Shown here piece after piece: positions 1 to 35,147 of a DNA stretch of 35,147 nt. The stretch is taken from NCBI GenBank assembly GCA_021816425.1, contig JAKAXT010000011.1:1-35147 (forward strand), given 5' to 3'. Below the pieces are notes generated by a model, which searched no databases, was not told where the DNA came from, and saw only the letters and a program-made list of their open reading frames with translations. The first letter of the stretch is position 1. The number at the start of each line of letters is the position of its first letter. The position numbers and the translations under genes were made by a program. This stretch comes from Pseudomonadota bacterium. GTDB lineage: Bacteria; Pseudomonadota; Gammaproteobacteria; Acidiferrobacterales; Acidiferrobacteraceae.

Positions 1-428
1 CCGATCTTATCGAGACGGGTGGCGATGCCGGGCCCCACCTGGGCCGTGTCGCCGTCTATGGTCTGCTTGCCGGCGAATACGAGGTCGACGGGCAGACCTC
101 GATGGACCTGGCGTATGGCGGCCGCCAACGCATAGCTCGTGGCCAAAGTGTCGGCCCCCGCAAACGCGCGATCGGTCAGCAGGATGGCGTCGTCGGCGCC
201 GAATGCCAGGGCCTTGCGCAACGCCGCCTCGGCCTGTGGCGGCCCCATGCAAAGCGCGGTCACGCGCCCCCGGTAGCGATCCTTCAGGCGCAAGGCCTCC
301 TCCAGGGCATAGAGGTCGTAGGGGTTGACGATGGCAGGCACCCCTTGGCGCATGATGGTGTTGGTAACCGGGTGCACGCGGATCTGCGCGCTGTCGGGCA
401 CCTGTTTTATGCAGACCAGAATATGCAT
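1..428 (-). CDS. fixA: FixA, electron transfer flavoprotein beta subunit (partial, N-terminal 142 codons)
   Basis: ETF beta subunit; with FixB it forms the flavoprotein that, in FixABCX complexes, bifurcates electrons from NADH to ferredoxin/flavodoxin (for nitrogenase) and quinone. The translation opens with MHILVCIKQVPD, the standard ETF-beta start, followed by the RQGVPAIVNPYDLYALEEAL stretch, the ALAFGADDAILLTD segment and the AGKQTIDGDTAQVGPG loop that contacts AMP/FAD in the family. The gene runs off the left edge; the family is usually 250-285 aa, so about half is present. The ATG is one base after the nifW stop and is preceded by AGGAG, so it is the third gene of a nifV-nifW-fixA operon. 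The link to nitrogenase electron supply, rather than fatty-acid oxidation, is inferred from this position. Confidence 0.93.
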   Translation of the reverse strand, partial: MHILVCIKQVPDSAQIRVHPVTNTIMRQGVPAIVNPYDLYALEEALRLKDRYRGRVTALCMGPPQAEAALRKALAFGADDAILLTDRAFAGADTLATSYALAAAIRQVHRGLPVDLVFAGKQTIDGDTAQVGPGIATRLDKI

Positions 429-429
429 T

Positions 430-792
430 TCACTCTCCTTTGGGGGGCGCCGCGGGCGCGCGCGCGATCGCCTTTACCGCCACCTCGGCCGTCTGATTCT
501 GAAAGACCCGGAAGACCTTCTCGGCTTGCGCGGTGGAGCACACGAAATCCTCATGGGCCCTCTCCAGGAGAGATGCGCACAAGGCGCGCAGCTGCTCGCC
601 TTCGGCGGGCGCGTCGTCGAGGGCGCCTGCCAGGTATTGGCGAAAACGTTTCAGGATATGGAGCCGGTTTACGTTCACGACATGCTTGTCGTAGGGCACC
701 GCCAAATATTCAAAGAACTCTTCGGCCGCCGACAACCGGCTCAACTCGCGGAAAAGCTTTTGGCCCGCGGACCCCTCGGACGCGCCACTCAT
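430..792 (-). CDS. nifW: NifW, nitrogenase-stabilizing/protective protein
   Basis: A 120-aa cytoplasmic protein of the NifW family, which is associated with FeMo-protein (NifDK) maturation and with protection against oxygen. The family signature is clear at residues 18-55: LSAAEEFFEYLAVPYD followed by VVNVNRLHILKRFRQYL. The length fits the family (about 100-120 aa), and the C-terminal alanine-rich tail is not conserved. Its ATG overlaps the nifV stop in an ATGA, so it is translationally coupled. It should be co-transcribed from the sigma-54 promoter upstream of nifV. Confidence 0.92.
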   Translation of the reverse strand: MSGASEGSAGQKLFRELSRLSAAEEFFEYLAVPYDKHVVNVNRLHILKRFRQYLAGALDDAPAEGEQLRALCASLLERAHEDFVCSTAQAEKVFRVFQNQTAEVAVKAIARAPAAPPKGE

Positions 793-1934
793 ACCACCGC
801 CCTCGCAAGCGCGGGCGCGCAGACCGTGCCCAGGAAGCCGCGCAGATCCTGATCCGTCGGCGGGCTTTTGGTGCGCACGGCGTGGGCGCGGATCAGGCCC
901 ACGATCTCCTGCGCCTGCTCGCGGCTCAATGCAATGCCCATCTTGCCGTAGACATGGGCCACGGCGCGCGAACCCGAGTGCTTGCCGAGCACGATGCGGT
1001 GCGCGCGACCCACCTGCGCGGGGTCGAACCCCTGATAGGTGCGGACATCCTTCAACAGCCCATCGACGTGAATGCCGGCCTCGTGGGTGAAAACCGCATC
1101 ACCCACGACGCTCTTCTGCGGCGGCGTCGGCCGGCCCGAGGCCCGACCGACGAGGTCCGAGATCACCGGCAATTGCGTCAGGTCGATGCCGGTCGCGCGC
1201 CCATGGATCACCTGCAGCGCGAGCGCCACCTCCTCCAGGCTCGCGTTGCCGGCGCGCTCGCCCAGGCCGTTCACGGTGGTGTTGGCGTGGCGGGCGCCGG
1301 CGAGCACCGCCGCCAGGGTATTGGCGGTGGCAAGGCCGAGATCGTCGTGCGCATGCATTTCGATCGGCAGGTCGGTATTTTTGATAAGCGCGGAGACGCG
1401 CTCGTAAACGGCGAACGGATCCAGGACCCCGAGGGTGTCGGCGAATCGCAGGCGGCAGGCGCCGGCCTTTTGCGCCGCGTCGGCCACCCGGTACAGGAAG
1501 CCCGGATCGGCGCGCGAGGCGTCCTCGGCGCCGACCGAGACTGTCATGCCCCGATCGACGGCCGCCCCCACGAAGCGCGTCACGGCCTTCAAGACCCAGA
1601 GGCGGCTGCGGCCGAGCTTGCGACGGATCTGGATATCCGACACCGGGATCGAAAGATGCGCGAGCACAGGTCCACACAGACCGGCCGCATCGAGATCGGA
1701 ACGGCACATGCGCGCCCATACCATGAGACGGGCCCTGAGACCGAGCGCGCCGATCGCGCGTATCGTGTCGCGCTCCTCGGGGCCGAGGGCCGGAATGCCG
1801 ACCTCCATCTCGGCGACCCCGGCGTGGTCCAGGGCGCGGGCGATGGCGATCTTGTCCTCGGCGCTGAAGACCACGCCGGCGGTCTGTTCGCCGTCACGCA
1901 AGGTGGTGTCGTTGATCCCTATCGCAAGATTCAT
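789..1934 (-). CDS. nifV: NifV, homocitrate synthase
   Basis: Condenses acetyl-CoA with 2-oxoglutarate to give homocitrate, the organic ligand of FeMo-co. The 381-aa protein has the HMGL-like TIM barrel: NDTTLRDGEQTAGV at residues 8-21 (metal and substrate binding), the HAHDDLG metal site at about 194-200, and NTTVNGLGERAGNASLEE near 220. The C-terminal communication region contains LGKHSGSRAV, shared with isopropylmalate and homocitrate synthases. The nif neighbourhood favours NifV over LeuA or a lysine-pathway enzyme. I chose the ATG at 1934 because GAGGG lies 8 bases upstream and because the sigma-54 promoter at 1970-1985 predicts a start of transcription near 1959; an ATG at 1967 would lie upstream of that start. 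An ATG at 1949 remains possible. Confidence 0.93.
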   Translation of the reverse strand: MNLAIGINDTTLRDGEQTAGVVFSAEDKIAIARALDHAGVAEMEVGIPALGPEERDTIRAIGALGLRARLMVWARMCRSDLDAAGLCGPVLAHLSIPVSDIQIRRKLGRSRLWVLKAVTRFVGAAVDRGMTVSVGAEDASRADPGFLYRVADAAQKAGACRLRFADTLGVLDPFAVYERVSALIKNTDLPIEMHAHDDLGLATANTLAAVLAGARHANTTVNGLGERAGNASLEEVALALQVIHGRATGIDLTQLPVISDLVGRASGRPTPPQKSVVGDAVFTHEAGIHVDGLLKDVRTYQGFDPAQVGRAHRIVLGKHSGSRAVAHVYGKMGIALSREQAQEIVGLIRAHAVRTKSPPTDQDLRGFLGTVCAPALARAVV

Positions 1935-1969
1935 GTCATAAGCCCTCATGAGCGCCTGCGAACGCAAAT

Positions 1970-1985
1970 AGCAAGCGCCATGCCA
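1970..1985 (-). promoter_or_regulatory. Sigma-54 (-24/-12) promoter of nifV-nifW-fixA
   Basis: On the minus strand the sequence reads TGGCATGGCGCTTGCT. It matches the TGGCACG-N4-TTGCA consensus except one base in the -24 box and the last base, with exact GG-N10-GC spacing (GG at 1984-1983, GC at 1972-1971). Predicted transcription start is near 1959, giving a leader of about 25 nt to the nifV ATG. Confidence 0.85.
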
Positions 1986-2072
1986 AGGACCGGGGGTGGG
2001 GCGAAATGGCGGGCCGGGCGGGGTTCGGCCCCCGAAAGCGCCCGACTATGTGCGCTTTGCGACCTACACGCC

Positions 2073-2088
2073 TGTCGCAAACCCGACG
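2073..2088. promoter_or_regulatory. NifA-type upstream activator site for nifV
   Basis: TGTCGCAAACCCGACG is one base short of the TGT-N10-ACA NifA site and 14/16 identical to the perfect site at 2515-2530. It lies about 115-130 bp upstream of the predicted nifV transcription start, the usual distance for a NifA site acting by DNA looping. Confidence 0.72.
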
Positions 2089-2514
2089 GGGCGCGGACCG
2101 GAGGGACGGCCCCGGCCGACACCATGCGAATCCCGCGCGGCTTCCTGCCGTTTTCGATCGTCTTTGGGATCGGGATGGGCGGCGGGCGGGGGCTTATGCG
2201 CCACGCCTCGGCGAAAGAAGGGGGTTCGGGGTGCCACCAGGCCGCGGCCCGACGCGGCCGCGGTGGCGCGGCGGCCTCGCGAAGGATCGCCAGGGGTCAT
2301 GGCGCCCCGAAAGTGGACGGCGGCACGTCTCCTGGCCCCAGGGGTCACGCCCTCTCCGGCGTCGGTCCGGGAGGGCTCGCTCGGATGGGGCGCGGAGCAT
2401 GCAAGGTGGCGACGACCGGTGCGCCCCTTGCCGCCACGTGCCCTCGCATGCCCCGCGGCCCCGTCGGAGCAAACCCCCAGGCCACGCGCGCCCGTGATCA
2501 GACGGCCCGGGAAG

Positions 2515-2530
2515 TGTCGCAAAACCGACA
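2515..2530. promoter_or_regulatory. NifA upstream activator site, distal copy (nifA)
   Basis: TGTCGCAAAACCGACA is an exact TGT-N10-ACA site, with the dyad extended to TGTCG/CGACA. It is the distal member of a pair whose starts are 40 bp apart. Confidence 0.8.
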
Positions 2531-2554
2531 ATATCTTGACAAAGACGCCGCGTT

Positions 2555-2570
2555 TGTCGGAAAACCGACA
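2555..2570. promoter_or_regulatory. NifA upstream activator site, proximal copy (nifA)
   Basis: TGTCGGAAAACCGACA is an exact TGT-N10-ACA site that differs from the distal copy at one base. Its near edge is about 126 bp upstream of the -24 element at 2696. The 40-bp phasing with the distal copy is close to four helical turns, which would place two NifA oligomers on the same DNA face. Confidence 0.8.
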
Positions 2571-2694
2571 ACGCCCGGTTCGAGAGGCGTGGGCTCCAGG
2601 ATCCCCTTCCCCCGCCTTGCAAAGCGCTTCGGCGCTGAGCAGGCGGGCCCGATGCCGCCCGTCACAACGCGACGGACGGGTGACGGCCCCATGG

Positions 2695-2710
2695 CGGTAC
2701 GTTAATTGCC
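2695..2710 (+). promoter_or_regulatory. Sigma-54 (-24/-12) promoter of nifA
   Basis: CGGTACGTTAATTGCC has GG at 2696-2697, exactly ten bases, then GC at 2708-2709. It matches TGGCACG-N4-TTGCA except the first and last bases and C to T in the -24 box. Predicted start is near 2721, 46 nt before the nifA ATG. A possible sigma-70 -10 hexamer, TAGAAT, lies at 2722-2727 but lacks a good -35, so basal transcription is uncertain. Confidence 0.72.
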
Positions 2711-2766
2711 TTGTGTGGCGCTAGAATCATTATCAGGGATACTCGACGCGTGACGGAGATCGTGTC

Positions 2767-4377
2767 ATGAACAAGCGACCGGAAGGCAACGCGGCGGCGC
2801 AAGTGCTTGCCATGTATGAGATCGGCAAGGCGCTGAATTCCTGCGCCGATCTCGGCAAGAATCTGCGCGCCACGCTCGAGATCCTGGCGTCTTATCTCCA
2901 CATGCAGCGCGGCATGGTGGCGCTCGTGCAGGATGACGGGGCCTTGCAGACCGTAAGCGCACACGGCTTGAGTCGCCAGGAAAAGGACCGCGGACGCTAC
3001 CTGAAAGGCGAGGGCATCATCGGCAGGGTCCTGAAGACCGGCCTGCCGGTAGTCATCCCGGATGTCGCGGACGAGCCTTTGTTTCTGAACCGCACGAAAT
3101 CGCGAGACCTGGGCAAGGGACGCGCGATCGCCTTCATCTGCGTTCCGATCAAGGCGGGGCGTGAGACGATCGGCGTTTTGAGCGTGGACCGCGAGGCCCA
3201 CGTCGCGCCAAGGTCCCCGCGCTTCGAGCAGGACGTGCGATTCCTCAAGATGATTGCCATCCTGATCGGCCACGCGGTAAGACAAAATCGGCTGGTCGCC
3301 GCCGAGAAGGCCGAGCTCTTGTCGGAGAAGCAACAGCTCGAGACCGCCTTGAAGGGCCGCTACAGCATCGATAACGTCATAGGCTACGGCAAGCGCATGC
3401 AGGAGGTGTTCGCGGAGGTCCACAAGGTGGCGCCCGGCCGCGCGACCGTACTGCTGCGCGGCGAGTCGGGTACCGGTAAGGAAATGATCGCGCGCGCCAT
3501 CCATTACCTGAGTCCGCGCAAGGACAAGCCCTTCATCCGCGTCAACTGCGCGGCGCTCACGGAAACCCTGCTCGAGTCCGAGCTGTTCGGTCACGAGAAA
3601 GGGGCCTTTACCGGCGCCTCGCAGGAACGCAAGGGGCGCTTCGAGTCCGCGCACGGCGGGACGCTCTTTCTGGATGAGATCGGCGAGATCTCGCCGGCCT
3701 TTCAGACGAAACTCCTGCGCGTGCTTCAGGAGCGCGAGTTCGAACGGGTCGGCGGCAACAAGTCGATCCGGGTCGACGTGCGCCTGATCTGCGCCACCAA
3801 CCGCGACCTGGAGGCGGCGGTGACCGATGGCTCGTTCCGCGAAGACCTCTATTATCGCATCAATGTCGTGGCCATCTTTCTGCCGCCCTTGCGCGAGCGC
3901 CACGAGGATATCCCCTTTCTGATCGAACATTGCCTCAACAAGTTCAACCGGGAGAACGACCGGCAAATGCGCATGGCGCCCGAGGCGATGCGCATCCTCT
4001 TGCGATGCAATTGGACCGGCAATGTCCGCGAACTCGAGAACTGCGTGGAGCGTTCCGCGACCATGGCGCAGGGCGATACCATCGAGCCGCCCGATCTCTC
4101 CTGTCAGCAGGGAAAGTGCTTTTCGGGCGCGCTTCAGGAGGGCTGGGCCGCGAGAAGCGGCGCGCACGCCCCGATGCGCGCAGAGGGGCGGCCCGGACCG
4201 GCGGGCGCAAACGGCAGCCAGGCCGGGGAGCCCCCGGCCTCGGAGCGCGATCGCCTGGTTTGGGCGCTCGAGCAATGCGGGTGGGTGCAGGCGAAGGCCG
4301 CGCGCCTCCTCAACCTCACGCCGCGCCAGATCGGATACGCCTTGAAAAAATACGCCATCCCCCTGCGACGCCTGTAG
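2767..4377 (+). CDS. nifA: NifA, sigma-54-dependent nif activator with redox-type cysteine motif
   Basis: Activates nif promoters with RpoN. The 536-aa protein has an N-terminal GAF domain (about 25-170), a short coiled linker (about 185-200), and an AAA+ domain (about 208-440) with the P-loop GESGTGKE at 232-239, GAFTGA at 279-284 and LFLDEIGEI as Walker B. The C-terminal Fis-type helix-turn-helix is at about 495-536 ([21 protein letters not shown]). Cysteines 414, 426, 446 and 451 give exactly C-X11-C-X19-C-X4-C, the motif of NifAs that sense oxygen or redox directly (rhizobial type); enteric and Azotobacter NifAs lack it and need NifL. No nifL is adjacent. The ATG is preceded by GGAG. The promoter carries NifA sites, so positive autoregulation is likely. 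Confidence 0.95.
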
Positions 4378-4385
4378 GCCGGTCA

Positions 4386-4401
4386 TGCCCGTGCCGCAAC
4401 A
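4386..4401. promoter_or_regulatory. Possible degenerate NifA site before the LRV gene
   Basis: TGC-N10-ACA, one base from the NifA consensus, lies just after the nifA stop and about 56 bp upstream of the -24 element at 4457. It lacks the extended TGTCG/CGACA dyad of the other three sites, so it is a weak candidate only. Confidence 0.3.
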
Positions 4402-4454
4402 CCCTTCTTCGCGGGGCCGCGGCGGGTCCGCCCACGGCCGTCCCGCGGTTTCCC

Positions 4455-4471
4455 TTGGTACGCTATTTGCT
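4455..4471 (+). promoter_or_regulatory. Sigma-54 (-24/-12) promoter of the LRV gene
   Basis: TTGGTACGCTATTTGCT has GG at 4457-4458, ten bases, and GC at 4469-4470, with ACG after the GG and TTGCT at -12. The match to TGGCACG-N4-TTGCA is strong. The predicted start near 4482 excludes translation from upstream in-frame starts and supports the ATG at 4514. Confidence 0.8.
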
Positions 4472-4513
4472 TCATGGGATGGGCAGGGCGGCGGCCGGAC
4501 GCGGGGATATCAA

Positions 4514-5137
4514 ATGACGATCGAGGCGGAGCGAGGCGGGGCAAGCGGAGACGAAGAGGCCTGCATGGCATGCCGCGCCCGCGGGTGGCCTTGGCCGCCA
4601 CGCTGTCGCCCCGGGTCGGCCTGCCTCTTCGCGCAGGGCGCGCTCGGCGTCCACCGCTTTTTCCGACGTAACCCGGTGCTCGGCACGCGCTGCGCCACGT
4701 CCGAGTGGCCGGCAAGGGTGCGACGCGCCGCGGCCGCCCGCGTCCATCCTTATTTTGCGGCAGAGCTTCTCCACGATGCGGATCGCCGCGTGCGCTGCCA
4801 GGCCGTCAAACGCGCGCCGCGAGAGCGGGTATCGCCGCTACGCGAGGATGTCGACACCGGCGTCCGGGCCGCCGTGGCACGCAAACTGTGGGGGAACGAT
4901 CTTATCATTATGATGGATGACCCGGAGGTCGCCGTCCGGCGCATCGTGGCATCCCGCATCACGCCACACCTGCTGCCGCTCATGCTCGGCGATGCGGACC
5001 CCCACGTCCGGCGCGTCCTCGCGCGACGCATAGACGCGTCGTGGCTCGCGATTTTGGCGGAGGATCCCATCGCCGATGTCCGGGCCATAGTCGCCGGGCG
5101 TCTACGCTGGGCCCCACAAACGGCGCCCTCCGAGTAG
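4514..5137 (+). CDS. Fe-S cluster / leucine-rich repeat variant (LRV) protein, nif-associated
   Basis: A 207-aa protein with an N-terminal cysteine cluster (C17-X2-C20-X10-C31-X5-C37) followed from about residue 75 by short helical repeats. These are typified by DDPEVAVRRIVASRI and GDADPHVRRVLARRID, about 24 residues per repeat, ending in EDPIADVRAIVAGRL. This matches the architecture of the Azotobacter vinelandii nif-region LRV protein: a small [4Fe-4S] domain joined to alpha/3-10 solenoid repeats. The molecular role is not established; the sigma-54 promoter directly upstream puts it in the NifA regulon. The start at 4514 is chosen from that promoter; a longer frame beginning at 4385 has a poorly structured N-terminus. 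Confidence 0.8.
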   Translation: MTIEAERGGASGDEEACMACRARGWPWPPRCRPGSACLFAQGALGVHRFFRRNPVLGTRCATSEWPARVRRAAAARVHPYFAAELLHDADRRVRCQAVKRAPRERVSPLREDVDTGVRAAVARKLWGNDLIIMMDDPEVAVRRIVASRITPHLLPLMLGDADPHVRRVLARRIDASWLAILAEDPIADVRAIVAGRLRWAPQTAPSE

Positions 5138-5220
5138 GCCATGGGGGCAAGCAGCCTTCGCGACGCGCGCGCATCCGCGATCGAAGGGTCCGCGGCATCC
5201 GTCCGACGGGGCATCCGGCC

Positions 5221-5595
5221 GTGAGCGCGACACGCCAAGACCGCGACGCGTCCATCGCGGACCCTGTGACGCCCCCCGTCCACCCCAATGACGTGGATAG
5301 ACGCCGCATCCTGCGACTTCTCAAGAACCGGCGCCGGTACCGCTACGTCCGCCCGATCGTCCTTCCCGGCCCCGAAGGGTACATCGTGCGCAGCCCCTGC
5401 TGCTCGCGCACGGTCGACAACGCCGGCGGCATGATCGACATCGCATGGCTGCGTTATCGCGGCGGACATGACGCATGGCACCTCTATCGCCGCGATCACG
5501 TGACCGAGGCCTGGGTGATTCAGAGCGTCCAGTCGAGCCTTGCCTTGGCCGTCGCCGACCTCAACGAAGATCCCGCACGGGTGTTCTGGGCCTGA
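5221..5595 (+). CDS. Conserved-looking small protein downstream of the LRV gene, function unknown
   Basis: A 124-aa, probably soluble protein starting at GTG 5221; the frame stays open upstream into the LRV gene, but those residues look like shadow sequence. The body is well formed: YRYVRPIVLPGPEGYIVRSP, then a CC pair, a GGMIDIAWLRY strand-like segment, WHLYRRDHVTEAWV, and a C-terminus ending LNEDPARVFW. The last part loosely recalls DUF3024-type small proteins, but I would not assign it. Position suggests co-expression with the LRV gene from the sigma-54 promoter at 4455-4471. A minor frame, ATG 5141 to TGA 5223, ends in a GTGA overlap with this start and could be a leader. Confidence 0.6.
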   Translation: MSATRQDRDASIADPVTPPVHPNDVDRRRILRLLKNRRRYRYVRPIVLPGPEGYIVRSPCCSRTVDNAGGMIDIAWLRYRGGHDAWHLYRRDHVTEAWVIQSVQSSLALAVADLNEDPARVFWA

Positions 5596-6539
5596 GAGGG
5601 CCCCGCCCGACCGGACCTGCGGCCCCAAACGCGGGCGCACAACGACAAGGGCACGGCCGTGGCGTCGTTATCGTGGCCGCCCGCCGGCCCCCTCTTTGGC
5701 CATCAAGCGTCCGCCGGATCCACAAAAGCCAGGGGGCGCAGAGGCGCGCCACGCCCCCGGCATTTTTCTGGCGGCACGCAGAAAGCCGCGAGAGGGTTCG
5801 CGGAAAATCGGGGGCTTGCCGCGGGTAGTCGCTCTTTGTATGGCGCGGCCATCCTGACGGCGGCCGCGGTTCGCTCCACGGGGCTCGACGTGCAAGCGGA
5901 CGAGCCGCCCGAGCGCCACGCGCTGATTGGCGGCAGGCCATGGGTAGACAACGACCCAGAGATACAGAAGGCGCGGCAAAAAGAACGGGCGCTGCCACGG
6001 GCCTCCGCCTAGGATCCGCCTTTTCTGCTCGCTCCGTTGCCTCATATGCGCGAGCCCTGACGGGCGATATCTGACCCATTCGTCTGGAAGGCACGGCAAA
6101 TGACCATGCGCGCCCGCGGGACCCGCGCACACCATTGCGCTACGCTCGCAATATCGACGTCATCGGCTTCCCCTCCGGCGTGGCGCGCCAAGTCCGCCCA
6201 TGATGCGACCCGCGAGAACGAACGCGCTACCGGCTCGAGCCCACCTCCGTCCCGCGCGCAGAGATCCGTGGGCGTCTCGTCCGGGCCCGCCTTGGGCCGA
6301 CCGGCCGCGACGGCATGGAACGTCCGCGCGCGGGGGCGGGCAGACGACCGTGCGGAATGGGCTGATTCGCCCCGTCGCGAAAGCGCCGGCCCGACGATGA
6401 GGGCCGGCTCCAATTCCCCACCCCTCGCGCGCGCCCGAGGCCGCAAAGGACCGCCGCCGGACCCGGCCCGCCTCGTTCGGACGACCCCGGCCTGTAAGGC
6501 CGATCCTTCTTGAGACACCCCGGCCTATACTCGGGCCTC
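5596..6539. other. Gene-free GC-rich gap
   Basis: About 940 bp without a credible gene. The open frames on both strands are composition-driven (R/P/A/G-rich), lack family motifs and lack ribosome binding sites. Apart from a plausible terminator at 5732-5767 and a TATACT at 6525-6530 (a possible -10 without a good -35), I see nothing assignable. Confidence 0.6.
5732..5767 (+). terminator. Probable rho-independent terminator after the nif-side operon
   Basis: Perfect 7-bp stem GGGGGCG (5732-5738) and CGCCCCC (5752-5758) with a 13-nt loop, followed after four bases by five T (5763-5767). It lies about 140 nt after the last stop. Confidence 0.6.
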
Positions 6540-8933
6540 ATGATCAGGCGAATGGATGAAACGCCTCATGTCGTCGTGCTTCTCGATCCATGCGACTGTG
6601 GCCGCAAGCTCGCCCCCTTTCTGAGGAGTCCGACGACCCGCGTCATCCGCAAGAGTATCGCGCCAACCGGCATACGCAGGGAGGCGGCCCTTTTTGTCGT
6701 GGCGCGCGGCGCCCGTCATAGCCTCGGCACGAAGCGCCGCGCGCGCCGACCGTCCATGCAGACGCGGCGCCGGGCGCAGGAGGTCTTGAAGGCGCTTCCC
6801 GCGCTCATAACGGATCTTCTGGGCGTCGAGGGACAGGAGCGCGTGGTCGCCCGCGCCAGGATCGCCCTTCTGCGCTTCCCCGGGGTCCACGCCGCACGGA
6901 TCGTTCTCTACAAAGAACACCGGACGGCGCCGCGCCAGGAGGGGTTTTCGAGCGTGGAAGACCCGTCGCGCATCGGGCGGTTTCGCTGGGTTCGCGCCTG
7001 CGAGCCGCTCGCGCTTGCCCCCGACCAGCAGCGCGCGGCGCTGTCTTTGCTCGACCAGCATCACCCCATAGGCTTTGTGGACCTCGCGGTAAGCCAGGAC
7101 GCGCTTTTGCCGCCCGTCCGCGCCGCTTTGCTCGCCGCCGGTCGCAGTATCACGAGCGCGGTCGAACGGGAACGCTCGCGCACGCATCTGCAACGGCTGC
7201 ACTTCCTGCATTCGCGCCGCACCGCCGAGCTTTCGGCGGAGATTGCCGAAAGGCAGCGCACGGAGCAGGAGTTGCGCCGTTTCCTGATTGCGATCGAGCA
7301 GTCCGGGGACTCGGTTTTCATCACCGACACGCGCGGCATCATCCGATATGTGAACAAGGCCTTCGAGACGATCACAGGCTACGTGCGCGAGGAGGCCATA
7401 GGCCGCACGCCGCGCCTCCTGCGGTCGGGCCGCCACTCGCGCGACTTCTACGGCAACATGTGGCGCACCATACGCGCGGGCTCGGTCTATCGCGAAATGT
7501 TCGTCAACCGGCGCAAGGATGGCGCCCTTTATTACGAACAGACCACGATCACGCCGCTGCGCGATGAGAGTGGCGCGATCACGTATTTCGTGTCGACGGG
7601 AAAGGATATGACAGAGCATCTGGCGATCGAGGAGCGCATAAACTACCTCGCGCATCACGACCCCCTCACGAACCTGCCCACCCGGGCGCTGTTCTCGGGC
7701 CGCATCGACGACGCCGTCAGTCGGGCCCGCCTGACCGACTCTTCGCTCGCGATTCTCCTGTTCGACCTCGATCGATTTCAGCGCGTGAACGACACCTTCG
7801 GCCCGCTCGTGGGGGACCGCATCGTCCAGGAATTCGCCGAACGGCTGCGTGCCACGCTCGGCAAAAGGGCGTTCGTGGCAAGGCTCGGGGGTGACGAATT
7901 CGGGGCGCTCCTCGCGCCCGTGGAGTCCCCGCAGGACGCGAGCGTGTTCGCGGACCACCTGGCGGCGCTCGTGGCCGAGCCCTTTATGGTGGACGGACAC
8001 GAGTTCTTTCTCACGGTGAGCGTCGGCGTGAGCCTCGCGCCGGGCGATGGCGCCGATGCGGAGACCCTGCTCAAGAACGCCGGCAGCGCGCTGGACCGCG
8101 CGAAGCTGCGGGGCGGTAACGCCCACGAGTTCTACACGGCCGACATGAATGCCAAGGCGCTCGAGCGGTTGACCCTGGAGAGCCGGCTCAGGCGCGCCCT
8201 CGAGCGCGACGAGCTACGTCTTTTCTACCAACCGCAACAGGATATGGTGAGCAGGCGCATCGTGGGCATGGAGGCCTTGATTCGGTGGCAGCAGCCGGAC
8301 GGCGCCCTGGTCACTCCGGCAGGCTTCATACCGCTGCTCGAGGAGACCGGCCTCATAGTGCCGGTGGGGGAATGGGTGCTCCAGACGGCGCTCGCGCAGA
8401 TGGAGGCATGGCGCAAGGCGGGCCTCTCCGCCCTGCGCGTCTCGGTCAACATCTCCGGCCGGCAATTCCGTGACCGCACATTGCTCGCGGTCCTGTCCGA
8501 CATCCTCGGACGCTGGCCGCAGGACGAAGGCCTGCTCGAGCTCGAGCTCACGGAGTCTGTGCTCATGGAAAACGCTCAGAGCGCTATCGACATGCTCGAG
8601 GCCTTGAGCGACATGGGGATCCGGCTTGCGGTCGACGACTTCGGGACCGGCTACTCCTCCTTGAGCTACCTGAAACGCTTCCCCCTGAATGCCCTCAAGA
8701 TCGACCAGTCGTTCGTGGCCGACGTGACGCGTCCGGGTGACGGTGGCGCGATAACAGGGGCCATCATCACCCTCGGTCACGAACTGGGGCTCGACATCGT
8801 GGCCGAAGGGGTCGAGACCGAGGATCAGCTGGACTTTCTGCGCCGCCAGCACTGCGATCTCGTCCAAGGCTACCTGGTCGCGCGCCCTCTCTCGGGCCCC
8901 GATCTCGCGAAGCTTTTGTGGGCGCGGACCTAG
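6540..8933 (+). CDS. PAS-GGDEF-EAL cyclic-di-GMP synthase/phosphodiesterase
   Basis: A 797-aa soluble dual-domain protein for c-di-GMP turnover. An N-terminal region of about 230 residues has no motif I recognise. It is followed by a short coiled stretch (RRTAELSAEIAERQRTEQEL) and a PAS domain at about 245-365 (SVFITDTRGIIRYVNKAFE, ending STGKDMTEHLAIEERI). Then come GGDEF with intact GGDEF at 450-454 and EAL with intact EAL at 578-580. The EAL domain keeps ELTES, DDFGTGYSSLSYL, KIDQSFV and AEGVET, so phosphodiesterase chemistry looks possible. The RxxD inhibitory site before GGDEF is absent. No membrane segment is seen. The frame also opens at TTG 6510 and at ATG 6552; no start has a good ribosome binding site, so the N-terminus is uncertain. 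It stands alone. Confidence 0.9.
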   Translation: MIRRMDETPHVVVLLDPCDCGRKLAPFLRSPTTRVIRKSIAPTGIRREAALFVVARGARHSLGTKRRARRPSMQTRRRAQEVLKALPALITDLLGVEGQERVVARARIALLRFPGVHAARIVLYKEHRTAPRQEGFSSVEDPSRIGRFRWVRACEPLALAPDQQRAALSLLDQHHPIGFVDLAVSQDALLPPVRAALLAAGRSITSAVERERSRTHLQRLHFLHSRRTAELSAEIAERQRTEQELRRFLIAIEQSGDSVFITDTRGIIRYVNKAFETITGYVREEAIGRTPRLLRSGRHSRDFYGNMWRTIRAGSVYREMFVNRRKDGALYYEQTTITPLRDESGAITYFVSTGKDMTEHLAIEERINYLAHHDPLTNLPTRALFSGRIDDAVSRARLTDSSLAILLFDLDRFQRVNDTFGPLVGDRIVQEFAERLRATLGKRAFVARLGGDEFGALLAPVESPQDASVFADHLAALVAEPFMVDGHEFFLTVSVGVSLAPGDGADAETLLKNAGSALDRAKLRGGNAHEFYTADMNAKALERLTLESRLRRALERDELRLFYQPQQDMVSRRIVGMEALIRWQQPDGALVTPAGFIPLLEETGLIVPVGEWVLQTALAQMEAWRKAGLSALRVSVNISGRQFRDRTLLAVLSDILGRWPQDEGLLELELTESVLMENAQSAIDMLEALSDMGIRLAVDDFGTGYSSLSYLKRFPLNALKIDQSFVADVTRPGDGGAITGAIITLGHELGLDIVAEGVETEDQLDFLRRQHCDLVQGYLVARPLSGPDLAKLLWART

Positions 8934-9014
8934 GTCCCGCGCCGTCGCGCGAGCCCTGACCCCCCGTCCCGCGCTCGCAAGGGCCCGACGACCGCGGCCT
9001 GCGCCGGGCGGGGG

Positions 9015-9038
9015 GCCCGCGGCCCTTCGCGGGCTTTT
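9015..9038 (+). terminator. Rho-independent terminator of the GGDEF/EAL gene
   Basis: Stem GCCCGCG (9015-9021) and CGCGGGC (9028-9034) with a 6-nt loop, followed by TTTT (9035-9038), about 80 nt after the stop. Confidence 0.65.
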
Positions 9039-9223
9039 CGCAGGGGGGGAGGTCGTCCCCAGACCCCCTCCCCACCGGCTGCCGGCGGCTCGGAAGCCCG
9101 AAGGATGCCGGGGCGCCGGTCGAAGGCCCCGCCTTCTTGCTGCCGCCCGAGGTCCGGCGGCGACGCCTCGCCATCGACGGGGCGATGGCAGCCGGTTTTC
9201 GCGGGCGGCGACCGGGCGTCGTA

Positions 9224-9252
9224 TTGACCGGCACCGAGAGGATTCCTATGAT
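9224..9252 (+). promoter_or_regulatory. Strong sigma-70 promoter of the rusticyanin-like gene
   Basis: TTGACC (9224-9229), a 17-bp spacer, then TATGAT (9247-9252): five of six matches in each hexamer with optimal spacing. Transcription should start near 9259, leaving about 21 nt before the ATG at 9280 and no obvious Shine-Dalgarno sequence. Confidence 0.75.
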
Positions 9253-9279
9253 GGGCCATCATCATCCGCCGTGCCCTTC

Positions 9280-10005
9280 ATGAATTTGCGTTCACGTCTC
9301 CCGGTCCTGCTGGCCGCGCTCACTTGGCACGTCGCGATCGCTTGCGCCGCGACGAACCCGGAAAAGGCCGCGATGCGCATGAGGGCGACGCCCTCTGCCC
9401 ACGGCCCCGCGCCCACCGCAGGGTCGCGCATTTCCTGGACGCGCGGGCGGAAGGTCTTGCGCGCCTCCCAGCACGCGGGGGTGCGTCACGGACGGCGGGC
9501 GCTCATGTTCCGAGGCAAGCGGGTCGCCATCGCGCTCGTGGCGCACGCGCCGCGCCATCCGGACATGAGCTTCGAGACCGGAGGTCTTACCAATCCCACG
9601 GTATGCGTGTCGCAGGGCGCGCGGGTGACGCTCGAGGTCATGAACATGGACTACGGCCCCGGGATGGCCCACGGCCTCGTCATCACCTCGGCCAAGCCGC
9701 CTTATCCTGCGCGACTCGGGCGGCGCCTGCCCCACATCCTGGCCGATATCCCGGCCCTGCCGCCGCGGTCGAGCGCCCGCCTGCACAAGGCGCGCTACGC
9801 CGAGAAGACGGTGCACTTCGTCGCCGGACGTCCCGGCACCTATTATTACGTCTGCCCGGTCCCGGGCCACGCCCTGGCATTCCGGATGTATGGCCGGTTC
9901 GTGGTCCGCCCCGCCCGCCTCAAGGCGTGCCCCCGGTCTTCAGGGCGCGGCGTGCGTACAGCAACAAGGCCTGCAACACCCTCTGGTTCTCGGCATCTTT
10001 CATAA
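9280..10005 (+). CDS. Rusticyanin-like periplasmic blue copper protein
   Basis: A secreted type 1 copper protein, probably an electron carrier. A signal peptide is visible (MNLRSRLPVLLAALTWHVAIACA, cut near residue 23-25). About 65 low-complexity basic residues follow, then the cupredoxin domain (about 85-212). The domain resembles rusticyanin/sulfocyanin: a MSFETGGLTNPTV opening strand, MAHGLVIT with ligand H131, and GTYYYVCPVPGHALAFRM with C192, H197 and M203. The ligand loop is C-X4-H-X5-M, one residue longer than rusticyanin's C-X4-H-X4-M. The last 29 residues lie beyond the fold and overlap the DUF1641 gene on the other strand by 86 bp. GTG 9271 is an alternative start. A role in iron or sulfur respiration is inferred from homology. 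Confidence 0.82.
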   Translation: MNLRSRLPVLLAALTWHVAIACAATNPEKAAMRMRATPSAHGPAPTAGSRISWTRGRKVLRASQHAGVRHGRRALMFRGKRVAIALVAHAPRHPDMSFETGGLTNPTVCVSQGARVTLEVMNMDYGPGMAHGLVITSAKPPYPARLGRRLPHILADIPALPPRSSARLHKARYAEKTVHFVAGRPGTYYYVCPVPGHALAFRMYGRFVVRPARLKACPRSSGRGVRTATRPATPSGSRHLS

Positions 10006-10540
10006 GCCCCCAGAGTCCGGCGATGCCGCCCGAAGGCGGCATGGCCTGGGCGAGATCTTCGCGTAGCCGCACGGCCGCGCCCACGAAATCCCCGAGGACC
10101 CCGCTCTCCGAGGCGCGCTCGAAAAGATCCAAGACAACGGGCAGCGCCTTCAGACTGCGCTCAAGGAGCGCCGGGGTGAGACGCTCCTCGATCTGGTTCC
10201 ACATGCGGGCGTAGTGGCCCTCGTCCAGCCGCCCCACACGATCCAGGAGCGTCATGGCGCGGCTCGCGAGGTCGGCGAGGCGGGTCACGAGATCGTCGGT
10301 CAGGGTATCCTCGGCGGCGCCCAGGAGCCGTGCGAGCGCAACGACCCGCGCCAGGTGTCCGGAGGCGGCCAGTTGGCCCAGGAACGGAAGGACTTCCGCG
10401 ACCTGGTGGCGCTGCATATCGTCGAGCAGATCGAGCCCCTGGCTTGCCGCCTGGGCCAGACGCCCGATCATCTCGTCGGTCAGGGTCTCGAAAGCAGCCT
10501 CGCTCAAGACCTCCGCGGCATTCATCTTATCGGTCGACAT
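9920..10540 (-). CDS. DUF1641 family protein, last gene of the sulfide-oxidation operon
   Basis: A 206-aa, helical, cytoplasmic protein rich in leucine and alanine, of the DUF1641 family often found beside SQR-type flavoproteins. Recognisable parts are the LDLLDDMQRHQVAEVLPFLGQL segment near residue 36 and the C-terminal GGIAGLWGLMKDAENQRVLQALL, the glycine-rich signature of the family. Its biochemical role is not established. The ATG has GAGGAG upstream and lies 12 bp after the sqr stop, so it is the fourth gene of dsrE2-tusA-sqr-DUF1641. Its 3' end overlaps the convergent cupredoxin gene by 86 bp. Confidence 0.82.
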   Translation of the reverse strand: MSTDKMNAAEVLSEAAFETLTDEMIGRLAQAASQGLDLLDDMQRHQVAEVLPFLGQLAASGHLARVVALARLLGAAEDTLTDDLVTRLADLASRAMTLLDRVGRLDEGHYARMWNQIEERLTPALLERSLKALPVVLDLFERASESGVLGDFVGAAVRLREDLAQAMPPSGGIAGLWGLMKDAENQRVLQALLLYARRALKTGGTP

Positions 10541-10552
10541 GGTGATCGCTCC

Positions 10553-11689
10553 TCACAGCAGGCCGCGTACGCTATTCCAGTACAAGCGATTGTAGGCAAG
10601 CTTGAACCAATGGATGGCGCGTGTCGGCGGCTGGGGCCTGGGTGGATTCTTGTAGTCGAAGGACGCGTAGGTGGCGCGATCCTTGCCGGCCTCGATGAAG
10701 CAAAAGACCTTCCCTTCGTAGGACCGCATCGGTCGGCCATCGGTCGCGAGCCGCGCCAGATTCTCCCCCAGCACCTCGGCCTCGTAATGCGCCGTGGATC
10801 CGGCCTTGCTGATCGGCAGATTGGTGGTGTCGCCGAGGACGAACACGTTGTCGCGCCCCTCCATTCCAAGCGTCGCGCGGTTGGTGGGGATCCAGCCCGA
10901 CGGACCGAGCTTGTTCTGTTCTATGACCTCCATGCCCTTGTGAGGCGGCACCGCGATCAGAAGGTCGTATTCCACCACGCTCCCTTCCTCGCTATGGATC
11001 CGCCTTTGAGCGCCATCGACCTCCTTGGCGTTGAACAAGGTCTCGTAGCTCACCCCCATCCGATCGAACTCGGGCGCCGCCCACTTGGCGACATTCTCGA
11101 GCGAATGGACGCGCCCTATGGGGTAGGTGTACTTGAAGCTGACCTTGTCGAGCAGCTCGCGATCCTTGAAATAGTCGTACATCATGAAGGTAAGTTCGAG
11201 CGGCACCATGGGGCACTTATGAGGCACGCCGGTCACGATCGCGACGCGCCCGCCCTCGAACGTCCGCAGGGCCTCGGCGGTCTTCAGGGCGGCCTCCTCG
11301 GTATAGACGTGATGCGCGTTCTCCATGAGGCCGGGGACCGCGTTCAGGGTGGGCCTCGACCCCGTGCATATGGCAAGGTAGTCATAGCCATAGGTCTTGC
11401 CGCTCTTCGCCTTCACCTCGTTATGGTCCAGGTCGAAGGTCTCGACCGGATCCACGTGAAAGTGGATGGAGGGGTCCAGGAGCGTCTCCTGATCCACGTA
11501 AAGGTCCGACACGGCCATCTTGCCGAACGCCACATAAAGAAGGCCCGGCTGATACATGTGGCGCGGGCTTGCCGAAAGCACGGTCACCGATACGCGCGCC
11601 GCATCCATCTCGTGACGAAGCCTGCGCGCGAGGTTGTTGGCCAGAATAGTGCCGCCCGTCCCACCACCGACTATGAGTATTCTTTTCAT
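10553..11689 (-). CDS. sqr: Sulfide:quinone oxidoreductase family flavoprotein
   Basis: FAD-dependent oxidation of sulfide to sulfane sulfur with transfer of electrons to quinone. The 378-aa protein starts with the dinucleotide-binding fold RILIVGGGTGGTILANNLA (3-21). It has a second nucleotide-binding region near 146-165 and the FAD-contacting segment NVFVLGDTTNLP (281-292). Cysteines at 108 (AICTGSRP), 159 (PHKCPMVP) and 330 (VFCFIEAG) fit the three redox cysteines of SQRs. The start at 11689 (MKRILIV) is chosen because GGAGGAGG precedes it; upstream residues of the longer frame overlap tusA. Position after dsrE2 and tusA and under a FisR-type sigma-54 promoter supports sulfide/persulfide metabolism. 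The exact SQR type was not determined. Confidence 0.88.
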   Translation of the reverse strand: MKRILIVGGGTGGTILANNLARRLRHEMDAARVSVTVLSASPRHMYQPGLLYVAFGKMAVSDLYVDQETLLDPSIHFHVDPVETFDLDHNEVKAKSGKTYGYDYLAICTGSRPTLNAVPGLMENAHHVYTEEAALKTAEALRTFEGGRVAIVTGVPHKCPMVPLELTFMMYDYFKDRELLDKVSFKYTYPIGRVHSLENVAKWAAPEFDRMGVSYETLFNAKEVDGAQRRIHSEEGSVVEYDLLIAVPPHKGMEVIEQNKLGPSGWIPTNRATLGMEGRDNVFVLGDTTNLPISKAGSTAHYEAEVLGENLARLATDGRPMRSYEGKVFCFIEAGKDRATYASFDYKNPPRPQPPTRAIHWFKLAYNRLYWNSVRGLL

Positions 11690-11723
11690 AAGACTCGACC
11701 TCCTCCCGCTTTCGAAATCCCTG

Positions 11724-11954
11724 TCATTTGGCCTTGCGAACACGCAGGCGGTAGACGCCTGCCTCCTCCGAGCTCGATATCAAAGTGTGCCCGACCTTCT
11801 TGATCCACTCCGGAATGTCCTCGGCCGAACCGCGATCCGTGGACAACACCTCGAGTTCCTCCCCGACGCTCGCCGCCCTCATCGCGGCGATCAACTCCAT
11901 CAGGGGCCCCGGGCAGAAGCTCCCGCGGGCATCGACAATTTTCGCTTCGCTCAT
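11724..11954 (-). CDS. tusA: TusA-family sulfur carrier protein
   Basis: A 76-aa sulfurtransferase carrier of the SirA/TusA fold. The hallmark is FCPGPLMEL at 14-22, where the CPxP cysteine (C15) carries persulfide sulfur. The strands VDARG and LEVLSTDRGSAEDIPEW fit the family. In sulfur oxidisers TusA and DsrE proteins pass sulfane sulfur to Hdr-like or Dsr complexes; here it lies between dsrE2 and sqr, so it probably accepts SQR-generated sulfane sulfur. GGGAA-type ribosome binding sequence precedes the ATG; 34 bp separate it from sqr. Confidence 0.9.
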   Translation of the reverse strand: MSEAKIVDARGSFCPGPLMELIAAMRAASVGEELEVLSTDRGSAEDIPEWIKKVGHTLISSSEEAGVYRLRVRKAK

Positions 11955-11969
11955 ATTTCCCGTATTCCC

Positions 11970-12359
11970 TCAAAAGGTAAGGACGTGACTGCCTTCCAGT
12001 TCGGCCAGGAACTTGGTAAGGCCCGTCGGTCTTTCCAGATACGGGACGAGATCGCCCGGACCCAGGGAAAGGACGTCCATGGCCATGGAGCATGGGTAGA
12101 TCTTCACCGATCCGAGATCCACGGCCTGCGCGAACAGGTCCTGGAAACGCGGCGCGCGGCGGGCCTCGAGCGCCCGGCCCACCTCACCCTCGGCGGGCGC
12201 CTCGGGGGCGCCTTCGCGCCGAAAAAACGTAAGGGCATTCATGGACACGAAGAGGCCCACGTCACTGCCGCCAGCGGCGGCGACGGCCGCGGTCATGGCC
12301 GCCATTTGCAGTTTCTCGCGGCTACCGGAGATAACGATGATGCTTAAGCGATCAGACAT
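11970..12359 (-). CDS. DsrE-family (DsrE2-like) sulfur carrier/sulfurtransferase
   Basis: A 129-aa protein of the DsrE/DsrF-like family. It starts MSDRLSIIVISGSREKLQMAA and continues into AAVAAAGGSDVGLFVSMNALTFF, the conserved first beta-alpha unit. A central acidic/alanine-rich insertion and KIYPCSMAMDVL (cysteine near residue 93) follow; that cysteine is the likely persulfide carrier. The longer open frame upstream (to 12533) runs through the sigma-54 promoter, so translation from 12359 is preferred. First gene of dsrE2-tusA-sqr-DUF1641; DsrE2 and TusA form a known sulfur-transfer pair in thiosulfate and sulfide oxidisers. Confidence 0.85.
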   Translation of the reverse strand: MSDRLSIIVISGSREKLQMAAMTAAVAAAGGSDVGLFVSMNALTFFRREGAPEAPAEGEVGRALEARRAPRFQDLFAQAVDLGSVKIYPCSMAMDVLSLGPGDLVPYLERPTGLTKFLAELEGSHVLTF

Positions 12360-12419
12360 GACGCTCCCGAAAGGCTTCGCGGCCCCGAGGGCGCGCGACG
12401 ATTGAGACAAACAGCAGAA

Positions 12420-12435
12420 GGCAATTGCCGTGCCA
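12420..12435 (-). promoter_or_regulatory. Sigma-54 promoter of dsrE2-tusA-sqr-DUF1641
   Basis: On the minus strand the sequence is TGGCACGGCAATTGCC, identical to TGGCACG-N4-TTGCA except the last base, with exact GG-N10-GC spacing. The start should fall near 12409, 50 nt before the dsrE2 ATG. The divergent gene encodes the matching sigma-54 activator. Confidence 0.88.
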
Positions 12436-12465
12436 TGCGCCCCCCGGGCCGCGCGGATCGCAAAT

Positions 12466-12479
12466 CCACAATATGTTGG
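12466..12479. promoter_or_regulatory. Degenerate dyad between the sigma-54 promoter and fisR
   Basis: CCACAATATGTTGG is symmetric at 10 of 14 positions around ATAT, set in a locally AT-richer stretch. It lies about 57-70 bp upstream of the predicted dsrE2 start. It may be a second activator site or an IHF-bend region; support is weak. Confidence 0.3.
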
Positions 12480-12503
12480 GTTTTGAGGGACTCTTAGGTC
12501 GGG

Positions 12504-12533
12504 TTGACATGACGGCCCTGGCAGTGGTGTCAT
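12504..12533 (+). promoter_or_regulatory. Possible sigma-70 promoter of fisR giving a near-leaderless transcript
   Basis: A perfect -35 TTGACA (12504-12509), an 18-bp spacer and TGTCAT (12528-12533, 4/6) as -10. The start would fall at or next to the ATG at 12540, which has no Shine-Dalgarno sequence. The -10 lies inside the palindrome at 12525-12540. Confidence 0.45.
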
Positions 12534-12540
12534 GACACCA
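12525..12540. promoter_or_regulatory. Perfect 16-bp palindrome, likely FisR operator
   Basis: TGGTGTCATGACACCA is a perfect palindrome whose last base is the A of the fisR start codon. Outside it, TGACATG (12505-12511) and CATGTCA (12539-12545) form a second inverted repeat. Relative to the predicted dsrE2 start it lies at about -116 to -131, the normal window for a sigma-54 enhancer site. It also covers the putative fisR -10, so it could couple activation of the operon with self-repression. Confidence 0.6.
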
Positions 12541-13874
12541 TGTCAGATAATTCCGCATCTCTCTCGAACGAGTCCGTGCAATCGCTGATCGACATGCACG
12601 AGCATCCGGCGGTGCTGATCGACCGTGGCTATCACATCGTCGCGGCCAATCGCGCGTATCGGAACGTCTACGGCGTGAAAAGCGAACAGCTGATCGGGCG
12701 TCATTGTTACGAAGTGTCCCATCACCGCGACTCGCCCTGCCATCTGCATGGCGAGGATTGCCCCCACCAACAAGTGTTCGCGCGCAGCGAGATCCAGCGC
12801 GTCGTGCACACGCACTTCGACGCCAAGGGCCGGCCCGAATACGTGGGGATCAAGGGATATCCCGTGACGCTCCCCAACGGCGAGACCTGTCTTGGGGAAT
12901 CGATCCAGCGGCTTGCGCCCCCGGACGAACTGGATTGCGAAGAGATGCGCATGGTCGGGCGGTCACGCCCATTGCTGCACGCGATCGATCAGCTGAGCCG
13001 GGCGGCGGCGAGTCCGGCCCCGGTTCTCCTTACGGGCGAAAGCGGGGTGGGCAAGGAACTCGCCGCCCGTTATCTCCATGACCGCGGCCCGCGTCGCAGC
13101 GGCCCGTTCGTGGCGGTCGATTGCACGACCCTTCCCGAGGGCCTGTTCGAGAGCGAGATGTTCGGTCACGAGGTCGGCGCCTTCACGGGCTGCGTCGGCC
13201 GCAAGATCGGACTTTTCGAGGGCGCGCGCAACGGGACGCTTTTTCTAGACGAGATCGGCGAGATCCCGCTCGCCATGCAGGCCAAACTGCTGCGAGCGCT
13301 GGAGACGGGGACCTTCCGCCGGGTCGGGGGACGCGAGATTCTGCATGCCGACATCCGTTTCGTGGCCGCGACCAACCAGGACATGAAAAACGCGGTCGCC
13401 ACCGGCCGGTTCCGCGAAGATCTTTACTACCGTATCGCCTGCGTGACCATCGCCCTGCCGTCGCTTCGCGAACGCCGCGCCGACATCCCGCTTCTGGTCG
13501 AGGCCTTGCTGGCCCGCATCAACGCCGCCAACGGGCGGCACGCCCGACTGAGCGAATCGGCCTGGACGCGTATCATGCGCCATGACTTCCCGGGCAACGT
13601 GCGCGAGCTGCGCAATATCCTCCAGCGCGCGGCGGCGCTCTGCCACGGGCAGACCATAGAACCCGAAGACCTCGGCCTCGAAGAAGAGGCCGCTCCCGCG
13701 GCACAGGCGATGGCGCAGGACCGGGACGGCCGCGAACGCCGACAGCTCGAGACGCTCGCCGAACGCTACCGCGGCAACCGCCGGGCGATGGCCGACGCCC
13801 TCGGCGTGAGCGAACGCACGCTCTATCGGCGCCTCGGACGCCATGGACTCACGACACGGGAAACGGGCACCTGA
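12540..13874 (+). CDS. fisR: FisR-type sulfane-sulfur-responsive sigma-54 activator
   Basis: A 444-aa regulator with an N-terminal PAS-like sensor (about 13-125), a AAA+ domain (about 138-370) and a Fis-type helix-turn-helix (about 400-440, RRAMADALGVSERTLYRRL). Sensor cysteines C56, C67 and C74 (spacing 11 and 7) have the same spacing as the three cysteines of Cupriavidus FisR (C53, C64, C71), which react with sulfane sulfur. The AAA+ domain has GESGVGKE at 166-173, LFLDEIGEI as Walker B and an arginine-finger region. The sigma-54-contacting GAFTGA loop is GAFTGC at 213-218, an unusual last residue. It is divergent from dsrE2-tusA-sqr, which has a sigma-54 promoter, so it is the likely activator of that operon. 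Confidence 0.87.
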   Translation: MSDNSASLSNESVQSLIDMHEHPAVLIDRGYHIVAANRAYRNVYGVKSEQLIGRHCYEVSHHRDSPCHLHGEDCPHQQVFARSEIQRVVHTHFDAKGRPEYVGIKGYPVTLPNGETCLGESIQRLAPPDELDCEEMRMVGRSRPLLHAIDQLSRAAASPAPVLLTGESGVGKELAARYLHDRGPRRSGPFVAVDCTTLPEGLFESEMFGHEVGAFTGCVGRKIGLFEGARNGTLFLDEIGEIPLAMQAKLLRALETGTFRRVGGREILHADIRFVAATNQDMKNAVATGRFREDLYYRIACVTIALPSLRERRADIPLLVEALLARINAANGRHARLSESAWTRIMRHDFPGNVRELRNILQRAAALCHGQTIEPEDLGLEEEAAPAAQAMAQDRDGRERRQLETLAERYRGNRRAMADALGVSERTLYRRLGRHGLTTRETGT

Positions 13875-13879
13875 GACGG

Positions 13880-13906
13880 CCCGGGGGAATCCCCCGTCCG
13901 TCAAGA
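13880..13906 (+). terminator. Terminator-like hairpin after fisR
   Basis: The stretch around GGGGGAATCCCCC with flanking GACGG and CCGTC arms forms a strong stem just after the fisR stop. There is no T-tract, so intrinsic termination is uncertain. Confidence 0.35.
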
Positions 13907-14002
13907 GGCCATCGCCCGGCTCGTCAGCGCCGGTCCGGGGACTACTCTGATGCGTCGCCGGGGACTGCCGCCCCGCATCCGACCCTGTCACCTGGAGGCC
14001 CC

Positions 14003-14530
14003 ATGACCGAAATCGAACGTTTCCGCTCACTGTTCGATCAAGAGGTGTTGCACACTTTCGATTACCTGCGCGCGATAGATGAGTCGCAGTGGCGCGGGAT
14101 CCCGCGCGACTCGGAGGCCCTTTATCTCGGTTCGCGCATCAACAAGATCACCATCGCGGCGCTTGCCCGCCATCTGGCGACCGCCGAATTCCACTGGATC
14201 AATGAGCTGCCCCTGATCCCCAAAAACGGCACCATGCCCATGCCGGAGAAAGACCCCGTGATCGAGGCCGTGAGGACCGTCCCGAGCTTCATCGCGCTCT
14301 ACGAGCAGAGGCACCAAAAAAACATGGACCGCCTCGAGACCTTGCGCGCGGAGGACACCGGCAAGCTGCTCGTGTTCGCCGGGCGCCGTTACACCGGCAT
14401 GGGCCTTTTGTGGTCCATCCTGGGCCACCACGCCTACCACCTGGGCCAGATGGACCTTCTGATGCGGCAACAGGACGTGGAGGCCCCGGAGTACATGGAG
14501 TGGCGCGAAAAGGAGCGGGTCCTGGGCTAG
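14003..14530 (+). CDS. DinB-like (DinB/YfiT fold) putative metalloprotein
   Basis: A 175-aa four-helix-bundle protein of the DinB family. The first-helix residues FRSLFDQEVLHTFDYLRAID, the central AALARHLATAEFHWINEL and the C-terminal SILGHHAYHLGQMDLLMRQ supply the histidine positions that bind a divalent metal in this fold. Family members act as thiol-dependent S-transferases or are uncharacterised, so substrate is unknown. The ATG is preceded by GGAGG. It converges on purK, the two stop codons overlapping in a single CTAG at 14527-14530. Confidence 0.8.
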   Translation: MTEIERFRSLFDQEVLHTFDYLRAIDESQWRGIPRDSEALYLGSRINKITIAALARHLATAEFHWINELPLIPKNGTMPMPEKDPVIEAVRTVPSFIALYEQRHQKNMDRLETLRAEDTGKLLVFAGRRYTGMGLLWSILGHHAYHLGQMDLLMRQQDVEAPEYMEWREKERVLG

Positions 14531-15621
14531 CCTTCGGCGGCAAAGGCAGCGAGGGCCGCGAGCCGCGCCAGGGCCTCCTGCAGCTCGCCGTCCCCCTGCG
14601 CGCGCACCGTGGCATGCCCGACCTTGCGGCCGGGGCGCGGGTCCTTCCCGTAGACATGCAGGTGCGCCCCCGGCACCGCCAGGACCGCGGCGGGCTCGGG
14701 CAGACGCCCGATGAAATTGACCATGCCCGCGGCGGCGATGGGGCGCGTCGCGCCAAGCGGCAGGCCCGCAACGGCGCGCAGATGGTTTTCGAACTGGCTG
14801 GTCTCGGCGCCCTCGATCGTCCAATGTCCGGAGTTGTGCACGCGCGGGGCCATCTCATTGGCGAGCAGAGCGCGGCCCTTTTGAAAAAACTCGACGGCCA
14901 GGACCCCGACATAGTCGAAATGCTCGAGGAGGCGGCGCGCATAGTCCTCGGCCTGGGCCGTCATCGGATCGCCGGGACGCGCCACGGATTGCGCCAGCAC
15001 GCCGTTCCTGTGGACGTTTTCCGTCAAGGGATAGAAGCGGGCATCGCCGAAGCGATCCCGCACGGCGATGAGGGAGACCTCGCGATCGAAGGGGACGAAG
15101 CCCTCGAGGATCAGGGGCGATCCGCAGAGCGCCGCAAACGTCGCGTCCGCATCCGCTCGCGCGCGCAAGACCCGCTGCCCCTTGCCGTCGTAGCCCATGG
15201 TGCGGGTCTTCAGGACCGCAGGCATGCCCACGGCCGCAAGCCCCCGCTCCAGGTCCGCGCGCGTGTCGACCGCGGCGAAGGGCGGCGTCGGTATGCCGAG
15301 ATCGGCGAAAAGCCGCTTCTCGTGCCAGCGATCGCGGGCGACGGCCAGGGCCTTGGGGTCGGGGTACACAGCGACCCGTGGCGCCAGGCGGCGCAGGCTC
15401 GCCTCCGGCACATTCTCGAACTCGTAGGTCACCACCGAGGCGCGGCGGGCCAGCTGATCGAGCAGGCCCTCGTCGCCGTAATCCCCGCAAAGAAGCTCGC
15501 CGGCACGGCCCGCGCAGGCATCGGAGGCCGGGTCCAGAAACAGGCAGTGGATACCAAGCGGCTGGCCGGCCAGGGCCAGCATCTTGGCTAGCTGCCCACC
15601 GCCCATGATGCCGACATTCAT
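14527..15621 (-). CDS. purK: PurK, N5-carboxyaminoimidazole ribonucleotide synthase
   Basis: ATP-dependent conversion of AIR and bicarbonate to N5-CAIR in purine synthesis. The 364-aa protein has the N-terminal [20 protein letters not shown], the ATP-grasp region with [14 protein letters not shown] near residue 138, [16 protein letters not shown], and the catalytic [26 protein letters not shown] segment, all typical of PurK. Its ATG overlaps the purE stop in a 4-bp ATGA, so purE-purK is one operon. Confidence 0.95.
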
Positions 15622-16109
15622 GGGACGCGCGGATCCGGGTGCGCGAGCACGGACTCGGTCTGGCGCGCGCGGAAATCAGCAAGGGCCCCGCGGATCGCCG
15701 TGTCGTGCGCGGCAAGCAGTGCCGCCGCGAACAGGGCCGCGTTGACCGCGCCGGCCTTCCCTATGGCGAAGGTCGCGACCGGCACGCCGGCTGGCATCTG
15801 CACGATGGACAAGAGCGAATCCAGCCCCTTCAAGGCCTGGGACTGCACGGGCACGCCCAACACCGGAAGGGCGGTCTTGGCCGCCACCATGCCCGGGAGA
15901 TGGGCCGCCCCGCCCGCCCCGGCGATGATGGCGCGCAGTCCGCGTCCTTGGGCCCCCGCGGCGTACTGAAAGAGCAGGTCGGGCGTACGGTGCGCCGAAA
16001 CGACCTGGACCTCATGGGCAATGCCCAGATCGGTCAGTATCTGCGCGGCATGCTGCATCGTGTCCCAATCGGAGCGCGATCCCATGATGATACCCACAAG
16101 CGCCGACAT
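15618..16109 (-). CDS. purE: PurE, N5-CAIR mutase
   Basis: Converts N5-CAIR to CAIR. The 163-aa protein shows the signature [17 protein letters not shown] (9-25), VVSAHRTPD (37-45), the [13 protein letters not shown] substrate loop and [21 protein letters not shown] near the C-terminus. The length is normal for class I PurE. GGGGGGAG precedes the ATG at 16109. Confidence 0.95.
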
Positions 16110-16468
16110 AGCTCCCCCCGCAAATCGAATCCGGCCATGGTCACGATCCGCAACGAAATGGACCCACGGATCGCGAATATTGTGTCATAGGGCACGCCTC
16201 CATGTCCCCCGCGCCCCGCGCCCCGCGCATCGACCTCGACCCGGCCCCGGGGGCGCGGGCGCGCGGGCCATCCGGAGCCGCATCCCGGACACCCCGGGAC
16301 GGGGATCGGAAAAAGGCGCGAGGCGCGCCACACGCCCTTGCGGACCCCCGGACCAGGACACCGCCGCGTCCCAGGCCATAATGGGCGCTTGCATGACGAA
16401 ACCATTGGCTTTATGGTCTCGTTCATGGAAGAGGTCGCCGCGCAAAGGCGGTTCTGGAAGGGAGGCCC
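16110..16468. other. purE / PAP2 divergent intergenic region
   Basis: About 360 bp without a gene. It contains three tandem CCCCGCG units (16207-16227) and long GC-only runs. A weak plus-strand promoter (TTGCAT, 16 bp, TTATGG) may sit around 16390-16418 ahead of the PAP2 gene. No PurR-like operator was recognised. Confidence 0.5.
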
Positions 16469-17260
16469 GTGAAAACACCTTACTACTTCGCTGCGTTTGT
16501 GTTGGCGTCGAATCTCGCGATGGCGCCCTTCGCGCCCGCCCAGGCCAGGAGCACCCCCTCCCCCAGCCAGAGCAGCGCCCAGGCCAGGAGCACCCCCTCC
16601 CCCAACCGGAGCATCGCCCAGGACTTCACGCACCCGTCCTCGGCGCTCGGCGCCCTGGGCGACACGACCTTGATGGGCGTGGGTCTCGGCCTCCTGGATT
16701 ACGCGGGCCTGCACAATCTCGATCACCCGGTCGCGCAGGACAACCATGGCGTCTATGCGATCGCCAAGACCCCCAATTTTCCGTTCGAGCTCATCATGGT
16801 GACCCTCGGCGGGGCGCTCTGGGAGGGCGGCAAGACACGGCTTGGGCACACGCTCTGGCAGAGTCTGGACGCCGCGGCGCTCGCCGGCGTCTCCACCCAG
16901 ATCCTGAAATTCACCTTCCAGCGCAACCGCCCCTCGCAGAGTCCGAACAACCCGAACCTCTGGTTTCAGGGCCTCCATTCGCAAAGCTTCCCAAGCGGAG
17001 ACGTCTCGTCGATCACGGCCCTCGTCACGCCGCTCATCCTCACCTATAAACGACGTGATCCCGCAATCTGGGCGCTCGCCCTGGTCCCGGCCTTCGACAT
17101 GGTGGCGCGGGTGAAGGCCCACGGACACTGGGAGACCGATGTGGCAGCCGGCGCCGCGATCGGCGCCCTGAGCGGCTACTACGCCCACGAACGCCACAGC
17201 CCTTTCATACTGAGCCTGCTCCCGCACGGCTTCTACATGGGCCTCCGGACCGCCTTCTAA
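16469..17260 (+). CDS. Exported PAP2-superfamily phosphatase-like protein
   Basis: A 263-aa protein with a signal peptide (MKTPYYFAAFVLASNLAMAPFAPAQA) and a PAP2 / acid phosphatase core. Motif 1 is K147-X6-R154-P155. Motif 2 is PSGD at 175-178, where the family usually has PSGH. Motif 3 is R214-X5-H220-X3-D224. Hydrophobic segments near 180-195 and 200-212 fit the helical bundle, so it is periplasmic or inner-membrane attached. After the signal peptide a 13-residue unit (AQARSTPSPSQSS) is repeated twice. Substrate is unknown (phospholipid or undecaprenyl pyrophosphate in relatives). The PSGH to PSGD change may alter catalysis. Start is GTG with GGGAGG upstream. Confidence 0.78.
   Translation: MKTPYYFAAFVLASNLAMAPFAPAQARSTPSPSQSSAQARSTPSPNRSIAQDFTHPSSALGALGDTTLMGVGLGLLDYAGLHNLDHPVAQDNHGVYAIAKTPNFPFELIMVTLGGALWEGGKTRLGHTLWQSLDAAALAGVSTQILKFTFQRNRPSQSPNNPNLWFQGLHSQSFPSGDVSSITALVTPLILTYKRRDPAIWALALVPAFDMVARVKAHGHWETDVAAGAAIGALSGYYAHERHSPFILSLLPHGFYMGLRTAF
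16538..16615 (+). repeat. Two tandem 39-bp repeats inside the PAP2 gene
   Basis: Units 16538-16576 and 16577-16615 differ at 3 of 39 bases and encode AQARSTPSPSQSS and AQARSTPSPNRSI. They form a low-complexity Ser/Pro linker right after the signal peptide, a likely site of copy-number variation. Confidence 0.9.
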
Positions 17261-17574
17261 GGCAAGCCCGGGTGCGGCGATCCACAAGGACGCGAACGGG
17301 TGCGGGGCCACCGACCTTGCGTGCCCCGCAAGGCGGCCTGCCACGAAGCGTGGACGCCGCCGCGGCCTCCGCGCAAACCGCATCAAGGCCAGAGAGATCC
17401 TCGTGATGGGAGGCGCGGCCGCCCCGTCGGGCATGGGCCGCCAGGACCGGAGGCCCTCGGTGTCGACTTTGCATCGAGCGCGCGCCGGTCCCGACGCCCG
17501 CCAACGGACACCCCTTCGCCGATCCTGCCCCAGGGTCGCTTGCGCCTCGCGCGCCTCGAAGACCACGGGCCGCG
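17261..17574. other. Unassigned sequence between PAP2 gene and hipA remnant
   Basis: About 310 bp. Open frames exist but none has recognisable motifs; it may be degraded DNA belonging to the same lost locus as the hipA remnant. Nothing else seen. Confidence 0.4.
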
Positions 17575-18170
17575 CAAGCCCTCGTGCCCGAACGCCGGGG
17601 CCATAGGCGCGATTTCCGTCGGCGTAAGACCGGTCTGCGCCGCTTCGCCGCGCCGCGTCGTGACTACACGGCCTACGTCGGCGGCGATATCGCGAGCCTC
17701 GCCCGTATCCGAGTCGAAGTATTCCGCCGGACTCGTCGCCCATGGGGGCGACGCCGAACGGTCGTCGCAATCGACGGCGGCGCGCAACGCGCGCGGCTTG
17801 ACGTCGCCGGGAACGGGATTGGGATCATCGGCAGGCGACAGGCGCCAACCGTCCGGCCCGGCATAGAGGAAGCCATGATTGCGCGGATGATCGCCGGTGT
17901 TCGGGATCAGGACATCGACGACGATGCGCCGCCGGAGCTGATGCATGTCCTGCGTTGGGCGCGCACCATAACACCGTAGGGCATCGACGATCTCCGTGGA
18001 GCGGCACGGCTCGCCGTCGCGGGCCCCAGCCTACTCAACGCCGAAAGAAACGGGATGCGCTGACCTTCTCCTCGATCAAAGCGGCGTAGCAACAGGACCG
18101 ACCGGTCCGCGTCGCGCTCGATCCACGGGTGGACCGGGACGTCGTCGCCCGGCGCGGCCAGGGCCGTCAC
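17575..18170 (-). pseudogene. hipA: Decayed HipA-type kinase toxin gene
   Basis: Two adjoining minus-strand frames match consecutive parts of HipA-family serine kinases. The upstream part (18170 to about 18030) contains VLLLRRFDRGEGQRIPFLSA. The next part (about 18000 to 17575) reads EIVDALRCYGARPTQDMHQL, then RRIVVDVLIPNTGDHPRNHG and FLYAGPDGWRLSPADDPNPV, ending AFGHEGL where intact HipAs stop. A frameshift near 18000-18025 separates them. The N-terminal third is missing, no hipB-like antitoxin is adjacent, and the normally conserved NTDDH motif is NTGDH, so the catalytic loop is also damaged. It is a remnant of a toxin-antitoxin locus, presumably acquired and lost. Confidence 0.8.
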
Positions 18171-18305
18171 GAAGTCGCGACCCGAACCGACGAGCGGGGC
18201 CCAGGGATCGCTTGCGACACGCGATGAGGGGCGAGGGAGTCTTGTCTCCTCGTCGCGCTTCGCCCTCGAAGCGGGTGGCGACGAGCGGCCGCGAGGACGC
18301 GGCGA

Positions 18306-19010
18306 TCAGCCGGCGGCGCCTGCCGCCAGCGAGGCGGCGACCGTCGCAAGATGCGGGGCGACCGCCTGCCAGACCGGGGCGCCGCCTTCGGTATCGCAGT
18401 AAGGGACGATGGTCGGCTCGCAACCGAGCCGGTGGGCGAGATCCCGGAGATTGTGCGCGCGGTCGTGGCGTCCCGGCATCGCTTCGTTCAGGACGATGCC
18501 GGCCAGGGTCAGGCCACGACGGGCGACGGCGTCGGCGGTCAGCAGGGTCTGGTGGATTGCGCCTGGCCGAGCGGCGCTCACGACCACCACCGGAAACCTG
18601 AGCGCCGCGGCCAGATCGGCATTCAGGACATCGCCCGCAAGCGGCGAGTAGAACCCCCCGGTCCCCTCCACCACCAGGAAGTCCTCGATACCGGCCCCTT
18701 CGCGACATACCCGGATCAGATCGTCGAGGCCGGGCATCGGATGCCCGGAGGCGGCGGCGCGCCGGGGCGGGGGTGGCACCCCCAGGCGATGGCAACAAAT
18801 GACCTCGGACGCTTCGCGGCCGCCGGTCGCCGCCCGGTAGGTTTCGCCATCGCCGGGACACGAGTGGCCTCGCCATTCAGCGCAGTCCGGCTCCATGGGC
18901 TTGCGCGGACGCACGGTGCGGCCCTGCAGGGACAGGTGCCAGGTCAATGCGGCCCCGACGACCGTTTTGCCGACCCCCACGTCGCTCCCCGTAATGAACA
19001 CGCCCCGCAT
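18306..19010 (-). CDS. bioD: BioD, dethiobiotin synthetase
   Basis: ATP- and CO2-dependent ring closure of 7,8-diaminopelargonate to dethiobiotin. The 234-aa protein starts MRGVFITGSDVGVGKTVVGAA (P-loop 8-16), has RPRKPME at about 35-41, the VVEGTGGFYSPL magnesium/substrate region, and IVLNEAMPGRHDRAHN toward the C-terminus. Start at 19010 is chosen from the preceding GGGAGG. It lies 225 bp after bioA in the same direction. Confidence 0.92.
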   Translation of the reverse strand: MRGVFITGSDVGVGKTVVGAALTWHLSLQGRTVRPRKPMEPDCAEWRGHSCPGDGETYRAATGGREASEVICCHRLGVPPPPRRAAASGHPMPGLDDLIRVCREGAGIEDFLVVEGTGGFYSPLAGDVLNADLAAALRFPVVVVSAARPGAIHQTLLTADAVARRGLTLAGIVLNEAMPGRHDRAHNLRDLAHRLGCEPTIVPYCDTEGGAPVWQAVAPHLATVAASLAAGAAG

Positions 19011-19235
19011 CGCGCCTCCCTGGCCATGATCGAAATCCGGACAACCGCGCAGCAATCGGCCCGGTCCATGGTCTTAACACCCTAGCCGAAAAGCCGCGCG
19101 CCGTCCCGTCATCCGTCCGGGCGTTCACTCCGACAGTCAGGCTCGAATCCGCGGCGGCTTGCGCCTGCACCAGAGCGGGGCGGACCTGATCTTTTCCGGG
19201 ACGCCACGCACCACCGCGCGCCGCGGTCCGTCCCA

Positions 19236-20579
19236 TCAGGCCTCCGACAAGGCGGCCCTGATCTCGCCCGTCAGGATCGAGAGATCCCTGGGTCTTATCA
19301 CATAAGGGGGCATGAGATAGACGAGCCGACCGAAGGGGCGCAGCCACACGCCGGCCTCCACGAAACGCGCCATGAGCCACTCGGGGTCTATGGGGCTGCG
19401 CGTCTCCACGACCCCGATTGCGCCCAGGACGCGGACGTCGCGCACCACGGGCAGTCCGCGGCAGGCGTCGAGCTCCCGCCGCATCTGCTCCTCGATTCCG
19501 CGGACCCTGGCCTGCCAATCGCCTGACAGGAGAAGGTCGATGCTCGCGACGGCGAGCGCACAGGCCAGGGGGTTGGCCATGAAGGTCGGTCCATGCATCA
19601 GACAACCGGCCTCGCCACGCGTGATCGTGTCGGCGATCTCGGTCGTGGCGAGAGTCGCGGCAAGCGACATGTATCCACCCGTGAGCGCCTTGCCCAGGCA
19701 CAGAATGTCCGGCGCCACGCCCGCATGGTCGGAGGCAAACAGGCGGCCGGTGCGCCCGAACCCCGTGGCGATCTCGTCTGCGATCAGAAGCACGTCGTGG
19801 GCATCGCAGAGGGCGCGCACCGCGCGCAGGTATTCCGGGTGATAGAACCACATGCCGCCCGCGCCCTGCGCGATCGGCTCCAGGATGACCGCCGCCAATT
19901 CGTCCTGGTGGGCCGTGATCAGGCGCGCGCACTCGGATATGGCCGCGGGCTCCCAGGGCTCGTCGAACCGGCACGCGGGCCGCGGCGCGAAGATCTGCGT
20001 GGGGACCACGCCCGCGAACGAACGGTGCATGCCGGTCACGGGGTCGCACACGGACATGGCGCCCAGGGTGTCCCCGTGGTAGCCGCCGCGCAAGGCCAGC
20101 AGACGGCGCTTGGCCGGACGTCCGCGGCCCTGCCAATACTGGAGCGCCATCTTGATCGCGACCTCGACGGCGACCGATCCCGAGTCGCAGAGAAAGACCT
20201 TTTCGAGGGGCGCCGGGGTCAGATCCACGAGCCTGCGCCCCAGATCGATGGCCGGCCCGTGCGTAAGGCCTCCGAACATGACGTGGGCCATGGACCGCAA
20301 CTGCCCGCGCGCGGCGCGGTTCAGGGCCGGGTGGTTATAGCCATGGATCGCGGCCCACCACGAGCTCATGCCATCTATCAGCCGACGTCCATCGGCCAGC
20401 ACGAGCCGCACGCCGTCGGCCGCCACCACCGGCCACGGCGGGGCGGACCCGCCGATGGGGGCATAGGGATGCCAGAGATGGGCCCGATCGAAGGCCAGGT
20501 CCTGCGCCCAGTCGCGACCGGGGGACACCGGGTCCCGCGGCGTCGCGCCGGACGGGGCGACGGTCTCGGTCGGCCTCAA
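19236..20579 (-). CDS. bioA: BioA, adenosylmethionine-8-amino-7-oxononanoate aminotransferase
   Basis: PLP enzyme that uses S-adenosylmethionine as amino donor to make 7,8-diaminopelargonate. The 447-aa protein has [26 protein letters not shown] (active-site tyrosine region), the cofactor phosphate loop [19 protein letters not shown], the [14 protein letters not shown] aspartate, and PLP lysine in [13 protein letters not shown] full-length, clear class III aminotransferase. Its ATG overlaps the ilvD stop by 4 bp. Confidence 0.95.
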
Positions 20580-22249
20580 TCCGTCACCGCGCCACGACTT
20601 GCCGAGGAAACGAGCCGCGCATACTTGGCCAAGGTCCCGCGCGTATGACGGGGCGCCGGCGGCTGCCAGTGGGCGCGGCGGCGCGCGAGCTCCAAGGCCG
20701 GCACATCGAGATGCAGGAGATGGCGCTCGGCATCGATGACCACCGTGTCGCCTTCGGCCACGAGCGCGATCGCACCGCCGACCGCGGCCTCCGGCGCCAC
20801 ATGCCCCACCACCATGCCGTAGGTGCCGCCGGAGAAGCGGCCGTCCGTGACGAGCCCCACCCGGTCACCGAGTCCCTGACCCACGAGGGCCGCGGTCGGC
20901 GAGAGCATCTCGCGCATGCCGGGACCGCCCTTCGGCCCCTCGTAGCGGATCACCACGACGTCCCCCGCCGCTATGCGGCGGTCGAGAATGGCGGCCATGC
21001 ACGCCTCCTCCGAATCGAACACGCGCGCCGGACCCGTGATCTTCGGGACCTTCACTCCGCTCGTCTTGGCAAGCGCCCCCTCCTCGGCGAGATTGCCCTT
21101 CAGGATGGCCAGATGACCATGCGCATAGACGGGCCGCTCCCAGGGCCGGATGACGTCCTGGTCGGCGCGTGGGCGCTCGGGCACGGCGCCCAGGGCCTCG
21201 GACACCGTCTGTCCGGTCACAGTGGGCGCATCGCCGTGCAAAAGGCCGTGCGCAAGCAGGATCTTCATCACCTGAGGGACCCCTCCGGCGCGATGGAGGT
21301 CGGTCGCGACGTAGCGTCCGGACGGCTTCAGATCGCACAATACCGGCACGCGCGCGGCGAAGGCGTCGAAGTCGTCCAGCGTCAATTCCACGCCCGCGGC
21401 GTGCGCGATCGCCGGCAGATGGATGACGGCATTGGTGGAGCCACCGAGCGCCATAAGCACCGCCAGGGCGTTCTCGAAGGCCTTGCGGGTGAGGATGTCG
21501 CGCGGCAGGCGCCTCGCCCTCAGCGCGTCGACCAGGACTCGTGCCGACTGCGCGGCGCTGTCGGCCTTTTCGGGGTCCTCCGCCGCCATGGTCGAGGAGT
21601 ACGGCAGGCTCATCCCCATGGCCTCGAACAGGGCCGACATGGTATTGGCGGTATACATGCCGCCGCAGGACCCGGCGCCCGGACAGGCGCGGCGTTCGAT
21701 CTCGTGCAGCGCGCGATCGTCGATGGCGCCTGCGATGCGCGCCCCGACCGCCTCGAAGACGCTCACGATGGTGAGGTCCTGCCCATCATGGCGCCCGGGC
21801 TTGATCGTCCCGCCATAGACGAACACAGCGGGGATGTTCAGGCGCGCTATGGCGATCATGGCGCCTGGCATGTTCTTGTCGCAGCCGCCAAATGCCAGAA
21901 GGCCGTCCATGCTCTGGCCGGCACAGACGGTCTCTATGGAATCCGCGATGACCTCGCGCGACACCAGGGAATATTTCATGCCCTCGGTGCCCATGGAGAT
22001 GCCATCGGAGATCGTGATCGTCCCGAACATCTGCGGCATCGCCCCGGCGGCCACCAGGGCCGCCTCTCCGCGCCCGGCGAGGACCCCTATCCCCATGTTG
22101 CACGGCGTGATGGTGCTGTGGGCGTTCGCCACCCCGACGATCGGCTTGTCGAAATCGCGATCGCCGAAACCCGTTGCGCGCAACAGGGCCCGGTTGGGGG
22201 CGCGCTCTATGCCGGTCGTCACCACGCGGCTTTTATGATTGTCGGACAT
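20576..22249 (-). CDS. ilvD: IlvD, dihydroxy-acid dehydratase
   Basis: Fe-S dehydratase of valine/isoleucine synthesis. The 557-aa protein shows the cluster cysteines in [19 protein letters not shown] and [16 protein letters not shown], and the C-terminal [20 protein letters not shown] signature. AGGAGAAGG stands before the ATG at 22249, which fixes the start; the longer frame upstream is not typical. It is embedded between pyrC and bioA in one minus-strand run, a combination of unrelated biosynthetic functions. Confidence 0.95.
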
Positions 22250-22302
22250 AACCTTCTCCTGAAATAAGCACTGGGACTCCTGGCCCCGCCCAAATAACCG
22301 AA

Positions 22303-23400
22303 TCAGCGGGCGAGCCGCCAGCCGACGACCTCCCCGGCCCGCAAGGGCACGAGGACGTCGCCGCCTGCGGGAATCGTCGACGGTACGCGCCACGGCTCCT
22401 TCACGAGCGTGATGCGATCTTGATTGCGGGGTAACCGGTAGAAGTCCGGCCCGTTGCCGCTTGCAAACCCCTCGAGCCTATCGAGCGCATGGGCCTTTTC
22501 GAAAACCTCGGCATAGAGTTCGAGCGCCGCGTGCGCGGTATAGATTCCGGCGCACCCGCACGACGACTCCTTGGCGTGCCGGGGATGCGGCGCGCTGTCG
22601 GTCCCGAGGAAGAATTTCGGGCTGCCGCCGGTCGCGGCGGCAACCAGCGCGGCACGGTGGTCGGCGCGCTTTAGCAGCGGCCGGCAGTAATGATGCGGTC
22701 GCAGACCGCCGTCGAACAGGGCGTTGCGATCGAGCAGCAAGTGATGGGCGGTGATGGTGGCCGCGAGCGTATCCGGGCTTGCGTTCACGAACTCGACTGC
22801 GGCGCGGGTCGTGATGTGTTCCAGGACCATGCGCAGGCCCGGGAACGCCCGCATGAGCGGCGACAGGTGACGCTCGAGGAAGACCGCCTCGCGGTCGAAG
22901 ACATCCACCGAGGGGTCCGTGACCTCGCCGTGCAGGAGCAGCGGGAGATCGTGACGCTCCATGGCCGCGAGCACCGGATAGCAGCGCCGGAGGTCCCGCA
23001 CGGCATGCGCGGTATTGGTGGTCGCGCCGGCCGGATAGTATTTGAGGGCATGCACGATGCCGGATGCCTGCGCGCGGGCCACCTCGGACGACGTGGTCGT
23101 CTCGGTCAAATAAAGCGTCATCAAGGGCTCGAGGCGCGCGCCCGCGGGCAAGGCCGCCAGGATGCGCGCTCGATAGGCCAGGGCCTCGTGGACTTTGCCT
23201 ATCGGGGGATCGAGATTGGGCATGACGATGGCCCGAGCGAAGCGCCGCGCGGTATCCGCCACGGCCTGGGCCAACATCGCTCCATCCCGCAGGTGGACAT
23301 GCCAATCGTCGGGGCGGGTGAGGGTGAGCCGCGCGCCCTGCCCGGGGCCGTGCGCCCCGCGGCCCACACCGCCCGGGGCTTCGAAGCTCGGGGTTTCCAT
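22303..23400 (-). CDS. pyrC: PyrC, dihydroorotase (class II type)
   Basis: Zinc amidohydrolase that interconverts carbamoyl-aspartate and dihydroorotate. The 365-aa protein has the [12 protein letters not shown] zinc motif, the bridging carbamylated lysine in [32 protein letters not shown] and [14 protein letters not shown], as in E. coli PyrC. A GTG at 23412 lies in frame; the ATG at 23400 is preferred. It begins 11 bp after the stop of the DUF6671 gene. Confidence 0.95.
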
Positions 23401-23411
23401 GCGCGGAGACA

Positions 23412-24296
23412 CTAGGGGTTACAGTAATCGCAACGCGCCGGATCGGCAGGCGCGGGATCTTCGCAGTCACGCGTCAGCCGATGTCCGCACCTGAGGCAGC
23501 CATGGACCTCGGCACGCGTCTCGCGCGTCGGTGCCCCGCATGCCTGACAGGGCCGTCCTGCGATCGATTCGACCACCCAGAACCCGGGGGTGCGGCAAAC
23601 CGGGCAGAGGGACGCCAGACGCCGGCCGAGATCGACTGCGGCAAGCCGGATATTGACGAGGCGGGTGGGGTTCGCGTAGGCGCGTAGATCCACTTCGATG
23701 AATACGCGCCCGCCCGAGGACTGCGCGGCGGCCCAGTCGTAGGCCGCCTTAAGCTCCGACCAGTGGGCGATCCCCTTGCGGATCCGCGGGTCGCCATCAT
23801 GATCAGGCCTTACGACCAGATAGTGATCGGGAAAGCGTACCGCATGCGCGAACCGCTCGGCGTCTTCCCAGCTCGCCGCCAGGATCTGGGCACTGTTGGC
23901 CCGGCCCTGCGCCACGCCGACCACCTCGAGCCCGAGCAGCTTGTCGAGGAAAACGAGAAGCTCGACATTCCACGGGAACATCCCCGCAAACGGGTCGGGC
24001 GCAAAGGATCCCTCGCTGGCGAGCCCGACGGGCAGCCCCGAGAGTTCCATGCCGATCTGCGCCTTGCGGCGGGCCGCTTCGAGCTGCGTGCCGGCCCGCG
24101 CGACATCCCGCGTGAATGTGCCGAGGAGATCCGTGTCATAGCCCGCGACCCGCTCGACGAGGCAGCCCACGAAGCCCTGAAGGACGGGACCTACGATGTC
24201 CTCCTTCCCATGCTGGGTCAGGAAGGCCGCGCGCTGCCCCCGGTAGGGGCTTCGGGCCGGTGGCGCATGAGGGGTCACATGCCCGCCCAGGCTCAT
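23412..24296 (-). CDS. DUF6671-like protein with C-terminal zinc-ribbon cysteines
   Basis: A 294-aa cytoplasmic protein of unknown function that resembles DUF6671. Typical elements are [20 protein letters not shown] (18-37), [39 protein letters not shown] and [19 protein letters not shown]. The C-terminal 65 residues carry four CX2C pairs (CPVC, CQAC, CLRC, CDYC), enough for two zinc sites. Its ATG overlaps the stop of the DabA-like gene by 4 bp, so the two are co-translated; this pairing is the best functional hint available. Confidence 0.7.
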
Positions 24297-26560
24297 GACA
24301 GCTGCCGCCAGAGCCCGTCACGGCCGCGCAGGAATAGGCCGCCGGCCTCGCCGTCCATCTGAAACAAAAACAGCCATCCGTGCTCCACCACATTACGCAC
24401 GATGTCGTGATGCGCCAGGACATCGTCCATGCGCTCGCGGGGCGCCTCCACGAACGCGCTCAGGCGCATCGGCTCGTGGACCCGGTGCGCTCCGCCGAAA
24501 GGCGGCGGGACCGGAAGACCGCGCCCAGGGTCGCCTTCTGCCCCCTCCAGCACCCCGATGGACCCGCCCCGCATGCTATGCCGGACCCCATTGCCGCCGC
24601 CGTAGCGCTCATGGTCGACCACCGACGCGTAGTAGCGCATGTTCATCCAGTGGGCGGCCATCATGGGCGCGGTCATGATGAACCGCAGGATTCGGGAATC
24701 CTCGTCCCCGCGCCAGTCGTAGTCGTGCAGGGACGCGCGGCCCTCCAAGGCCATCCCCTCGGTACGCGCGCGCGGCGCCGCGATAAAGGCCGCGCTGCCG
24801 ACGGATTCCTGCTCGGCGCAGACCCGCAACCGCTCCTGCGGCCGCCCGCCGCTGGAGCCGCCCGCGCGAGGCGCCGCGAGGACCGGCGCGCAATCGCGCT
24901 CCCTGCGCACCCACAGGCCCGCCTCCTTCAAGACGGCACGGGCATGACGCAGATCCTGGGCGTGCGTCGCCTCCCATTGCGCGGCCTCGAGCAGGGCGGC
25001 CTCGTCGCGCGCCCTGTCGTACCAGGTCGCGAGGAAGCGCGTATCCGCGGGGATCGCAATCCCCTCCTGCGCAAGGCGCGCGCGTACGGCGCGATCGTTC
25101 AGCAGGGCGGCCGCCGTGTGCGCATCCATCGCGCCGATCTGGTCCCAGACGGGTTGCCGACCGGCCCTTGCGCCACGGGGCTCGTGACCCGGTCGCCGGT
25201 CATGCGCGATTAGCAAGACCAGTCGCGCGAAACCCTCCGTGAGCGACATGGCGCGGAGAATGGCCCCGGCCACGGCGCTTCGGTCGGCGTCCGCGAGGGC
25301 GGGCGCCGCCCCGCGGTCCCCGCCCTGCAAGGGCCCATCGGCGGGCGGCGCGGTCTTTAGACCTACATCCAGGGAAGGCTCGAACGGGGCCCGCGCGAGA
25401 GGGAGGCCACAAAAGCCGCTAAACCCGATGGTCTGCGTCCCCGGGGCGACCGCCTCCAGGGCGCGGCGCAGGACCTCGGAGGGGGCGCCCATGCAGAACA
25501 CGGCCTGGAGGGTGGCGCGGCCACTTTCGGCACGGCCGACGGGCCGCTCCACGCATGCGGCGAGATCGGCGATGATGCGTCGCCGATATCCGAGCTCGAG
25601 CGCCGCCTGAAGGACATAGTCGATCTCGGCGTCGGGCGTAGCGCAAGCCGGTGGTGTCGGCGGCAAGGCCGACAGGGCCGTCCGCCAGGCGGCTTCCCGT
25701 CGCGGAATTTTGGCGGCGCGCAAGATGATCAAGTCCCAGGCCAGGCGGATGGCGAGCAGGTCCTCGACGTCGCGGCGCCCATGCCCCGGGCGCGGATGAC
25801 GCGCGCACGTGGCCCACCCGCCGATATCGAGAAGCGCGGCGTGGCAATAGTCGGCGACGTGGGCGTCGGGGATGGCGAGCGCCTTCAGGACGAGCGCGAT
25901 GGATTCCAACGGCTGGCGGGGCAGTCCCGCGACGATGCCCGCCACGCCCTTCAACCCCAGGGTCCGAGGGCTTGCATCCAGCCTCGCGAAGCTGCGCCAT
26001 GCGTCGTAGAGGGGCTCGCTACGCCAGGGCAGCGGCCATGACGCCTGACCGGTATCGAAGTAGGCGGCCGCGAACCGGCTTATGCGCTCGACGCAAAAGG
26101 CGGCCCATGGCCTGGCGGGGTCGGTTTCCTGCAAGACGTGCGACACGAGCGGCACCCGCGGCACGGGGGGCGCGCCATCGCGCGCCAGGAGCTTGGCCAC
26201 ATGCCCCTCGTCGGAGGGCAGGCCATACGCCTTCAAGGCCTCGGCGATGTCGCCGCGCGTGATGCGGCCGGCGGCGATCCGCTCCCGGTAATAGGGGCGC
26301 GGCATGGTGAACGCGGACCCGGCCACGCGCATGAGGGTAAGGCCCGCCCTCTCGAAATCCTGATGACGCAATTCGAAATAGGGGTTGACGGCGACACAGG
26401 CGTCCAGGGCCCAGGCGGGCGCGATCCTGTCGCAGGCCTCGCGCACCGCGGCGCCCCATGCCGCCCGACCGCAGGGGGCCGGGGCCTCGGGCCCCAGGAC
26501 ACGCTGGCCCGCCACGAGCCCCTCCGCGCCTTCCCGGAATGCCCCTAAGATGCCATCCAT
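24293..26560 (-). CDS. DabA (DUF2309) family protein with altered zinc site
   Basis: DabA is the cytoplasmic, carbonic-anhydrase-like subunit of the DabAB dissolved-inorganic-carbon pump. This 755-aa homologue follows the family along its length: AVNPYFELRHQDF early, FCVERISRFAAAYFD, RRDVEDLLAIRLAWDLIIL, then AVFCMGAPSEVLRRALE and TIGFSGFCGLPLARAPF, and the C-terminal RFIMTAPMMAAHWMNMRYY and HSMRGGSIGVLEG. Of the four zinc ligands, C356 remains, the Asp of CxDxR is G358, the histidine (H453, LLIAHD) may remain, and the DCGAC cysteine is absent (WDQIGAM). A WHDTT-like motif is WYDRA. No dabB-like membrane gene is adjacent. It is either inactive as an anhydrase or repurposed. Start at 26560 is supported by GGAGGGGG upstream. 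Confidence 0.8.
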   Translation of the reverse strand: MDGILGAFREGAEGLVAGQRVLGPEAPAPCGRAAWGAAVREACDRIAPAWALDACVAVNPYFELRHQDFERAGLTLMRVAGSAFTMPRPYYRERIAAGRITRGDIAEALKAYGLPSDEGHVAKLLARDGAPPVPRVPLVSHVLQETDPARPWAAFCVERISRFAAAYFDTGQASWPLPWRSEPLYDAWRSFARLDASPRTLGLKGVAGIVAGLPRQPLESIALVLKALAIPDAHVADYCHAALLDIGGWATCARHPRPGHGRRDVEDLLAIRLAWDLIILRAAKIPRREAAWRTALSALPPTPPACATPDAEIDYVLQAALELGYRRRIIADLAACVERPVGRAESGRATLQAVFCMGAPSEVLRRALEAVAPGTQTIGFSGFCGLPLARAPFEPSLDVGLKTAPPADGPLQGGDRGAAPALADADRSAVAGAILRAMSLTEGFARLVLLIAHDRRPGHEPRGARAGRQPVWDQIGAMDAHTAAALLNDRAVRARLAQEGIAIPADTRFLATWYDRARDEAALLEAAQWEATHAQDLRHARAVLKEAGLWVRRERDCAPVLAAPRAGGSSGGRPQERLRVCAEQESVGSAAFIAAPRARTEGMALEGRASLHDYDWRGDEDSRILRFIMTAPMMAAHWMNMRYYASVVDHERYGGGNGVRHSMRGGSIGVLEGAEGDPGRGLPVPPPFGGAHRVHEPMRLSAFVEAPRERMDDVLAHHDIVRNVVEHGWLFLFQMDGEAGGLFLRGRDGLWRQLS

Positions 26561-26754
26561 GGCGCCCCCTCCGCATACGGACGACCCGCCGGCCCCAGGA
26601 CGCGGACCGCAAAGACAGCGAGGCCCACGGACACGCGCGCGCCCATCGACCGCTGCACCGCTTCCGCTCGCGAGATCCTGGTCACGGACTGGCTTCTCCG
26701 GCCGCACCGCCCATCGCGGCAAGGCAGGATATTAACGACCCTCGAGAATAAACG

Positions 26755-26775
26755 ACACTTGATATTAGAAAGTGT
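26755..26775. repeat. Inverted repeat in the DabA-like promoter region
   Basis: ACACTT (26755-26760) and AAGTGT (26770-26775) are perfect inverted 6-mers separated by 9 bp. They overlap the downstream edge of the 25-bp shared element and flank a TAATAT hexamer, so they may be part of the operator. Confidence 0.5.
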
Positions 26776-26795
26776 GAGGATTTACCACGGTTAAT
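26771..26795 (-). promoter_or_regulatory. Shared 25-bp element, copy 1 (upstream of the DabA-like gene)
   Basis: Read on the minus strand, ATTAAC-N-G-N-GGTAAAT-NN-TC-N-CACT. It is identical at 20 of 25 positions to the copy at 28484-28508 and in the same orientation relative to the downstream minus-strand gene. The core is a partial dyad (12 of 16), as expected for a LysR-type site. Confidence 0.6.
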
Positions 26796-26881
26796 TCCCA
26801 GTGACGGCACGCCGGCCCCCCTTGCCCCGCGCGGATCGTGCACCATTCCAAAAGCCTTGCTCCTTCTTGCGGAAACGGCCA

Positions 26882-26898
26882 CGATGCCCGCGGCATCG
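26882..26898 (-). terminator. Hairpin downstream of the aldolase-Dabb gene
   Basis: CGATGCC and GGCATCG form a perfect 7-bp stem with a 3-nt loop, about 70 nt after the stop codon. On the minus strand it is followed by TGGCCGTTT, a poor T-tract, so it could be a weak terminator or an mRNA 3' stabiliser. Confidence 0.4.
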
Positions 26899-26966
26899 CC
26901 GCCGGGCTCGTCTTCGTCTTGCCGGACGGCCCCGGAACGCCCGCGACGGCGTAGGCCCCCCGCCGT

Positions 26967-28220
26967 TCAGCAGATCGCGCTCCCGCGCCCTTCGGCCGGC
27001 GCCACACCGGGCGCCAAGGCCAGGAGCGCGAGGGGCGCCATGCCGGGGATGTGGTCTGCCACGCGGTAGTCGCCTGCGATGCGATCGGAGGCTACGGGCG
27101 CCAGACGGCGCTCCATGTATGCGATGTAGGCCGGGTGCCTGCACAATGCCTCGGCCGCGGCCGCCGAGACCAGCCGCGCCAGTATGCAGTGGCGGTAGCG
27201 GCCGTCGGCATCCACGACGCTTCCGACCTGAACGATCCGCACTCCCGCGATCCCGGACAGCGCCCGCTGCCCCTCGGCCATCAGTGCGCGCAGCGCCTGC
27301 GTATCCAGACGCGGCGCGTTGAAGACGACGACATGCATGATGTTGTTCCAGAGGCCGCACCGGCCGAGCACTTCCGCGGCGCGGCCCGCCGAGCCCCAGG
27401 CGCGCATGCGCGGCTCGAGCCGCGCGGCTATGACCTCGTTCACGCCCTCCTTCAGGGCGCCGTAGGGCGCGTTTCGATCACGCCGTACATTGGCCCGCAG
27501 CCGCTCACCCGCCATGTCGTCCAGGGCCGCTGAACAATGGATCTTGGCGACACCTTGCATGATGAGCCGGCGGCATTGCTCATCGCCAAGGTCGAATCCG
27601 TCACGGACGACCAGCGGTATCCGAAGCGCCGCGTTGATCTCCTTCAGGCGCCGCCAGTCGAGCCGCGACTTACCCGGACCGCGCGCCATTTTGGCCGGGA
27701 CGGCCAGGAAATCCACATTGGTGCGCTCGACGAAACTCCTGGCCTCGGCCACGGTCGTGGGTTGGACCGCACAGAACGCGCCCCCCTCCAGGGCATCGCC
27801 GTCGGCCACATAGGCCAATTCGCCCTCGACGGGCACGCCGCAGGCATGTGCCGCGTCCACCGTGGCGCGCGTGCGGTCGATATGACGCAACAACGACTCT
27901 CGAAGGGCGCTCGCCACGACGCCATTGGCGCCCAGGCGTACGCCGCGCATCGCGGACTTGGCGTCAGTGCCGCGATCGAAGCAGACCGCCACGGGAACGC
28001 TGGCGCGCGCGGCGGCGGCCTCCACCGCCGCCATGAACCAGGCGAACGTCGGACTCTCGAACCACGGCTCGATCATGTTGAGGATGACCGGGGCGCGGGC
28101 CGATTCGGCCGCGGTCAGCACCGCCGGCAGAAAATCCATCTCCGTAAGGTCGAAGGCGCCCACGGCATAACCGTTTTCGTAGGCGTGCCTCAGCATGTCT
28201 TTCATGTCGATCAACGGCAT
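26967..28220 (-). CDS. Class II aldolase-fold protein fused to a Dabb domain, metal histidines replaced
   Basis: A 417-aa protein. Residues 1-285 follow class II (GatY/KbaY-type) fructose/tagatose-bisphosphate aldolases: AVGAFDLTEMDFLPAVLTAA, PVEGEL, SFVERTNVDFLAVPAK, GVAKIH and WGSAGRA. Residues about 294-390 are a Dabb (stress-responsive A/B barrel) domain starting IMHVVVFNAPRLDTQALRAL. All three zinc-binding histidines are changed: DHG is D82-R83-G, the HG of the second site is R180-G, and LHGxSG is V-R206-D-G. The catalytic Asp (D82) remains. Aldol cleavage with a metal is therefore unlikely; a binding or regulatory role, or a new reaction, is possible. Start at 28220 (MPLIDMKDML) follows a G-rich ribosome-binding stretch. 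Divergent from the CbbR-type gene. Confidence 0.78.
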   Translation of the reverse strand: MPLIDMKDMLRHAYENGYAVGAFDLTEMDFLPAVLTAAESARAPVILNMIEPWFESPTFAWFMAAVEAAAARASVPVAVCFDRGTDAKSAMRGVRLGANGVVASALRESLLRHIDRTRATVDAAHACGVPVEGELAYVADGDALEGGAFCAVQPTTVAEARSFVERTNVDFLAVPAKMARGPGKSRLDWRRLKEINAALRIPLVVRDGFDLGDEQCRRLIMQGVAKIHCSAALDDMAGERLRANVRRDRNAPYGALKEGVNEVIAARLEPRMRAWGSAGRAAEVLGRCGLWNNIMHVVVFNAPRLDTQALRALMAEGQRALSGIAGVRIVQVGSVVDADGRYRHCILARLVSAAAAEALCRHPAYIAYMERRLAPVASDRIAGDYRVADHIPGMAPLALLALAPGVAPAEGRGSAIC

Positions 28221-28452
28221 AACAGGCCCCCAAGGGACGGTGACGGCGGCCGGGCCCCGCCGGCGGCGACCGCCGCGCGGGGCCCGGCCCGAAGGGATGC
28301 GAAGACCCGGGTCGGGGCATGAGGCCGCCTGCCGCGCCCGCCCCGTGCGCGGGGAGTCCGGCCGCCGAACGATCCCCTGCGCTTCGATCCATGAACGCGG
28401 GCCGCCGACCACAGGGCCCGCCGTCCGGTTAGGCATGGTCGAATTTAGAGAG

Positions 28453-28458
28453 TAAAAT
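28453..28458 (+). promoter_or_regulatory. Possible -10 of the CbbR-type gene
   Basis: TAAAAT lies in the AT-rich patch between the two divergent genes, about 50 bp before the ATG. No good -35 is seen. Confidence 0.3.
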
Positions 28459-28483
28459 GCTTAAAGGGAACTCAGTCTTCATT

Positions 28484-28508
28484 AGTGCGACCATTTACCG
28501 CCGTTAAT
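28484..28508 (-). promoter_or_regulatory. Shared 25-bp element, copy 2 (upstream of aldolase-Dabb gene, overlapping the cbbR start)
   Basis: Second copy of the element described at 26771-26795. Its end covers the first two bases of the CbbR-type start codon (ATG 28507), so a bound protein would also block that gene, as in classical LysR autorepression. It is about 265 bp upstream of the aldolase-Dabb ATG. Confidence 0.6.
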
Positions 28509-29493
28509 GATCAATCACTGGACGTTACAGCAACTTCGGCTTTTCGAGGCGGTCGCGCGCCATCGCAGCTACACGCGCGCGGCCGAAGAGCTGTGTCTGA
28601 CGCAGCCTGCGGTGCACATCCAGGTGCGGCGGCTCGAGGAGATCGTGGGGCTGCCGTTGATCGAGCGGGTCGGAAAAAAGCTGCTGCTGACACGCGCGGG
28701 CGAAGAGGTCTACACCGCCACGGTCGCGGTGATGAACCAGCTGCGCGCGCTGACCGGCGAGATCGCGGACATGAAGGGCAAGGTGGCGGGCCCCCTGAAG
28801 ATGGCGGTGGTCACCTCCGCCAAATTCTTCATGCCGCATTTTCTCGGGCTTTTCGTGCACGAATACCCGGAGGTGGCGCCCCAGCTCACCGTGACGAATC
28901 GGGCGCGGGTCCTGGAGCGGCTGGCCGAAAACGTCGACGACTTCGTCATCATGGGCCAGATCCCGAACGACATGGACCTTACGGTCCGGCCGTTCATGGA
29001 CAATCTGCTGGTGGTCGTGGCGCACCCGGACCACCCCATGGCGGGCCGGACCGACATCCCCCTGGAGGAGATCGTCCGCGAACGCTTTTTGCTGCGCGAG
29101 GTCGGCTCCGGCACACGCAGCTCGGCGGCCCAGGTGTTCGCCGAACACGGGTTCGAGGTGGAGCCGTACATGGAGCTCGGCTCGAGCGAGGCCATAAAGC
29201 AGGCGATCATGGCCGACCTCGGGATCTCGGTGCTGGCCCTGAGCAGCCTGGAGCTCGAGCTCGAAGCCAGGCGCGTCGTCATCCTGGATGTCGCGGGCTT
29301 TCCCCTGCACCGCACGTGGTATGCCGTCCACCTGCAAGGCAAGCACCTGGGCCTCACGGCCAGCGTGTTCCTGGACTTCCTGGTCAAGGAAGGCGCGGAC
29401 CTCGGTATCCGCAAGGGGTGGGTGGCCGAACTGCACCCGAGCCAACGTCCACGCACCCCCCGGAAACGGCTCGGGAAGACGCGCGCCACCTGA
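28507..29493 (+). CDS. cbbR: CbbR-type LysR family regulator
   Basis: A 328-aa LysR-type transcription factor. The N-terminal winged helix-turn-helix (5-65) reads WTLQQLRLFEAVARHRSYTR, then AAEELCLTQPAVHIQVRRLE and EIVGLPLIERVGKKLLLTRA. This is close to CbbR, the regulator of Calvin-cycle operons. The effector domain (about 92-300) includes GPLKMAVVTSAKFFMPHFL and VGSGTRSSAAQVFAEHGFEV as in CbbR. A basic tail follows. No RuBisCO gene is in the window; the regulated genes are more likely the divergent aldolase-Dabb gene and, through the shared element, the DabA-like gene. The ATG has no clear Shine-Dalgarno sequence. Confidence 0.85.
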   Translation: MINHWTLQQLRLFEAVARHRSYTRAAEELCLTQPAVHIQVRRLEEIVGLPLIERVGKKLLLTRAGEEVYTATVAVMNQLRALTGEIADMKGKVAGPLKMAVVTSAKFFMPHFLGLFVHEYPEVAPQLTVTNRARVLERLAENVDDFVIMGQIPNDMDLTVRPFMDNLLVVVAHPDHPMAGRTDIPLEEIVRERFLLREVGSGTRSSAAQVFAEHGFEVEPYMELGSSEAIKQAIMADLGISVLALSSLELELEARRVVILDVAGFPLHRTWYAVHLQGKHLGLTASVFLDFLVKEGADLGIRKGWVAELHPSQRPRTPRKRLGKTRAT

Positions 29494-29535
29494 CGCGAGG
29501 TCGCGGGCGCAAATGACGCGGGAGGCCCGCGGGCC

Positions 29536-30627
29536 CTAGCCCGCGCCCCGTTCCGGCCATTTCTGCCGCTTCTTTAGAATGGCCTCCACCAGATCGATGG
29601 CGCGTTCGAAGCTCGTCGCCACATGCCGGAAACGAATGCGCGCGCCAGGCCCGAGCATGCTCTGAAACCGCGGCCCGACCCGCTCGTCGGGGTCGTAGAC
29701 GCGAAACATCTCCAGGGGATAGTCTCCGACCGAACCGAGGGCATAGAGGTAGCGGAAGAACAGGTCCGACTCCGGCAACGAGTAGCCGATCACGAAAATG
29801 TGCTGGGCATCCGAGAGTTCCTGGGCCGCCTGCGCCCATACCCTCGTGAACTGGCTCTGATAGCCGTACTTGTTCCATGTCGGCGGGACGATCACGGGAT
29901 GTTCGCCCGATGGACGATCGAGGATGTGGGGCGTGGTGCAGAGCCGGGATACCCCGCCTGCCGGCCTTCGAAAGACGACGTCCGCGGACTCCTCCATCAG
30001 GCGATCCATCCTCCAGGGCACGACCTCGCCGCTCGCCCCTGCCACCCAGTTCAGGGATCCATGCAGCTTCAAGAGCGAAAGGCCGGCGGGCGGATCGGAA
30101 TCATCGAGGCAGTAACGCACCGGAATGCCGCCGCGATACAGGGCATAATCCAGCGCGAGATCGTAATTGAACGTAAGGATGGCGTGCCGGTAGGGTGGCG
30201 ACGCCGCCTGGCTCTCACGCAGCAGCTCGACGAATCTGGGATAGGGATCGGGCGCCGCCGGCAGCTCTCCCGCCCGTCCCTCGTTGAAGTTCAGCGTCGA
30301 CTCCAGGGTGTAGGCGATGACCGTCTTCAAGGCCGCGATCAAGGCATCGATCTCATCCACCCCATAGCCCGGCATCCTGCCGAGCAGCCTTGCCATCTCG
30401 AAGGCCGCGAACACGCTCTCGACATTGGTGATGTCCAGGTCCTGCGCCTTCGAATGCACGGCCTGGAGTTTGCCGATCGCCTCGAACACCCTCGCGAAAT
30501 CGCCCGCGCGACCCTGTACGGCCCCCGTGAACAGCAGCCTGCGCGCCTTGTCCAGGAAATTGCTCATGACCGGGGCGCCGCCCTGCTGCGATGCCCCTGC
30601 TCCCAGAATGAAAACGACATCAGCCAC
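29536..30627 (-). CDS. Stand-alone SIR2-domain protein (SIR2-like NAD-binding)
   Basis: A 363-aa soluble protein with a SIR2-like Rossmann domain through most of its length. It has the NAD loop FILGAGAS (6-13), TFNYD with N154, KLHGSLNW with H189, and the C-terminal IGYSLPESDLFFRYL. These are the NAD-site residues conserved in SIR2 proteins of bacterial defence systems, many of which hydrolyse NAD+ on phage infection. Here there is no obvious partner (no AGO, TIR, HerA or Thoeris-like gene) and the remaining sequence shows no extra domain. Start is GTG at 30627 with GGAGG 6 bases upstream. It converges on the CbbR-type gene with a gap of about 40 bp. Function as an NADase or deacylase is not decided by sequence. 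Confidence 0.8.
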   Translation of the reverse strand: MADVVFILGAGASQQGGAPVMSNFLDKARRLLFTGAVQGRAGDFARVFEAIGKLQAVHSKAQDLDITNVESVFAAFEMARLLGRMPGYGVDEIDALIAALKTVIAYTLESTLNFNEGRAGELPAAPDPYPRFVELLRESQAASPPYRHAILTFNYDLALDYALYRGGIPVRYCLDDSDPPAGLSLLKLHGSLNWVAGASGEVVPWRMDRLMEESADVVFRRPAGGVSRLCTTPHILDRPSGEHPVIVPPTWNKYGYQSQFTRVWAQAAQELSDAQHIFVIGYSLPESDLFFRYLYALGSVGDYPLEMFRVYDPDERVGPRFQSMLGPGARIRFRHVATSFERAIDLVEAILKKRQKWPERGAG

Positions 30628-30963
30628 TCGTGACCTCCGCGTCCGCGCCTGAAGTACCCCGTCCGTAACGCCTTACGCTACTACGAAACCCCCGTCGTGA
30701 TCCACATGCGCGCGCCCATTTCCTGGGGCGGTCCGGCCGTGTTGTGCTTAGACGCCGCCACGGAACGTATGTTCGATCGGCCTTGCGCGAGCCTTCAGCG
30801 GCTTGCGCTATTCACTTTGGTAAAGTCTCGCCATTGTGATTATTAAGTGTTCCTCCCGACGCCGCCTCCGTTACATTACCTTCCACGAACGTCGTCGCAA
30901 CGACGGCAATGCCCGTGGCCGCGCTGGCGCGCCGGGGTCTGGGCATGACAAATCGGAGGCTTT
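30628..30963. other. Region between the SIR2 gene and the GTPase/Roadblock operon
   Basis: About 335 bp. The AT-richer part at 30810-30850 carries ACTTT-GGT-AAAGT (30814-30826) and TTGGTA, 17 bp, TTATTA as a weak promoter for the plus-strand operon. No gene seen. Confidence 0.45.
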
Positions 30964-31923
30964 GTGGATCTTACGAAACGCGCCGTGACCTACGGCTTTC
31001 ATGGGGTGACCGAGACGGAAAGCGCCCTGCTTCAGGGGATGATCGGGCGGATCGCCCGGCGCCTGCCGGGTCCCGTGGCCCACGTGAGCGCCCACGAAGC
31101 GCAGCTCGTGTTTTCGGACGGCTCCGCACCCGCTTTGGAGGGGACCTGTGCGCAACTCGTGCGCCTGGTCCGGGATGCGGAGGCGCGGGAGTTCCCGGGG
31201 TCGTTGCGCATGCCGCCGCACGTCACCGATGTTTTCGAACTATTTACGGATTTCATCAAGCGTGATGCCGATGAGCGCGCCCGATGTGGCGTCATGCGAT
31301 CACTGATCCGTTCGCTGCACGATCTGTTCCGGACCCGCGGCGCGCCGCACGCCCTCGTCGATGGGGATGAAGAGGGCGCGCGCCTGATCCTCTACCCGGC
31401 CGACCGGCAGTTTTCATGGGCCGGCGCCCAAGGCTCGCGGCCTCTGTCCGAAATGTTTCAGTCGCAGAGGATCCCGCGGCTCGGGCTGCGTCCATGGGAC
31501 GCCGCGGAGCCGGGCGCGCGCGGGAAGCGGCACGGCATCGAACCGCTGTTCTGGCACATGGGTCTTGCGCACGGGCGCTGCGGGCTTCTGCCGTGGGTTG
31601 GGCGCGACGACGTGCTCAGGATGCGCGCGTGGCCTTATCTCGCCGGACAGGGGCCGGGGGCCGCCCTGCGGCTTGCCACCGTCCTGCGCGCGCGACCGCG
31701 CAGCGTGGCGGGTCTGGCGGAGGCCGCGCGCGTCCCCGAGACCGATGCCGTGGCCTTCGCCAATGCCGCGCTGCTATGTGGGTTCGTGGTATCCGCCGCG
31801 GCCGCGGACGCGCAGGGGCTGGTGCCGGCGCCGGAGGTCCGAAGCGCGGGCATGAAGGTCCCGGGATTCGAGCGACTGCCGGGAATCCTGGGCGCCATCC
31901 GCGACGTCCTGGGGATGCGTTCG
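30964..31923 (+). CDS. Unrecognised protein, first gene of the GTPase/Roadblock operon
   Basis: A 320-aa soluble protein that I cannot assign; the TGA stop codon ends at 31926. The N-terminal half includes MPPHVTDVFELFTDFIKRDA and AARC-poor, acidic segments. The C-terminal part (about 220-285), AWPYLAGQGPGAALRLATVL followed by RPRSVAGLAEAARVPETDAV and AFANAALLCGFV, looks like a winged-helix domain often seen next to small GTPase/Roadblock genes. The GTG start is fixed by CGGAGG 6 bases upstream. Its stop overlaps the GTPase start in a GTGA, so it is translationally coupled to it. It may be the output or adaptor of the GTPase switch, which is inference. Confidence 0.65.
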
Positions 31924-32519
31924 TGAACGGCGAACTCAAGCTCTTGTTTGCGGGCGCGATGGGCGCCGGGAAGACCACCGCCATACGGGCGATCAGCGAG
32001 ATCCCGCCGATAAGCACCGAGGCCTCCAACAGCGATCATGCGGAATGCCCCAAGGACGAGACGACCGTGGCGATGGACTATGGCGAGATCACGCTCGCGA
32101 CCGGGGAGAAGCTGCGGCTCTACGGGGCCCCGGGCCAGCCGCGCTTTCAGTTCATGTGGCCCATCCTCGCCGCCGGGGCGCTCGGCGCGGTGGTCCTGAT
32201 CGACAATTCGCGTCCCGACCCTCTGGGGGATCTCGAGCTCTACGTAGACGCCTTTCGTGCGCTTGCCGAGGCCGGCGCGGCGGTCGTGGGGGTGGGGCGC
32301 ATGGACAGCTTTCCCCAGCCTACGCTCGAGGCCTATGTCGAACGTTTGGCAACGCTCGACGTCGTGGTGCCCGTGATGCCCGCCGACGTCCGTCGACGCG
32401 ATGACGTCCTCGGGATACTCGAGACACTGCTGCTGCAGATCGAGGCGACATGGGCCTATGACGAGGCCATGGGCGGCACGGGAGATCCCGTCCACCAGTC
32501 GTCGCGGGTGGCCCCATGA
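31923..32519 (+). CDS. Small Ras-like (MglA/Arf-type) GTPase
   Basis: A 198-aa P-loop GTPase. It has the Walker A motif GAMGAGKT at 11-18, a threonine-containing switch I region (DETTVAMDYGE), and GAPGQPRFQFMW at 68-79 in place of the usual DxxGQ switch II. G4 is GRMD (125-128) rather than NKxD. Such noncanonical motifs are common in bacterial GTPases that work with Roadblock/LC7 proteins, as in MglA-MglB or streptomycete conservons. Start GTG 31923 overlaps the previous stop (GTGA), and the stop overlaps the next ATG (ATGA). It should act as a cytoplasmic switch whose GTP state is controlled by the downstream Roadblock proteins. Confidence 0.85.
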   Translation: MNGELKLLFAGAMGAGKTTAIRAISEIPPISTEASNSDHAECPKDETTVAMDYGEITLATGEKLRLYGAPGQPRFQFMWPILAAGALGAVVLIDNSRPDPLGDLELYVDAFRALAEAGAAVVGVGRMDSFPQPTLEAYVERLATLDVVVPVMPADVRRRDDVLGILETLLLQIEATWAYDEAMGGTGDPVHQSSRVAP

Positions 32520-32944
32520 GCACGCGCGTGATGCCTCAGGAGCTCGTGGCGGCATTCGACGATGAGATCCGGCGATTGCACGCGCGCGTGGCGGGCGTCA
32601 TCGGCTGCGTGCTTGCCACGACGGATGGACGGCGCGTGTCGGCGGTGGTCGACAACGAGGCCGATCCGCAGCGGGTCGCGGCCATGGTGGGATCGATCGT
32701 GGCGCTCGGCGAGACCATAGGCCGCGAGGTCATGATCGGGCGCACGCAGTTCGTCGCCGTAAGCGCGGTAGGCGGCATGGTGCTGCTCCAGAGGGTGCCG
32801 GCCAGACGCGACCTCCTCGTCGTGGGCACCCTGGCGCGGCGCAACACGAATCTGGGCATTCTTCTGCATGAAACCGGCATCGCCGCGGAGGCGGCGGGCC
32901 GGATCCTCGACGAATGGTTGGGGCGCGATCAGCCGCCTGCGTGA
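32516..32944 (+). CDS. Roadblock/LC7-domain protein 1
   Basis: A 142-aa single-domain Roadblock/LC7 protein. The core shows VAGVIGCVLATTDGRRVSAV, then AAMVGSIVALGETIGREV and VAVSAVGGMVLLQRVPARRD, with LVVGTLARRNTNLGILLHE as the last strand and helix, as in MglB-like GTPase regulators. It is translationally coupled to the GTPase by an ATGA overlap and is probably its activator or scaffold. Confidence 0.83.
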   Translation: MSTRVMPQELVAAFDDEIRRLHARVAGVIGCVLATTDGRRVSAVVDNEADPQRVAAMVGSIVALGETIGREVMIGRTQFVAVSAVGGMVLLQRVPARRDLLVVGTLARRNTNLGILLHETGIAAEAAGRILDEWLGRDQPPA

Positions 32945-33022
32945 TGGCGGACAGGGCGTAACAGCGAGGGCGCGCGGCATTCGGGCGCCGCTACGGGACT
33001 CAACGAAGGACGGACAGCAATC

Positions 33023-33382
33023 ATGGCAAAGGTGGATTTGAGCAGCATCCAGGACATCGGCGGATTTATCGCGGCGGCGCTGGGCGATGCGAGCAGCGGC
33101 ATGCTGTTGGCGAGGACCGGGAACCCCTCTGTGGATCTGGATTTGGCGATAGCCGGCAACTCGGAGGTGGTGAACACGAAGCGCGCGCTGGTGGCGCGCC
33201 TGAACCTCGACGACAAGATCGAGGATATCCTGATCACGCTCGGCAAGCAGTATCACCTGATCCGACCCCTGGAGCGCAACGACAAGCTCTTCCTCTATCT
33301 GATGCTGGATCGGAGCAAGGCCAATCTCGCCATGGCGCGCCATGAGCTTCGGGCCTACGAGCAGACGCTCGATTTCTCCTAG
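33023..33382 (+). CDS. Roadblock/LC7-like protein 2
   Basis: A 119-aa protein that also looks Roadblock-like but is more divergent: IGGFIAAALGDASSGMLLAR, then an EVVNTKRALVARLN helix, DKIEDILITLGKQYHLIRPL and KLFLYLMLDRSKANLAMARHEL. It lies 78 bp after the first Roadblock gene. Two different Roadblock proteins next to one GTPase could form a heterodimer that recognises the GTPase asymmetrically; this is inference. Confidence 0.72.
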   Translation: MAKVDLSSIQDIGGFIAAALGDASSGMLLARTGNPSVDLDLAIAGNSEVVNTKRALVARLNLDDKIEDILITLGKQYHLIRPLERNDKLFLYLMLDRSKANLAMARHELRAYEQTLDFS

Positions 33383-33743
33383 GCTCGAGGGCGCATGGCG
33401 CTTTACGCAGGAGAGGCCGCGCCATCGCTCCGGGACCGGCAAGGGGCGTAGGGGACGTCTGGAGGGGGTCGGCATGCGCCCCGCCCTGTTTCAGCAGGGG
33501 GCCCGCCTGGAAGCGGCTCATGGGCGGTAACAGAAAAGGCGTCGTCGAAGGCCCGCGCGATGCGGGGGGCCGCCGCGCCCGGGGGCCGGTGGTTATCGGC
33601 CCCCCTCCTCCGGCCGCCATGGCGGCTGTCGCCGATCAAGGTCGGGCCGCTGATCCGGGCTCGGTGACAGGGTGCGCGTGACCGGCCGCCCCGGCCTGGC
33701 CGGAGCGCCGGCCGAGACGCGCCCTCATCCGCTGGCGCGGACC
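33383..33743. other. Convergent intergenic region with strong hairpin
   Basis: About 360 bp between the last Roadblock gene and the PDC-sensor gene. GGGGGCC (33581-33587) and GGCCCCC (33598-33604) form a 7-bp stem with a 10-nt loop; no T-tract on either side. No gene seen. Confidence 0.5.
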
Positions 33744-34769
33744 CTACGTCTCTATCCAGAACGAGTAGTCCATCTTGAGGAACTCTTCGTAGGGGACGTA
33801 GTGCGAGGAGTCCGACGAGAAACTCAAGCTCACCATGCCGTTGAAGATGTTGACGGTGCCGGTGCGCAGATAAAAACGCCCCTCCGCCTCCCGCAGCGTC
33901 CTCATGTTGTCGAGGATCTCCCGGACCCGTCCGGCCGGCACCAGCGCGTTTTCCGGATAACTGCATTTCGGGTAGGCGAGACAAATGTCCGGGTTGGTGA
34001 GCTCGTTTATGGCGAGCAGGCGATACCGGAAAGGGTCGTCGACGACCCATACAACGGCCTGACTGCTCGAGAAGTGCAGCATGACATGATAGATGCCGTG
34101 GTCGAGGATCAATTCCTCCATCACGCGGATCACGGTATCGAGCTGCGCATCCATCTTGCTTTGGAGCCGCGACGCCCCCGACGGCGCATCCGCCCGCGGA
34201 TAGTCGGCATCGACCCGCCGGGGACGGCGCGGGTCCTCGTAGAGCGCCTGCGCCTGCGGCAGATCGCGCACGGCGAAGTCCGCCCCCACGAAACCCAGCG
34301 CGCCGCCATCGGGGGCGCGCACGAACTGCATGGCGGTCAGCGACGGGCGCAGCGCGCGCAGACTGATGTAGGCGGCGCTCAGGACGAAGTCCGTCGCCTG
34401 CATGCCGCCTCCAAGGTCGCCCCATTGCTGGTAGCGCTGCCCACGGCTGTTGGCAAGCGCGTCGCGCTCAAAGATCGCCTCCCGCACATAGGGCCGGTCG
34501 GACCGGTCGCGTCCGAAGTGTTCCTCAAGCAAGCCGTCGCGGCTCATGTTGGCCGTGAGCTGCCGGCCGTTCGCGTCCAGCACATAGAGGAATTTGCAAT
34601 AAGGCACGGAGGGGAAGGCGGCCTGCAAGGCCGCTTCCATGGCCGCACGATCGCCCCACACCTCGGCGCAGCGCTCGCTTAAGGCACGCAAAGGCCTGTA
34701 AAGGACGCTCGTGAGCTTGCTGCGCTGTTGCGCGACCGTGCCGTGCAGGGACTCCGATGGTGATGTCAT
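33744..34769 (-). CDS. Soluble PDC (Cache-like) sensor-domain protein
   Basis: A 341-aa protein containing a PDC/Cache-like sensor fold: FLYVLDANGRQLTANM (about 60-75), then FGRDRSDRPYVREAIF, the AYISLRALRPSLTAMQFV strand pair and GFVGADFAVRDLPQ. No signal peptide or membrane helix is visible, unlike the usual extracytoplasmic Cache receptors, so it appears cytoplasmic. The C-terminal half includes VIRVMEELILDHGIYHVMLH and a VNIFNGMVSLSFSSDSSHYV segment, unassigned. It has no output domain and faces the GTPase/Roadblock operon, so it could feed that module. ATG 34769 has GGGAG 9 bases upstream; the longer frame contains the terminator and is not used. Confidence 0.75.
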   Translation of the reverse strand: MTSPSESLHGTVAQQRSKLTSVLYRPLRALSERCAEVWGDRAAMEAALQAAFPSVPYCKFLYVLDANGRQLTANMSRDGLLEEHFGRDRSDRPYVREAIFERDALANSRGQRYQQWGDLGGGMQATDFVLSAAYISLRALRPSLTAMQFVRAPDGGALGFVGADFAVRDLPQAQALYEDPRRPRRVDADYPRADAPSGASRLQSKMDAQLDTVIRVMEELILDHGIYHVMLHFSSSQAVVWVVDDPFRYRLLAINELTNPDICLAYPKCSYPENALVPAGRVREILDNMRTLREAEGRFYLRTGTVNIFNGMVSLSFSSDSSHYVPYEEFLKMDYSFWIET

Positions 34770-34839
34770 GACATTCTTCTCCCTTGGGCCTAAAGGCGCC
34801 CCCGTCGACAGGGCGCCGTCACGATGATCGAGTGTATCC

Positions 34840-34876
34840 AAAAAAACGGGGGCGCGGGAATAATCTCTCGCGCCCC
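34840..34876 (-). terminator. Rho-independent terminator upstream of the PDC gene
   Basis: On the minus strand GGGGCGCG and CGCGCCCC form a perfect 8-bp stem with a 12-nt loop, then CG and seven T. It ends transcription arriving from the outer-membrane protein gene to the right. Confidence 0.85.
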
Positions 34877-34959
34877 AAGGCAACGGCCGGGTCGGTGATC
34901 CCCGCGTCCCTCCCTGGCGCGCCACGCCCGGACCGTCCGGGGATGCGCAAGCGTCCAAC

Positions 34960-34984
34960 CCGCATCGACACCCCGAAGATGCGG
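34960..34984. repeat. Inverted repeat between the outer-membrane gene and the terminator
   Basis: CCGCATC (34960-34966) and GATGCGG (34978-34984) are perfect inverted 7-mers, 11 nt apart. No T-tract; likely an mRNA 3' structure. Confidence 0.45.
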
Positions 34985-35023
34985 ATGGCCCGGGCAAGCT
35001 TGGGTCGTGGACCCCGCCCGCCC

Positions 35024-35147
35024 CTAGAAGCTCGCGGTCACCGAGGTGTAGAGCCCGTTGGAGTTGGGGACGCCGGCGATGTGGCCCAGCATGGCGTAGG
35101 CGACGGTGAGCGAGACGCTCTTGTTGGGGACGTAGGCCACGAACACG
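35024..35147 (-). CDS. C-terminal end of an outer-membrane beta-barrel protein (DUF3034-like)
   Basis: The last 40 codons of a gene that continues beyond the right edge. The translation VFVAYVPNKSVSLTVAYAML ends GLYTSVTASF with a terminal phenylalanine, as in Bam-assembled barrels. The alternating pattern and NKSVSLTVAY / GLYxSxxASF arrangement resembles DUF3034 proteins. The family call is tentative because little sequence is present. Confidence 0.6.
   Translation of the reverse strand, partial: VFVAYVPNKSVSLTVAYAMLGHIAGVPNSNGLYTSVTASF

What the first reader, a model, noticed from the sequence alone, without database searches (positions are those of the whole stretch)
26967..28220. Aldolase-Dabb fusion with all three metal histidines changed to arginine
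At every zinc position of a class II aldolase (DHG, HG, LHGxSG) the histidine is arginine (R83, R180, R206), while the barrel framework and D82 remain, and a Dabb domain is fused at the C-terminus. Coordinated His to Arg replacement suggests selection, perhaps for binding a phosphorylated or anionic ligand, not decay.
Basis: partly seen in the sequence, partly recalled or inferred. Interest (0 to 1): 0.72.

Follow-up and report, generated by a model that had tools for sequence, protein, structure and literature searches.

The report
Metal-site-less aldolase from CO2-fixation regulon
A sugar-phosphate-cleaving enzyme that normally sits in the CO2-fixation (RuBisCO) operon of sulfur-oxidising bacteria has, in one group of acid-loving relatives, lost its metal-binding active site but is still kept by selection, so it is probably a retained non-enzyme; the three arginines that drew attention look like chance products and not a designed site.

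Summary
The 417-aa protein at 26967-28220 (-) is a class II aldolase barrel fused to a Dabb domain, with Arg at all three metal-His positions (R83, R180, R206). Homologues form a CbbA-type aldolase-Dabb family of form I RuBisCO and DAB carbon-uptake loci; 38 of 66 full-length members compared keep His/His/His. The window belongs to a 12-member clade (support 99/100) in which every site is broken, but replacements differ: RRR occurs only in the window and its sister species, others being GRS, GQS, QRP, ERA, GRA, GHY, CHR, GGR, GYH, RPH. The former metal columns are among the most variable of the barrel, and the Arg codons are one A>G step from His. So selection for Arg is not supported. Yet the gene is not simple debris: frames stay open in 10 of 14 species of the genus, with omega about 0.19 (0.08 in the intact clade). 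Best reading: a retained pseudoenzyme of the inorganic-carbon regulon. Unexpectedly, the adjacent DabA has also lost its zinc-site motifs in 8/8 species examined. The fusion itself is already known (cbbA of the Acidithiobacillus ferrooxidans cbb1 operon).

The parts
26967..28220 (-). cbbA-like aldolase-Dabb fusion gene, metal site lost (417 aa + stop)
27372..28220 (-). class II aldolase (PF01116) barrel, residues 1-283
   Evidence: 8e-45; Foldseek of the low-confidence AF2 model, 3q94 at 1.9e-17
27057..27347 (-). Dabb-type domain, residues 292-388
   Evidence: by homology: PF07876 2.4e-11 in homologue L014/L036, 3bde match, alignment
27972..27974 (-). codon 83, CGC Arg in place of metal His
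27681..27683 (-). codon 180, CGC Arg in place of metal His
27603..27605 (-). codon 206, CGT Arg in place of metal His
27537..27539 (-). codon 228, CAT His in place of the active-site Asn of intact members
28427..28506 (.). conserved region next to cbbR in the divergent intergenic space (about 80 bp alignable in 9 species)
28507..29493 (+). cbbR-like LysR regulator, divergent
   Evidence: LysR domains; best NCBIfam model CbbR 8.6e-68 (below its cut-off); omega 0.07
24293..26722 (-). dabA-like gene (PF10070), zinc-site motifs lost; start codon uncertain
23412..24296 (-). DUF6671 protein, conserved neighbour
22303..23412 (-). dihydroorotase-like amidohydrolase with conserved motifs (housekeeping neighbour)
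20576..22393 (-). dihydroxy-acid dehydratase family (IlvD/Edd), housekeeping neighbour

Best explanation
This is a retained pseudoenzyme. Its ancestor was the CbbA-type class II aldolase-Dabb fusion that lies in form I RuBisCO (cbbR-cbbLS-cbbX/QO) and DabAB loci of chemolithoautotrophic Gammaproteobacteria (shown by homology and neighbourhood). In the lineage of this genus (probably Acidiferrobacter) and its nearest kin the metal site broke: H83 is lost in all members, H180 and H206 in most, and the active-site Asn and part of the phosphate loop in the genus (shown). The vacated positions then drifted, and in the window and its sister species all three are Arg, reachable by the single step CAY to CGY (codons shown; drift inferred). 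It probably cannot do metal-dependent aldol cleavage (inferred from the lost ligands). It is kept as a folded barrel-Dabb protein, probably under CbbR control, most likely as a non-catalytic binding or assembly partner in the inorganic-carbon system (inferred; partner unknown).
For: 38 of 66 full-length family members keep HHH while the 12-row window clade (support 99/100) has none intact. Replacements are heterogeneous and the metal columns are among the most variable. Loss concentrates on active-site columns (7 of 9 lost against 18 of 54 other invariant barrel columns, Fisher p = 0.016; the active-site list is from general knowledge of class II aldolases and was chosen after seeing the losses). 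Purifying selection persists: omega 0.19 for the barrel and 0.20 for Dabb in the genus, against 0.076 and 0.13 in intact members; CbbR 0.07. The gene is present in 10 of 14 genus genomes, mostly at a conserved place between cbbR and dabA. RuBisCO is encoded elsewhere in all 14 and the window genome has its own canonical class II FBA (1.5e-95; DHG/HG/HG motifs). Genus-specific fixed residues (N113H 9/9, E267Q 8/9) fit a new constraint. In another lineage a Dabb domain is kept while an internal deletion removes about half of the barrel (L046).
Against: Omega is about 2.5 times that of intact members, and 4 of 14 genus genomes lack the gene, one with only a 48-residue remnant (G009), so slow loss is not excluded. 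No partner or activity is known. The AF2 model is weak (pLDDT 60, pTM 0.53, 3 sequences). Synonymous sites between these species are divergent, so omega values are approximate.
Confidence: 0.62

Rival explanations
1. Slow, unfinished gene loss: with RuBisCO encoded elsewhere, the fusion and the neighbouring dabA became redundant and are decaying under weak constraint.
For: The neighbouring dabA also lost its zinc-site motifs in 8/8 species while full-length dabA copies remain elsewhere in the genus genomes; 4 of 14 genomes have lost the aldolase-Dabb gene; raised omega.
Against: Open frames persist over large synonymous divergence in 10 species with omega near 0.2, and a conserved upstream region. 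In G012 (L032) dabA is not detected at the locus yet the aldolase-Dabb frame stays open. Loss of the metal site predates the split from the nearest genus and from a more distant MAG.
Confidence: 0.22
2. Gain of a new catalytic or ligand-binding role in the barrel pocket that does not need the His metal site, in the whole clade.
For: E132 is invariant and E134 nearly so in the genus; several genus-specific fixed residues (N113H, Y229C, Y230S, E267Q).
Against: Pocket positions 83, 206, 209, 231 and 184 are among the most variable columns, unlike a conserved new active site.
Confidence: 0.1
3. One reading: three Arg selected together to bind a phosphorylated or anionic ligand.
For: RRR is shared by the window and its sister species at 80% identity; six of nine genus copies have R180.
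Against: The other species of the genus have G/E/Q/C at 83 and mostly S/A/P/Y at 206; the codons are single-step from His; Arg makes up about a third of all replacements over the family (20 of 58 cells), so one RRR lineage is not surprising.
Confidence: 0.05

Closest known systems
CbbA of the cbb1 operon, Acidithiobacillus ferrooxidans (ACK80290.1, AFE_1676; Esparza 2010, PMC2942843)
   Same: Same domain architecture as listed there (Pfam01116 + Pfam07876), in a CO2-fixation operon.
   Different: Annotated as an active fructose-bisphosphate aldolase in a RuBisCO-carboxysome-CbbQO operon (its own metal site was not inspected here); the window copy has no metal His and no RuBisCO at its locus.
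Aldolase-Dabb fusions of the same order (L036, L038; genomes probably Sulfurifustis and Sulfuricaulis)
   Same: Full-length homologues at 45-49% identity, CbbR at the locus.
   Different: Keep LDHG / VHG / IHGGTG and NYYT; lie downstream of cbbL and cbbX.
Class II FBA / KbaY / YdjI aldolases (7ncc, 1rvg, 1gvf, 6ofu)
   Same: Barrel fold, alignment over about residues 1-281.
   Different: No Dabb domain; 7ncc, shown aligned, has the three metal His.
H. pylori FBA H180Q variant (PDB 5ud2, 5ud3)
   Same: A class II aldolase altered at a metal His, crystallised with DHAP and FBP (titles).
   Different: Man-made single change; that it is the same His as H180 of this family is inferred from the number. 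In this family a clade of 8 is naturally Gln (one Arg) at H180 with the other two His kept.
DabA (PF10070)
   Same: The neighbouring gene belongs to this family by profile (4.9e-150).
   Different: The neighbour has lost the D of FCIDVRSE and the HGST...DCGACGG motif.

Membership tests
Class II fructose-bisphosphate aldolase (PF01116) | profile match above the gathering score | tested here: met
   153.9 bits against cut-off 25.5
Class II fructose-bisphosphate aldolase (PF01116) | three metal-binding His (DHG, HG, HGG[TS]G) | tested here: not met
   R83, R180, R206
Class II fructose-bisphosphate aldolase (PF01116) | active-site Asn after K-I/V (N228) | tested here: not met
   H228
NCBIfam TIGR00167 cbbA (ketose-bisphosphate aldolase) | score over curated cut-off 215.6 | tested here: not met
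   103.2 bits for the window copy; an intact homologue scores 230.4
Dabb (PF07876) | profile match over cut-off | tested here: inconclusive
   no match in the window copy; 44.6 bits in a homologue aligned over the same region
CbbA-Dabb of cbb operons | aldolase barrel followed by Dabb in one chain | tested here: met
   full-length alignment with members outside the genus, 41-53% identity
CbbA-Dabb of cbb operons | encoded in a RuBisCO operon | tested here: not met
   cbbR and dabA adjacent but no cbbLS at the locus; RuBisCO on other contigs
CbbA-Dabb of cbb operons | aldolase activity | not testable with these tools
   needs an enzyme assay
DabA (neighbour) | zinc-site Cys/Asp and His/Cys motifs | tested here: not met
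   FCMGAPSE and HDRRPG...ARAGRQPVW in place of FCIDVRSE and HGSTT...DCGACGG; that these motifs form the zinc site is from general knowledge of DabA

The most novel reading that the evidence does not exclude
The cbbR-proximal pair of this genus, aldolase-Dabb and DabA, are both metal-site-less pseudoenzymes maintained together: a non-catalytic module of the inorganic-carbon regulon in acidophiles, perhaps a regulatory or assembly partner of the intact DabA or RuBisCO systems encoded elsewhere in the genome.
Probability: 0.25. Interest if true: 0.7.

Novelty: new variant of a known kind. Interest (0 to 1): 0.45.

Why it matters
The one Dabb-fused CbbA found in the literature here is annotated as an ordinary Calvin-cycle aldolase, yet in this family the metal site has changed state at least five times on the tree while the gene is often kept. 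That suggests the fusion has a second, non-catalytic role next to RuBisCO and DAB transporters, which deletion and pull-down experiments can test. It also warns against counting such genes as aldolases in metabolic models of acidophile autotrophs.

Tried and rejected
Alternative alignment that would place His ligands: rejected, alignments to a PDB chain and to 38 intact members agree. Lone-mutant artefact: rejected, the whole clade is broken. Arg triad as a conserved site: rejected. General decay of the whole gene run: rejected, the dihydroorotase-like and BioA-like neighbours keep conserved motifs and ilvD has omega 0.06. A first codon-model run timed out; omega was then read from the logs and refitted. 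The genome-contig scan with the single sequence found only three loci. Literature: two A. ferrooxidans papers bore on the fusion gene; nothing on a class II aldolase pseudoenzyme of this kind.

Full report
What is there. The gene at 26967-28220 on the minus strand encodes 417 residues. Residues 5-280 match PF01116 at 8e-45, and the alignment to solved aldolase 7ncc puts R83, R180 and R206 on the three metal His. The C-terminal part is a Dabb domain by homology: Pfam does not score it in this copy, but scores 2.4e-11 in a full-length homologue, which also matches the solved protein 3bde over that region. An AlphaFold2 model built on only three sequences is weak (pLDDT 60, pTM 0.53), yet its best PDB matches are class II aldolases.

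The family. Searches of whole genomes found relatives aligning over the fusion in about 20 of 57 genomes of the order and in 53 of 369 sampled genomes of the class, but in few others of the phylum. Of 66 full-length members compared, 38 have His/His/His. Many lie next to cbbL, cbbS, cbbX or a CbbO-like gene and CbbR, and some next to DabA/DabB. The fusion is not new: cbbA of the cbb1 operon of Acidithiobacillus ferrooxidans is listed with Pfam01116 and Pfam07876 (PMC2942843).

The window's clade. All members of a 12-row clade with 99/100 support lack the intact site. Their residues at 83/180/206 are RRR (window and its sister species L031 only), GRS, GQS, QRP, ERA, GRA, GHY, CHR, GGR, GYH and RPH. 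H83 is lost in all, H180 and H206 in most. In the genus the active-site Asn and part of the phosphate loop are lost as well. Within the genus the metal columns lie at the 95th, 76th and 98th percentile of variability of the barrel, and a random triple of columns is as variable with p = 0.002. The Arg codons are CGC, CGC and CGT, one A>G step from the CAY codons of intact members, in 68% GC DNA. The Arg triad is therefore best read as drift in a vacated site. On the tree the intact or broken label changes at least five times (bootstrap 5-6); the tree is unrooted, so the direction of each change is inferred, and a conserved HQH clade is counted as broken.

Is it decay? Codon models give omega 0.19 for the barrel and 0.20 for the Dabb region in nine copies of the genus, against 0.076 and 0.13 in intact copies, 0.07 for CbbR and 0.06 for ilvD. 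The constraint is relaxed but real. Ten of 14 genomes of the genus keep the gene; G009 has a 48-residue remnant. In one relative (L046) about half of the barrel is deleted while the Dabb domain stays recognisable, which hints that the Dabb part is what some lineages need.

Context. In the genus the gene mostly stands between a divergent cbbR and a dabA, followed by DUF6671, a dihydroorotase-like gene, ilvD and a BioA-like gene. About 80 bp next to cbbR are conserved in nine species. RuBisCO is encoded elsewhere in all 14 genomes. The neighbouring dabA has lost its zinc-site motifs in 8 of 8 species, with omega 0.22 against 0.074 for intact DabA, and is about 40-50% identical to an intact short DabA of the same genus. 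In G007, G012 and G014 the broken aldolase-Dabb stands without a detected dabA next to it, so the two losses are separable.

Organism. The genus is probably Acidiferrobacter and the order Acidiferrobacterales: one genus genome is a single 3.40 Mb contig, as reported for strain SPIII/3 (PMC8889020), and two order genomes are single 4.0 and 2.9 Mb chromosomes, as reported for Sulfurifustis and Sulfuricaulis (PMC5024460).

Conclusion. The gene is best read as a pseudoenzyme variant of a known CO2-fixation aldolase-Dabb fusion, kept by selection for a role that is probably non-catalytic. What remains inferred: lack of activity, the partner, and CbbR control.

Noticed in passing
window 24293-26722 (-): DabA next to the aldolase has lost the zinc-site motifs (FCIDVRSE to FCMGAPSE; HGST...DCGACGG gone), as have all 8 copies examined in the genus; intact DabA copies lie elsewhere in the same genomes.
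   Followed up: partly
L116, L119, L134, L136, L137, L138, L139 (and L154 with Arg): A clade of 8 aldolase-Dabb proteins, several in RuBisCO-CbbO loci, has Gln (one Arg) in place of the H180 metal ligand with the other two His kept (VQGR motif): a conserved natural H-to-Q ligand change.
   Followed up: partly
L046:9107-9976: A relative downstream of cbbL-S-X keeps a Dabb domain but an internal deletion removes about half of the aldolase barrel.
   Followed up: partly
L036:9172-9555, L024:7643-7945: Two small conserved families of about 100-130 aa (called c18 and c31 here) recur between CbbX/CbbO and the aldolase-Dabb gene; function not looked up.
   Followed up: no
window 29536-30627 (-): SIR2-like protein (weak PF13289 match) conserved beyond cbbR in most species of the genus.
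   Followed up: no
window 30964-33382 (+): Conserved run of genes beyond the SIR2-like gene, two of about 120-140 aa, one resembling a Roadblock/LC7-type protein by eye.
   Followed up: no
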